Assembly: GCF_901212495.1 (NCBI RefSeq)
Contig: NZ_CAAKNY010000011.1
Span: 23,718 to 68,329 of the forward strand
Direction of reading: 5' to 3'
Length of the DNA stretch: 44,612 bases
Source of the DNA: Collinsella aerofaciens
GTDB taxonomy: Bacteria > Actinomycetota > Coriobacteriia > Coriobacteriales > Coriobacteriaceae
A program made the position numbers and the translations under genes. Below the pieces are notes generated by a model, which saw nothing but the letters and a program-made list of their open reading frames with translations, did not search any database and had not been told where the DNA came from. Within the stretch, counting starts at the first letter, position 1; each line of letters starts with the position of its first letter. Below, one piece after another: positions 1 to 44,612 of the stretch.

Positions 1-1
1 T

Positions 2-30
2 CAGTCATTGGGGACAGACTTAAATGACTA
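2..30 (-). repeat. 29-bp palindromic repeat unit (copy 1 of 4)
   Basis: The unit has ends TAGTCATT and AATGACTA (the first base differs here) around a core with GGGGAC. On the minus strand it reads as the units at 27985-28013, 28012-28040 and 29698-29726. Core bases differ (TCT instead of AAC before GTCCCC). It lies 17 bp beyond the stop codon of the acetyltransferase gene. The window starts inside the region, so more of the repeat may lie outside. Confidence 0.7.
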
Positions 31-46
31 GGTGTGGCTGCTGAGA

Positions 47-688
47 CTAGGCCGTTAGGTCGAGCTCATAGAGGAAGCTTTCGCGCGGCATGGCGTGGCG
101 GCGTTCCTCGCGGTTGGCGCGGTGCGTGGCGGTGCGCTTAAAGCCGTGCAGCTCGTAGAACTTCCACGAGCAGTTGGAGTCGGTGTACAGGTGTGCCCTT
201 GTCGCCCCGCGCGAGGAAAGGTACGAGATCGCGGCATCGAGCAACACCGAGCCCACGCCCAGGCCATGGACGTCGCGATCCACGGCAAGCAGCGTGACTT
301 CGTTGTCATGCGGCAGTGGGCTTTTCTCGAGCAGGCGGTTGTTGGTTCGGATGGTTGTGCGCACAAACGAGAGATACTCGGCGCACGACTCGGGTTCTAG
401 CTCGCGCATCTGCGACAGCAACGAGCGTTCGGTATCCATCCAATGCTCGTTGATAGTGACGCCGGAGCTCTGTCCTGCACGCGCAAGCGCAATGCCGCGC
501 GCCTCGCCGTCAATCACCGCAACCTGCGAAAACGTCGAGGACGAAAGGCAGTAGGCAAGATCGCATGCGGCTTCGAGGCGGTTGTACTCATCGTTATCCG
601 AGTTGTTGTGCCAAAGCTGCTGCAAGATCAGCGCGATGGCGTCGAAGTCTTCGGTATCAAACGGTCGGTAGAGAACCCGCGAGACCAT
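47..688 (-). CDS. GNAT family N-acetyltransferase
   Basis: Predicted acyl-CoA-dependent N-acetyltransferase, 213 aa, substrate unknown. Motif A of the GNAT fold is visible at residues 134-152, with the acetyl-CoA pyrophosphate-binding loop HGLGVG at 141-146. Motif B follows at 171-185 (SNCSWKFYELHGFKR), the usual alpha4/beta6 region with its aromatic residues. The first 130 residues are longer than in a minimal GNAT and contain a helical stretch with many acidic residues. It is a single gene on the minus strand, divergent from purH and with no obvious partner. The start ATG at 688 follows a purine-rich stretch on the minus strand. The family is clear; the acceptor substrate cannot be told from sequence. 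Confidence 0.85.
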   Translation of the reverse strand: MVSRVLYRPFDTEDFDAIALILQQLWHNNSDNDEYNRLEAACDLAYCLSSSTFSQVAVIDGEARGIALARAGQSSGVTINEHWMDTERSLLSQMRELEPESCAEYLSFVRTTIRTNNRLLEKSPLPHDNEVTLLAVDRDVHGLGVGSVLLDAAISYLSSRGATRAHLYTDSNCSWKFYELHGFKRTATHRANREERRHAMPRESFLYELDLTA

Positions 689-965
689 GGTGCCTCTTTC
701 TTTTGCGGATGCATATCGAGCACAGTTCTACCACGCCGTTGGCATCTAATTATGGTGCCCCTGTGTTCCATCAACTCACCGTGCCCAGTGGCACACCTGC
801 AACCCCCGCTCGCGAGCTTTTTCTGCACATGCGACCGTTGCGGGGTGCATCGTCGCGCTCGATGCGCTACATTGAATCAGTATTTTCAATGCCGCTGCGC
901 GAGCGCTGCAGATCGACGTATCACCGACTCACAGAGCACGGCGGCGTACCAGACAGGAGGACTGC

Positions 966-2573
966 ATGGGATCTGATGTGAAGATCGCACGCGCGTTGAT
1001 CTCGGTTACCGATAAGACGGGCGTCGTCGATTTCGCACGGACGCTGGTTGACGACTTTGGCGTCGAGATCATCTCTACGGGCGGCACGGCTCGTGCCATC
1101 GAGGACGCGGGCATTTCCGTAACCCCCATCGAGGAGTTCACGGGCTATCCCGAGATGATGGACGGCCGCGTTAAGACCCTGCACCCCAAGGTCCACGGCG
1201 CGCTGCTGGCCCGTCGCGATTCCGAGCAGCACATGCAGGAGGCCGCTCAGCACGGCATTAAGCTGATCGACCTGGTCGTTGTCAACCTGTACGAGTTCGA
1301 GAAGACCGTCGCTAACCCCGAGGTCACCTTCGCGGACGCCATCGAGCACATCGACATCGGTGGCCCCTCCATGCTGCGCTCCGCTGCTAAGAACGCCGCG
1401 AGCGTTACCGTCATCTCCGACCCGGCCGACTACGACGCCGTCCTGGCCGAGATGCGCGAGACCGGCGGTTGCACCACGCTTTCCACCCGTCGCCGCCTGC
1501 AGGTGAAGGTCTACCAGACCACCGCCGCCTTCGACACGGCTATCTCCCGTTGGCTTGCCGCCCAGGCAAGCGACGTGGCGGATACCTCTGCCAAGCTCGA
1601 GGTTTCGCTGGAGAAGGTCGACGACCTGCGCTATGGCGAGAACCCGCAGCAGAAGGCCACGGTCTATCGCTTTGCCGAAGGCTGCGAGAACACCGCGAGC
1701 TCGCAGTTCCCGCTTGTGGGCTCCGAGCAGATCCAGGGCAAGCCGCTCAGCTACAACAACTATCTGGATGCCGACGCCGCCTGGAACCTGGTCCGCGAGT
1801 TCGACGAGCCGGCCTGTGTGATCCTCAAGCACCAGAACCCCTGCGGTTCTGCCGTTGCCGAGGGTATCACGGCCGCCTACGACCGCGCTTTCGCCTGCGA
1901 TCCCAAGAGCGCCTTCGGCGGCATCATCGCCTGCAACCGCGAGGTTCCCTATGAGCTGGTTGAGCACTTCGCCGATCAGAACAAGCAGTTCGTCGAGGTT
2001 ATCATCGCCCCGAGCTACACCGCCGAGGCGCTCGAACGCATGGCTAAGCGCCCCAACCTGCGCGTGCTGGCTACCGGCGGCGTGGACCACGGCGCTCAGG
2101 TGGAGCTGCGCTCCGTCGACGGCGGCATGCTGGTGCAGGAAGTCGACCACGTAACCGAGGATCCCGCGACCTTTACGTTCCCCACCGACCGCAAGCCCAC
2201 CGACGCCGAGATGGCTGAGCTCGAGTTTGCCTGGAAGGTCTGCAAGGGCGTCAAGTCCAACGCCATCTTGGTCTCCAAGGGTAAGGCCGGCATTGGCGTG
2301 GGCCCGGGTCAGCCCAACCGCGTTGACTCTGCTCTGCTTGCCTGCGAGCGCGCCGAGGACTTCTGCGAACGCGAGGGCGTGGAGAAGGGCGGCTTTGCCT
2401 GCGCAAGCGACGCGTTCTTCCCGTTCCGCGACAACGTCGACGTGCTTGCCGAGCATGGTGTGACCTGCATCATCCAGCCCGGCGGCTCCAAGCGCGACGA
2501 CGAGAGCATCCAGGCCTGCAACGAGCACGGCATTGCGATGGTCTTCACCGGTGCCAGGCATTTCCGCCATTAA
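966..2573 (+). CDS. purH: Bifunctional AICAR formyltransferase / IMP cyclohydrolase
   Basis: Catalyses the last two steps of de novo IMP synthesis: formylation of AICAR by 10-formyl-THF, then ring closure. At 535 aa it has normal length. The N-terminal MGS-like IMP cyclohydrolase domain (about 1-200) shows STGGT at 37-41, KTLHPKVHG at 70-78 and [13 protein letters not shown] at 131-143. The transformylase domain begins at RYGENPQQ (222-229) and carries the catalytic Lys-His pair at 288-289 inside KHQNPCG, then DPKSAFGG, and ends with the typical GARHFRH. A strong AGGAGG site at 954-959 fixes the ATG. No other pur gene is adjacent. A structured element follows the stop codon directly (2590-2692). 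Confidence 0.98.
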
Positions 2574-2589
2574 GTAGGGAAGCGGCGCT

Positions 2590-2692
2590 GCGGCTTGCCC
2601 AGCCACCGCACCTTGCCCCTCAAACCGTCGCTTGCGTACATTTAGTACGCGGCGCTCCTCTTTCGGGGCAATCTCGGGCACTTGGAAAACCC
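2590..2692 (+). ncRNA. Candidate structured RNA element E1, copy a
   Basis: Begins 16 nt after the purH stop. Outer stem TTGCCCC (2613-2619) with GGGGCAA (2665-2671); inner hairpin GCGTAC/GTACGC (2634-2639 with 2645-2650). Short additional pairing CCG/CGG lies outside. The unpaired parts (TCAA..CGTCG on the 5' side, CTCCTCTTTC on the 3' side, GCAC, and TGGAAAACCC at the end) recur at 11998-12097, where the stems have different bases that still pair. Function unknown. It may be a 3'-UTR element, an independent small RNA or a repeat. It should be compared with the published Collinsella-1 RNA motif, whose structure I cannot verify from memory. Confidence 0.5.
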
Positions 2693-2721
2693 TTAATGGG
2701 ATGTTGTTCTATCCCATTAAG
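2692..2721 (+). other. Perfect 11-bp hairpin following E1a
   Basis: CTTAATGGGAT (2692-2702) pairs with ATCCCATTAAG (2711-2721) around an 8-nt loop. There is no T run, so it is not a standard terminator. It directly joins the end of E1a and may be its 3' part or a transcript-stabilising hairpin. Confidence 0.5.
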
Positions 2722-2763
2722 CTGATCGTTCGCCTGACCATATCGTCAAAATAATCTCTGCAA

Positions 2764-2797
2764 AAGACGGTCGCTCCGTTTGGAGGACCGTCTTTTT
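2764..2797 (+). terminator. Rho-independent terminator
   Basis: AAGACGGTC (2764-2772) pairs with GACCGTCTT (2786-2794). The stem extends inward through CTCC/GGAG, and T5 follows at 2793-2797. It probably ends the purH/E1 transcript, just ahead of the next gene. Confidence 0.8.
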
Positions 2798-2837
2798 GGT
2801 ATAAGAGGACGGAATGACTAACACGAAAGGTACAACC

Positions 2838-3545
2838 ATGCCCCAGATTGATGATGCCGAGCTGTTTGGCAATGCCGAGGATCAGCGTGCGTACGAGGAT
2901 TTTTGCGCCAATCAGGAGGCGGTCGAGAAGTTCACGCTCGACAAGCCTGCGCTCATCTGCCGTTGGCGCATGTCCAACAAAAAGGTACCCATGCTCAATC
3001 GTCACATCCGCGCGTTGTCCGAGCGCCTGGTGCAGGGCGAACCGCTTACCCATAACATGCTCAGCTGGGCCAAGCAGCACGTTGAGTGGTCGCTTGCCGA
3101 GGGCGACTACACCGCGCGCGACGGCGTACTCATGCTGGTAATCGACGTTAACGGCAATGCCGCCATGACGGTGGGTGAGTACGAGCCGCTGGCCGATACG
3201 TCGGCCAAGGCGCTGCGTGCCCGCTCCGCCGAGGCTCGCTCCGAGGCCGACGAGACCGGCGTGGCGCCCGAGCTGCTCGCCGCCGTCAACAACGGTGAGC
3301 TGGCCTTTGTGGCGCCAGCGGACGAGTGCCTGTGCGGCACGGCGACGCTCATCGAACAGCTGGCCCAGACCAAGGGCATCCCGGTCACGCGCGTGGACAT
3401 TCCCGCTCAGCTCAAGGGCGCGCTGTTCCTGGTGAGCGACGAGCACGGCGTGGTTCCCGCCGCCGAGACGGACGCCGCCGAGGCCGACGCCGCCACGGTC
3501 GCCTTCTTCGCCGACGGCTACGAAAAGCTCCGCGCCCGCCGCTAA
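2838..3545 (+). CDS. Conserved hypothetical protein
   Basis: 235 aa if started at ATG 2838, which has GAAAGG seven bases upstream. An in-frame ATG at 2814 with AGAGGA four bases upstream would add eight residues. No signal peptide or membrane segment. The N-terminal half is a mixed, charged domain with several aromatic residues; the C-terminal half contains a GTATLIEQLAQTKGIPVTRVD stretch that looks like a compact alpha/beta unit. It vaguely recalls class IV PLP aminotransferases (an N-terminal strand with a conserved Arg, and a late GTAT-like turn), but I see no convincing PLP lysine motif. Function unknown. It is probably monocistronic, since a terminator lies before it and a repeat-like palindrome follows the stop. 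Confidence 0.75.
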   Translation: MPQIDDAELFGNAEDQRAYEDFCANQEAVEKFTLDKPALICRWRMSNKKVPMLNRHIRALSERLVQGEPLTHNMLSWAKQHVEWSLAEGDYTARDGVLMLVIDVNGNAAMTVGEYEPLADTSAKALRARSAEARSEADETGVAPELLAAVNNGELAFVAPADECLCGTATLIEQLAQTKGIPVTRVDIPAQLKGALFLVSDEHGVVPAAETDAAEADAATVAFFADGYEKLRARR

Positions 3546-3592
3546 ATGATTATTTTGGGACGGGGATTAAAGAATCATTTTGGTCCCCGCCA
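3544..3592. repeat. Imperfect palindromic repeat at gene 3' end
   Basis: AATGATT at 3544-3550 pairs with AATCATT at 3571-3577, with GGGAC and GGTCCC nearby. The stop codon TAA at 3543-3545 overlaps its edge. It resembles a degenerate member of the GGGAC/GTCCC palindrome group found elsewhere in this window. Confidence 0.4.
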
Positions 3593-3724
3593 CCGCTGCG
3601 AGTGCGAGGCGGACAAAACGCCCCCGCTCGCGAACAGTTCTGTCACCTTGGCACCGCGCGCGGTGCACACCTGCAGTTTCGCAGCCATAATGGTGGCAAG
3701 ACAACCAAGAGGGGAGCGGAATCC

Positions 3725-4396
3725 ATGGCGCTGATCTATATCGTTGAGGACGACGAGCCCATTCGTCGCGAGCTTGTCGATATCCTTGCCCGTGCCGGTT
3801 TTGAGGTTGAGGCATGCGAATCGTTTGAGCACGTCTCGCGCGATATTCTCGCCGCCGCGCCCGACCTGGTGCTGCTCGACCTCACGCTTCCCGTCAAGGA
3901 CGGCCAGCATATCTGCCACGAAGTCCGTCACGAATCCGAGGTCCCCATCATCGTCCTCACGTCGCGCACGACCGAGATCGACGAGGTCATGGCCATGACG
4001 CTCGGCGCGGACGACTTCGTTCCCAAGCCCTATAGCGCGCGCGTGCTCGTGGCGCGCATCAATGCCTTGCTGCGTCGCACCGCGACGGCGGGCGAGCGCA
4101 GCACGCTCGTCCATAAGGGGCTGGAGCTCGATCTCGCCCGCTCCATAGCCAGCAATACGGCATCCGGCGACAGTACCGTGCTCACCAAAAACGAACTGCG
4201 TATCCTCTCGCTGCTTCTGAGCCGCGCGGGCAAGATCGTTTCGCGCTCGGCTATTATGCAGGACCTGTGGGACTCCGATGCCTTCGTGGACGACAATACG
4301 CTCACCGTCAACATCAACCGCCTACGCACTACACTCGAAAAAATCGGTATCAAGGGGTATCTGACCACGCACCGCGGTCAGGGCTATTCAGTCTAG
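3725..4396 (+). CDS. OmpR/PhoB-family response regulator
   Basis: DNA-binding response regulator of 223 aa. The receiver domain (about 1-118) has the acidic pocket EDD at 8-10, phospho-acceptor Asp52 in LLDLTLP, and the conserved Lys in DDFVPKPY. A winged-helix Trans_reg_C domain fills 125-223 (the LTKNELRILSLLLSRAG start and the TVNINRLRTTL recognition region are visible). The ATG at 3725 has AGAGGGGAG upstream; the open frame continues further upstream but without coding character. The histidine kinase gene begins immediately after the TAG stop, so the two are co-translated. Receiver and kinase types fit the BceR/GraR-like group that responds to cell-envelope stress, but that is inference. 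Confidence 0.93.
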   Translation: MALIYIVEDDEPIRRELVDILARAGFEVEACESFEHVSRDILAAAPDLVLLDLTLPVKDGQHICHEVRHESEVPIIVLTSRTTEIDEVMAMTLGADDFVPKPYSARVLVARINALLRRTATAGERSTLVHKGLELDLARSIASNTASGDSTVLTKNELRILSLLLSRAGKIVSRSAIMQDLWDSDAFVDDNTLTVNINRLRTTLEKIGIKGYLTTHRGQGYSV

Positions 4397-5449
4397 GTGC
4401 CGGTCATGTCGTTTGCCAAATTCTTTAAAGACGCGCTGCTTCCCGTCGCCGTGTGGACGGGCGGCGTACTGCTGAGCTGCTTTGTGCTGACGGTCGGCGG
4501 CGCACCCGTTTCTATCGTGGTCGTGGCGGTCGGCGTGTCCTTGATCTTTGGCATGCTGGGTATTGTGATCGAGTACGCGCGTCGTCGCCGTTTTCTGCGT
4601 CAGCTGGAGCGCGCGGCCGAGGAGCTGGAGAGCCCCGCATGGGTGCAAGAGATGGTGCAATGCCCAACCTATGCCGAGGGCGAGCTCGAGTACGAGGTTT
4701 TACGACGGGTGGGCAAAGCTGCCTGCGACGAGGTTGCCGAAGGCCGGCATCAGACCGATGACTATCGCGACTATATCGAGAGCTGGGTCCACGAGGCCAA
4801 GCTGCCCCTGGCGGCGGCTCACCTGATTTTGGAAAACCTGGACGGCAGCGAAGACGACCTGTCGCGCGTGGATGACCTGGGCCGTGAGCTGGCTCGTATG
4901 GAGCGCTATATCGACCAGGCGCTGTACTACGCGCGCTCGGAAGTCGTGGAGCGCGACTACCTGATTCGCCGCTGGGATCTCAAGACCTTGGTGACGGGTG
5001 CGATAAAAGCCAACGCGCGTGAGCTCATCGCGGCGCACGTGGCCCCGGTGTGCGAGAACCTCGACTTTGAGGTCTTTACCGACGAGAAGTGGCTCGAGTT
5101 TATTCTGGGCCAGCTCATTCAGAACAGCATAAAGTATGCGCGTGAGGACGGCGCAAGGATCGTGTTTTCGGGTGCGTTGCTGGACGAGGGCCTGGCAAGC
5201 GAGCACATCGAGCTTATCGTTGCCGACAACGGCTGTGGCGTGAGCGCGGCAGATCTGCCCCGCGTGTTCGAGAAGGGCTTTACCGGCGACAACGGTCGTA
5301 CCACCAAGCGCGCAACGGGCATCGGCCTCTACCTGGTGGCGCGTCTGTGCTCCAAGATGGGCATCGACGTCACCGCGGCATCCGACTCCGGCGAAGGCTT
5401 TGTCGTCACGTTTGCCTTCTCGACCAACAAGTTCCAATACTTTGAGTAG
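4397..5449 (+). CDS. Two-helix sensor histidine kinase (BceS/GraS-like)
   Basis: Membrane sensor kinase, 350 aa from GTG 4397, which abuts the regulator stop; ATG at 4406 is an alternative, and neither has a clear Shine-Dalgarno, so translational coupling is likely. Two transmembrane helices near residues 12-55 leave almost no extracellular loop, as in intramembrane-sensing kinases. The H box is WVHEAKLPLAA with His132. N box QLIQNSIKYA, G1 VADNGCGV, F box FEKGF and G2 ATGIGLYLV are all present. Family members usually work with a BceAB-type ABC transporter, but none is adjacent, so the input signal is open. It would phosphorylate the response regulator at 3725-4396. Confidence 0.93.
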   Translation: MPVMSFAKFFKDALLPVAVWTGGVLLSCFVLTVGGAPVSIVVVAVGVSLIFGMLGIVIEYARRRRFLRQLERAAEELESPAWVQEMVQCPTYAEGELEYEVLRRVGKAACDEVAEGRHQTDDYRDYIESWVHEAKLPLAAAHLILENLDGSEDDLSRVDDLGRELARMERYIDQALYYARSEVVERDYLIRRWDLKTLVTGAIKANARELIAAHVAPVCENLDFEVFTDEKWLEFILGQLIQNSIKYAREDGARIVFSGALLDEGLASEHIELIVADNGCGVSAADLPRVFEKGFTGDNGRTTKRATGIGLYLVARLCSKMGIDVTAASDSGEGFVVTFAFSTNKFQYFE

Positions 5450-5473
5450 TCGGGCCGTCTTGCGGTGCGGACG

Positions 5474-5538
5474 GCTATGTTCCCGAACGTGAACTTAGCT
5501 AAGGCAGCTGGCGCTATGTTCCCGAACGTGAACATAGC
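5474..5538. repeat. Two tandem copies of a 26-bp palindrome
   Basis: Copies at 5474-5499 and 5513-5538, spaced 39 bp start to start, each GCTATGTTC then GAACATAGC at the ends (the first copy has CTTAGC). They lie between the converging kinase and universal stress protein genes. The symmetry is operator-like, but the position downstream of both genes argues against a promoter role. Confidence 0.65.
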
Positions 5539-5583
5539 TATGAGGCTCAAATGAATCTCCCATAACAAAAAACGTGTCATAAC

Positions 5584-5622
5584 AAAAACGTGCCGTCCCA
5601 ATCGGGGCGGCACGCCATTTTT
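5584..5622. terminator. Bidirectional terminator
   Basis: CGTGCCGTCCC (5589-5599) pairs with GGGGCGGCACG (5604-5614), one mismatch. A-run on the left and T-run on the right serve both strands. It separates the histidine kinase (+) from the stress protein (-). Confidence 0.75.
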
Positions 5623-5680
5623 CCATCAGCCAGCTCGCTGAAGTAAGGCTGCGAAGGCCCCGCGGCCGGGGGGAGCAACG

Positions 5681-6118
5681 CTACTTCACGACCAGAATGT
5701 CGCAGTCGGTGTTGCGTAGCAGGAACGTCGAAATCGAGCCCAGGAGCGCATACTTGATCGAGGACAGGCCGCGCGCGCCGCAGAGCACCAGGTCGGGCTT
5801 GACCACGTCGAGCATCTCGTCTTTGAGCGTCTCGCGAATACGGCCGGCGCGAATCATGACCTCGACCTCGGGAATGTCGGGATTGGCCTTGGCCTCTTCG
5901 AGCTGCTTGGCGATGGAGTTCTTAAATGCCTCCTCTAGGCCGTTGACCAGATCGACCGGATAGGAACCGGCGCTCTCGAGTGCGGTGGAGTCGATGACGT
6001 GGCCGATGATCAGCTTAGCGCCGTTGTTCGCGGCGACCTTGATGGCGCGTGCGAGCACAAAATCCTGCTGCTCAGTACCGTCGAGTGAAACAAATACCTT
6101 GGTGTAGCCCTCGTTCAT
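5681..6118 (-). CDS. Universal stress protein (UspA family)
   Basis: Cytoplasmic UspA-fold protein of 145 aa, the normal length for a single-domain member. Beta1 (KVFVSLDGTEQQDF) begins the Rossmann-like fold with the conserved Asp. The C-terminal nucleotide-binding loop GARGLSSIKYALLGSIS matches the G-2x-G-9x-G-(S/T) pattern of ATP-binding Usps, and the last strand is CDILVVK. AAGGAGG on the minus strand lies just before ATG 6118. Monocistronic, convergent with the two-component genes and divergent from uppP. The exact stress role cannot be inferred. Confidence 0.93.
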   Translation of the reverse strand: MNEGYTKVFVSLDGTEQQDFVLARAIKVAANNGAKLIIGHVIDSTALESAGSYPVDLVNGLEEAFKNSIAKQLEEAKANPDIPEVEVMIRAGRIRETLKDEMLDVVKPDLVLCGARGLSSIKYALLGSISTFLLRNTDCDILVVK

Positions 6119-6368
6119 GGTTTCCTCCTTGGTCTATCGCACGGGCGCGGGGCTCGTGCGTCGGGCGGGCGCGGGTGCGTTGACCGCTGGACACTTTACC
6201 TTGTCGCAGTTATACCCAAGGATTTCGGTTTGACCGCTCGCAATTCTGTGAACGGGCGAGTTTTTTTGGTAAGGGCGGGCGCGGTCGCACCGCCAACGGT
6301 TGATAATGGGACATCGCCCGCATCGTCCGCAGAACATCTACCGGCGGGTGTCTAACGAGGGGGTCCCT

Positions 6369-7343
6369 TTGGATATTATCGAGCTTCTAAAATCTGCCTT
6401 CATGGGCCTGGTCGAGGGCATCACCGAATGGCTGCCCGTTTCGTCGACGGGTCACATGATCTTGGTGGACGAGTTCGTCAAGATGAACGTGAGCGAGACG
6501 TTCTGGAATATGTTCCTGGTCGTGATTCAGCTTGGCGCCATTTTGGCCGTCTGCGTCCTGTTCTTCTACGACCTTAACCCGTTTTCTCCCAGCAAGGGCA
6601 AGGAGGGCCGTCGCGACACTTGGGTGCTGTGGGGCAAGATTGTGCTCGGCTGCATTCCCGCCGCGGCGATCGGTCTGCCGCTCAACGACTGGATGGAGGA
6701 GCATTTCTACAATGCTCCCGTCGTGGCGCTGGCGCTCATTGTGTACGGCGTGCTGTTTATCGTGATTGAGAACTGGCGCGCGAACAAGCGCGATCAGGCC
6801 GCTCTTGCCGGTTCGTTCGGTTCGCGTGCCGTGGTGGCGGGCGGACGCCCCGCTGGTGCGCATTTTGCCGCGCCCGCTGCGACTGCCGCTGCAGACGATG
6901 ACGATAGCCTGGACTTTGGCTCCATCACTACGCTCGAAGATCTGAGCTGGAAGACCGCGCTGGGTATCGGTTGCTTCCAGGTACTTTCGCTGATTCCGGG
7001 CACATCGCGCTCCGGCTCCACCATCATCGGCGGCCTGCTGCTGGGCTGCACGCGCTCGGTGGCGTCTAAGTTCACGTTCTTCCTGGCTATTCCCGTTATG
7101 TTTGGCGCAAGTGCGCTCAAGCTGGTCAAGTACTTTATTAAGGGTGGTACTTTCGGCACCAACGAGGTCGCTATCTTGGGCGTGGGCTGCGTCGTCGCCT
7201 TTGTGGTGTCGCTCATTGCCATCAAGTGGCTCATGGGCTTCGTCCGCCGTCACGACTTCAAGTGCTTCGGCGTCTACCGCATCATCCTGGGCATCGTGGT
7301 GCTTGCGTACTTCTTTGTTCTGGAGCCTATGCTCGGCCTGTAA
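6369..7343 (+). CDS. uppP: Undecaprenyl-diphosphatase
   Basis: Dephosphorylates undecaprenyl pyrophosphate to recycle the lipid carrier of peptidoglycan synthesis; also linked to bacitracin resistance. I choose TTG 6369, because the protein then begins MDIIELLK like other UppPs and GAGGGGG lies five bases upstream; ATGs at 6300 and 6306 would add about 22 atypical residues. 324 aa. Signature EGITEWLPVSSTGH at 16-29 and catalytic PGTSRSG at 210-216 are intact, within several hydrophobic helices. Residues about 143-192 form an Ala/Asp-rich insert absent from ordinary UppPs of about 270 aa, probably a cytoplasmic loop. A long hairpin follows the stop. Confidence 0.95.
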   Translation: MDIIELLKSAFMGLVEGITEWLPVSSTGHMILVDEFVKMNVSETFWNMFLVVIQLGAILAVCVLFFYDLNPFSPSKGKEGRRDTWVLWGKIVLGCIPAAAIGLPLNDWMEEHFYNAPVVALALIVYGVLFIVIENWRANKRDQAALAGSFGSRAVVAGGRPAGAHFAAPAATAAADDDDSLDFGSITTLEDLSWKTALGIGCFQVLSLIPGTSRSGSTIIGGLLLGCTRSVASKFTFFLAIPVMFGASALKLVKYFIKGGTFGTNEVAILGVGCVVAFVVSLIAIKWLMGFVRRHDFKCFGVYRIILGIVVLAYFFVLEPMLGL

Positions 7344-7386
7344 CTTGGTTGACGCTGCGCGGCGGCCAGGGCGACAGCTTGTCATT

Positions 7387-7429
7387 CAAAGCGGGCGGCA
7401 TGGACAAAAGGTCTATGCCGCCCTCTTTG
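7387..7429 (+). other. Long hairpin after uppP
   Basis: CAAAG, GGGCGGCAT and GAC pair with GTC, ATGCCGCCC and CTTTG around an AAAA loop. It has no clean T run. The loop-proximal part (GGCATG..GGTCTATGCC, then CTCTTT) resembles the inner hairpin of element E1b at 12036-12060, so it could be a distant relative of E1 or a uppP transcript end. Confidence 0.5.
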
Positions 7430-7434
7430 TCAAA

Positions 7435-7507
7435 GGATTGGTGAAAAGGGGTCAGGTAATTTTGCACCAACTTGGCGCAGATTAGCTTGACCCCTTTTCA
7501 CCAATCC
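7435..7507. repeat. Palindromic repeat, 20-bp perfect arms
   Basis: Arms 7435-7454 and 7488-7507 (GGATTGGTGAAAAGGGGTCA and its complement) enclose 33 nt that can themselves pair (TTGCACC, CTTGGCGCA). The GGTGAAA..GGGG..arm style matches the other palindromes of this window. The rest of 7508-7793 holds no recognisable gene. Confidence 0.75.
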
Positions 7508-7793
7508 CAGGGGGAGATGGTGATCTGGGCGAATGAGCTGGCTGTTCTTCCTGGCCACCAGCAAAAATCGAGTTGTGCGGTCTCTTGGAGGTCTCTCGCT
7601 GACCAAAAACGCCATCTCGGCACCATTAACATTCTCAGTAGTGTTTGCTTCTGTGAACTATATGCGTAAATTAGCGAGAATATTCCCAAAATAGGACAAG
7701 AACGCTCAAGTTATTTCAGTAACCCTTGCGTGGCGCCAGTGGAAAAGGCCGAACAACTCGAAAAATGTTGGTGGCGGTTTGAGGGCAATGCCG

Positions 7794-7826
7794 AATGCGG
7801 TAAAGGGACTGTCCCTTTACCGCATT
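7794..7826. repeat. Palindromic repeat, 15-bp perfect arms
   Basis: AATGCGGTAAAGGGA (7794-7808) and its complement (7812-7826) with a CTG loop. The last base, T7826, is also the first plus-strand base of the dehydrogenase stop codon (TGA on the minus strand). Confidence 0.8.
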
Positions 7827-8821
7827 CAGGCAACGGTGTGCTGGGGCTTGCGGTTAAAGACGAGTTTGTCGACCACGGCTTGCAACGACATGCGACGGAC
7901 GGTGTCGTAGGCCTCCTGCGTGCTGTAGGCGCAATGGGGCGTGACGATGCAGCGTGGGTGGGCGATCAAGGCCTGGTTGGGTTCGGTTTCGTCGGCAAGC
8001 ACGTCAAGTGCGGCGCCGCAGATACCGCGCGTGCCACCGCTGGCGATGCCCTCGTCTAGTGCGGCGACCAAGGCATTCTCATTCACAATGGGTCCGCGGG
8101 CCGTGTTGATCAAAAACGCCGTGGGTTTCATAAGCGCAAGCTCGCGCTCGCCAATGAGACTCTCGGTCTCGGGAATCAGCGGGCAGTGCAGACTGACGAT
8201 ATCGGAGGCACCGAGCAGCTCGTCGAGCGTCTGCGCTTTGACGCAGCTGGCGGCGGCAAGCTCTTCTGCGCTCTTGGTCGGTGCCCACACCAGCACCTTC
8301 ATGCCGAGCGCCTGTGCGATGGGTGCCACGGCGCGCGCGATGCTGCCAAAAAAGACAAGCCCCAGTGTACGGCCCTGCGTGCGGTGCATGATGTAGCCAC
8401 CCATCGGATTCCAGATGCCGTCGCGCACGTCGCGGTTGAGGAACGTAACTTGGCGCATCAGGTCAAGCATTAAAGCGATGGCGTGCTGAGCGACGTCGTC
8501 CGAGCAATACCCGGGGCAGTTGGTGACGGTGATGCCGTGTGAGGCAAGGCGGTCGACAGCAACGTGGTTCAGACCGATGGACATGTTCGAAACGATACGC
8601 ATCCCCGTGGCGGCCATGGCGTCGGCACATGCATCATCGACGGGACCAAACTCGCCGACAAAGCCCTCGCAGCCGGCCAGCTGCTCGGCGGCGGGGCAGA
8701 CATTGGGTTCATGCGCGCAGCCCACCAGCTCAATCTGATCGCCACCTTCGATTGTGTCGAGCGCCGCCTGGCCTGCCTCGGTCGAACCGTCGACCATGTA
8801 ATAGAGCACCCTATGCTTCAC
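7826..8821 (-). CDS. D-isomer-specific 2-hydroxyacid dehydrogenase
   Basis: NAD(P)-dependent oxidoreductase of the D-lactate/D-glycerate dehydrogenase family, 331 aa. GTG at 8821 is preferred because AGGAGG precedes it on the minus strand; the frame stays open 21 codons upstream without a site. The catalytic Arg lies in NTARGPIVNENAL, the Glu further on, and His in TPHCAYSTQEA. The nucleotide-binding loop reads LGLVFFGSIARAVA where relatives have a GxGxxG pattern, so two glycines are replaced (Phe and Ala). This may alter cofactor choice or affinity. The substrate is unknown. The gene is single and ends exactly at a palindromic repeat. Confidence 0.9.
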   Translation of the reverse strand: MKHRVLYYMVDGSTEAGQAALDTIEGGDQIELVGCAHEPNVCPAAEQLAGCEGFVGEFGPVDDACADAMAATGMRIVSNMSIGLNHVAVDRLASHGITVTNCPGYCSDDVAQHAIALMLDLMRQVTFLNRDVRDGIWNPMGGYIMHRTQGRTLGLVFFGSIARAVAPIAQALGMKVLVWAPTKSAEELAAASCVKAQTLDELLGASDIVSLHCPLIPETESLIGERELALMKPTAFLINTARGPIVNENALVAALDEGIASGGTRGICGAALDVLADETEPNQALIAHPRCIVTPHCAYSTQEAYDTVRRMSLQAVVDKLVFNRKPQHTVA

Positions 8822-8887
8822 AGCAACCCTCCTGCCATTTGGGGACGGGGTAGAAATGGTAGATATTCTATACCTCTGAGCCAATCG

Positions 8888-8956
8888 AAGTTGCGGTGGA
8901 ATAGTTCCTGTTTGGGGGCCAGAAGGCTGGTTTCAGGAACTATTTCACCGCAACTT
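8888..8956. repeat. Palindromic repeat, 23-bp arms
   Basis: Arms 8888-8910 and 8934-8956 with one G-T type mismatch. The outer part TTGCGGTGGAATAG is nearly the same as in the palindrome at 29567-29629 (TTGCGGTGAAATAG), while the inner part differs but still pairs. It lies between the dehydrogenase and pcrA start regions. Confidence 0.8.
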
Positions 8957-9027
8957 ATTTGGTGATGCTTGGGTGGCGGCGGCGGACGGAGTCGCGGTGT
9001 GATTTACGTCGGTGTCCGCGCGGCTCG

Positions 9028-9033
9028 GTATAC
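9028..9033 (+). promoter_or_regulatory. Possible -10 element for pcrA
   Basis: TATACT, 63 bp upstream of the pcrA ATG. The same hexamer occurs before tatA and the aspartate aminotransferase. No convincing -35 is seen. Confidence 0.35.
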
Positions 9034-9095
9034 TGGTACGGCTCAAACTATGGCGCCGCCCGCAGGCGCGCCGTCCGTCAGATGAGGAGTCGCCC

Positions 9096-11996
9096 ATGAC
9101 CCAGCCCTTGCCCTGGGAAAAGAATGCCGCGGTACCCGTGCCGCCCGCGCCGGAACCCGTGCCGCTCGATGCATACACCGCCCCTGCAGCGCCGGAGCCC
9201 GAGCTCGTCCCGCTCGACATCTACGACGCTCCCGCGCCGGCACCCAAGCCCGCCAAGCCGTTCGTCGACATTGACAGCCTGAACCCCGCCCAGCGCGAGG
9301 CAGTTCTGACCACCGAGGGCCCGTTGCTGGTGCTCGCCGGTGCCGGCTCGGGCAAAACCCGCGTCTTGACCTTCCGCATCGCACATATGCTCGGCGACCT
9401 GGGTGTTAAGCCTTGGCAGGTTCTCGCCATTACGTTTACCAACAAGGCTGCGGCCGAGATGCGCGAGCGTCTGGCGGCACTCATTCCCAGCGGCACCCGC
9501 GGCATGTGGGTGTGTACCTTCCATGCCATGTGCGTGCGCATGCTGCGCGAGGACGCCGACCTGCTGGGCTACACCGGTCAGTTCACCATCTACGATGATG
9601 ACGACTCAAAGCGCATGGTGCGTGATATTATGCAGGCGCTCGGCATCGAGCAAAAGCAATTCCCCATCAATATGATCCGCAGCAAGATCAGCTCGGCCAA
9701 AAACGCCATGATCGGGCCCGAGGACATGCTCAAATCCGCCGATAGCCCCAACGACAAAAAGGCCGCGCAGGTCTACTTGGAGCTGGAGCGCCGCCTGCGC
9801 GCCGCCAATGCTATGGACTTCGACGACCTGCTCGTGCGCGCGCTCGAGCTTCTGCGCACCCGCTCCGAGGTGCTCGACAAGTACCAAGAGCGCTTCCGCT
9901 ACATTAGCGTCGACGAGTATCAGGACACCAACCACGTCCAGTACGAGATCGCCAACCTGCTGGCCGCCAAGTACCAAAACCTCATGGTCGTGGGCGACGA
10001 CGACCAGTCCATTTATAGCTGGCGTGGCGCCGACATTACCAATATCCTGGACTTTGAGAAGGACTTTAAAGACTGCAAGACCGTTAAGCTGGAGCAGAAC
10101 TACCGCTCCACGGGCCATATCCTGAGCGCCGCCAACGCCGTGGTACGCCATAACTCGCAGCGCAAGGACAAGCGCCTGTTTACGGCCGAGGGCGATGGCG
10201 AGAAGATTCAGGCCTTCCAGGCGAGTGACGAGCGCGACGAGGGTCGCTGGATTGCCGGCGAGATCGAAAAGCTGCACGCCAAGGGCACGAGCTACGACGA
10301 CATCGCCGTGTTCTACCGCACCAACGCCCAGTCGCGTATCCTCGAAGATATGTTCCTGCGCGCGGGCGTGCCTTATAAGATCGTGGGCGGCACGCGATTC
10401 TTCGACCGTGCCGAGATCCGCGACGTCATGGCTTACCTCAAGATGATCGTGAACCCGGCCGACGAGATGAGCGTCAAACGCGTCATCAATACGCCGCGCC
10501 GCGGCATCGGCTCCACCTCGATCCAAAAGATCGAACAGCTGGCGCGCGACAACCGCTGCTCGTTCTTCCAGGCCTGCGAGATCGCGTGCGCCGAGACGGG
10601 CATGTTTAGCGCCAAGGTGCGCAACGGTCTGTCGAACTTTGTGTCGCTGGTGCGCGAGGGTCGCCGCATGGACGGCGAGCTCAAGGATGTTGTCGAGATG
10701 ATCGTCGATAAGACGGGCCTGCTGCAGGCTTTCCGCGCCGAAGGCACCATGGAGTCCGAGAGCCGCGCCGAGAACATCCAGGAATTCCTGGGCGTCGCCG
10801 CCGAATTTGAGGAGACGCACGAGGATATAGAGGGTACGCTCGAGAGCTTGGAAGAGCTGCGTGCAGCCGGTGTTGCCGATGTGCCTGCCGGCGTCGAGTC
10901 CGAGCCCGTCGTGGTGAGTGCGCCCGCGCCCGAGCCAGGGCCGTCCGCCCCGGCATCCTCGTTTGAGGCACTTGTCGGCGCGCGCGATGCCGCAGGTTCC
11001 AATCCACTCGATAGCCTAGCCGCCCCGGTGCTCTCGCCGCAGGATGCCCTGGCCGCCGCCATCGCGGGCAACGCGTATGCCGCGCCGACAGAGCTGCCGG
11101 CGGGTGCCGTGCATGCCGACGAGATCGAGCGCACCTACGGTCCGCTCACCTGCAAGGCGCTGCCGGCACTCATGGAGTGGCTGGCCCTGCGCTCCGACTT
11201 GGATTCCCTGGCCGGCGAGACGCATGCCATCACCATGATGACCATCCACTCCGCCAAGGGCCTGGAGTTCCCGGCGGTGTTCGTGGCCGGCATGGAGGAG
11301 GGTATCTTCCCGCACGTGCACGATTTTAGCGGCAGCGATGACCCGGGTAAGCTCGAGGAGGAGCGTCGCCTGGCCTACGTCGCCATCACGCGCGCCCGTA
11401 AGCGACTGTTCTTGACCTATGCGGCCACGCGTCGCACCTACGGCTCGACCTCTGCCAACCCGCGCTCGCGCTTCCTCAACGAGATACCGTTTGAGGATAT
11501 CGAGTTTAGCGGTATCGGTTCTGCTGGTTTTGAGGGCACGGGCTGGGAGAAGCGCGGCGACCGACACGGCACCTTTGGATCGGGTATGGGCTCGGATATG
11601 TACGGCGGCAAGGTGTTCGGTTCGCATACGCGCTCGACCGGCGGTTCCGGTTCGCGCGGCGGATCGAGCTTTGACGATTTCTTTGGCGGCAGCACTTATG
11701 GGACCGAGCGCCATCGTGGGGTCTCGCCCGACGCCGGCCGTGTTGCCTCGACCTTTGGCTCGGGCGCGCCGCGAGCCAAAAAGCCGTCGTCTAAGGTGTC
11801 GCCGACGGTGGAGCGCAAGGTCGATCGCGCCAGCGCATCGCAGGACTTTGCCGCGGGCGATACCGTGAGCCACAAGACCTTTGGCGCGGGTACCGTGATC
11901 TTGGTCGCCGGAGACATGATCGAGGTTCAATTCGAAAAGACCGGCCAGACCAAAAAGCTTATGAAGGGCTTTGCACCTATAGTGAAACTGACCTAG
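9096..11996 (+). CDS. pcrA: UvrD/PcrA-type superfamily 1 DNA helicase
   Basis: ATP-dependent 3'-5' DNA helicase for repair and clearing replication conflicts. ATG 9096 has GAGGAG just upstream; 966 aa, against about 730 for typical PcrA. Residues 1-50 are Pro/Ala-rich. Then come motif Q/I (LNPAQREAV, Walker A AGAGSGKT near residue 85), VDEYQDTN (motif II), DDDQSIYSWRGAD (III), QNYRST (IV), TIHSAKGLEFPAVFVAGMEE (V) and EEERRLAYVAITRAR (VI). About 100 residues of Ala/Pro-rich sequence (roughly 580-685) are inserted before the last helicase motifs. The C-terminus ends with a Tudor-like domain (DTVSHKTFGAGTV...), which in PcrA binds RNA polymerase. Structured elements follow the stop. Confidence 0.95.
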   Translation: MTQPLPWEKNAAVPVPPAPEPVPLDAYTAPAAPEPELVPLDIYDAPAPAPKPAKPFVDIDSLNPAQREAVLTTEGPLLVLAGAGSGKTRVLTFRIAHMLGDLGVKPWQVLAITFTNKAAAEMRERLAALIPSGTRGMWVCTFHAMCVRMLREDADLLGYTGQFTIYDDDDSKRMVRDIMQALGIEQKQFPINMIRSKISSAKNAMIGPEDMLKSADSPNDKKAAQVYLELERRLRAANAMDFDDLLVRALELLRTRSEVLDKYQERFRYISVDEYQDTNHVQYEIANLLAAKYQNLMVVGDDDQSIYSWRGADITNILDFEKDFKDCKTVKLEQNYRSTGHILSAANAVVRHNSQRKDKRLFTAEGDGEKIQAFQASDERDEGRWIAGEIEKLHAKGTSYDDIAVFYRTNAQSRILEDMFLRAGVPYKIVGGTRFFDRAEIRDVMAYLKMIVNPADEMSVKRVINTPRRGIGSTSIQKIEQLARDNRCSFFQACEIACAETGMFSAKVRNGLSNFVSLVREGRRMDGELKDVVEMIVDKTGLLQAFRAEGTMESESRAENIQEFLGVAAEFEETHEDIEGTLESLEELRAAGVADVPAGVESEPVVVSAPAPEPGPSAPASSFEALVGARDAAGSNPLDSLAAPVLSPQDALAAAIAGNAYAAPTELPAGAVHADEIERTYGPLTCKALPALMEWLALRSDLDSLAGETHAITMMTIHSAKGLEFPAVFVAGMEEGIFPHVHDFSGSDDPGKLEEERRLAYVAITRARKRLFLTYAATRRTYGSTSANPRSRFLNEIPFEDIEFSGIGSAGFEGTGWEKRGDRHGTFGSGMGSDMYGGKVFGSHTRSTGGSGSRGGSSFDDFFGGSTYGTERHRGVSPDAGRVASTFGSGAPRAKKPSSKVSPTVERKVDRASASQDFAAGDTVSHKTFGAGTVILVAGDMIEVQFEKTGQTKKLMKGFAPIVKLT

Positions 11997-11997
11997 G

Positions 11998-12097
11998 CGG
12001 CTTTCCCAGGCACGGCACTTCGGCCTTCAATCGTCGGGCATGACCTCAAGGTCTATGCCCTCCTCTTTCAGGCCGATTTGCCGCACCTGGAAAACCC
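11998..12097 (+). ncRNA. Candidate structured RNA element E1, copy b
   Basis: Overlaps the region right after the pcrA TAG. Starts GCGGCTT.CCCAG like copy a. Outer stem TCGGCCT (12020-12026) with AGGCCGA (12070-12076); inner hairpin GGGCATGACC with GGTC-T-ATGCCC (12036-12060, TCAA loop). The outside triplet is CGG/CCG here and CCG/CGG in copy a. Loop sequences TCAA..CGTCG, TCCTCTTTC, GCAC and TGGAAAACCC are shared with 2590-2692. The changed but still paired stems point to a conserved fold. Function unknown. Confidence 0.5.
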
Positions 12098-12115
12098 GTA
12101 CATCTGGCTAGACGG

Positions 12116-12208
12116 GCGCGCCGGGGGCTTTGGTCGCCTGCTCGGGCAGTCCTGCGCAAGACGGAGGCCACATTAAGTGGCCTCCTTTGCGTGCAAAACC
12201 CGCGATCG
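12116..12208 (+). ncRNA. Candidate structured element E2, left copy
   Basis: Predicted multi-branch fold: outer stem GGTCGC/GCGATC (12132-12137 with 12202-12207), hairpin CTGC-TCGG-GCAG (12138-12149), linker TCCTGC, stem CGCAA/TTGCG, and hairpin GGAGGCCAC-ATTAA-GTGGCCTCC (12163-12185). The same fold occurs on the minus strand at 14349-14449, with 22 identical bases around the first hairpin and compensatory changes in the other stems. On this strand it is in the 3' region of pcrA. Between it and the terminator (12209-12320) a CCAGATC/GATCTGG stem (near 12230 and 12286) encloses an ACGTT/AACGT hairpin; nothing else is recognisable there. Confidence 0.5.
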
Positions 12209-12320
12209 ATGTTGCCCTATACGCCCGCCCAGATCCTTGGGTAACGTTGCTGGACGAACGTCACTTTGCTCGTGCGCTTTTTGATCTGGAGAACCGGGTA
12301 GGCTGATAAATAGATATGGC

Positions 12321-12365
12321 AAGGGGCTCCCCCGTTAAAGAACGGGGGAGCCCCTTGTTGCGTTT
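12321..12365 (+). terminator. Terminator, left copy of a repeated unit
   Basis: A perfect 16-bp stem (12321-12336 with 12341-12356, AAAG loop) followed by TTGTTGCGTTTT. It is homologous to 14269-14313: same AGGGGCTC and GAGCCCCTTGTTGCGTTTT flanks, with a different but paired centre. It probably ends the pcrA/E1/E2 transcript. Confidence 0.8.
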
Positions 12366-12390
12366 TGAATGGTGCGCTTGGCTTTGATGA

Positions 12391-12418
12391 TTGATGATTT
12401 TATACGATTCAGTATAAT
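12391..12418 (+). promoter_or_regulatory. Promoter of the toxin-antitoxin-like operon
   Basis: -35 TTGATG (12391-12396), 16-bp spacer, -10 TATAAT (12413-12418), about 47 bp before the start codon. It is more AT-rich than any other promoter region here and overlaps a palindromic operator. Confidence 0.7.
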
Positions 12419-12448
12419 TTCAGATAGATACTAAAATCTAACTGAAAT
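12417..12448. promoter_or_regulatory. Palindromic operator overlapping the promoter
   Basis: ATTTCAGATAGAT (12417-12429) and ATCTAACTGAAAT (12436-12448) form an inverted repeat with one mismatch and a 6-7 bp centre. It covers the last bases of the -10 and the expected transcription start. This is the expected place for autorepression by the HTH protein encoded next, as known for AbiEi antitoxins. Confidence 0.65.
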
Positions 12449-12465
12449 GAAAACGGTGAGTGGAC

Positions 12466-13488
12466 ATGCTGCTAAATTGTCTCCCTAAAAGACTCTTCTC
12501 TTTAGAGCTCGCCATCGACTCAGAGCCAGTTGAGATGCAGATTCCTCGCATGTATCTTGAGCGGTTTTCGCTTCGCTTGGCACGACTCGGCATGTCTGAG
12601 CAAGGCCGTTTTATTGTTGCGGAACCAAAAGAACCGCCCAGTGTCATTTCGGCGCGAAATCTCGTCAATGCAGTGCGCAAGATAGATGCTCGTCCGGTGG
12701 CAATTTGCTGGGATGCTATGGATTTAGGTTTTATGCGCGCGCTTTCTTCGGAGGGGCTTGCATATATCCGAGATGAGCGAAATGCGTTTCTGCCGTTTAT
12801 CGGAGCCGTTATTTCCGATGAGGTGCTGGGTGCTTCTCTTGCTGCCCCGCTTTCGCCCCAATCTCAACGAATCGTTCTAAATCTCATTGCGGGACGATGG
12901 GTTGACTGCTCCGCCGGCGACCTAGCGCGTTTGTGTGGCAAAAGCGCGGCAAGCGTCAGCGGCTATCTTTCGGAAATCGCTGCTATAGCTCCTGGGCTGA
13001 TTATGCGTGACGGCAAAAAGCGTATATTGTGCGACGCCGGGCTGTCGACCGAGACGTTGCTGGATGGGTTTGAGGACTATCTTCGCACGCCAGTTATAGA
13101 ACGCATTCGGCTTAAGGGGACAATCAACAGGGTAGAATTGCGGGCCGTTGATGCGCTGCTTTCCGGTGTGTCTGCCCTTAGCTATATGTCCGATCTTGCC
13201 CATGAAGACTCTGCTCCAACCATTGCTCTCGAAAAGTATCAGCTAGAGGCCTTAAAAGAGCATATGGGCGACAAATGGCTGGAGGCCCAGTGGTACGAAC
13301 CGGCTGCTATCGAGATTGAGGTCTGGTCGTATCCCGTGGACGAGCCGTTCGATGTTAGTTTTGACACGACGGGTTTGCAATGTGTCGACCCGTTCTCCTT
13401 ATACGTTGCCTGCGCAAAAACGAATTACAAAGACGACCGTCTGCTCGATGCGGTCGAACAGCTCAGGAGGGCGATATGCCAAAAGTGA
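12466..13488 (+). CDS. HTH regulator / antitoxin partner of NTase toxin
   Basis: 340 aa from ATG 12466 (GGTGAG five bases upstream); GTG 12460 is an alternative. The N-terminal part (1-125) is an unassigned alpha/beta region ending FLPFIGAVI. A helix-turn-helix lies at about 129-172 (SPQSQRIVLNLI ... DLARLCGKSAASVSGYLSEI). The C-terminal region contains VDPFSLYVACAK, like the DP.xLY segment I associate with AbiEi-type antitoxins. Unlike classic AbiEi, the HTH is central, not N-terminal. The 3' end overlaps the next gene by 13 bases, so the two are coupled. Lower GC than neighbours suggests transfer. Role as antitoxin and autorepressor is inference from gene order, HTH and the palindromic operator. 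Confidence 0.75.
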   Translation: MLLNCLPKRLFSLELAIDSEPVEMQIPRMYLERFSLRLARLGMSEQGRFIVAEPKEPPSVISARNLVNAVRKIDARPVAICWDAMDLGFMRALSSEGLAYIRDERNAFLPFIGAVISDEVLGASLAAPLSPQSQRIVLNLIAGRWVDCSAGDLARLCGKSAASVSGYLSEIAAIAPGLIMRDGKKRILCDAGLSTETLLDGFEDYLRTPVIERIRLKGTINRVELRAVDALLSGVSALSYMSDLAHEDSAPTIALEKYQLEALKEHMGDKWLEAQWYEPAAIEIEVWSYPVDEPFDVSFDTTGLQCVDPFSLYVACAKTNYKDDRLLDAVEQLRRAICQK

Positions 13489-14243
13489 AGGGAATAGAGC
13501 GATTTGCCGACGCCATGAGCAGTTGCAAAGGTGGTTACGTCCTTATTGGTGGAGGGGCCTGCAGCGTTCTATTTGACAGCGAAGGTGATTCGTTTAGGGC
13601 AACCGAAGATTTGGATGTCGTCGTAATTGTTGATGGGGAAGGCGTTGAATTCGCCGCTGCATTGTGGGCATTTATCAAAGCAGCTGGATACGAGGTTGGA
13701 AAGGTCGGCGATGGAAAGTGCACTTACTATCGGTTCTGTTTGCCCAAAGGATCAAGGCGAGCCCTAGACTATCCCGGTCAAATCGAGTTGTTTGCCCGAC
13801 ATCCCGATTTTGTGCTCGAAGACGAAATGAGCGAGGTAGCTCCTCTTTCCTTTGACGGGGCGATATCGAGTCTTTCCGCCATTATTCTCGACGATGGCTA
13901 CTACGAATTTATTCGCGACAACACAACGAACGTAGAGGGCATCACGTTGCTCGATGCGCTCCATATCATCCCCCTCAAGATGCGTGCGCACATTGATATC
14001 AACAGGAGCTATGAAGAAGGGCGTCATTGCAACGATATAGATCGGCGGAAGCATCGTTCAGATGTTGCTCGACTTGCCGGTTTGTTGTCGTCCTCAGCAC
14101 GTTTGGAGCTAACGGGGCAAATGAGGGTTGATGCGGAGGATTTTCTTACGGACTTTAATTCGTATGTAAATCGGCAGACCAACCGTAAGGAAAGGGCTCG
14201 GCTTCAGGACACGTTATCGTTTCTCGAAAAGGTCTACCTATAG
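13476..14243 (+). CDS. AbiEii/AbiGii-like nucleotidyltransferase (toxin)
   Basis: 255-aa protein of the Pol-beta-type nucleotidyltransferase superfamily. The N-terminal motif GGGACSVLF (residues 25-33) and RATEDLD with metal-binding Asp45 and Asp47 match the hG[GS]...R.T.DLD pattern of AbiEii/MNT enzymes. The later stretch LKMRAHIDINRSYEEG..NDIDRRKHRSDVARL resembles the conserved Lys/Asp-rich helix of AbiEii. AGGAGG at 13465-13470 precedes ATG 13476, inside the end of the upstream gene. AbiEii relatives transfer nucleotides to tRNA or protein targets and give phage defence or plasmid stability. It ends 25 bp before a terminator that matches the one upstream of the operon. Target unknown. Confidence 0.8.
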   Translation: MPKVKGIERFADAMSSCKGGYVLIGGGACSVLFDSEGDSFRATEDLDVVVIVDGEGVEFAAALWAFIKAAGYEVGKVGDGKCTYYRFCLPKGSRRALDYPGQIELFARHPDFVLEDEMSEVAPLSFDGAISSLSAIILDDGYYEFIRDNTTNVEGITLLDALHIIPLKMRAHIDINRSYEEGRHCNDIDRRKHRSDVARLAGLLSSSARLELTGQMRVDAEDFLTDFNSYVNRQTNRKERARLQDTLSFLEKVYL

Positions 14244-14268
14244 GCACCTTGATTCGTTATGTATAGCA

Positions 14269-14313
14269 GGGGCTCTTCCGTTGATGAACGGAAGAGCCCC
14301 TTGTTGCGTTTTG
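14269..14313 (+). terminator. Terminator, right copy of the repeated unit
   Basis: A perfect 15-bp stem (14269-14283 with 14288-14302, GATG loop) then TGTTGCGTTTT. It shares its flanks and downstream sequence with 12321-12365, in the same orientation, so the two-gene module lies between direct repeats. It serves as the module's terminator. Confidence 0.85.
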
Positions 14314-14348
14314 ATTGTTGTTGCTAGTCGGAGGCTCGCCTGGATGGG

Positions 14349-14449
14349 GCGCGGGGTTTGGTCGATCGCGAGTTCCGCACGAGCCGGAGAGTACTTAATG
14401 TGCTCTCCGTGCGAGCAGGACTGCCCGAGCAGGCGATCAAACCCCGCGC
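14349..14449 (-). ncRNA. Candidate structured element E2, right copy
   Basis: On the minus strand, downstream of manA. Outer stem GCGCGGGGTTT with AAACCCCGCGC plus GATCGC/GCGATC; hairpin CTGC-TCGG-GCAG; TCCTGC linker; stem CGCAC/GTGCG; hairpin GGAGAGCAC-ATTAA-GTACTCTCC. The last two stems differ from the left copy (CGCAA/TTGCG, GGAGGCCAC/GTGGCCTCC) yet remain paired. Loops and linkers are identical. No T-run terminator follows on this strand, since the next hairpin is oriented for the plus strand. Confidence 0.5.
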
Positions 14450-14480
14450 TCATCCCGGCGAGCGCTCGGGGATCGGTAGC

Positions 14481-15413
14481 TTACAGGTGGCTGATGATCA
14501 GATCCATTTTGCCTTCGAGTTCGATCTGGTCCACGGTGCTCGGAGCCAGCAGGTGGCTTCCCTTGTGGACGGGGTCGCCGCAGACGGTGCCTTCGCCGTC
14601 GATGACCGACAGGCACATGAAGGGCCAGCGCTGGTCGAGGGTCTTGTTGCCGTCAACACGTACGCGATCGACGGTGTAGCAGGAGTTAGACTCGAGTTCG
14701 GTCACGCCGCCCACCTCGGGCGCGGTCACCGTGCCATCGGTCGGAGCCTGAGCATCAAAGTCGATGCAGTCGAGGCTCTGCTCAATGTGCAGCGGGCGCA
14801 GTTTGCCGTCGGTGCCGGGACGGTCGTAGTCGTACAGGCGATAGGTGACGTCGCTCGACTGCTGCGTCTCCAAAATGAGCGTGCCGGTCTTGACGGCGTG
14901 CACGGTACCGGAATCGATCTGGAAAAAGTCGCCCTTGTGAATCGGCAGCACGTTGAGCATGTCGTCCCAACGGCCTTCCTCGATCATCTGCGCGGCCTCG
15001 GCGCGGCCATGCGCGCGCTGGCCGACGATGATCGTGGCGCCGGGCTCGCAGTCCAGCACATACCAGCACTCGGTCTTGCCCAGGCTGCCGTTCTCGTGCT
15101 CGGCGGCGTACTCGTCGTTGGGATGAACCTGGATCGAAAGATCGTCCTTGGCGTCCAGAATCTTAATGAGCAGCGGGAACTCCTTGCCCTCGCAGTTGCC
15201 AAAGAGCTCGCGGTGCTCGGTCCACAGCCACGACAGCGTGTGACCGGCATACGGGCCCTCCGCAATCTGGCAGTCGCCGTTGGGATGGGCCGAGATGGCC
15301 CAGCACTCACCGATGGGGCCCTCGGGAATGTCGTAGCCAAATACGGTTTCGAGCTGGCGGCCGCCCCAGATCTTCTCGTGGAAGATCGGCGTCAGTTTAA
15401 TCAAATCGGACAT
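14481..15413 (-). CDS. manA: Mannose-6-phosphate isomerase, class I-type
   Basis: Zinc enzyme interconverting mannose 6-phosphate and fructose 6-phosphate, 310 aa, as in the short bacterial type. Start at 15413 is preferred because GGGGG lies seven bases upstream; ATG 15419 would leave almost no spacing. Visible signatures: EKIWGG near the N-terminus, IKILDAKDDLSIQVHPND (His and Gln metal ligands in QVHPND, 95-100), a Glu in KTECWYVL, and GTVHA with the last His ligand. The GntR regulator at 15492-16211 lies upstream on the same strand with a 78-bp gap, so they may form one operon. A structured element lies beyond its stop. Confidence 0.95.
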   Translation of the reverse strand: MSDLIKLTPIFHEKIWGGRQLETVFGYDIPEGPIGECWAISAHPNGDCQIAEGPYAGHTLSWLWTEHRELFGNCEGKEFPLLIKILDAKDDLSIQVHPNDEYAAEHENGSLGKTECWYVLDCEPGATIIVGQRAHGRAEAAQMIEEGRWDDMLNVLPIHKGDFFQIDSGTVHAVKTGTLILETQQSSDVTYRLYDYDRPGTDGKLRPLHIEQSLDCIDFDAQAPTDGTVTAPEVGGVTELESNSCYTVDRVRVDGNKTLDQRWPFMCLSVIDGEGTVCGDPVHKGSHLLAPSTVDQIELEGKMDLIISHL

Positions 15414-15491
15414 ATTCATACCCCCATGGTGTTGTGCGGTCGCCCCTTCTAAACATAATGAGCGTCCGCATGACTACAAAACTACAAAAAC

Positions 15492-16211
15492 CTATGCCAA
15501 CGTTACATTGTGCAGCTCAAAGCGGTCGCCAACGTTGCGCGAGATCGAATGCTCAAAAGCAGTGCCGCTATCCAAGAAGCCGATCTGGCTGAGCTCGAGC
15601 AGGGGAGAGCCGGGTTTGGTGTCCAGGCGCTCAGCTTCTTCCTCGGTTGCCGCTACAGCACGGATAGTGCGGTGGAAGCTTGAAATCTTCAGCCCGCATT
15701 GCTTGTGAATGAAGCTGTAGACCGATCCGTATAGGTCTTTCTTTTTAAGGCCCGGAATCAGTTCGATTGGCATATAGGTGTACTCGATAACGATGGGCTT
15801 CTCATCGACCTGGCGCACACGAACGATGTGATAGGCGAAGTCATCCTCGGCCATTCCCAGCTGGGCGGCGACGTCCGCCGGCGGATTGACGATCGAGAAA
15901 TCGTAGACCACCGAGGCAACCTTCTCCCCGCGGTGTGCATATGAAAAGCCCTGGGCGCGGTCGTTCTTGCCCTGGAAAAACGCCTTGTCAGGAAGTCCCG
16001 CCGTGTCCTTAACGTAGGTGCCCGATCCGCGCCGGCTGGTAATAAGACCTTCCTCGGTGATTTGCTCGATAGCTCGTTTGACGGTGATTTTGGAAACGCT
16101 ATAGAGCTCGCAGAACTCAACGACGGTGGGAAGTTTGTCGCCCGGTTTAAGAGCGCCATTCTCGATACTTCGACGAATATCTGCAGCTATCGACTCGTAT
16201 TTGGGAATCAT
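15492..16211 (-). CDS. GntR/HutC-family regulator with UTRA domain
   Basis: Transcription factor of 239 aa. The wHTH domain at residues 1-70 (PKYESIAADIRRSI, KLPTVVEF, SKITVKRAIEQI, SRRGSGTYV) is followed by a UTRA effector-binding domain (about 90-235) with the typical PIVIEYTYMPIELIPGL strand. ATG 16211 follows AAGGAGG on the minus strand; the frame extends upstream without a site. Neighbouring manA and the divergent ROK kinase suggest control of a hexose or amino-sugar pathway, with a sugar phosphate as effector; this is inference. GTATAGTCAATAC at 16247-16259 is a candidate binding site for autoregulation. Confidence 0.92.
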   Translation of the reverse strand: MIPKYESIAADIRRSIENGALKPGDKLPTVVEFCELYSVSKITVKRAIEQITEEGLITSRRGSGTYVKDTAGLPDKAFFQGKNDRAQGFSYAHRGEKVASVVYDFSIVNPPADVAAQLGMAEDDFAYHIVRVRQVDEKPIVIEYTYMPIELIPGLKKKDLYGSVYSFIHKQCGLKISSFHRTIRAVAATEEEAERLDTKPGSPLLELSQIGFLDSGTAFEHSISRNVGDRFELHNVTLA

Positions 16212-16246
16212 GGAACCTCCTTTCCAACCTGATTGAGAATAAAAAA

Positions 16247-16259
16247 GTATAGTCAATAC
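16247..16259. promoter_or_regulatory. Candidate GntR operator
   Basis: GTATAGTCAATAC, partly palindromic (GTAT..ATAC), 36 bp upstream of the GntR start. HutC-subfamily operators often have GTAT/ATAC-like half sites. On the minus strand it contains TTGACT, which could be its -35. Confidence 0.35.
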
Positions 16260-16353
16260 CTAAGTATCTCTATTGAGTTGTTGAAAAGTTCGAGAAAGAT
16301 AAAATAAAAACTCGCCCTGCTTGCAAAATCAGAGCGTTTTAAGTGATAAACAT

Positions 16354-16493
16354 CTGGGTAGTGTCGTGTTGAGAAATGATCGGTCCGAGGACGGGGCCGA
16401 ACCGATATAGCACCCAGCGAACCGAATCCCGTATTCTGCGCTTCCCCGGATAAAACCTACCAAAACAAACCTGTCCCTTTTTGGTAGGTTTTT
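16354..16493 (+). promoter_or_regulatory. Structured leader with terminator before ROK kinase
   Basis: CTGGGT (16354-16359) pairs with ACCCAG (16412-16417), enclosing TCGGT/ACCGA (16380-16384 with 16401-16405). A terminator follows: perfect 14-bp stem AAAACCTACCAAAA with its complement (16452-16465 with 16479-16492) and a T run. It ends about 54 bp before the kinase ATG. This could be a transcription attenuator, or a separate small RNA with its own terminator. The rest of the 335-bp divergent region holds only the GntR promoter. Confidence 0.45.
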
Positions 16494-16546
16494 GCCTTGG
16501 GAGCGGTACCATACAGGCAATGATTAAACGAGAAAGGTGGGCCCCT

Positions 16547-17500
16547 ATGGAACCCAAGCAGTATTACATCGGCATCGACGTCGGCGGTACCTCGGTTAAG
16601 GAGGGTCTGTTCGACGAGGACGGAAACCTGCTGGCCAAGGCCAGCGTGCCCACGCCTCCCATCGTTGACGCTGCGGGCTTTGCCGCGGTGACCGAGGCTA
16701 TCGACCAGGTGGTTGCCAAGGCCCAGATTCCGCGCGCCTTTGTGGCGGGCATTGGCCTGGCCGTTCCGTGCCCCATCCCGGCGTCGGGCGATGCCAAGGT
16801 CAAGGCCAACATTGCCATTAACCTGCCCGAGCTGAGGATCGCCATTCAGGAGCACTGCCCCGACGCGGTCGTTAAGTACGAGAACGATGCCAACGCCGCT
16901 GCCATGGGCGAGGCCTGGCTCGGCTCTGCCAAGGGCGTGCAGAACGTGGTGATGGTCACCATCGGTACCGGCGTGGGCGGCGGTGTTATCGTTAACGGCG
17001 ACGTGGTATCGGGCGTTGTGGGCGCCGGCGGCGAGATTGGCCACATGTGTCTGAACCCGGCTGAGGAGCGCACCTGCGGCTGCGGCGGCCATGGCCACCT
17101 GGAGCAGTATTCCAGCGCCACCGGCGTGGTGAGCAACTACCTAACCGAGTGCAAGAAGGCGGGCGTCGAGCCCATCGAGCTCACCGGTCCTTCCGATTCC
17201 AAGCACGTGTTCCAAGCCTGCCGCGAGGGCGATAAGCTTGCGCTTGCCGCAGCCGATACCATGGCCGACTATCTCGGTCGTGCTCTGGCGCTTATTGCCA
17301 ACGTGGTTGACCCCGAGGTGTTCCTGATCGGTGGCGGCGCGTCCGCTTCGGCCGATGTCTACCTCGACGCTGTTCGTGAGCACTTCCAGCGCTACGCGCT
17401 TTCCGCCTCGCGCGAGACGCCCATTAAGGTCGCTTCGCTCGGCAACGACGCCGGCATCATCGGTGCCGCCTACGTAGCCCTGCGCGCCGCCGGTAAATAG
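16547..17500 (+). CDS. ROK-family sugar kinase (glucokinase-like)
   Basis: ATP-dependent hexose kinase of the ROK family, 317 aa. ATG 16547 has GAAAGGTGG upstream. The phosphate-1 loop GIDVGGTSVKEGLF opens the protein, the catalytic Asp lies in ENDANAAAMGE, and GTGVGGGVI is the phosphate-2 loop. The zinc-binding ROK signature reads CGCGGHGHLEQY, where most members have CGCG..GCLE; the third Cys is replaced by His, which may still bind zinc. The substrate is probably glucose or a related hexose. Next to manA and its GntR regulator it may belong to a sugar-use set. A structured leader precedes it. Confidence 0.92.
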   Translation: MEPKQYYIGIDVGGTSVKEGLFDEDGNLLAKASVPTPPIVDAAGFAAVTEAIDQVVAKAQIPRAFVAGIGLAVPCPIPASGDAKVKANIAINLPELRIAIQEHCPDAVVKYENDANAAAMGEAWLGSAKGVQNVVMVTIGTGVGGGVIVNGDVVSGVVGAGGEIGHMCLNPAEERTCGCGGHGHLEQYSSATGVVSNYLTECKKAGVEPIELTGPSDSKHVFQACREGDKLALAAADTMADYLGRALALIANVVDPEVFLIGGGASASADVYLDAVREHFQRYALSASRETPIKVASLGNDAGIIGAAYVALRAAGK

Positions 17501-17650
17501 TCGATGCAGGATGGCGAGTGGTGCAAGGGGGACAAACGTCGCCCCCCAGGCTCGCCCCAAATTGCGCCGTGGCCCTTCCATCTGCGAAGGCTCGGCATCG
17601 GCGTGCTACCATAGCTACGTCCAAGTACACATATCAAGTGGAGGATATCC

Positions 17651-18574
17651 ATGGCAAACGTTCTTGTCTTTGGTCACCAGAACCCCGATAACGACGCCAT
17701 CATGAGTGCCGTTGTCCTGTCTCAGCTGCTCAACCAGGTTGAGTATGCCGGCAACACCTACGAGGTCTGCGCCCTTGGCCAGCTTCCGGCCGAGTCCGCC
17801 AAGCTGCTCGCCGACGCCGGCATCGCCGAGCCCCGCATGATCGATTCCGTCGAGGCCGGTCAGCTCGTCGTCCTCACCGACCACAACGAGTCCGCCCAGT
17901 CCGTCGCCGGCCTTAAGGACGCCACGGTCTTTGGTGTCGTCGACCATCACCGCATCGGCGACTTCGAGACCGCCGGCCCGCTGCACTACATCTGCCTGCC
18001 CTGGGGCTCCAGCTGCACCATCGTCACCAAGATCGCCGGCGTGCTCGGCGTTGAGCTTTCCGACGTTCAGGCCAAGCTGCTGCTCTCGGCCATGATGACC
18101 GATACGCTCATGCTCAAGAGCCCCACCACCACCGATGTCGACCGCGCCGTCGCCGCCAAGCTCGGCGAGCAGGTGGGCGTCGACCCGGTCAAGTTTGGCA
18201 TGGAGGTCTTCCTCACCCGTCCGTCCGGCTCCTTCACCGCAGCCGAGATGGTCGGCAACGACATCAAGATGTTCGAGCCCGCCGGCAAGAAGCTGCTCAT
18301 CGGTCAGTACGAGACCGTCGACAAGAGCCGTGCGCTCGGCATGATCGACGAGATTCGCGAGGCCATGCGCGCCTACGCCGCCGAGAAGGGTGCTGACGGC
18401 ATTGTCCTGTGCATCACCGACATCATGGAGGAGGGCTCGCAGGTCCTGCTCGAGGGCGAGACCGAGGCTGCTCAGAAGGGCCTGGGCATTGCCGACGAGC
18501 ACGACGGCGTCTGGATGCCGGGCGTCCTCTCCCGTAAGAAGCAGGTCGCTGCCCCCATCATGGCCGCCTGCTAG
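17651..18574 (+). CDS. ppaC: Manganese-dependent inorganic pyrophosphatase
   Basis: Family II pyrophosphatase hydrolysing PPi to phosphate, a DHH-family enzyme of 307 aa, the usual length. N-terminal metal motif GHQNPDNDA (8-16), DHNE at 77-80 and DHHRIGDF from 98 are the DHH metal ligands. The C-terminal DHHA2 part shows SRKKQVAAPI, the substrate-binding end. GTGGAGG lies before ATG 17651. Monocistronic, with a strong terminator after it. CBS domains found in regulated members are absent. Confidence 0.97.
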   Translation: MANVLVFGHQNPDNDAIMSAVVLSQLLNQVEYAGNTYEVCALGQLPAESAKLLADAGIAEPRMIDSVEAGQLVVLTDHNESAQSVAGLKDATVFGVVDHHRIGDFETAGPLHYICLPWGSSCTIVTKIAGVLGVELSDVQAKLLLSAMMTDTLMLKSPTTTDVDRAVAAKLGEQVGVDPVKFGMEVFLTRPSGSFTAAEMVGNDIKMFEPAGKKLLIGQYETVDKSRALGMIDEIREAMRAYAAEKGADGIVLCITDIMEEGSQVLLEGETEAAQKGLGIADEHDGVWMPGVLSRKKQVAAPIMAAC

Positions 18575-18593
18575 GTTCTTTTGACCAAACGCC

Positions 18594-18633
18594 ACGACCG
18601 GACCGCGGACGCCCCGCGCTCCGGTCGTTTTTT
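18594..18633 (+). terminator. ppaC terminator
   Basis: ACGACCGGA (18594-18602) pairs with TCCGGTCGT (18620-18628), with GC pairing inside the loop, then T6. Confidence 0.9.
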
Positions 18634-18660
18634 GTGCACGGCGCCGCGTCGTCTCTTGGA

Positions 18661-18808
18661 CAGGCGTGCCCGTGCCGTTGGGCAAATAATGTTCAACCTG
18701 TGGTTCCGCTTTTCGGCCACGCCTGCGTGCTTGTCGTGCAGGGTAGGCTAGATGCAAGCGTAATACGTTAGAGCGCGGCTCCGCCACTTGGGCGGGCCGT
18801 GCTTTTTT
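18661..18808 (+). promoter_or_regulatory. Structured nhaA leader ending in a terminator
   Basis: CAGGCGTG (18661-18668) pairs with CACGCCTG (18718-18725). Next is GCTTG..CAAGC around GGGTAGGCTAG. Then comes an intrinsic terminator AGCGCGGCTCCGCC with GGCGGGCCGTGCT (18772-18785 with 18791-18803) and T6. It ends 33 bp before the nhaA ATG, whose own AAAGGAG site follows. The layout fits an attenuator or riboswitch. Li+/Na+-responsive riboswitches (nhaA-I/II, DUF1646 types) are known before cation antiporters, but I cannot confirm a match by eye. Confidence 0.45.
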
Positions 18809-18841
18809 AAGACGGGAACCCTCCCGTGAAAGGAGCCGCCC

Positions 18842-20200
18842 ATGGCAGCACCCGAGCAGCTGTTCAACGTCCGTGAGCGCAAGCGTTTTGAGCGTCACGA
18901 CATTTGGGAGCGCATTGCCGAGAACGGCACGATTTCCGCCGCCGTCATGGTCTGCGCCGCCATCGCCGCCGTCATCTGCGCCAACACCGATGCCTACGAG
19001 GCCATCCATCACTTTTTAGAGACCCCGCTGTATGTGGGTCTGGGCAACCTTACGGCTGGCCTTACCGTCGAGCTTTTCGTCAACGACTTTCTCATGGCGA
19101 TCTTCTTTTTGTTGGTGGGCATTGAGCTCAAGTACGAGATGACGGTCGGCGAGCTCAAGAATCCGCGTCAGGCCATGCTTCCCATGCTGGCGGCCGTTGG
19201 CGGCGTCGTCGTTCCCGCCTGCATCTACCTGATCTTTAACCATGCCGGCGCCCGCAACGGTTGGGCCATTCCCATGGCAACCGATATTGCCTTTGCGCTG
19301 GGTGTGCTGTCGCTTTTGGGCAATCGCGTGCCCAACGGCGTGCGCGTGTTCTTCTCGACGCTCGCTATCGCCGACGATCTCATCTCCATCGCCGCCATCG
19401 CCATCTTCTACGGTCAGAGCCCCAATCCGTTTTGGTTGGGCGCCGCCGCGCTTGTGACCTGCGCACTCGTGTGGCTCAACAAGACGCAGCATTACCGCCT
19501 TGCCCCGTATTCGGTACTGGGTCTACTGTTGTGGTTCTGCATGTTCAAGAGCGGCGTGCATGCCACGCTTGCTGGCGTCATCTTGGCCTTTACCATCCCG
19601 GCCAAGTGCGGCGTCAAGCTCGATAACCTCACCGATTGGTTGGGCGAGTGCCTGCCGCTGCTCGATGACCGCTACGACGATGAGGCACACATCCTGGGCC
19701 AGCATGACTTTACCGTCTCGACCACCAAGGTCGAGCGCGTCATGCACCGCGTGACCCCGCCGCTCATCCGCATGGAGCGTCTGATCTCCACGCCGGTCAA
19801 CTTTGTGATTCTGCCGATCTTTGCGTTCGTGAACGCACAGGTTCGTCTAGTGGGCGTGGACATGAGCACGCTGCTCTCCGACCCGGTGACGCTCGGCGTG
19901 TACTTTGGCATGCTGCTGGGCAAGCCGATCGGTATCTTTGGCATGACGTTTGCCCTGGTTAAGCTTAGGGCCTGCGAGCTGCCGCACAATGTCAACTGGC
20001 ACATGATTGCCGGTGTGGGTATTTTGGGCGGCATCGGCTTTACCATGTCGATTCTCATCAGCGGCCTTGCCTTCCCGACGGCTCAGTTTGAGGTTCTGGC
20101 TGCCAAGGCCGCCATCCTTGCCGGTTCGGTCACCGCTGCCGTGCTCGGCATGATCTACATGAGCGTGGTCTGCAAACACCCCGCGCCCAAGGGCGAGTAA
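18842..20200 (+). CDS. nhaA: Na+/H+ antiporter NhaA
   Basis: Inner-membrane antiporter expelling Na+ (or Li+) in exchange for protons, for pH and salt homeostasis. 452 aa with about 11-12 hydrophobic helices. The core motif PMATDIAFALGVLSLLG carries the transport Asp near residue 147, followed by FFSTLAIADDLISIAAIAIFY with the second Asp pair. It is longer than E. coli NhaA (388 aa) because of an acidic, His-containing cytoplasmic loop (about 275-310) and an N-terminal extension. AAAGGAG precedes ATG 18842. Leader RNA structure upstream suggests regulation by premature termination. A perfect hairpin terminator follows. Confidence 0.97.
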   Translation: MAAPEQLFNVRERKRFERHDIWERIAENGTISAAVMVCAAIAAVICANTDAYEAIHHFLETPLYVGLGNLTAGLTVELFVNDFLMAIFFLLVGIELKYEMTVGELKNPRQAMLPMLAAVGGVVVPACIYLIFNHAGARNGWAIPMATDIAFALGVLSLLGNRVPNGVRVFFSTLAIADDLISIAAIAIFYGQSPNPFWLGAAALVTCALVWLNKTQHYRLAPYSVLGLLLWFCMFKSGVHATLAGVILAFTIPAKCGVKLDNLTDWLGECLPLLDDRYDDEAHILGQHDFTVSTTKVERVMHRVTPPLIRMERLISTPVNFVILPIFAFVNAQVRLVGVDMSTLLSDPVTLGVYFGMLLGKPIGIFGMTFALVKLRACELPHNVNWHMIAGVGILGGIGFTMSILISGLAFPTAQFEVLAAKAAILAGSVTAAVLGMIYMSVVCKHPAPKGE

Positions 20201-20292
20201 AAACTCGAAAAAAGACACCAGAACCGGTTTGGATGCGTTCGAAACTCGGATCCGGGTGCTACTGGCCCCCTGCCAGATACCCCGTGGTCAAA

Positions 20293-20334
20293 AAACGCCG
20301 TTTGTGAGTACTGTTACAAACGGCGTTTCATTTT
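20293..20334 (+). terminator. nhaA terminator with a repeat-like loop
   Basis: Perfect 13-bp stem AAACGCCGTTTGT with ACAAACGGCGTTT (20293-20305 with 20316-20328), then TTTCATTTT. The loop and its edge spell TGAGTACTGTTAC (20305-20317), the exact complement of a 13-mer found at 20480-20492 and 35395-35407. Confidence 0.8.
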
Positions 20335-20454
20335 AGGTGTGGAAAATAATGAACAAAGTTATAAGAACTGTACGTTAATGAGTGACCATCGACTTCCAAT
20401 TTGGCGCTAGCTGACGTTGATTAGGGAATTTCAAGTCCAGTTTTGCCGATTACG

Positions 20455-20511
20455 GCCAAGAATCGCTGCTACTAAAAAGGTAACAGTACTCATATTTGCC
20501 CTTTTTTGGCC
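20455..20511 (+). repeat. Dispersed element with GTAACAGTACTCA core, copy 1
   Basis: Shares about 57 bp with 35370-35426: GCCAA.AAT..CTGC.ACTAA, GGTAACAGTACTCATATTT, then a T-rich run and TTGGCC. It lies between nhaA and a minus-strand small gene. No coding sequence is recognisable in the rest of 20335-20572. Confidence 0.65.
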
Positions 20512-20572
20512 GCAAGCCCTAAAACAAGCCTCGCCAGGGTCGGGAAACGGGCCAAATCGTCGGCCTTGAGGC

Positions 20573-20827
20573 TTATTCCACGGTGCCGTAGACGGCGCCC
20601 CAGCCGTGGGCGGCCAAGGCGGAGTTGAGCTGGTCGCAAAGTGACTGGCGGTCATAATAGCCGGGCGGTAGCAGGTTGACGATTTCCATGAGATCGGGTG
20701 CCAGGTCCAAGATTTCGGCCTGTACGATCAGATCCAGGCGATCGATGGCGTGGCGGTCGTAAAACAGCCCGTCGACCAGGCGTTGCAGGTCACCGAATTC
20801 CTCGGCCTGGAACGATCCGTACTCCAT
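20573..20827 (-). CDS. Small hypothetical protein
   Basis: 84 aa, acidic. ATG at 20827 follows AAGGAGG on the minus strand, which favours it over the in-frame ATG at 20878. No signal peptide, membrane segment or metal motif. Predicted helices: FQAEEFGDLQRLVDGL, AIDRLDLIVQAEIL and PDLMEIVNLLP, then YYDRQSLCDQLNSALAAHGW, suggesting a small helical protein. I recognise no family. It is divergent from the aspartate aminotransferase gene; a shared intergenic region of 149 bp holds both promoters. Confidence 0.7.
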   Translation of the reverse strand: MEYGSFQAEEFGDLQRLVDGLFYDRHAIDRLDLIVQAEILDLAPDLMEIVNLLPPGYYDRQSLCDQLNSALAAHGWGAVYGTVE

Positions 20828-20928
20828 AGTGCCTCCTTGGGCGCCCCACGCCGGCATGCGCGGCGATTCGTAATTCATTGCGATGGACTTAATCTATCAC
20901 GGCTTCATAACGTTTCGACGGTGGCGGT

Positions 20929-20934
20929 CTATAC
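20929..20934 (+). promoter_or_regulatory. Possible -10 element for the aminotransferase
   Basis: TATACT located 42 bp before ATG 20977. The -35 is unclear. Confidence 0.35.
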
Positions 20935-20976
20935 TTAGAAGAACTGCAATGTACCGCTTCGCGAAAGGTCGCACCC

Positions 20977-22281
20977 ATGCAGACGATCTACCAGAAGATG
21001 GAGACCACCGAACTCGATGCCGCCATCGAGACGCTCAAAGCCGAGGTCGCCGAGGTCAAGGCCAAGGGCCTGGCGCTCGATATGGCCCGCGGCAAGCCGT
21101 CACCCTCCCAGGTGGACATCTCGCGCCCCATGCTCGATATCCTCAACGCCGACGCCGATCTGCACGACGGCAGCGTCGACTGCTCCAACTATGGCTGCTT
21201 CGAGGGCATTCCCTCGGCACGCAAGTTGGCAGGGGAGTTCCTGGGCTGCCCCGCCGAGCAGACGCTCGTGCTGGGTTCGTCGAGCCTTTTGATCGAGCAT
21301 GACATCGCCGGCATGTTCTGGCGTTGCGGTTCGTGCGGCAGCGAGCCCTGGGACGCCTACGAGGCCGCACACGACGGCAAGAAGGTCAAGTTCCTGTGCC
21401 CCGTTCCCGGCTACGATCGCCACTTTGGCATCACCGCCGACTTGGGCATCGAGAACGTCCCCGTCGCGATGACCGACAACGGTCCCGACATGGACGAGAT
21501 CGAGCGCCTCGTTGCCGCCGACGATTCCATCAAGGGTATCTGGTGCGTGCCCAAGTACTCCAATCCCACGGGCGTCACCTTTAGCGAGGACACTGTGCGC
21601 CGCCTGGTCGAGATGCCCACGGCCGCGCCCGATTTCCGCATCTTTTGGGACAACGCCTACTGCGTGCACGACCTGTACGACGAGTCAGACGAGCTCGCAA
21701 ACATCTTGGACCTCGCTCGGGCGGCGGGCACCGAGGATCGCGTGGTGGCCTTTGCCTCGACGTCCAAGATCACCTTCCCGGGCGCCGGCATCGGCTTTAT
21801 CGGTGCGAGCCCCGCGGTCATCGCCGAGTTCTCCAAGCGCCTGAAGGCCGGCCTCATCAGCGCCGACAAGCTCAACCAGCTGCGTCACGTGCGCTTCCTT
21901 CCCACCATCGAGGCGGTCAAGGAGCACATGAAAAAGCATGCCGAGTTCCTGCGCCCGCGCTTTGAGGCCGTCGAGCGCAAGCTCACCGAGGGCTTGGGCG
22001 ACACGGGCTGTGCCACCTGGACGCATCCCCGCGGCGGCTACTTTGTGAGCTTCGATGGTCCCGAGGGCTCGGCCAAAAAGGTCGCCGCGCTTTGCGCCGA
22101 CCTGGGCGTCAAGCTCACGCCGGCCGGCGCTACCTGGCCCTATGGCAAGGACCCGCGCGACACCAACATCCGCATCGCGCCGAGCTATCCCACGGTCGAG
22201 GACCTGGAGGCCGCGCTCGATGTGCTGGTGCTGGCCGTTAAGCTGGTCGCTGCCGAGCTTGCGCGTGCCGAGCGCGCCTAA
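20977..22281 (+). CDS. Aspartate aminotransferase, subgroup Ic (Rv3722c-like)
   Basis: PLP-dependent fold-type I aminotransferase, 434 aa. It matches the actinobacterial Aminotran_MocR group, whose Mycobacterium member Rv3722c is the main aspartate transaminase. Diagnostic stretches: LALDMARGKPS near the start, FLCPVPGYDRHF, SNPTGVTFS with the PLP-phenol-binding Asn-Pro, FWDNAYCVHDL, and the Schiff-base Lys264 in ASTSKITFPGAG. The C-terminal domain carries the carboxylate-binding Arg in DTNIRIAPSYP. GAAAGG lies ten bases before ATG 20977; ATG 20998 is a less likely alternative. It links glutamate and oxaloacetate pools. No DNA-binding domain, unlike true MocR regulators. Confidence 0.92.
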   Translation: MQTIYQKMETTELDAAIETLKAEVAEVKAKGLALDMARGKPSPSQVDISRPMLDILNADADLHDGSVDCSNYGCFEGIPSARKLAGEFLGCPAEQTLVLGSSSLLIEHDIAGMFWRCGSCGSEPWDAYEAAHDGKKVKFLCPVPGYDRHFGITADLGIENVPVAMTDNGPDMDEIERLVAADDSIKGIWCVPKYSNPTGVTFSEDTVRRLVEMPTAAPDFRIFWDNAYCVHDLYDESDELANILDLARAAGTEDRVVAFASTSKITFPGAGIGFIGASPAVIAEFSKRLKAGLISADKLNQLRHVRFLPTIEAVKEHMKKHAEFLRPRFEAVERKLTEGLGDTGCATWTHPRGGYFVSFDGPEGSAKKVAALCADLGVKLTPAGATWPYGKDPRDTNIRIAPSYPTVEDLEAALDVLVLAVKLVAAELARAERA

Positions 22282-22332
22282 CGCGCGGCTTCCCGTACTA
22301 TCCGCACTTTCGATACGTAAAGGAGCGTATAC

Positions 22333-22647
22333 ATGGATTTGGGTATTTCCACCAACCCCACGCCAGAGCTCTACACCATTAAGGTAACCGGCGAGATCGA
22401 TATCTCTAACGCCGATAGCCTGCGCAATGCCATCGACCTGGCGCTCGAGCAGCCTACTGAGGCCGTTGAGCTCGATTTTGCCCAGGTGAGCTACATCGAT
22501 TCGACGGGCATTGGCGTGCTCGTGGGCGCCGCGCACCACGCGGTCGACCACGGCAAGCGCTTTAGCTGCACCAATGTGCAGCCCCCGGTGATGCGCGTGG
22601 TTCAGCTGTTGGGTGTCGACCAGGAGATTTCGATCACCGCTGCATAA
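22333..22647 (+). CDS. STAS-domain anti-anti-sigma factor
   Basis: 104 aa, a single STAS domain of the SpoIIAA/RsbV type. Phosphorylatable Ser57 sits in the signature IDSTGIGVLVGA. Family members, when dephosphorylated, bind an anti-sigma kinase and release a sigma factor. AAAGGAG before ATG 22333 gives strong translation. No RsbW-like kinase, phosphatase or sigma gene is adjacent, so the partner must be elsewhere. It follows the aminotransferase by 51 bp and may share its transcript. Confidence 0.92.
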   Translation: MDLGISTNPTPELYTIKVTGEIDISNADSLRNAIDLALEQPTEAVELDFAQVSYIDSTGIGVLVGAAHHAVDHGKRFSCTNVQPPVMRVVQLLGVDQEISITAA

Positions 22648-22718
22648 TCCCTGCCCCAAAAGGGCGTGCCGTTTGGCATATGTTTGTGATGCGCTCGGAC
22701 GTTTTGGCGTCCGGGCGC

Positions 22719-22724
22719 TATACT
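22719..22724 (+). promoter_or_regulatory. Possible -10 element of the tat-hyp-topoisomerase cluster
   Basis: TATACT 75 bp upstream of the tatA start; the region before it has a GGACG..CGTCC hairpin (about 22698-22714). No clear -35. Confidence 0.35.
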
Positions 22725-22799
22725 TAACCGAATGAATAGACGAGTTCCGGCCGAATGGCGCGGTGCGGGCTCGACTCACATCGAGCCTTGGAGGTATGT

Positions 22800-23372
22800 G
22801 TGTTTGGTATTGGAGAGGGTGAGCTCGCGATCATCGTGGTCTTCGGCTTTTTGCTGTTTGGCCCGGATAAGCTCCCGCAGATGGGCCGCACGATCGGCCG
22901 TGCCATCCGTCAGTTCCGCGAGACGCAGGAAAAGATGACGGCCGTTGTTCAGTCCGAGATTATCGATCCGGTGAGCGAGGCCGCGTCGGCCCCGGTCAAG
23001 CCCAAGAAGGCTGCTGCGACCGACGACGATTCCGATGCGGACGAGGATGCCGCCGAGACGGCAGCGCCCGCCAAGAAGGAGACCTTTGCCGAGCGTCGCG
23101 CCCGTCTTGCTGCCGAGAAGGCCGCAAGCGAGGGTGCTGCTGAGGGCGAGAATGTTTCCGAGGAGCCTGCGACCGAGGGCGCCGAGCCCGCCGCTGCTGC
23201 CGAGTCCACTTCCGCTGCAGAGTCGGAGCCCGAGCCGGCAGAGCCCACAACGGCCGATCTCTATGCCCGTCGTCCCCGCAAGCGCAAGGCCGTCGTCGAC
23301 CAGCTCGCCCGCGAGCTCGAAGCCGAGGACGACACCGCTGCCGCCGACGCCCCGAAGGGAGGCGATGAGTAA
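22800..23372 (+). CDS. tatA: Twin-arginine translocase TatA/TatB subunit
   Basis: Sec-independent export subunit, 190 aa. GTG 22800 is chosen: GGAGG lies five bases upstream, and the protein then begins MFGIGEGELAIIVV like TatA/B proteins. One N-terminal membrane helix (about 7-21), the hinge FGPDKLP, then an amphipathic helix MGRTIGRAIRQFRETQEKM. The long C-terminal tail is Ala/Glu-rich and ends in a basic RRPRKRKAVV segment, longer than typical TatA and closer to TatB in length. Stop and the next start overlap (TAATG), so it is coupled to tatC. No second TatA/B is seen here, so it may serve both roles. Confidence 0.9.
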   Translation: MFGIGEGELAIIVVFGFLLFGPDKLPQMGRTIGRAIRQFRETQEKMTAVVQSEIIDPVSEAASAPVKPKKAAATDDDSDADEDAAETAAPAKKETFAERRARLAAEKAASEGAAEGENVSEEPATEGAEPAAAAESTSAAESEPEPAEPTTADLYARRPRKRKAVVDQLARELEAEDDTAAADAPKGGDE

Positions 23373-24163
23373 TGCCTATCGGACCTGCGCGAATGCCGCT
23401 CTTCGATCATCTGGGAGAGCTCCGTCGCCGCTTGACCATCGTGGTCGTGTCGGTATTTGCCGCAGCCATCGTGCTGTATTTCGCCACGCCCGTGGTGCTC
23501 GACATCCTGAAAGACCCCATCCGCTCCTTTGTGCCGGACGGTAAGTTCTACATCACCACCACGCTCGGCGGTTTTGGCCTGCGCTTCTCGCTGGCCATCA
23601 AGATGGCCGTGGTCATGTGCACGCCCATGATCATCTGGCAGATCCTGGCATTTTTCCTGCCGGCGCTGCGCCCCAACGAGCGCAAGTGGGTCGTGCCCAC
23701 GGTGCTCGCCTCGACGGTGCTGTTCTTCCTGGGCGCCATCTTTTGCTACCTCATCATTATCCCGGCAGGCTTTGAGTGGCTCATCGGCGAAACCTCGGCT
23801 GTCGCCACGTCGCTGCCCGATCTGGAGGACTACGTCAACATGGAGCTGCTCTTTATGATCGGCTTTGGTGTGGCGTTTGAGCTGCCACTCATCATCTTCT
23901 ACCTGTCCGTTTTCCACATCGTGTCCTACGCGGCCTTCCGCAGCGCCTGGCGCTACGTGTACGTTGGCCTGCTCGTGGGTTCGGCTGTGATCACGCCCGA
24001 CGGCTCGCCCGTTACGCTGGGTCTCATGTATGGCGCCCTGCTCTCGCTCTACGAGATCTCGCTCGCTATCGCCCGCGTGGTCATTACCGCGCGCGAGGGC
24101 AAGGAGGGCTTGTTTGTGAGCCATCTGGACCTGTTCTCGGACGACGAGGACGACGAGGAGTAA
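23372..24163 (+). CDS. tatC: Twin-arginine translocase subunit TatC
   Basis: Receptor subunit of the Tat pathway that binds the RR signal peptide of folded cargo, 263 aa with six membrane helices. Visible hallmarks: FDHLGELRRRL at residues 11-21, the cytoplasmic loop LRPNERKW, a conserved Glu and Pro in FGVAFELPLIIFYL, and SAVITPDGSP in the last loop. A short acidic tail (DLFSDDEDDEE) ends it. It overlaps the TatA/B gene by one base and hypA follows six bases after its stop. Co-expression with hydrogenase maturation genes makes sense if a Tat-exported hydrogenase is present in the genome. Confidence 0.98.
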   Translation: MPIGPARMPLFDHLGELRRRLTIVVVSVFAAAIVLYFATPVVLDILKDPIRSFVPDGKFYITTTLGGFGLRFSLAIKMAVVMCTPMIIWQILAFFLPALRPNERKWVVPTVLASTVLFFLGAIFCYLIIIPAGFEWLIGETSAVATSLPDLEDYVNMELLFMIGFGVAFELPLIIFYLSVFHIVSYAAFRSAWRYVYVGLLVGSAVITPDGSPVTLGLMYGALLSLYEISLAIARVVITAREGKEGLFVSHLDLFSDDEDDEE

Positions 24164-24169
24164 ATCGGT

Positions 24170-24526
24170 ATGCACGAGGTTGGCATTGTCAACGGCATAC
24201 TCGATACGGTGATTCGCGCGGCGCGTGGGGCGGGGGCCTCGCGCGCCGTTTTGGTAACGCTGCGTATTGGGGATATGACCGAGGTCGTGCGCGAGGCGCT
24301 CGACTTTGCGTGGGAAACGTTTCGCGACGAGGACCCGCTCACGCGCGGCTGCGAGCTTGCCGTGGAGGAGGTCCATCCACAAAGCGAGTGCCTGGACTGC
24401 GGAGAGGTCTTTGAGCACGACCGTTTCCATTGCCGCTGCCCCCAATGTGGCGGCGCCAACGTGCGCCTGCTGCACGGCCGCGAGCTCGACATCGCCAGTA
24501 TCGAAATCGAAACCCCCGACGATTAG
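24170..24526 (+). CDS. hypA: Hydrogenase nickel incorporation protein HypA
   Basis: Nickel metallochaperone for [NiFe]-hydrogenase (also urease) maturation, 118 aa. The N-terminal MHEV places Ni ligand His2 next to Glu3. The zinc site consists of two CxxC pairs (SECLDCGEVF and RCPQCGGANV). The rest follows the family pattern (DFAWETF, AVEEV). It lies in a tight run tatC-hypA-hypB. Other hyp genes and hydrogenase subunits are not in this window. Confidence 0.95.
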   Translation: MHEVGIVNGILDTVIRAARGAGASRAVLVTLRIGDMTEVVREALDFAWETFRDEDPLTRGCELAVEEVHPQSECLDCGEVFEHDRFHCRCPQCGGANVRLLHGRELDIASIEIETPDD

Positions 24527-24581
24527 CCCACCAGCCACCTGGGAACGGGGTATAACTGTTAGAAGTTAAGGAGTGCCGAAT

Positions 24582-25265
24582 ATGGCCGAGAAAACGATTG
24601 ATATCGCATCGCCGATTCTGTCGCGCAACGAGCGCCTGGCAGATCAGCTGCGTCAGAGATTTAATGAGACAAACACCTATGTGGTCAATGTGCTGTCGAG
24701 CCCCGGTTCGGGTAAGACCACTACGATTCTGGGCACCAACGAGCGCCTGCGCGACAAGGCCGGCCTGCGTTGCGCCGTCATCGAGGGCGATATCGCCTCG
24801 GACGTCGACGCGATCACCATGAAGGAAGCCGGCATGCCCGCCATCCAGATCAACACGGGCGGCCTGTGCCACCTCGAGGGCAACATGATCATGGAGGCCG
24901 TCGACGCCTTCGACCAGGCGGTGGGCCTTCAGAATATCGACGTCATCTTTATCGAAAACGTGGGTAACCTGGTCTGCCCAGTCGACTTTGACCTGGGCGA
25001 GAACCTGTCCATCATGATCCTCTCGGTGCCCGAGGGCGACGATAAACCCATCAAGTACCCGGGCATCTTCCAGCACGCCGGCGCGCAGCTGCTCAACAAG
25101 GTCGATGTGGCCCCGGCTTTCGATTTTGACATGGATAGGTATACTAAGACACTCGATGACCTCAATCCGCAGGCGCCGCGGTTTGCCGTGAGCGCGCGCA
25201 AGGGCGAGGGCATGGATGCCTGGTGCGATTGGCTCATCGGGCAGATTGAGCAAGCAAGGGCGTAA
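24582..25265 (+). CDS. hypB: Hydrogenase accessory GTPase HypB
   Basis: SIMIBI-class GTPase that loads nickel with HypA, 227 aa. ATG 24582 has AAGGAG eight bases upstream; GTG 24573 is less likely because it overlaps that site. G1 loop SSPGSGKTTT, metal-binding NTGGLCHLEGNM (Cys and His ligands), ENVGNLVCP (switch region), LNKVD (G4) and SARKGEGMDAW are all present. The His-rich N-terminal nickel-storage tail of some HypBs is absent. It follows hypA by 55 bp. Confidence 0.96.
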   Translation: MAEKTIDIASPILSRNERLADQLRQRFNETNTYVVNVLSSPGSGKTTTILGTNERLRDKAGLRCAVIEGDIASDVDAITMKEAGMPAIQINTGGLCHLEGNMIMEAVDAFDQAVGLQNIDVIFIENVGNLVCPVDFDLGENLSIMILSVPEGDDKPIKYPGIFQHAGAQLLNKVDVAPAFDFDMDRYTKTLDDLNPQAPRFAVSARKGEGMDAWCDWLIGQIEQARA

Positions 25266-25319
25266 GTCGGCCGCCATGAGCGCGGGCGTAGCCGCAGAGA
25301 TACGAGATAGGAGCCTCTT

Positions 25320-27914
25320 TTGAAGCTCATCATCGCCGAGAAAAACGACGCCGCGCGTCAAATCGCCGAGCGGCTGTCCACGGGTAAGCCCAAAAAGGAC
25401 AAGGTGTACAACACCGCCATCTACCGTTTTGAGTGGAAGGGCGAGGAGTGCGTGACCATCGGCCTTGCCGGTCACATCCTGGCGCCCGATTTTTGCGACA
25501 GCGTGCTGTTCGATAAAAAGCTGGGCTGGTATTCGGTGACCGAGGACGGTGAGATGTTGCCGGCCGATATGCCCGATGGCCTGGCCCGCCCGCCGTACGA
25601 CACCAAGCGCAAGCCGTTCCTTGCCGATGGTATCTCCATCAAGGGCTGGAAGCTCGAGAGCCTGCCTTACCTCACCTGGGCGCCCGTCATTAAGTTGCCG
25701 GCCGAGAAGGAGCTCATTCGTTCGCTCAAGAACCTTGCTAAAAAGTCCGACAGCGTTATCATCGCCACGGACTTCGACCGCGAGGGCGAGCTGATCGGCT
25801 CGGACGCTCTCAACAAGGTGCGCGAGGTTGCGCCGGACTTGCCGGTTGCCCGCGCCCAATACTCTTCGTTTACCAAGGCCGAGATCACGCAGGCCTTCGA
25901 TAATCTCGTCTCGCTCGACCAGAATCTGGCCGACGCCGGCGAGAGCCGTCAGCACATCGACCTCATTTGGGGCGCGGTGCTCACGCGTTACCTGACGCTC
26001 GCCAAGTTTGGCGGCTTTGGTAACGTGCGCTCCGCCGGCCGCGTGCAGACGCCGACGCTCGCCCTGGTGGTCGAGCGCGAGCGCGAGCGCATGGCGTTTG
26101 TGCCCGAGGACTATTGGCAGATTCGCGGCATGGGTGCCGCGCAGGGCGCTGCCGAGGACGATCGCTTTAAGATCGCGCACAAGACAGCGCGCTTTACCGA
26201 CAAAGATGCTGCCGAGACGGCGTATGGTCACGTCGACGGCGCCAAGACGGCGACCGTTGCCGCGGTGACCAAGCGCTCGCGTAAGCAGCAGCCGCCCACG
26301 CCGTTTGCGACGACCTCGCTGCAGGCTGCCGCCGCGGCCGAGGGCATCTCGCCTGCGCGTACGATGCGCATCGCCGAGTCCCTCTACATGGCCGGTCTCA
26401 TCAGCTACCCGCGTGTCGACAATACCGTGTACCCCGCGACGCTCGATCTGGGCGCCGTGGTGAGCGACCTGGCAAAGATCAACCCGGCGCTGGCGCCCGT
26501 GTGCAAAAAGGTACTCGCCGGTCCCATGAAGCCCACGCGCGGCAAGGTCGAGACTACCGACCACCCGCCTATCTATCCCACGGGCGAGGGCGATCCGTCC
26601 ACGCTCGACGGCGGCCAGCGCAAGCTCTACGACCTCATTGCCCGTCGCTTCCTGGCGACGCTTATGGGTCCTGCGACCATCGAGAACACCAAGCTCGAGC
26701 TCGATGTGAACGGCGAGCCGTTCGTGGCTTCGGGCGATGTGCTCGTGACCCCGGGTTTCCGCGAGGCGTACCCGTACGGCCTTAAGCGCGACGAGCAGAT
26801 GCCGCCGCTGGAGCAGGACGACACGGTCGACGTGTTCGACATGAAGCTCGAGGCCAAGCAGACCGAGCCGCCCGCGCGCTACAGCCAGGGCAAGCTCGTG
26901 CAGGAGATGGAGAAGCGCGGCTTGGGTACCAAGTCCACGCGCGCGAGCATCATCGAGCGCCTGTATGCCGTGCGCTATCTCAAGAACGATCCCGTGGAGC
27001 CGAGCCAGCTGGGCATCGCCATCATCGACGCGCTGACGCAGTTTGCCCCGCGTATCACGAGCCCCGATATGACCAGCGAGCTCGACGGCGACATGACCCG
27101 CGTGGAGCGCGGCGAGGACACCGAAGAGCATGTCGTGACGCACTCGCGCGCGCTGCTGGCCGGCGTGCTCGACGAGCTGCTCAAACACACGCAGGAGCTC
27201 GGCGACGCCATCAGCGACGCCGTCACGGCCGATGCGCGCGTGGGCGCCTGCCCCAAGTGCGGCAAGGACCTGGTCATGAAGACGAGTGCCAAGACCCGCG
27301 GCAGCTTTATCGGCTGCATGGGCTGGCCCGACTGCGACGTGACCTATCCGGTGCCGAGCGGCGTCAAGGTGAGCCCGCTTGAGGGCGAGGCCGCTGTGTG
27401 TCCCGAGTGCGGTGCGCCGCGCATTAAGTGCCAGTCGTTCCGCCAGAAGGCTTTCGAGATCTGCGTGAACCCGACGTGCCCCACCAACTACGAGCCCGAT
27501 CTTAAGGTGGGCGAGTGCAAGGTGTGTGCCGAGGCAGGACGCCATGGCGATCTGATTGCGCACAAGAGCGAGAAGAGCGGCAAGCGCTTTATCCGCTGCA
27601 CCAACTACGATGACTGCGGCGTGAGCTATCCGCTGCCGGCGCGTGGCAAGCTCGAGGCGACGGGCGAGACCTGTCCCGAGTGCGGCGCCCCCATCGTGGT
27701 GGTCAACACGGCGCGCGGCCCGTGGCGCATCTGCGTCAACATGGACTGCCCGACCAAGGAGAAGAAGCCCGCCCGCGGCCGCAAGACCGCGACCAAGGCT
27801 AGCACGGCGAAGAAGACCACGGCGGCAAAGAAGACGACGGCTAAGAAAGCCACTGCCGCCAAGAAGACGACCGCGAAGAAGTCGACTGCCAAAAAGACCG
27901 CTGCCGACAAGTAG
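25320..27914 (+). CDS. Archaeal-type DNA topoisomerase I with Lys-rich tail
   Basis: Type IA topoisomerase relaxing negative supercoils, 864 aa from TTG 25320 (AGGAG six bases upstream). The Toprim domain starts KLIIAEKNDAARQIA and has ATDFDREGELIG, the archaeal-type signature; bacterial TopA has DPDREGEAI. Active-site Tyr363 lies in LISYPRVDN. The DLIWGAVLTRYLT segment also fits the archaeal subgroup. After the core come at least two zinc ribbons (CPKCGKD..CMGWPDC, CPECGAP..CVNPTC, CPECGAP..CVNMDC) and a 40-residue tail of KKT/KKA repeats, like tails of actinobacterial TopA that bind DNA. The host probably also has a standard TopA elsewhere. Gene transfer from archaea or Firmicutes is possible. 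Confidence 0.92.
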   Translation: MKLIIAEKNDAARQIAERLSTGKPKKDKVYNTAIYRFEWKGEECVTIGLAGHILAPDFCDSVLFDKKLGWYSVTEDGEMLPADMPDGLARPPYDTKRKPFLADGISIKGWKLESLPYLTWAPVIKLPAEKELIRSLKNLAKKSDSVIIATDFDREGELIGSDALNKVREVAPDLPVARAQYSSFTKAEITQAFDNLVSLDQNLADAGESRQHIDLIWGAVLTRYLTLAKFGGFGNVRSAGRVQTPTLALVVERERERMAFVPEDYWQIRGMGAAQGAAEDDRFKIAHKTARFTDKDAAETAYGHVDGAKTATVAAVTKRSRKQQPPTPFATTSLQAAAAAEGISPARTMRIAESLYMAGLISYPRVDNTVYPATLDLGAVVSDLAKINPALAPVCKKVLAGPMKPTRGKVETTDHPPIYPTGEGDPSTLDGGQRKLYDLIARRFLATLMGPATIENTKLELDVNGEPFVASGDVLVTPGFREAYPYGLKRDEQMPPLEQDDTVDVFDMKLEAKQTEPPARYSQGKLVQEMEKRGLGTKSTRASIIERLYAVRYLKNDPVEPSQLGIAIIDALTQFAPRITSPDMTSELDGDMTRVERGEDTEEHVVTHSRALLAGVLDELLKHTQELGDAISDAVTADARVGACPKCGKDLVMKTSAKTRGSFIGCMGWPDCDVTYPVPSGVKVSPLEGEAAVCPECGAPRIKCQSFRQKAFEICVNPTCPTNYEPDLKVGECKVCAEAGRHGDLIAHKSEKSGKRFIRCTNYDDCGVSYPLPARGKLEATGETCPECGAPIVVVNTARGPWRICVNMDCPTKEKKPARGRKTATKASTAKKTTAAKKTTAKKATAAKKTTAKKSTAKKTAADK

Positions 27915-27945
27915 CCGCACGGTCGAAACATCACCTAAAACAAAA

Positions 27946-27981
27946 ACGAGCGAGGACCTCAAGATCCTCGCTCGTTTTTTT
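27946..27981. terminator. Terminator after the topoisomerase gene
   Basis: Perfect 11-bp stem ACGAGCGAGGA/TCCTCGCTCGT (27946-27956 with 27965-27975) with T7 on the right and an A run on the left, so it can also stop the converging minus-strand gene. Confidence 0.9.
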
Positions 27982-27984
27982 GGG

Positions 27985-28040
27985 TAGTCATTGGGGACGT
28001 TCTTTAATGACTAGTCGTTTAAGAACGTCCCCAATGACTA
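27985..28040. repeat. Two 29-bp repeat units in inverted pair
   Basis: Units 27985-28013 (minus sense) and 28012-28040 (plus sense) face each other and together form a perfect 20-bp hairpin (27985-28004 with 28021-28040). The last three bases, CTA, are the stop codon (TAG) of the minus-strand zinc-ribbon gene. Same unit as at 2-30 and 29698-29726. Confidence 0.85.
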
Positions 28041-29063
28041 GTTCACTTCGACGGGCTTTGCGCCGGGGTAGCGGTCCTCAAAGTCCAGACGGTATTTGTT
28101 GTCGTTGGTGCCTGCAACGTTGTCGCGCGCCAGCGGCGCCACGATCTCATCCTTGTGGTTGGCGGGGCTGGAGTACTCAAGGCTGATCTCCCAAGCGTCG
28201 CAAATGACGTCAATGCGATTCTCCAGGTCGTCGTAGAGCGCGATGATGTCTTTCCACGAGCTGTAGTTCTGCGAGTCGACGGGAACATCCAGGTCCTCGA
28301 CCTCGTCCTTGAGGGCGCCGATCTGATCCTCGAGCGCCTCGGCGGTGTCGCTGGCCGACTGACGCGAACTGCGGTCATCCTTAAGGTAATACGTGTTGAA
28401 TGTGGTGGCGCAGTCGCGGATCTGCTGGTCAAGATTGGAGAGCCTGCTGTAGTAGGAGCTCAGCTGGTCGTAGATGTTCTGCTCGCCGCCAGCCTCGTCA
28501 TCATCGTCAAGCTTGTTGGGGTCACCCTTAACGGAGGCATCATCGTCATCGTGGTCGATTTTGACCTTTTCGATCGTCGTGCCCTTGGTATCATCGGCGC
28601 CCTTGTCGAAAGGCTTGATCATAAAGAACATGACGAGCGCGATAATCACGACAACGAGTACGGCGATAATGCCGATGAGCAGCGCATTGTTGTTCTTGGG
28701 GGCAGCGGGGGTGCCGGCCTGTGGAGTGGCGGTCGGTATGGGCTGCTGGGGCGCGGAGCCGGCTGGCGTCGCCCATTGCTGCGTCGCACTAACTTCCGGC
28801 TGGGGAGCGGGTGCGGGCTGATGAGCGGACCGCATGGTCACGTCCGCCTGCTGGGGCTGAGTCGCCGTGGGCTGCTGCGCAGACTGAACCGTGGTCGCGG
28901 CGGTGTCGAAGGCGGCATCGGACGCGGCGGCATGTTCGGCTGCCTGCGCACCCTCTTGCGGCTGAGAGGCCTGGCCATCATCGGTTACCGGCGTTCCGCA
29001 GTTGGTGCAGAAGCGCTCGCCGTCTTTCAGAAGCTTGCCGCAATGGGTGCAAAACCGGGGCAT
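28038..29063 (-). CDS. Zinc-ribbon membrane protein, function unknown
   Basis: 341 aa from ATG 29063 (GGAAGGA upstream on the minus strand; ATG 29078 is an alternative). A short zinc ribbon at the N-terminus has Cys5, Cys8, Cys19 and Cys22 (FCTHCGK, FCTNCGT). A Gln/Ala/Pro-rich linker (30-122) leads to one transmembrane helix at about 127-149. The outside part has an Asp-rich stretch and a helical domain (DQLSSYYSRLSNLDQQI, EALEDQIGALKDEVEDL) that looks coiled. The plan (zinc_ribbon_2, linker, one TM, extracellular domain) is common in Gram-positives, but no function is known. Its stop codon lies inside a palindromic repeat. Confidence 0.85.
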   Translation of the reverse strand: MPRFCTHCGKLLKDGERFCTNCGTPVTDDGQASQPQEGAQAAEHAAASDAAFDTAATTVQSAQQPTATQPQQADVTMRSAHQPAPAPQPEVSATQQWATPAGSAPQQPIPTATPQAGTPAAPKNNNALLIGIIAVLVVVIIALVMFFMIKPFDKGADDTKGTTIEKVKIDHDDDDASVKGDPNKLDDDDEAGGEQNIYDQLSSYYSRLSNLDQQIRDCATTFNTYYLKDDRSSRQSASDTAEALEDQIGALKDEVEDLDVPVDSQNYSSWKDIIALYDDLENRIDVICDAWEISLEYSSPANHKDEIVAPLARDNVAGTNDNKYRLDFEDRYPGAKPVEVN

Positions 29064-29154
29064 GATGGTTCCTTCCATTCGATGTGTTGGCTAGATTATA
29101 AGGTGGTTCAGGTGCGGTTGGACCGCGCCGACCCAACTGGTTATATGAGGATAG

Positions 29155-29565
29155 TCATGCCGCGCAAGCCCTGTCGCATGCGTCACAAAGACCGTGCTCG
29201 CTCGTTTGATGATGGACACCGATGCCCAGGCACAAGGTCGCGAGAACTATACGAGCGCCCGTGATGCTGCGGCCGTGTTGCAGCGCCTGGCGGCGGGGAC
29301 AGTCGCGACGCCCGCGCTGTGCGAGCGGGCGCGCGGATATCTGCTGGCTCAGGAAGACGCGCGCGGTATTGTCGAAGGCGTTCCCGGCGGCGTTTTGGTC
29401 GCGCACAAAACGGGCAGCCTGGCGCATGCTCAGCACGATGTCGCAATCGTCTACGCCGAGCGTCCTTACGTGCTGGCAATCCTCACCCAAGACCTCGAGC
29501 GCGAACAGGCCCTAGCCCTCGAGCGCGACATTTCCTTCGCCATCAACGCTCGCGCCCACTCCTAA
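29155..29565 (+). pseudogene. Remnant of a class A beta-lactamase-like serine hydrolase
   Basis: The open frame holds only the C-terminal part of a Beta-lactamase2-like protein: VLARLMMDTDAQAQGRENYT then SARDAAAVLQRL, and the third active-site motif KTG in VLVAHKTGSLAHAQHDVAIVY, ending LTQDL. The Ser-x-x-Lys and Ser-x-Asn motifs expected 100-180 residues earlier are missing; a stop lies at 29152 in this frame and the zinc-ribbon gene starts nearby on the other strand. GTG 29194 could start a 123-aa product, but it would lack the catalytic serine. A 5'-truncated, probably inactive gene is the best reading. The stop TAA is followed at once by palindromic repeats. Confidence 0.7.
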
Positions 29566-29566
29566 C

Positions 29567-29629
29567 TTGCGGTGAAATAGGGATTGTACTTGCTGTTAGA
29601 AGGCGTATTCAGTCCCTATTTCACCGCAA
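29567..29629. repeat. Palindromic repeat, 17-bp perfect arms
   Basis: TTGCGGTGAAATAGGGA (29567-29583) with its complement (29613-29629). The outer 14 bases match the palindrome at 8888-8956; the inner arm is GGGA here and TTCCTG there. It starts one base after the stop codon of the beta-lactamase remnant. Confidence 0.8.
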
Positions 29630-29640
29630 CTTAGAGGGTC

Positions 29641-29694
29641 GGCAGCTGGGGACGTTCCTTTTCTGCCGGCACTTTAGGAACGTCCCTAACTGCC
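29641..29694. repeat. Palindromic repeat with GGGGACGTTCCT arm
   Basis: Arms 29641-29659 and 29676-29694, 19 bp with two G-T type mismatches (GGCAGCTGGGGACGTTCCT). Second of three palindromes in a row after the beta-lactamase remnant. Confidence 0.8.
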
Positions 29695-29697
29695 ACC

Positions 29698-29726
29698 TAG
29701 TCATTTAAGAACGTCCCCAATGACTA
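29698..29726 (+). repeat. 29-bp palindromic repeat unit (copy 4)
   Basis: TAGTCATT..AATGACTA with core TAAGAACGTCCCC. Same unit as 2-30 and 27985-28040. It lies 90 bp before tmk. Confidence 0.85.
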
Positions 29727-29816
29727 GGCCCGATTTGGGGTGCGCCGGACGCTGGGGTATCATGGCTTGGTTGCTATAACTTGCATTTTCGCGCCTTGTA
29801 GGAAGGGGCTGCGCCC

Positions 29817-30500
29817 ATGGCTTTTGAGCCCGCTCAACATAGCTTTATCACGCTCGAGGGCGTCGACGGTGCCGGCAAGTCCACGCAGGCGCGCCTGCTG
29901 GCCCGCGCGCTCGACCTCGCTGGCTATCAGGTCGTAACTCTGCGCGAGCCGGGCGGCACCGCCATCGGCGAAAAGATTCGCACTCTGCTGCTCGACCCCG
30001 CCAATACGGCGATGGGCGATACCTGCGAGCTGCTGCTCTACGAGGCCGCGCGTGCCCAGCTGGTGCACGAGGTCATAGCTCCCGCCCTCGCTGCCGGCAA
30101 GGTGGTCCTGTGCGACCGCTTCTACGATTCCACGACCTGCTATCAGGCGTTTGCCGATGGTCTCGACCGTCAGATGGTACGCGATGCCAACAACCTGGCT
30201 GTCGCCGGTACGCATCCGGCGCTCACGCTCGTCTATCACATCACGCCCGAGCAGGCGGCGCTGCGCATGGCGGCCCGCGGTGCGGCCGATCGCATGGAGG
30301 CCAAGGGCATGGCCTTCCAGGAGCTCGTCTATCAGGGATTTTGTGCCATTGCTGCCGAGGAGCCAGACCGCGTAAAGCTCATCGACGCCACCGTGCCCAT
30401 CGAGGAGGTTTTCGGGAAGACGGTCGAGCAGGTTCGCGCGTATGGTCTCGGCATTCCGCAAGACGCTGTCGTCGCCGCGCTTGCCAAGGAGGCCGAGTAA
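29817..30500 (+). CDS. tmk: Thymidylate kinase
   Basis: Phosphorylates dTMP to dTDP for DNA synthesis, 227 aa, typical length. P-loop GVDGAGKST at 15-23, the LREPGGT motif (Arg-Glu DRX-like region that contacts dTMP), VVLCDRFYDSTTCYQ (catalytic DR(F/Y) motif), and the LID region AADRMEAKG. GGAAGGGG lies before ATG 29817. holB starts two bases after the stop; tmk-holB-ricT is a conserved order, also seen spread out in Bacillus subtilis (tmk..holB-yaaT). Confidence 0.98.
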   Translation: MAFEPAQHSFITLEGVDGAGKSTQARLLARALDLAGYQVVTLREPGGTAIGEKIRTLLLDPANTAMGDTCELLLYEAARAQLVHEVIAPALAAGKVVLCDRFYDSTTCYQAFADGLDRQMVRDANNLAVAGTHPALTLVYHITPEQAALRMAARGAADRMEAKGMAFQELVYQGFCAIAAEEPDRVKLIDATVPIEEVFGKTVEQVRAYGLGIPQDAVVAALAKEAE

Positions 30501-30501
30501 C

Positions 30502-31629
30502 ATGGCCCCCGCTCAGGCAAGCCTGCTGGCCAAGCTCGACACCCAACAGCGCGTGCGCGATTTTTTGACCAACGCCGTCTCCAGCGGCCGCGCATCGCAC
30601 GCCTACCTGTTTTTGGGCGCGCCCGGCGCCGGTAAGCTCGATGCCGCATGGGCGCTTGCCCAGGCATTTCTGTGCGAGCAGGACGGCTGCGGCTCGTGCG
30701 ACAGCTGCGTGCGCGGCGCGCGCCATACGCACCCCGACGTGCACTATTACACCCCCGAAAGCGCTACGGGCTACCTCATCGCGCAGACTCGCGAGCTGCT
30801 CGATGACGTGCCCCTGGCGCCCATCCGCGCCAAGGCAAAGGTCTACATCATCGACCGTGCCGAGCAGCTGCGCGCCAACACCGCCAACGCGCTGCTCAAA
30901 ACGCTCGAGGAACCGCCCGAGGGCGTCATGTTCATCCTGTTGGGCACCTCGGCCGACGTGATGCTGCCCACCATCGTGAGCCGCTGCCAGTGCGTACCGT
31001 TTCGGCTGGTGTCGCCCACTGTGGCCGCTCAGGCCGTGAGTCGCGCCACCGGTCAGGATCCCGCGCGCTGCCGCATGGCCGTCGCTGTGGCGGGCAGCCC
31101 TACGCGCGGTATCGAGTTCCTCAAGAGCGCCGAGCGCCAGGACGCCCGTCGCCAGATGGTCCGTGCCATCGACTCGCTCATCGCCGCCGACGAGGCCGAT
31201 GTGCTCAGTCGCGCCAAGTCGCTCATCGTCGCCGTCAAGGCGCCGCTCGCCGAGGTCAAATCAACGCAGGAAAAGGTGCTCGAGCAAAATGCCGACTACC
31301 TGTCGCGTGGAGCATTGAAGCAGCTTGAGGACCGCAACAAGCGCGAACTCAACGCGCGCGAGCGTTCGGGTATCATGGAAGCGCTGGCGAGCGCGCGGAC
31401 GCTCATGCGCGACGTGCTGCTGACACTTCAGGACGAGGCGGCAGACGTGGTGAACGAGGACGTGCGCGACACGATCGGGCGGCTTGCCGCGGCGACGAAT
31501 GTTGCGGGTGCCACCCAGGCGCTCGAGGCGGTTGCCACCGCTGAGCGCAACATCGCCAGAAACGTTACTCCCCAGCTGGCCATCGAGGTCATGCTGTTCG
31601 ATATCAGGAAGGCACTGAAATGCCGTTAG
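30502..31629 (+). CDS. holB: DNA polymerase III delta' subunit
   Basis: Clamp-loader subunit, 375 aa. ATG 30502 with AAGGAGG at the end of tmk; the frame extends upstream but inside tmk. The P-loop position reads GAPGAGKL (39-46) with Leu instead of Ser/Thr, as expected for the non-hydrolysing delta'. The zinc module has Cys58, Cys63, Cys66 and Cys69. The arginine-finger motif is SRCQ, and TLEEPPEGVMFIL is typical. The C-terminal helical domain is Ala-rich. The last ten bases overlap the start of ricT. Confidence 0.94.
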   Translation: MAPAQASLLAKLDTQQRVRDFLTNAVSSGRASHAYLFLGAPGAGKLDAAWALAQAFLCEQDGCGSCDSCVRGARHTHPDVHYYTPESATGYLIAQTRELLDDVPLAPIRAKAKVYIIDRAEQLRANTANALLKTLEEPPEGVMFILLGTSADVMLPTIVSRCQCVPFRLVSPTVAAQAVSRATGQDPARCRMAVAVAGSPTRGIEFLKSAERQDARRQMVRAIDSLIAADEADVLSRAKSLIVAVKAPLAEVKSTQEKVLEQNADYLSRGALKQLEDRNKRELNARERSGIMEALASARTLMRDVLLTLQDEAADVVNEDVRDTIGRLAAATNVAGATQALEAVATAERNIARNVTPQLAIEVMLFDIRKALKCR

Positions 31630-33320
31630 TCGTACCCGTTAAGTTTACCTACGCCTCGCGCGACCTGTGGTTCGACCCACAGGATTTGGATATCCTCGAG
31701 GCCGATTATGCCATTTGTTCTACCGAGCGCGGAACCGAGATCGGCCTGGTCACGGCCGATCCCTTCGAGGTGCCGCTCGACGAGATCGGTCAGCCGCTCA
31801 AGCCCGTGTTGCGCGTAGCGAGCGACATCGACCTGCAACTTGCCGACGACCTGGCTATCCAGGGTGACGAGGCCATGGTCGATTTCCGCCGCCTGGTCAA
31901 GGAGCTCGACCTCGAGATGAAGCCGGTCGGCGTCGAGTACCTGTTTGGCGGCGAGAAGGCCGTGTTCTACTTTGCTGCCGAGGAGCGCGTCGATTTCCGT
32001 CAGCTCGTCAAGGACCTGTCCTCGACGCTGCACATTCGCGTCGACATGCGCCAGATCGGCGTGCGTGACGAGACCCGCCTGGTGGGCGGCTATGCCCAGT
32101 GCGGCCAGGAGCTCTGCTGCACGCGCTTTGGCGGACAGTTTGAGCCGGTTTCGATCCGTATGGCAAAAGAGCAGGACTTGCCGCTCAACTCGTCCAAGAT
32201 TAGCGGCGTATGCGGCCGCCTGATGTGCTGCCTGCGCTACGAGTTTGAGGCGTACAAGGACTTTAAGAGCCGCGCGCCCAAAAAGAAGACGCTTATCGAT
32301 ACGCCGCTTGGAAAGGCGCGCATCCAGGAATATGACACGCCGCGTGAACAGCTGGTGTTGCGCCTGGAGAACGGCAAAGTCTTTAAGGTCAACCTGGCCG
32401 ACATGACCTGCTCTGAGGGCTGCAAAAAGAAGGCCGCCGAGCAGGGCTGCAACTGCCGCCCCGACTGCGTGACGCGCGATGTGCTCGAGCGTATCGAGTC
32501 GCCCGAGATGCGCCTGGCGCTTATGGAGCTCGACCGCGAGAACGGCGTCGACGTGGGCGATGGCCTGTCGAGCGCCGACCGTCTGGCGGGGACGACGATG
32601 CCCAAGCGCCGCCGTCGCGATGCAGACGCCGATACCCGTGCCGGTCAGAGCCAGGGCGAGAGTCGCGGCCGCGGCAAGGGTCGCGGAAAGGCCGAGGCAC
32701 CCGAGGCTGAGGAGGCTTCCGGTGGACGTCGCCGCCGCAATCGCTCGGGTTCGGGCAATGCCGGCGAGGCCGCTCCCGCAGGCAAGAATTCCCCCCGCGA
32801 GCGCGAAGCTCAGCAGCCTCAGCAGCAAAACCGCGGCGGTGGCATGAACCCCACGCGCCGTCGCCGCCGCCATTTGTCGAGCGAGGAGCGTGAGGACGCC
32901 TTCCGCGCCGCAGCCGCTCGCGAAGCCGGTGCCGCCCCCAAGGGTGGTTTGGGTTCCGATACGCCTGCCGACAAGGGTGGCAAGCAGCGCAACGATGACG
33001 AGCGCGCCCCGCGTCCGCGTCGTCGCCATTCCTCGGGCACGCAGCAAAAGCCCTCGGTGCCCTCCGTGGCCGATCAGGTCTCGGATGGCGAGGTCAAGGT
33101 CACACGTCGTCGTCCCGGAGATGGCGGAGGGGCGGCGGCCAAGGCCGCGCACGGCGCTGCTCGCGACGAACGCGAGTCGCGCGAAGATCGCGGTGGCGAG
33201 GGTTCGGCTGACCAGGGCCAGAAGCGCCGTCGCCGTCGTCGTTCCCGCAAGCCGCGTCAAGACGGTGGCGAGGGCTCGAACCAAAACTCGTCCACACCGC
33301 AACCGCCCACCGGCGAATAG
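31620..33320 (+). CDS. ricT: RicT/YaaT (PSP1-domain) with disordered Arg-rich tail
   Basis: PSP1-domain protein; in Bacillus subtilis RicT forms the RicAFT complex, carries Fe-S clusters and helps RNase Y process mRNA. The N-terminal 300 residues are canonical, with cysteine motifs CGQELCC (about 160) and CGRLMCC (about 197), plus further Cys near residues 265-285. From about residue 326 a 240-residue low-complexity tail is added, with blocks such as KRRRRD, GRRRRN and RRRRRRSRK alternating with acidic and Gly/Gln-rich stretches. Normal RicT is about 275 aa. The tail looks like the RNA-binding disordered ends of actinobacterial RNase E or Rho. It overlaps holB by ten bases. Confidence 0.9.
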   Translation: MPLVVPVKFTYASRDLWFDPQDLDILEADYAICSTERGTEIGLVTADPFEVPLDEIGQPLKPVLRVASDIDLQLADDLAIQGDEAMVDFRRLVKELDLEMKPVGVEYLFGGEKAVFYFAAEERVDFRQLVKDLSSTLHIRVDMRQIGVRDETRLVGGYAQCGQELCCTRFGGQFEPVSIRMAKEQDLPLNSSKISGVCGRLMCCLRYEFEAYKDFKSRAPKKKTLIDTPLGKARIQEYDTPREQLVLRLENGKVFKVNLADMTCSEGCKKKAAEQGCNCRPDCVTRDVLERIESPEMRLALMELDRENGVDVGDGLSSADRLAGTTMPKRRRRDADADTRAGQSQGESRGRGKGRGKAEAPEAEEASGGRRRRNRSGSGNAGEAAPAGKNSPREREAQQPQQQNRGGGMNPTRRRRRHLSSEEREDAFRAAAAREAGAAPKGGLGSDTPADKGGKQRNDDERAPRPRRRHSSGTQQKPSVPSVADQVSDGEVKVTRRRPGDGGGAAAKAAHGAARDERESREDRGGEGSADQGQKRRRRRRSRKPRQDGGEGSNQNSSTPQPPTGE

Positions 33321-33383
33321 CGCCCGCAAACGGATTTAACCTGCCTGACCCCAAACGCGTCGGGGTACTATAGCGCTGAATCA

Positions 33384-33419
33384 ACAACCCTCCCTGCGAC
33401 CGAGCGTAGGGAGGGTTGT
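33384..33419 (+). promoter_or_regulatory. Hairpin sequestering the comF ribosome binding site
   Basis: ACAACCCTCCCT (33384-33395) pairs perfectly with AGGGAGGGTTGT (33408-33419). The 3' arm holds AGGGAGG, the Shine-Dalgarno eight bases before GTG 33423. No T run follows, so it is a poor terminator. A TACTAT at about 33366-33371 could be the -10, which would make this hairpin almost the whole leader. Confidence 0.55.
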
Positions 33420-33422
33420 GTC

Positions 33423-34229
33423 GTGAAGAGACATTTGAATGTGTTGGGACGCCTGCAAGGTGCCGGCATCCTACCGTTTGCGGATGAATTGCTACCGTTT
33501 GCCGAGCGGGCGGCGCACGAGGCGCTTGAGGTGTTGTCGCCCACGCGATGCGCCGGCTGCGAGCGCGCCGGTGCTCTTATTTGCCAAGACTGCCTGGCCG
33601 CGCTCGCGCTCATCGACCCGCGGCATAGCTGCACTCGATGCGGCGCCCCGTTTGGAGACTTGCTGTGCACCGAGTGCTCGGTCGAGGGTACGTCCTCGGC
33701 GATGGCCGAAGCGCTCGACCGGTGCCTGGCATGTGCCGTTTACACGCATCCGTTGCCGCGGATTATTAAAGCGTACAAAGACGCGGGCGAGCGACGCCTG
33801 GCGCCGTATCTGGCAGAGCTGCTATACGACACCGCCTTACATGCTCAGGTCGCGGCACCCGAACGCTTGGGCGGTGTGTTGTCCGGCGCCGATGCAGTGG
33901 TGTTTGTGCCCGCGACGGCGGCGGCGTTTCGGCGACGCGGCTTCGATCATATGGAAGCCATCGCGCGCCCATTTTGCGAGCTGTCGGGTGTTCCGCTGCT
34001 CGACGCCCTCGTTAAGTACGGTCATGGCGACCAGCGTGAACTCGGTCGTGAAGAACGCCGTGAACGCGCCCGAGGCATGTACGAGACCGTTGAGGACGTG
34101 CGGGGCCGCCGCCTGCTGCTTATCGACGACGTCATCACCACGGGCGCGACGATGGCAGCGGCTTCGGCGGAACTCAAGCGCGCCGGTGCCGCGGCCGTTG
34201 ATGGCCTCGCTATCGCACGCGTTTGGTAG
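33423..34229 (+). CDS. comF: ComF-family phosphoribosyltransferase-like protein
   Basis: ComFC-type protein, 268 aa, associated with DNA uptake and recombination in competent bacteria, but also common in non-competent ones. Two zinc knuckle pairs: Cys43/46/54/57 and Cys70/73/82/85. The type I phosphoribosyltransferase PRPP loop LLLIDDVITTGAT is at 231-243, and RRRGFDHMEAIAR is the other family hallmark. The start is GTG 33423. Its Shine-Dalgarno is inside a perfect hairpin, which suggests translation control. It follows ricT by about 100 bp. Confidence 0.93.
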   Translation: MKRHLNVLGRLQGAGILPFADELLPFAERAAHEALEVLSPTRCAGCERAGALICQDCLAALALIDPRHSCTRCGAPFGDLLCTECSVEGTSSAMAEALDRCLACAVYTHPLPRIIKAYKDAGERRLAPYLAELLYDTALHAQVAAPERLGGVLSGADAVVFVPATAAAFRRRGFDHMEAIARPFCELSGVPLLDALVKYGHGDQRELGREERRERARGMYETVEDVRGRRLLLIDDVITTGATMAAASAELKRAGAAAVDGLAIARVW

Positions 34230-34240
34230 GGGTGATTCAT

Positions 34241-35317
34241 GTGGCGGTAACAATCAGGCGGTGCAACAAACCGACAAAAGAACAGCTAGCGGCTTCCGTG
34301 ATTCTGGCGGGTGCCTCGGCGTTGCGTATGATTCGAGCCGAGCGCCGGCAGATGGGCTACATCGGCTGGAAGGACCTTGAGCCTGAGGAGGAGCGCCGCG
34401 TGCTGTGTGCGTCGTCGCCCTCGACCGAGGACATCTATCTTCCCGACTTGGTGCGAATTGGAGCCAAAAGCGGCGAGGTACAAGAAGATCTGTGCTTGCT
34501 GGTGGGATCTGCGGTGCAGCGCCGCCGCATACCTGGCGTGGGCTGGTCCGTGTGTTCCGGGTTGCCTGCCGGCTCGATTCTAGAGGTGGAACCGGGGGTG
34601 TACAGCCTGTCTCCCGAGGCCCTTTGTGTTGCCGTCGCCCGCGAGGTCGGCTGTATCCAGGCGTTTGCCCTGGCCCAGGAACTGTGTTCCAAGATTTCAC
34701 TGAGCGATCGCGGGAAGTATCTGCCTCCCTACACCTCGCCTGTTGCGAATAGACTTGCAAAGGACAAGGACCAACCGGCAGACGTGGGCTACTTTGAAGT
34801 CGAGCCGGTGTTGACGCCCGATCGCCTGGCAGATTACCTTGCGGCATGCAAGGGGAATGTGGCCAAACAGCTGCTGCGCCTGTGTCCCTACCTGTCAGAA
34901 AACCTGCTCTCGCCCATGGAGTGTATCATGCTCGCTCTGTTTTCGCTTCCGTTTTCCTATGGCGGATTTGCCTGCGGTCCCTTTAAGACCGACTACAAGA
35001 TCGAGTTCGATGACCGCGCGCAGGCAATCTCGGGGATGCCGCATGCAGTTTGCGATGCGTATCAGGAAGCAGCCCGGTTTGACCTGGAATACAACGGTGA
35101 GCTGGGCCATTCCTCCCGGAGGGGACGTATCCATGATGAAAAACGCAACACGGGCTTGATTACTATGGGAATCGAGGTCGCGACGGTCAACAACGAAATG
35201 CTCTGCGATATGGAAGCGATGGAAGCGCTCGCATGGCGCATCCACCAGCGCATGGGTAAGCGATATCGCAACCGTGTTGACGCTCGCAGAAAGAAACAAG
35301 AGGCGCTACCCAAATGA
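34241..35317 (+). CDS. Hypothetical protein with DUF559/Vsr-like C-terminal region
   Basis: 358 aa from GTG 34241 (AGGGGTG upstream; TTG 34223 overlaps comF and is less likely). The N-terminal half is unassigned, with YLPDLVRIGAKSGEV and a cysteine-containing segment. Around residues 225-245, SPMECIMLALFSLPFSYGG resembles a helical segment seen in other coriobacterial hypotheticals. The C-terminal part contains FDLEYNGELGH..RR....HDEKRNTGLITMGIEV, which matches the E-x-G-x-x-H ... D-x-x-R ... G-x-x-V layout of DUF559 (PD-(D/E)xK-like nuclease fold). Whether it is an active nuclease is uncertain. Slightly different codon use from comF. Confidence 0.65.
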   Translation: MAVTIRRCNKPTKEQLAASVILAGASALRMIRAERRQMGYIGWKDLEPEEERRVLCASSPSTEDIYLPDLVRIGAKSGEVQEDLCLLVGSAVQRRRIPGVGWSVCSGLPAGSILEVEPGVYSLSPEALCVAVAREVGCIQAFALAQELCSKISLSDRGKYLPPYTSPVANRLAKDKDQPADVGYFEVEPVLTPDRLADYLAACKGNVAKQLLRLCPYLSENLLSPMECIMLALFSLPFSYGGFACGPFKTDYKIEFDDRAQAISGMPHAVCDAYQEAARFDLEYNGELGHSSRRGRIHDEKRNTGLITMGIEVATVNNEMLCDMEAMEALAWRIHQRMGKRYRNRVDARRKKQEALPK

Positions 35318-35369
35318 GGAATATCCTGGCATCAATCTGACGTTATAGAGCGTGAAAACTGCTTGCAGA

Positions 35370-35426
35370 GCCAAAAATTCCTGCCACTAATTTGGTAACA
35401 GTACTCATATTTACAACTTTTTGGCC
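35370..35426 (+). repeat. Dispersed element with GTAACAGTACTCA core, copy 2
   Basis: Aligned with 20455-20511 over 57 bp, including GGTAACAGTACTCATATTT and TTTTTGGCC. It lies 52 bp after the preceding stop codon and is followed at once by two perfect hairpins. Confidence 0.65.
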
Positions 35427-35473
35427 ACTGCACCCTAAGAAGGGTGCAGTGGAGCTCCCCGTAGGGGAGCTCC
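35427..35473. other. Two adjoining perfect 10-bp hairpins
   Basis: ACTGCACCCT-AAGA-AGGGTGCAGT (35427-35450) and GGAGCTCCCC-GTA-GGGGAGCTCC (35451-35473) with no base between them. No T run follows. They may end the upstream transcript or be part of the repeat element before them. The next 95 bp show nothing recognisable. Confidence 0.6.
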
Positions 35474-35571
35474 GGGCTTCATGGGGGCACGAATGGTCCG
35501 CTCCGACCTGCAAAATCTGTGCTCACGGTGCGAATGGCGTCCCTAACCTTAAACTTTAGCTTGAACTTAGC

Positions 35572-35908
35572 TATAATGCGCTACGTTCCTGCCAGGCTGT
35601 GGTTGCGGACGGACGTAATGTCCATCCTAGTCCAAGACAGACGCGGTCAAAGGGATCCACGTAAGCGACCGCGTGCGCGCGGCGCGATCATGGCGCGTCC
35701 TAGATGTAAGCCGCACCGTCCGTTCTACTTTCTTTGGGGCAATACCGCCTCGCGGGCGAGCGGGCCAGTCGTGAAGGTGGCTACGGCCTCCCGAGCAAAC
35801 ACCCCGGTGCGCAAGTGTGGGGTCAAATACCAGGTCAGCTGGTGGGAACAACCCGTTATTCCGCGCAACGCACGGATTGTATACGACACAGAAGGCAGGG
35901 TAGTGGAC
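35572..35908 (+). promoter_or_regulatory. Promoter and long structured leader of the lipoprotein gene
   Basis: TATAAT at 35572-35577 is a good -10; the -35 is weak. The following 330 nt are not coding in style, although the lipoprotein frame is open through them. Stems visible: CGGACGG/CCGTCCG (35606-35612 with 35716-35722), inside it ACGCGGTC/GACCGCGT (35641-35648 with 35667-35674), and later a CTCG/CGAG hairpin and a CCCC/GGGG hairpin. I do not recognise a known riboswitch or T-box (no T-box core). Confidence 0.45.
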
Positions 35909-36919
35909 ATGGTGAGGGGCAGCTTGATGCACGCGGCTCGGTTGGGTGCTGGGACCGCGGCGGTCATTGCCGTATTGGGCTTGAGCGGATGCGCGTTCAA
36001 TCCACTGTCCACGTTCACGACACCCACGATTAACCAGATCGAGCGCGAGACCGTCACGCCGGCGGTGTCGGACGATGCCCTGGTCACTCCCGGTACCCTG
36101 ACGGTTGCCCTCGATACCTCCGATGCTCCGCAGGCCATGCAGGGTTCCGATGGTAACCTCACGGGCTACGCGGTCGACGCTGCCCGCGCCCTTGCAAGCC
36201 GTATGGGCCTTAAGGTTGCCTTCGTCGATGCGTCATCTGCCAATTCCGCGCTTGGCGACAAAAAAGCTGACATCTTCATTGGTGACATCAATTCCACGGA
36301 TGGTGATATCAGCACGCTTGGTACCTGCCTGTACGACGCTGCGGCGGTGTTCGGAAAGACGAGCGACGGCGAGTCACTGAGCGTTTCCACCGAAAAGCTT
36401 AACACCGCTACCCTGGGCGTTCAGGCTTCCTCGGCATCGCGGGAAGCGCTCGCCAAACAGAGCGTCACGGCCAACCAAAAGACCTTCTCCAACATTAATG
36501 AGTGCTTTGAAGCGCTCGAGTCCGGCGAGGTCGACTATGTGATCTGCGATTCCACGGCCGGCGGTTACCTCGCACGTCTGATGAGCCAGATCTCCTACGT
36601 TGGCGCTCTCGAGACGCCCTCGACGCTCGGCGTTGCAGGCCCTGCCGCCAACGATGAACTGTGCCGTGCCGTGGGCGATGCCCTCGACGGTATTACGGCC
36701 GACGGCACGCTCGATGCTGTCCACTCTGTCTGGTATGGCACGATGCCCTATGACCTTACCACTAAGACGGTTTCGGGCGCTGATGTGCAGTCGACCGACA
36801 CCGGATCCAGCGAGTCCGCATCCTCCGATTCGAGCAGCGAGGGTGCAACTTCCGAGAATAAATCGTCCAGCCAGGAGGGCACTATCACCGACGATGACAT
36901 TAACAAGCTTAATAGCTAG
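35909..36919 (+). CDS. Solute-binding lipoprotein, family 3
   Basis: Extracellular solute-binding protein of the SBP_bac_3 type (amino-acid ABC transporters), 336 aa. ATG 35909 gives a lipoprotein signal with lipobox LSGC and Cys28 as lipidation site; ATG 35927 with GAGGGG upstream is an alternative that keeps the signal. Domain hallmarks: LTVALDTSDAPQ, NLTGYAVDAARALASRMGL, KKADIFIGDIN, and ALESGEVDYVICDSTAGGYL. The C-terminus is a Ser-rich tail. No permease or ATPase gene is adjacent, so it may serve a distant transporter or act as a sensor. A terminator follows. Confidence 0.88.
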   Translation: MVRGSLMHAARLGAGTAAVIAVLGLSGCAFNPLSTFTTPTINQIERETVTPAVSDDALVTPGTLTVALDTSDAPQAMQGSDGNLTGYAVDAARALASRMGLKVAFVDASSANSALGDKKADIFIGDINSTDGDISTLGTCLYDAAAVFGKTSDGESLSVSTEKLNTATLGVQASSASREALAKQSVTANQKTFSNINECFEALESGEVDYVICDSTAGGYLARLMSQISYVGALETPSTLGVAGPAANDELCRAVGDALDGITADGTLDAVHSVWYGTMPYDLTTKTVSGADVQSTDTGSSESASSDSSSEGATSENKSSSQEGTITDDDINKLNS

Positions 36920-36985
36920 TTATTGCTAGGGGCGGTGTCTCCTATACGCTGGGAGAGATACCTCTTCACGGTTTCAACACGCATG

Positions 36986-37019
36986 GCCGGGCTTTCCCGA
37001 CAGGGGAGCCCGGCTTTTT
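36986..37019 (+). terminator. Terminator after the solute-binding protein gene
   Basis: GCCGGGCT (36986-36993) pairs with AGCCCGGC (37007-37014), with CCC/GGG inside, then T5. The 317-bp gap to hpf also holds a GGTGTCTCC/GGAGAGATACC-like stem (about 36934-36962) and a GCACTTT/AAAGTGC hairpin (about 37093-37113). No gene is seen there. Confidence 0.88.
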
Positions 37020-37236
37020 CGTTTCCATAAAACCAGCAGGTCAAAGACATTTTTCAGGTGCAAAACCACAGCGGCCGTCGCGCTCCCATAGCGCACTTTG
37101 CCACGGAAAAGTGCGAGACTTCGGTATGCGGTATCAAGCAATCGTTATTCGGGTCTTTGGGAATCCGCGTGATTAAATGCACGGCAATGGGTACATAGCC
37201 AGTACAGTAAGTTCCCGAGGCAGATTGGAGCCACGT

Positions 37237-37821
37237 ATGGATATCAAGGTTTCTGGACGCAAGACGACGGTAACCGATGCTCTGCGTGCGCATGTGGATG
37301 AGAAGATCGGCGAGGCGCTCAAGGTTTTCGATATCGAGCCCATGACGGTCGACGTTGTGCTTCGTTATGAGAAGAATCCCTCGAACCCCAACCCGGCAAT
37401 TGTCGAGGTCACGGTTCGTGCCCGCGGTTCTGTGATTCGCGTTGCCGAGCACGGCGCAGATATGTATGCCGCCATCGATCTCTCTGCCGATAAGGTTACC
37501 CGCCAGCTGCGCAAGTTCAAGACCAAAGTCGTGGACAACCGCCAGGGTGGTGCCAGCGCCGCGGATGTCGCACCGGTCGAGCGCGTCGAGGATCTGGCCG
37601 ACCTGCTGCTGCCCGAGGAGGAGGACGACCTGCTCGTCCGCGAGAAGGTCATCGATGTCACCCCGATGACCGAGGAGCAGGCGCTGGTGCAGACCGATCT
37701 GCTCGGTCACGACTTCTACGTGTTCGAGAACGCGACGACCGGTCTCATCAATGTGGTGTATCACCGTAAGAATGGTGGATATGGCATCATCAAGCCCCGT
37801 ATCGAAACACTTGACGAGTAA
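37237..37821 (+). CDS. hpf: Ribosome hibernation promoting factor, long form
   Basis: Binds the decoding centre and dimerises 70S ribosomes to 100S in resting cells. 194 aa from ATG 37237 (TTGGAG upstream), the length of long HPF. The N-terminal beta-alpha-beta-beta-beta-alpha domain (MDIKVSGRKTTVTDALRAHVDEKI..) spans about 1-100. A linker with acidic residues leads to the C-terminal dimerisation domain (about 135-194) with KVIDVTPMTEEQALVQTDLLGHDFYVF and NVVYHRKNGGYGIIKP. Monocistronic; a terminator follows. Confidence 0.96.
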   Translation: MDIKVSGRKTTVTDALRAHVDEKIGEALKVFDIEPMTVDVVLRYEKNPSNPNPAIVEVTVRARGSVIRVAEHGADMYAAIDLSADKVTRQLRKFKTKVVDNRQGGASAADVAPVERVEDLADLLLPEEEDDLLVREKVIDVTPMTEEQALVQTDLLGHDFYVFENATTGLINVVYHRKNGGYGIIKPRIETLDE

Positions 37822-37850
37822 AATACGTTAACTTGCATGAGTTAACGGCT

Positions 37851-37883
37851 GGCGGCCATCCCATGCGGATGGCCGCCTTTTTT
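37851..37883 (+). terminator. hpf terminator
   Basis: Perfect 11-bp stem GGCGGCCATCC/GGATGGCCGCC (37851-37861 with 37867-37877) with T6. A smaller CGTTAAC/GTTAACG hairpin (37826-37847) lies just before it. Confidence 0.93.
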
Positions 37884-37901
37884 ACGTAAGGAGTCGCTTT
37901 G

Positions 37902-38855
37902 ATGGACAAGGCCGCATCCGCCGGTCATTCGGACCGTTGCCGCATCGTTGTCGATACCTGCTGCGACTTTAGCCCCGAGGTCGCCGTGAACCTCGATGTC
38001 GATATCCTGGGTTTCCCCTTCATTATCGATGGCGAGGAGCGCACGGACGACATCTGGTCGAGCATGAGCCCTAAGGAGTTCTACGACCGCATGCGCGCCG
38101 GTGCCCGCGTGTCCACCTCGGCTGTGTCGCTCGGTCGCTATATCGAGTTCTTTACCGAGTGCGCCAAAGAGGGCACGCCCACGGTCTACCTGTGCTTTAC
38201 CTCGGCGCTGTCGTCGAGCTACAACTCCGCGTGCCAGGCGGCAGATGCCGTGCGCGCCGAGTATCCCAACTTTGAGCTCTACGTGGTCGATAACGCCCTA
38301 CCCTGCGCGACCGGCGAGCTTCTGGCGCTCGAAGCCGTGCGCCAGCGCTCGGCGGGACTCACCGCCAGGCAGCTGGTCGATTGGGCAAACGAGGCCAAGA
38401 CCTACGTGCACGGCTACTTTACGCTCGAGAGCTTTGACGCACTGGCCGCCGGCGGCCGCATTCCACCCGCGGCGGCGCAGCTCACGGCAAAGCTCGACGT
38501 CAAGCCCGAGCTCTCCTACGACCTGGCCGGCTCGCTGTCGCTGATCGGCGTCAACCGCGGCCGCAAGAAGGCACTCAAGTCCATCCTCAAGTCGTTCCGC
38601 GAGAACTACGTGCCCGATCGCACCATGCCCATCGCTATTATGACTGCCGATGCCGAGAAGGACGGTGACTGGCTCGAGGCCGCCATCCGCAAGGAGGAAG
38701 GCTGCGCCGACGCCACGATTATCCGTAGTTCCGTCGGTCCTACCATCGGCTCGCACGTGGGGCCCGGCATGGTGGCGCTTGCATTTTGGGGCAAGAATCG
38801 CGCCGAGAAAGCCTCGCTTTCCGACCGCATCGCGCGCCGTGTGCGCGGTGAGTAG
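37902..38855 (+). CDS. DegV family fatty-acid-binding protein
   Basis: 317-aa DegV (FakB-like) protein. Family members bind a fatty acid and present it to the kinase FakA. ATG 37902 has AAGGAG eight bases upstream; TTG 37899 overlaps it. The start RIVVDTCCDFSPEVA is the first strand and loop. Next are VSTSAVSLGRY and CFTSALSSSYNSA (the Ser-containing loop that holds the lipid carboxylate), and AGGRIPPAAAQL plus LIGVNRGRKKAL in the C-terminal domain. No fakA is adjacent. Which fatty acid is bound cannot be told. Confidence 0.92.
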   Translation: MDKAASAGHSDRCRIVVDTCCDFSPEVAVNLDVDILGFPFIIDGEERTDDIWSSMSPKEFYDRMRAGARVSTSAVSLGRYIEFFTECAKEGTPTVYLCFTSALSSSYNSACQAADAVRAEYPNFELYVVDNALPCATGELLALEAVRQRSAGLTARQLVDWANEAKTYVHGYFTLESFDALAAGGRIPPAAAQLTAKLDVKPELSYDLAGSLSLIGVNRGRKKALKSILKSFRENYVPDRTMPIAIMTADAEKDGDWLEAAIRKEEGCADATIIRSSVGPTIGSHVGPGMVALAFWGKNRAEKASLSDRIARRVRGE

Positions 38856-38947
38856 ACAGGCGCTACAACCACGGGCGCCCCGCAACTCAAGCGCTGGCAC
38901 CGAGTATTTAACCTGGTAGCAACACCCAACCCAAAAGGAAAGGTTTC

Positions 38948-40027
38948 ATGGCAAACAAGCTCTCTGTCGCATTTATCGGCACCGGAATCATGGGTGCCCC
39001 CATCGCCGGCCACATCTTGGACGCCGGCTATCCCGTCACGGTCAACAACCGCACCAAGTCCAAGGCCGCAGCGCTTATCGAGCGCGGTGCCGTCTGGGCC
39101 GATACGCCGGCCGAGGCCGTGGCTAACGCCGATGTCGTCTTCACCATGGTGGGCTATCCCTCCGAGGTCGAGGAACTCTACCTGGCGGGCGACGGCCTGC
39201 TCGCGTGCACCAAGCCGGGTGCGGTCTTGATCGACCTCACCACGAGCTCGCCCGAGCTCGCCCGTGACATTGCCGAGGCCGCCCAGGTATCTGGCCGCAT
39301 GGCGTTTGACTGCCCCGTCACCGGCGGCGAGTCGGGCGCTATCGCCGGTACGCTCACGGCTATCGTGGGCGCTACCGAGAACGACATCGCGCCGGTTCGC
39401 GACATCCTTGCCACCTTTGCGGCCAACATCTGCTGCTTCGACGGCGCCGGCAAGGGCCAGGCTGCCAAACTCGCCAACCAGGTGTCGCTGGGCGCCTGCA
39501 TGGTCGGCATGGCAGACGCCATGGCATTTGCCGAGCTGAGCGGCCTTGACCTGGAGAAGACCCGCCAGATGATCCTGGGCGGTACCGGCAAGTCCGGCGC
39601 CATGGAGAGCCTGGCTCCCAAGGCGCTCGACGGCGACTACAAGCCCGGCTTTATGGTCGAGCATTTCATTAAGGACCTGCGTCTGGCGCTCGCCTACGCC
39701 GATGACCGCGAGCTCGCGCTGCCCGGCGCCGATGTCGCCTTTACGCTCTACGACATGCTCGACGCCATCGGTGGTGCCAAGCTGGGCACCCAGGCCATCA
39801 CGGTCCTCTACAAGGAGGAGGCCGACGCCATCGCCGCCGGTCTGGACTGGTCGCAGTATCGTCCCGAGGAGCACGGTGCTCACGAGGAAGGCTGCGGTTG
39901 CGGCGAACATGGCGACGACCATGAGTGCGGTTGTGGCCACCACCATGGCGAGGCCCACGAGTGTTGCGGCGGCCACGGCCATGACGACGGCCACGAGTGC
40001 TGCTGCGGCCACCATCACGGGGAGTAG
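38948..40027 (+). CDS. 3-hydroxyisobutyrate dehydrogenase-like enzyme with His/Cys tail
   Basis: NAD(P)-dependent beta-hydroxyacid dehydrogenase (HIBADH/tartronate semialdehyde reductase type), 359 aa; family members have about 290-300. AAAGGAAAGG lies before ATG 38948. Rossmann loop FIGTGIMGAPIAGHIL, substrate-binding DCPVTGGESGA, and catalytic Lys in GAGKGQAAKLANQ are intact. Residues 307-359 form an added tail with 14 His and 9 Cys in 53 residues (for example CGCGHHHGE and CCCGHHHGE). Such tails bind Ni, Zn or Co in other proteins; whether this one stores metal is inference. The substrate is unknown. A small membrane protein gene follows by five bases. Confidence 0.9.
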   Translation: MANKLSVAFIGTGIMGAPIAGHILDAGYPVTVNNRTKSKAAALIERGAVWADTPAEAVANADVVFTMVGYPSEVEELYLAGDGLLACTKPGAVLIDLTTSSPELARDIAEAAQVSGRMAFDCPVTGGESGAIAGTLTAIVGATENDIAPVRDILATFAANICCFDGAGKGQAAKLANQVSLGACMVGMADAMAFAELSGLDLEKTRQMILGGTGKSGAMESLAPKALDGDYKPGFMVEHFIKDLRLALAYADDRELALPGADVAFTLYDMLDAIGGAKLGTQAITVLYKEEADAIAAGLDWSQYRPEEHGAHEEGCGCGEHGDDHECGCGHHHGEAHECCGGHGHDDGHECCCGHHHGE

Positions 40028-40032
40028 CGCCC

Positions 40033-40461
40033 ATGAGCTGGACGTTCGTGGTACTTGCGCTGGTGCTCTTTCTCTTTGCGATCTACATTGGCTTTTTGTG
40101 CGGCCAGTGGGCGTGCGAAAAGCGCGTCATCACCAAGCGCGACTACTGGATTGCCAACTTTGCGGGAGCGGCGGCAGTCGTCCTGCTGACCTGGGTGTTC
40201 TCGCTGTTCCCGCTGGTGCAGTTTGCGCCGATCGGCTGGCTCGGCGGCTTTATCGCCGGCCTTAAGATGAGCTTTGGCGAATCCGTCGGCCCATGGCGCA
40301 AGCACGACGAGGTCTTTAATGTCAACAAGGCCCATCGCGCCGCCGCCGATGCGGGCGACGCCGAGGACCGCCGTCGCGCACGCCACAATGGCGCTTCCGA
40401 CCGACAGCTCATCTCAGTCACCGATGACAGCAAGGGTGCTGGCAAGCACGCCAAGAAATAA
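40033..40461 (+). CDS. Small membrane protein, unknown function
   Basis: 142 aa. Two to three hydrophobic segments: residues 3-26, about 40-60 and about 65-80 (the last contains WLGGFIAGLKM). The C-terminal 60 residues are charged and likely cytoplasmic, with DAEDRRRARHN and a Lys-rich end. ATG 40033 lies five bases after the dehydrogenase stop, with GGGAG upstream overlapping that stop, so the two are coupled. No family recognised. Confidence 0.8.
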   Translation: MSWTFVVLALVLFLFAIYIGFLCGQWACEKRVITKRDYWIANFAGAAAVVLLTWVFSLFPLVQFAPIGWLGGFIAGLKMSFGESVGPWRKHDEVFNVNKAHRAAADAGDAEDRRRARHNGASDRQLISVTDDSKGAGKHAKK

Positions 40462-40476
40462 ATAGAAGAGGTAACT

Positions 40477-41175
40477 ATGGCAGAAAATAAAGACGAACAG
40501 CTCACCGACGAGGAGCTGGCACAGCTTCAGCTGGCAGAGGAGAACGAGAACGCCGTCGACCGCCTGGTCCAAGAGCTTGGCTGTCCCACGCGCCGCATCC
40601 GCCAGTTTGCCGCCCGCGTGCTGCATCTGCTTGCTGAGCGCGATCCCCAGCGCGTCGTGCCCTGCGCGCCCGCGCTGATCGAGGCGCTCGACCGCCCCGA
40701 GGCTCAGACCCGCTGGGAGGCCCTCGATGCCCTGGCGGCGCTCGCCACTACCTGCCCCGAGCAGCTGGGCGATGCCTTCGAGGGCGCCGAGACCGCGCTG
40801 TTCGACGAGATTTCCTCCACGCTGCGCTACGCCGCCTTCCGCCTGCTGTGCGTGTGGGGAGCCACGGGCGTCGAGCGGTCGCGCGAGGCTTGGCCGATTC
40901 TGGACGAGGCCATCCAGTGCTACCACGGCGACCTCGAGTATCGCGACATGCTCGGTTGCCTGTACGAGTTCGGCCGGGGCGAGATCGACGCCGAGGTTGC
41001 CGAGAAGCTCGCACTGCGCCTTAAGTTCGACGCCGAGAACGGCAAGGGCAGCTATCTCAAGGCCCGTTCGAGCGAGATCTGCGAAATGCTTGTTAAACGT
41101 TTTGGCCTGGATCTCTCCAAAAAGAAGAAGCGTGCTAGCGTTAAAAAATCCGACGACGCCGAAGACGAGGAGTAA
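40477..41175 (+). CDS. HEAT-repeat-like protein
   Basis: 232 aa, acidic N-terminus and basic then acidic C-terminal tail (KKKKRASVKKSDDAEDEE). The centre shows helical pairs typical of HEAT/ARM repeats: CPTRRIRQFAARVLHLLAER, PEAQTRWEALDALAALATT and SSTLRYAAFRLLCVWG. Probably a protein-protein interaction scaffold. GAGGTAAC lies before ATG 40477. icd starts six bases after the stop. A role is not evident. Confidence 0.75.
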   Translation: MAENKDEQLTDEELAQLQLAEENENAVDRLVQELGCPTRRIRQFAARVLHLLAERDPQRVVPCAPALIEALDRPEAQTRWEALDALAALATTCPEQLGDAFEGAETALFDEISSTLRYAAFRLLCVWGATGVERSREAWPILDEAIQCYHGDLEYRDMLGCLYEFGRGEIDAEVAEKLALRLKFDAENGKGSYLKARSSEICEMLVKRFGLDLSKKKKRASVKKSDDAEDEE

Positions 41176-41181
41176 CAGATT

Positions 41182-42267
41182 ATGGCGCACGATGTAGTCC
41201 TGATTCCCGGCGACGGTATCGGTCCCGAGATTACGCAGGCCATGCGCCGCGTGGTCGAGGCCACCGGTGTCCAGATCAACTGGAACGTCCAGGAGGCCGG
41301 CGCCGGCGTCATGGACGAGTTTGGCACGCCGCTGCCCCAGCATGTGCTCGATGCGGTCGCCGAGACCAAGGTTGCCATCAAGGGTCCCATCACCACACCG
41401 GTTGGCACGGGCTTCCGCAGCGTCAACGTGGCCCTGCGCAAGCACTTTGACCTGTACGCCTGCGTGCGCCCCTGTCTGTCGCAGCCGGGCGACGGCTCGC
41501 GTTTCCGCGACGTCGACCTGGTCATCGTGCGCGAGAACACCGAGGACCTCTACGCCGGCATCGAGTTCGATGAGGGCGCTGCCGAGGTCGAGGAGCTCTC
41601 GCATCTCGTTGAGCGTTCGGGCCAAAAGACCTTCGCCGCCGATTCCGCGATTTCGATCAAGCCGATCTCCATCGCCAAGAGTCGCCGTATTGTGGAGTAT
41701 GCCTTTGAGTACGCCCGCCGCTGCGGCCGCAAAAAGGTGACGGCCGTACACAAGGCCAACATCATGAAAGCGACCGACGGCCTGTTCCTACGCGTTGCGC
41801 GCGAGGTGGCCGCCAACTATCCCGATATCGAGTTCAACGACAAGATCGTCGACGCCACCTGCATGGGCCTGGTCCAAAACCCCGACGACTTCGATGTCCT
41901 GGTGCTGCCCAATCTGTACGGTGACATTGTGAGCGATCTGTGCGCTGGCCTGGTGGGTGGCCTGGGTATGGCCCCCGGCTCCAACATCGGTGCCGACTGC
42001 GCCATCTTCGAGGCAACGCACGGCTCCGCGCCCGATATCGCTGGTCAGGATATCGCCAACCCCACGGCCGAGATTCTGTCTGCGGCTATGATGCTCGATC
42101 ATCTGGGCGAGAACGATGCTGCCAATCGTATCCGCGCCGCCGTCTCTGCCACGCTCGATGAGGGTAAGCAGGTTACCGGCGACGTACGTCGTGCCCAGAC
42201 TGGTTCCGTCGAGGGTGCGGTGGGTACGCAGGCCTTCGCCGATGCCGTTATTGAGCACCTGGCCTAA
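41182..42267 (+). CDS. icd: Isocitrate dehydrogenase (NAD-type, short form)
   Basis: Oxidative decarboxylation of isocitrate to 2-oxoglutarate, 361 aa. The isocitrate/isopropylmalate dehydrogenase fold starts VVLIPGDGIGPEI. TGFRSVNVALRKHFDLYACVRPC carries the substrate Ser/Asn and Arg residues. RENTEDLYAGIE is the isocitrate dehydrogenase version (LeuB has RELTGG). The catalytic Lys lies in VHKANIMK, and metal Asp in LYGDIVSD. HGSAPDIAGQDIANPTAE forms the cofactor loop and suggests NAD. In this setting it supplies 2-oxoglutarate for amino acid synthesis. A terminator follows. Confidence 0.92.
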   Translation: MAHDVVLIPGDGIGPEITQAMRRVVEATGVQINWNVQEAGAGVMDEFGTPLPQHVLDAVAETKVAIKGPITTPVGTGFRSVNVALRKHFDLYACVRPCLSQPGDGSRFRDVDLVIVRENTEDLYAGIEFDEGAAEVEELSHLVERSGQKTFAADSAISIKPISIAKSRRIVEYAFEYARRCGRKKVTAVHKANIMKATDGLFLRVAREVAANYPDIEFNDKIVDATCMGLVQNPDDFDVLVLPNLYGDIVSDLCAGLVGGLGMAPGSNIGADCAIFEATHGSAPDIAGQDIANPTAEILSAAMMLDHLGENDAANRIRAAVSATLDEGKQVTGDVRRAQTGSVEGAVGTQAFADAVIEHLA

Positions 42268-42326
42268 AGCATGCAGGCTGCAAACGCCTAAATAGTACTT
42301 AAGTGTTTGCGTATAACCTAAGAATC

Positions 42327-42358
42327 AATATGCCCGGCGCCTCGTCGGGCGTATTCTG
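42327..42358 (+). terminator. Weak terminator after icd
   Basis: AATATGCCCG (42327-42336) pairs with CGGGCGTATT (42346-42355), one G-T pair; the T run is interrupted. Upstream, GCAAAC/GTTTGC (about 42281-42310) can also pair. Confidence 0.6.
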
Positions 42359-42393
42359 TTAGGGATTGTGTTCCCAATAAGGAGTAGCTGACT

Positions 42394-43473
42394 ATGGGTC
42401 TGATTCAAAAGAAGGACGAGAAGGACGAGATCGACGGCATCCAGATCATCGAGCGCGGCGAAGGCCCCGACGGTGATGATGACGAGAAGATCGATCTGGT
42501 CGCCGGCACGTCTGCCGAACATATTGCCGCCGGCACGACCGCCGAGGAGGAGGACGCTCGCCTGGAGGCAAAGGTCGCCGCCGACGCCGCCGACGAGAAC
42601 CTCATGCCCGAAGAGCAGGACGATGACGACTGCGACGTGGACGACCATGCATCCAAGCACAAGAAGACGATGATTGCCGCCTTTGTGGTCGCCATCGTGA
42701 TTGCTGCGGTGGTCGGCTTCTTTATTGGCAATGGCGGCTTTGGCGGCAAGGGTGTCGGCTCGGCTACCCTCACCGAGGACCAGCTCGATTCGACCGTGGC
42801 AAGCTATAGCTACAACGGCAAGAAGAGCGATATCACCGCGCGCGAGGCCATCGAGAGCCAGTATAGCCTCGATAAAGTCAAGAATAGCGATGGCAATTAC
42901 ACCGCTCCGTCCGCCGACGTCATCCTGTCCTATGTGCGCAACAAGATCCTACTCGATGCTGCCGAGGACGAGGGCATCACTGTCTCTTCTAAGGAGATGA
43001 AGAAGTACGCCGAGGATTCTATCGGCACTTCGGATTACGGCACCATGGCCAAGCAGTACGGCGTGTCCAAGGATCAGGCCAAGCAGATCGTCCGCCAGTC
43101 CGCGACGCTGCAGAAGCTCTACAAGAAGAAGGCGGGCGATAGTGCGAGTATGCCGACCGCTCCAACCGAGCCTTCCGACGGCAACGAGGACACCGCGAGC
43201 AAGGATTATGCCGACTACATCATCAACCTTGCCGGTGACGAGTGGGATAGCGAGAAGGGCACCTGGAAGGACGAGAACAGCACCTACGCTAAGGCCTTCG
43301 CCAACGATTCCTTTACCGCCGATAGCGCAACCTATAAGCAGGCCATGACCGCCTACTACACCGCCTATCAGCAGTATTCTTCGCAGGCCTCCAGCGCCAG
43401 CTCCAAGTGGACCGGGTACGCCAACGGCCTGTACGCCAAGGCCAACATCAGCATCTACGGCCTGTTTGCATAA
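42394..43473 (+). CDS. Membrane-anchored SurA_N-like protein
   Basis: 359 aa. The first 90 residues are very acidic and disordered; one transmembrane helix lies at about 92-112, followed by a Gly-rich linker. The outside part (about 120-360) resembles SurA/trigger-factor N-terminal helical chaperone domains: VILSYVRNKILLDAAEDEGITVSSKEM, YGVSKDQAKQIVRQSATLQKLYK. No rotamase (PPIase) domain is visible. A role in folding exported proteins is possible but not shown. AAGGAG lies before ATG 42394. A strong terminator follows. Confidence 0.8.
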   Translation: MGLIQKKDEKDEIDGIQIIERGEGPDGDDDEKIDLVAGTSAEHIAAGTTAEEEDARLEAKVAADAADENLMPEEQDDDDCDVDDHASKHKKTMIAAFVVAIVIAAVVGFFIGNGGFGGKGVGSATLTEDQLDSTVASYSYNGKKSDITAREAIESQYSLDKVKNSDGNYTAPSADVILSYVRNKILLDAAEDEGITVSSKEMKKYAEDSIGTSDYGTMAKQYGVSKDQAKQIVRQSATLQKLYKKKAGDSASMPTAPTEPSDGNEDTASKDYADYIINLAGDEWDSEKGTWKDENSTYAKAFANDSFTADSATYKQAMTAYYTAYQQYSSQASSASSKWTGYANGLYAKANISIYGLFA

Positions 43474-43516
43474 GGTTCGCCTGAGCTTCCGAGTGCGAAG
43501 CCGGTATATCTGATTA

Positions 43517-43553
43517 AGCCCGTTAGAACGGACATCGTTCTAACGGGCTTTTT
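43517..43553 (+). terminator. Terminator of the SurA_N-like gene
   Basis: Perfect 14-bp stem AGCCCGTTAGAACG with its complement (43517-43530 with 43536-43549) around GACAT, then T5. Confidence 0.95.
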
Positions 43554-43664
43554 GCGTTGCGGGAGAGATTGGTATTACAGTGTAAAGCTTATCTACTCGT
43601 AAAAATTGAAATATATGGGTTGACCTGCTGTTATTCTATTAAAACTGCTATAGTACGTGGTGTC

Positions 43665-43676
43665 TGGTTACAACCA
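43665..43676. promoter_or_regulatory. Small palindrome before the second GntR gene
   Basis: TGGTT-AC-AACCA, 31 bp before the ATG and just after a TATAGT (43649-43654). A TTGACC lies at 43620-43625 but is 23 bp from TATAGT, too far for a standard promoter. Possible autoregulatory site. Confidence 0.3.
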
Positions 43677-43707
43677 ATTTCGAGTCATTTATCCGGCAGG
43701 TATCATT

Positions 43708-44439
43708 ATGGCAATGGGAGCGCGCAAACAACCTCTGTACGATCAGCTCGTCGATTTGCTGACCGATAAGATCGATCACGAGCTTCGACCCGGCGACTAT
43801 TTGCCGTCCGAGCGCGATCTGTCGGAACGCTACGGGCTTTCGCGTACGACGGTTCGCCTTGCTCTGCAGGAGCTTGAGCGCTTGGGCTTGGTGGTCCGTC
43901 AGCGCGGCCGCGGAACCATGGTGTGCGACCGCTCTCTGCAGACGGCAAACCTCACGCAAACCTATAGCTTTACCGAACAGATGAAGGCGATTGGCCGTGT
44001 GCCCAAGACGACGATTCTTGAGTTTACCGAGGTCGAAGCTGACAAGAATATTGCCGTAGAGATGAACGCGCGTCTGGGCGAGCGTCTGTACAAGATCAAG
44101 CGCCTGCGCATTGCCGATGGCGTGCCGCTGATGATTGAGTGCACGTATCTGCCAAGCCGCAAATTCTTTGCGCTTAAGCGTCCCATGATTGAGAACAAAT
44201 CGCTGTACGACATGATCGAGCAGGACTATCACGAGAAAGTTCGACTGGCCGAGGAGGAGTTCTATGCGAGTATCGCCCGCCATTCCGATGCACGTCTGCT
44301 CGAGATTGCCGAAGGTGCGCCGGTCCTCGATTTGGTTCGTACCACCTATGACATGAACAACGAGATTATCGAGTATACGCGTTCGGTTGCGCGCGCCGAC
44401 CAGTTTAAGTACAAGGTCTACCACAACCGCGCCGTCTAG
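43708..44439 (+). CDS. GntR/HutC-family regulator with UTRA domain
   Basis: 243-aa transcription factor. ATG 43708 (GGCAGG seven bases upstream) gives MAMGARKQPLYDQLVD; the frame is open further upstream without support. The wHTH spans residues 8-72 (YLPSERDLSERYGLSRTTVRLALQELERLGLVVRQRGRGT). A UTRA domain follows at about 95-235 (ERLYKIKRLRIADGVPLMIECTYLP, FYASIARHSDARLLEI). HutC-type regulators respond to sugar phosphates, amino-sugar phosphates or histidine intermediates. The next gene starts 143 bp downstream on the same strand and is a likely target. Only about 35% similar by eye to the GntR at 15492-16211. Confidence 0.93.
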   Translation: MAMGARKQPLYDQLVDLLTDKIDHELRPGDYLPSERDLSERYGLSRTTVRLALQELERLGLVVRQRGRGTMVCDRSLQTANLTQTYSFTEQMKAIGRVPKTTILEFTEVEADKNIAVEMNARLGERLYKIKRLRIADGVPLMIECTYLPSRKFFALKRPMIENKSLYDMIEQDYHEKVRLAEEEFYASIARHSDARLLEIAEGAPVLDLVRTTYDMNNEIIEYTRSVARADQFKYKVYHNRAV

Positions 44440-44582
44440 AGTTATTGGGTATAAACGGCTTGGCGTGTTTTGCGACGGGTGCAAAGTGTGCCGAGCGGTA
44501 GAAGGCAATGAACAATCGCTCAAATTAACAATGCAGTGGTTTTTGACCCGCCCTTAAACACACTGCGGGTACGGGAGCATAG

Positions 44583-44612
44583 ATGAGCACGTATGCTATC
44601 AAGGCCGACAAG
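44583..44612 (+). CDS. Start of a gene cut by the window end
   Basis: ATG 44583 opens MSTYAIKADK with GGGAG upstream (44572-44576). ACCCGC/GCGGGT (about 44549-44570) forms a hairpin just before it. Ten codons are too few for identification. It is probably controlled by the GntR regulator upstream. Confidence 0.45.
   Translation, partial: MSTYAIKADK

What the first reader, a model, noticed from the sequence alone, without database searches (positions are those of the whole stretch)
12116..14449. Inverted structured elements E2 flank the toxin-antitoxin module
Element E2 lies on the plus strand at 12116-12208 and on the minus strand at 14349-14449. A 22-base block around the CTGC-TCGG-GCAG hairpin is identical; the ATTAA-loop hairpin and another stem differ but stay paired (GGAGGCCAC/GTGGCCTCC versus GGAGAGCAC/GTACTCTCC; CGCAA/TTGCG versus CGCAC/GTGCG). 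Either E2 is an RNA found in 3' regions (after pcrA and after manA), or it is the inverted end of a 2.3-kb mobile unit carrying the module. Covariation favours RNA; placement also fits a mobile unit.
Basis: partly seen in the sequence, partly recalled or inferred. Interest (0 to 1): 0.75.

Follow-up and report, generated by a model that had tools for sequence, protein, structure and literature searches.

The report
Hairpin repeats with ever-changing stems
The two flanking elements belong to a large family of DNA hairpin repeats, spread through the gut bacterium Collinsella and its relatives, whose tip stays the same while the paired stem is rewritten again and again; strains without the gene pair between them show that the repeats do not depend on it.

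Summary
In detail: two inverted E2 copies flank the two-gene module, far beyond chance. But E2 is neither the end of that module nor, on present evidence, specifically a 3' RNA. It is a dispersed repeat: a conserved, asymmetric head of about 70 nt at the tip of long arms (median 31 bp) that differ between loci while pairing is kept. Model matches occur in 61 of 65 Coriobacteriaceae genomes and 135 of 296 sampled from the class, at unrelated genes, in either orientation. Of 16 strains compared at pcrA-manA, 8 carry E2a alone, 3 both E2s without the module, 5 both plus the module. The window's E2a is a recombinant of two alleles, so its arms no longer match. Stem mismatches show no G-U excess (GU 71, AC 81), alleles can differ over whole arms while flanks stay up to 98-99% identical, and losses leave single-arm scars. 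Best reading: a REP/RPE-like palindromic DNA repeat with arms renewed by template switching or conversion, tolerated where the palindrome nuclease SbcCD is mostly undetected. Against it: in distant genomes 23 of 28 copies read are sense to the gene before them. Mobility enzyme and function are unknown.

The parts
12111..12236 (+). E2a, element after pcrA: left arm 12111-12136, head 12137-12206, right arm 12207-12236. Recombinant: the arms come from two alleles and do not pair.
   Evidence: CM match 89.3 bits; stem score only 5.9; shared stretches of 33 nt with L081 (left) and 32 nt with L035/L012 (right)
14338..14458 (-). E2b, element after manA; outer arms paired (innermost stem 14347-14364 with 14434-14451), head between them
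   Evidence: CM match 119.7 bits; hairpin scan; fold z-score -7.6
12320..12357 (.). E1, 17-bp hairpin with 4-nt loop followed by TTGTTGCGTTTT (terminator-like), left copy flanking the module
   Evidence: the repeat finder I4 and D1
14268..14303 (.). E1, right copy; direct repeat of the left one (85% over 53 nt). The module-free strains printed have a single E1.
   Evidence: strain comparison
12466..13488 (+). first gene of the inserted two-gene module (340 aa); below threshold in a codon-usage gene caller trained on a Collinsella genome; no Pfam/NCBIfam/PADLOC match
13476..14243 (+). second gene of the module (255 aa), also below threshold; weak similarity to a nucleotidyltransferase-like protein (5uvd, E=0.095)
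9159..11996 (+). pcrA (UvrD-type helicase), left neighbour
14481..15419 (-). manA (phosphomannose isomerase type I), right neighbour, convergent

Best explanation
E2 is a copy of a dispersed palindromic DNA repeat of Coriobacteriia. A conserved asymmetric head of about 70 nt sits at the tip of a long inverted repeat. The head is the recognised part; for the arms only the pairing counts (inferred). The repeat lies mostly in intergenic DNA with its CTGCTC side close to a coding end, alone or in tail-to-tail pairs. Arms stay matched, and are rewritten in blocks, because replication template switching or conversion between copies copies one arm onto the other (inferred from the pattern). Copies are lost by palindrome deletion. 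Near-absence of the hairpin nuclease SbcCD probably lets such palindromes persist (inferred). At pcrA-manA the two E2s were most simply in place first; the two-gene module entered between them, beside the E1 hairpin, giving E1 direct repeats (order inferred from the strain states).
For: Copies at unrelated loci: 16 of 16 genomes (15 Collinsella records, 1 Coriobacteriaceae MAG; 2 further handles were not held) with 25-50 CM matches each, some being reverse-strand echoes of palindromic arms; 61 of 65 family genomes; 135 of 296 class genomes, heads recognisable by eye in the loci read. Arms: 19 of 20 outer pairs show changes on both sides, 94.9% of cells paired against 35-46% when slid. No RNA wobble signature: 2,644 stem pairs in 83 of 89 stems, GU 71, AC 81, other 80; by context sense tandem 24/27, convergent 8/5, antisense tandem 28/37, divergent 8/11 (GU/AC). 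Close alleles: 16 paired and 18 single changes, the single ones leaving GU 6, AC 9, other 3. Orientation in G008, G011 and window: 28 sense, 31 antisense, 1 unknown. Polarity to the nearest coding end 67 of 83 (1 tie), p about 7e-9; within 35 nt 54 against 6 of 84. All 12 close pairs in G008 and G011 run + then -. Arms replaced while flanks are 90-99% identical at 3 loci (more). Single-arm or half-element scars. In frame inside a transporter gene in 2 genomes. SbcD model without match in 57 of 65 family genomes; 13 of 14 controls match, 8 over cut-off. Strain states 8/3/5. Template switching as a mechanism for such stems: PMC8794818 (abstract and start of introduction).
Against: No new insertion was caught with a clean target site; differences between G008 and G034 read as losses or replacements, and E2b could be lost in 8 strains rather than gained. 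No transposase found: none of 14 Y1_Tnp loci (about 1.5 kb each side, 6 of 7 genomes) has an E2; no other gene family was tested. Four genomes have SbcD over the cut-off and still carry 5-23 matches. In distant genomes 23 of 28 copies read are sense to the gene before them, and the sister head family E3 is sense after a gene in 8 of 8 close cases; both fit a transcript-level role. The lean to A-C in antisense copies (37 against 28) is the direction RNA selection would give. One close pair in the listed matches of another genome (G308:C22, 54934 and 55087) is same-strand, against the tail-to-tail rule. Gene calls come from my own codon-usage caller.
Confidence: 0.62

Rival explanations
1. E2 is a transcribed RNA element at operon junctions and mRNA ends: a long stem that blocks decay or is cut by RNase III, with a head bound by a protein, conserved for its RNA structure.
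For: Copies lie within 35 nt of a coding end on the 5' side in 54 of 84; the junctions thrC-thrB (7 of 30 low-copy loci) and ispF-cysS (6 of 30) recur in different genomes; strong pairing; 23 of 28 sense in distant genomes; E3 sense in 8 of 8 close cases.
Against: 31 of 60 copies in two Collinsella genomes and the window are antisense to the neighbouring gene with the same head, and 15 of 29 low-copy ones are antisense in tandem context; no G-U excess; CTGC/GCAG hairpin not conserved; no Rfam family on E2 (window; one E2 in L307).
Confidence: 0.2
2. E2 is a long bidirectional terminator or insulator hairpin shared by genes, with no mobility; arms drift under selection for a stable hairpin only.
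For: 225 of 226 perfect stems of 14 bp or more in 1.6 Mb of G034 are non-coding; long hairpins are a general habit of this genome.
Against: No TTTT within 12 nt after the right arm in 83 of 83 intact stems; about 70 nt of head conserved across the class, which a terminator does not need; copies between operon genes and inside a reading frame.
Confidence: 0.12
3. E2a and E2b are the inverted ends of a 2.3-kb mobile unit carrying the two-gene module.
For: Geometry in the window; 5 of 5 module strains have both E2s.
Against: 3 strains have both E2s without the module and 8 have E2a alone; the 4 more distant homologs of the second gene lie at other loci without E2 nearby; E2 occurs at dozens of unrelated loci; E1, not E2, is the sequence doubled around the module.
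Confidence: 0.03

Closest known systems
REP / BIME / REPIN (tagged repetitive extragenic palindromes)
   Same: Extragenic, palindromic, single or in inverted dimers, many copies; preserved palindromes with complementary stem changes are noted for REPs (PMC2817692 passages; PMC3733652 passages)
   Different: REPs are 20-40 bp with a GTAG or CGTC tag; E2 is 98-165 bp, has a head of about 70 nt and a different arm at each locus; no Y1_Tnp gene with E2 nearby was found
Rickettsia palindromic elements (RPE)
   Same: 105-146 bp, long hairpin, intergenic and also in frame inside protein genes (PMC2229807 passages)
   Different: No sequence link tested; locus-specific, replaced arms around a fixed head are not described in the passages read
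ERIC/IRU and Correia/NEMIS elements
   Same: About 100-200 bp, stem-forming, mainly intergenic, can be co-transcribed (PMC2229807 passages)
   Different: Those have terminal inverted repeats and target duplications (table in PMC2229807); E2 has no shared terminal repeat
Template-switch-maintained hairpins
   Same: Perfect stems and multi-base paired changes in one event (PMC8794818 abstract and start of introduction)
   Different: Described there for RNA genes; here it would act on a dispersed DNA repeat

Membership tests
REP/BIME | short (20-40 bp) palindrome with a shared stem sequence | tested here: not met
   98-165 bp, median 121, with locus-specific arms
REP/BIME | GTAG or CGTC tag at one foot of the hairpin | tested here: not met
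   no shared bases at the foot in the 60 copies printed with 10-nt flanks; read by eye, not computed
REP/BIME | cognate RAYT gene flanked by the repeat | tested here: not met
   14 Y1_Tnp places in 6 of 7 genomes, no E2 in their loci
REP/BIME | inverted dimers in extragenic space | tested here: met
   12 of 12 close pairs in G008 and G011 run + then -; one same-strand pair in G308
MITE | terminal inverted repeats shared by all copies | tested here: not met
   arms differ between loci
MITE | target site duplication | tested here: inconclusive
   none seen at the E2b present/absent junction, but insertion and deletion cannot be told apart there
Rickettsia palindromic element | hairpin element able to sit in frame inside genes | tested here: met
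   two genomes, same position of an OPT-like transporter, so probably one event; mobility itself not observed
Rickettsia palindromic element | sequence of a described RPE family | not tested
   no RPE sequences were fetched
Structured RNA (Rfam) | match to a curated family | tested here: not met
   whole window at gathering: only raiA elsewhere; 11950-14600 at E up to 10: matches on E2 only at E 0.99 and 6.9
Structured RNA (Rfam) | helix changes through G-U intermediates | tested here: not met
   GU 71 against AC 81; only the small convergent group has more GU (8 against 5)

The most novel reading that the evidence does not exclude
E2 (and its sister head type E3) would be a hairpin-borne repeat that passes on its pairing but not its stem sequence: one enzyme or factor recognises the head on extruded hairpin DNA, and each copy's arms are written anew from the site it occupies or from another copy by template switching, a strategy open to this class because SbcCD has largely been lost.
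Probability: 0.28. Interest if true: 0.82.

Novelty: new variant of a known kind. Interest (0 to 1): 0.64.

Why it matters
Compensating changes in a stem are usually read as proof of an RNA. Here is a class-wide family with very strong covariation and no clear sign that RNA pairing is what is kept, so it is a natural test of how far template switching alone can mimic RNA covariation. It also offers, inside culturable gut bacteria, dozens of long palindromes per genome with visible arm replacement and deletion, in a lineage where the palindrome nuclease SbcCD is mostly undetected.

Tried and rejected
The exact 18-base core has no match in the viral contigs, so a phage origin got no support. A first gene caller trained on all long frames was replaced, because high-GC shadow frames could mislead it; the orientation counts hardly changed. 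Considered and not tested: E2 as replication or gyrase site; E2 arms as guides. No protein structure was predicted.

Rows dropped or added: of 68 pattern loci, those outside Collinsella/Coriobacteriaceae lack the element shape by eye; among the Collinsella ones L003 has a broken right half and L009, L029, L047 and L052 are cut by contig ends; 34 distinct sequences remained and 24 went into A1. Two weak partners (L167:1729, L182:1588) were added to the list by hand. 6 of 89 stems with scores under 12 left the wobble count. In one search, L048 and L088 are one genome and count once; strains whose contig ends inside the site (L003, L009, L024) were not counted. L259 and L260 were printed with a strand I had assumed; they are left out of the 28. 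Of the 15 'block' edges several are register artefacts or may join non-orthologous loci; I rest the claim on loci shown.

Full report
What is there. The 20-base core of E2 occurs twice in the window, in inverted orientation, with none expected. Scanning one genome per species for its 18-base centre gave 68 stretches. Those in Collinsella and one Coriobacteriaceae MAG have the element (one, L003, is broken and four are cut by contig ends); the others lack its shape by eye. Lining up 24 of 34 distinct copies shows the design: two outer arms, different between loci but complementary, around a conserved head with one inner hairpin of variable sequence. Nineteen of 20 outer pairs have changes on both sides, 94.9% of cells pair, and sliding the partner by 1-3 columns drops this to 35-46%. 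In 83 intact stems the arms are 18-53 bp (median 31) and the element 98-165 bp.

How far it spreads. A covariance model finds 25-50 matches in each of 16 genomes, matches in 61 of 65 genomes of the family, and in 135 of 296 genomes drawn from the class, the last two under stricter filters. Because the arms are palindromic, some matches are reverse-strand echoes. After removing these, G008 and G011 hold 28 and 30 copies in my list. In distant genomes the head is still recognisable by eye. In low-copy genomes E2 often sits between genes of one operon, named here from the translated starts by recall: thrC-thrB (7 of 30 loci), ispF-cysS (6 of 30), also serC-serA, ftsY-ffh, map-infA.

Orientation. 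In 60 copies (58 plus the window's two) the gene on the 5' side of the head is sense in 28, antisense in 31, undetermined in 1. Of 29 low-copy elements 8 are sense and 15 antisense in tandem context, 5 divergent, 1 unclear; of 28 in distant genomes 23 are sense and 5 antisense. So there is no overall strand rule, but the distant set leans clearly to sense. What holds more widely is polarity: the CTGCTC side is nearer to a coding end in 67 of 83, and within 35 nt in 54 of 84 against 6 of 84 for the other side. All 12 close pairs in G008 and G011 run + then -, tail to tail; two of these pairs are copies of one duplicated region (L178, L179). The match list of another genome shows a same-strand close pair (G308:C22).

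RNA or DNA. A stem kept as RNA tolerates G-U but not A-C. In 2,644 stem pairs of 83 elements there are 71 G-U, 81 A-C and 80 other mismatches. G-U against A-C is 24/27 in sense tandem copies, 8/5 in convergent ones, 28/37 in antisense tandem and 8/11 in divergent ones. For antisense copies RNA selection would favour A-C on the element strand, so 28/37 is a slight lean that way; the differences are small throughout. Among close alleles, 16 changes are paired and 18 single, the single ones leaving 6 G-U, 9 A-C, 3 other. This fits a DNA inverted repeat with symmetry restored by copying. It does not exclude an RNA role, since template switching can also maintain RNA stems (PMC8794818, abstract and start of introduction).

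Arms are rewritten. At orthologous loci of G008 and G034 with flanks 90-99% identical, three elements have new arms that are again matched (L127:2160, L145:16542, L153:2133); 9 of the 29 comparisons printed have the same length in both or differ by at most 1-2 nt, and others had no ortholog in the part of G034 I held. Other loci show an outer arm kept and an inner arm replaced on both sides (locus 5). Losses leave traces: one arm without partner in G034 opposite L127:19435, half an element in G008 opposite G034:560368, and a deletion followed by an insert of about 1.5 kb at L132. At L150 the other strain has a short hairpin without the head.

The window site. Among 16 strains, 8 have E2a only (intergenic 284-299 nt), 3 have E2a, one E1 and E2b (441-442 nt), and 5, the window included, have the module between two E1 copies (2389-2490 nt in the four printed). 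The simplest order is E2a, then E2b, then the module; E1 is what is doubled around it. E2b is itself present or absent, without a visible target duplication. The window's E2a joins the left arm of one allele to the right arm of another, with the switch inside the head, which explains its unpaired arms.

Tolerance of palindromes. G034 has 226 perfect stems of 14 bp or more in 1.6 Mb, 225 in non-coding DNA, none in a block-shuffled control; 65 reach 20 bp, 15 of them E2. The SbcD model has no match in 57 of 65 family genomes and passes the cut-off in 4; of 14 control genomes 13 match and 8 pass. The 4 SbcD-positive genomes still carry 5-23 E2 matches, so this is a permissive condition at most.

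A second head. The same census shows a sister design (E3) with head TTTCCGCAGGAC...TGTCCGAGGAC; it shares TTCCGCA and the TGTCCGAG motif with the reverse strand of many E2 copies and has the TTCCGCA side away from the coding end in 10 of 11 (E2 in the same scan: 11 of 16). Three shuffled 7-mers gave 0, 1 and 4 flanking stems in half of the sequence, against 29 for TTCCGCA in the whole. No Rfam family reaches threshold on it in the six loci scanned.

Inside a gene. In G056 and G048 E2 lies in frame within an OPT-like transporter (name by recall), in a stretch missing from the G034 homolog; the G008 homolog has the same number of gaps, its alignment was not printed. In-frame insertion is described for Rickettsia elements (PMC2229807 passages).

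Literature. Searches for Collinsella or Coriobacteriia with repeats, palindromes or structured RNA motifs (14 of 14 listed; 46, none; 2 of 2; 20 of 27; 10 of 547) and for SbcCD with long palindromes (84, 7 of 7) listed no paper that, by title and abstract start, describes this family. PMC8040213 names one 51-bp Collinsella motif upstream of L7/L12 (passage). The library lacks most subscription journals and the last listing is a small part, so this is not proof of novelty.

Verdict. A new variant of the interspersed palindromic repeat, with fixed head and renewed arms. Shown: distribution, anatomy, strain states, arm replacement, scars, lack of a wobble signature. Inferred: head recognition, template switching or conversion, order of events at the site, the role of missing SbcCD. 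The recount (23 of 28 sense in distant genomes) was already weighed as 'mostly sense', so the odds stand.

Noticed in passing
window 8888-8956, 29562-29634, 27985-28040, 7435-7507: Further long hairpins. The first two share arms of the type TTGCGGTGRAATAG, which recurs in the G034 hairpin list, and one has GGGGACGTTCTT arms; other repeat families of the same genome.
   Followed up: partly
window 35587-35847 (+): raiA RNA (RF03072), 145 bits.
   Followed up: no
window 12320-12357 and 14268-14303: E1 hairpins flank the module as direct repeats; both score just under the gathering cut-off of Rfam Ref55, an Enterococcus sRNA, probably only a shared terminator shape.
   Followed up: partly
G034 about 298048-299611 (locus L288): About 1.5 kb insert with inverted ends TGGCGCGCGCAGA... 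inside a deleted E2, flanked by a 10-bp repeat GTGGCTCCGG: looks like an insertion sequence.
   Followed up: no
G034 295695, 377356, 392133, 1462732 and others: Sister head family E3, same design and polarity; 8 of 8 close copies lie downstream of a gene end.
   Followed up: partly
L178 and L179 (G011): A duplicated region carries the same inverted E2 pair twice in C. stercoris, in opposite orientation.
   Followed up: no
L218 1501-1619, L223 1501-1622: E2 in frame within a transporter gene in two genomes, with different arms.
   Followed up: yes
G308:C22:54934-55053 and 55087-55208: Two E2 matches on the same strand 33 nt apart, unlike the tail-to-tail pairs elsewhere.
   Followed up: no
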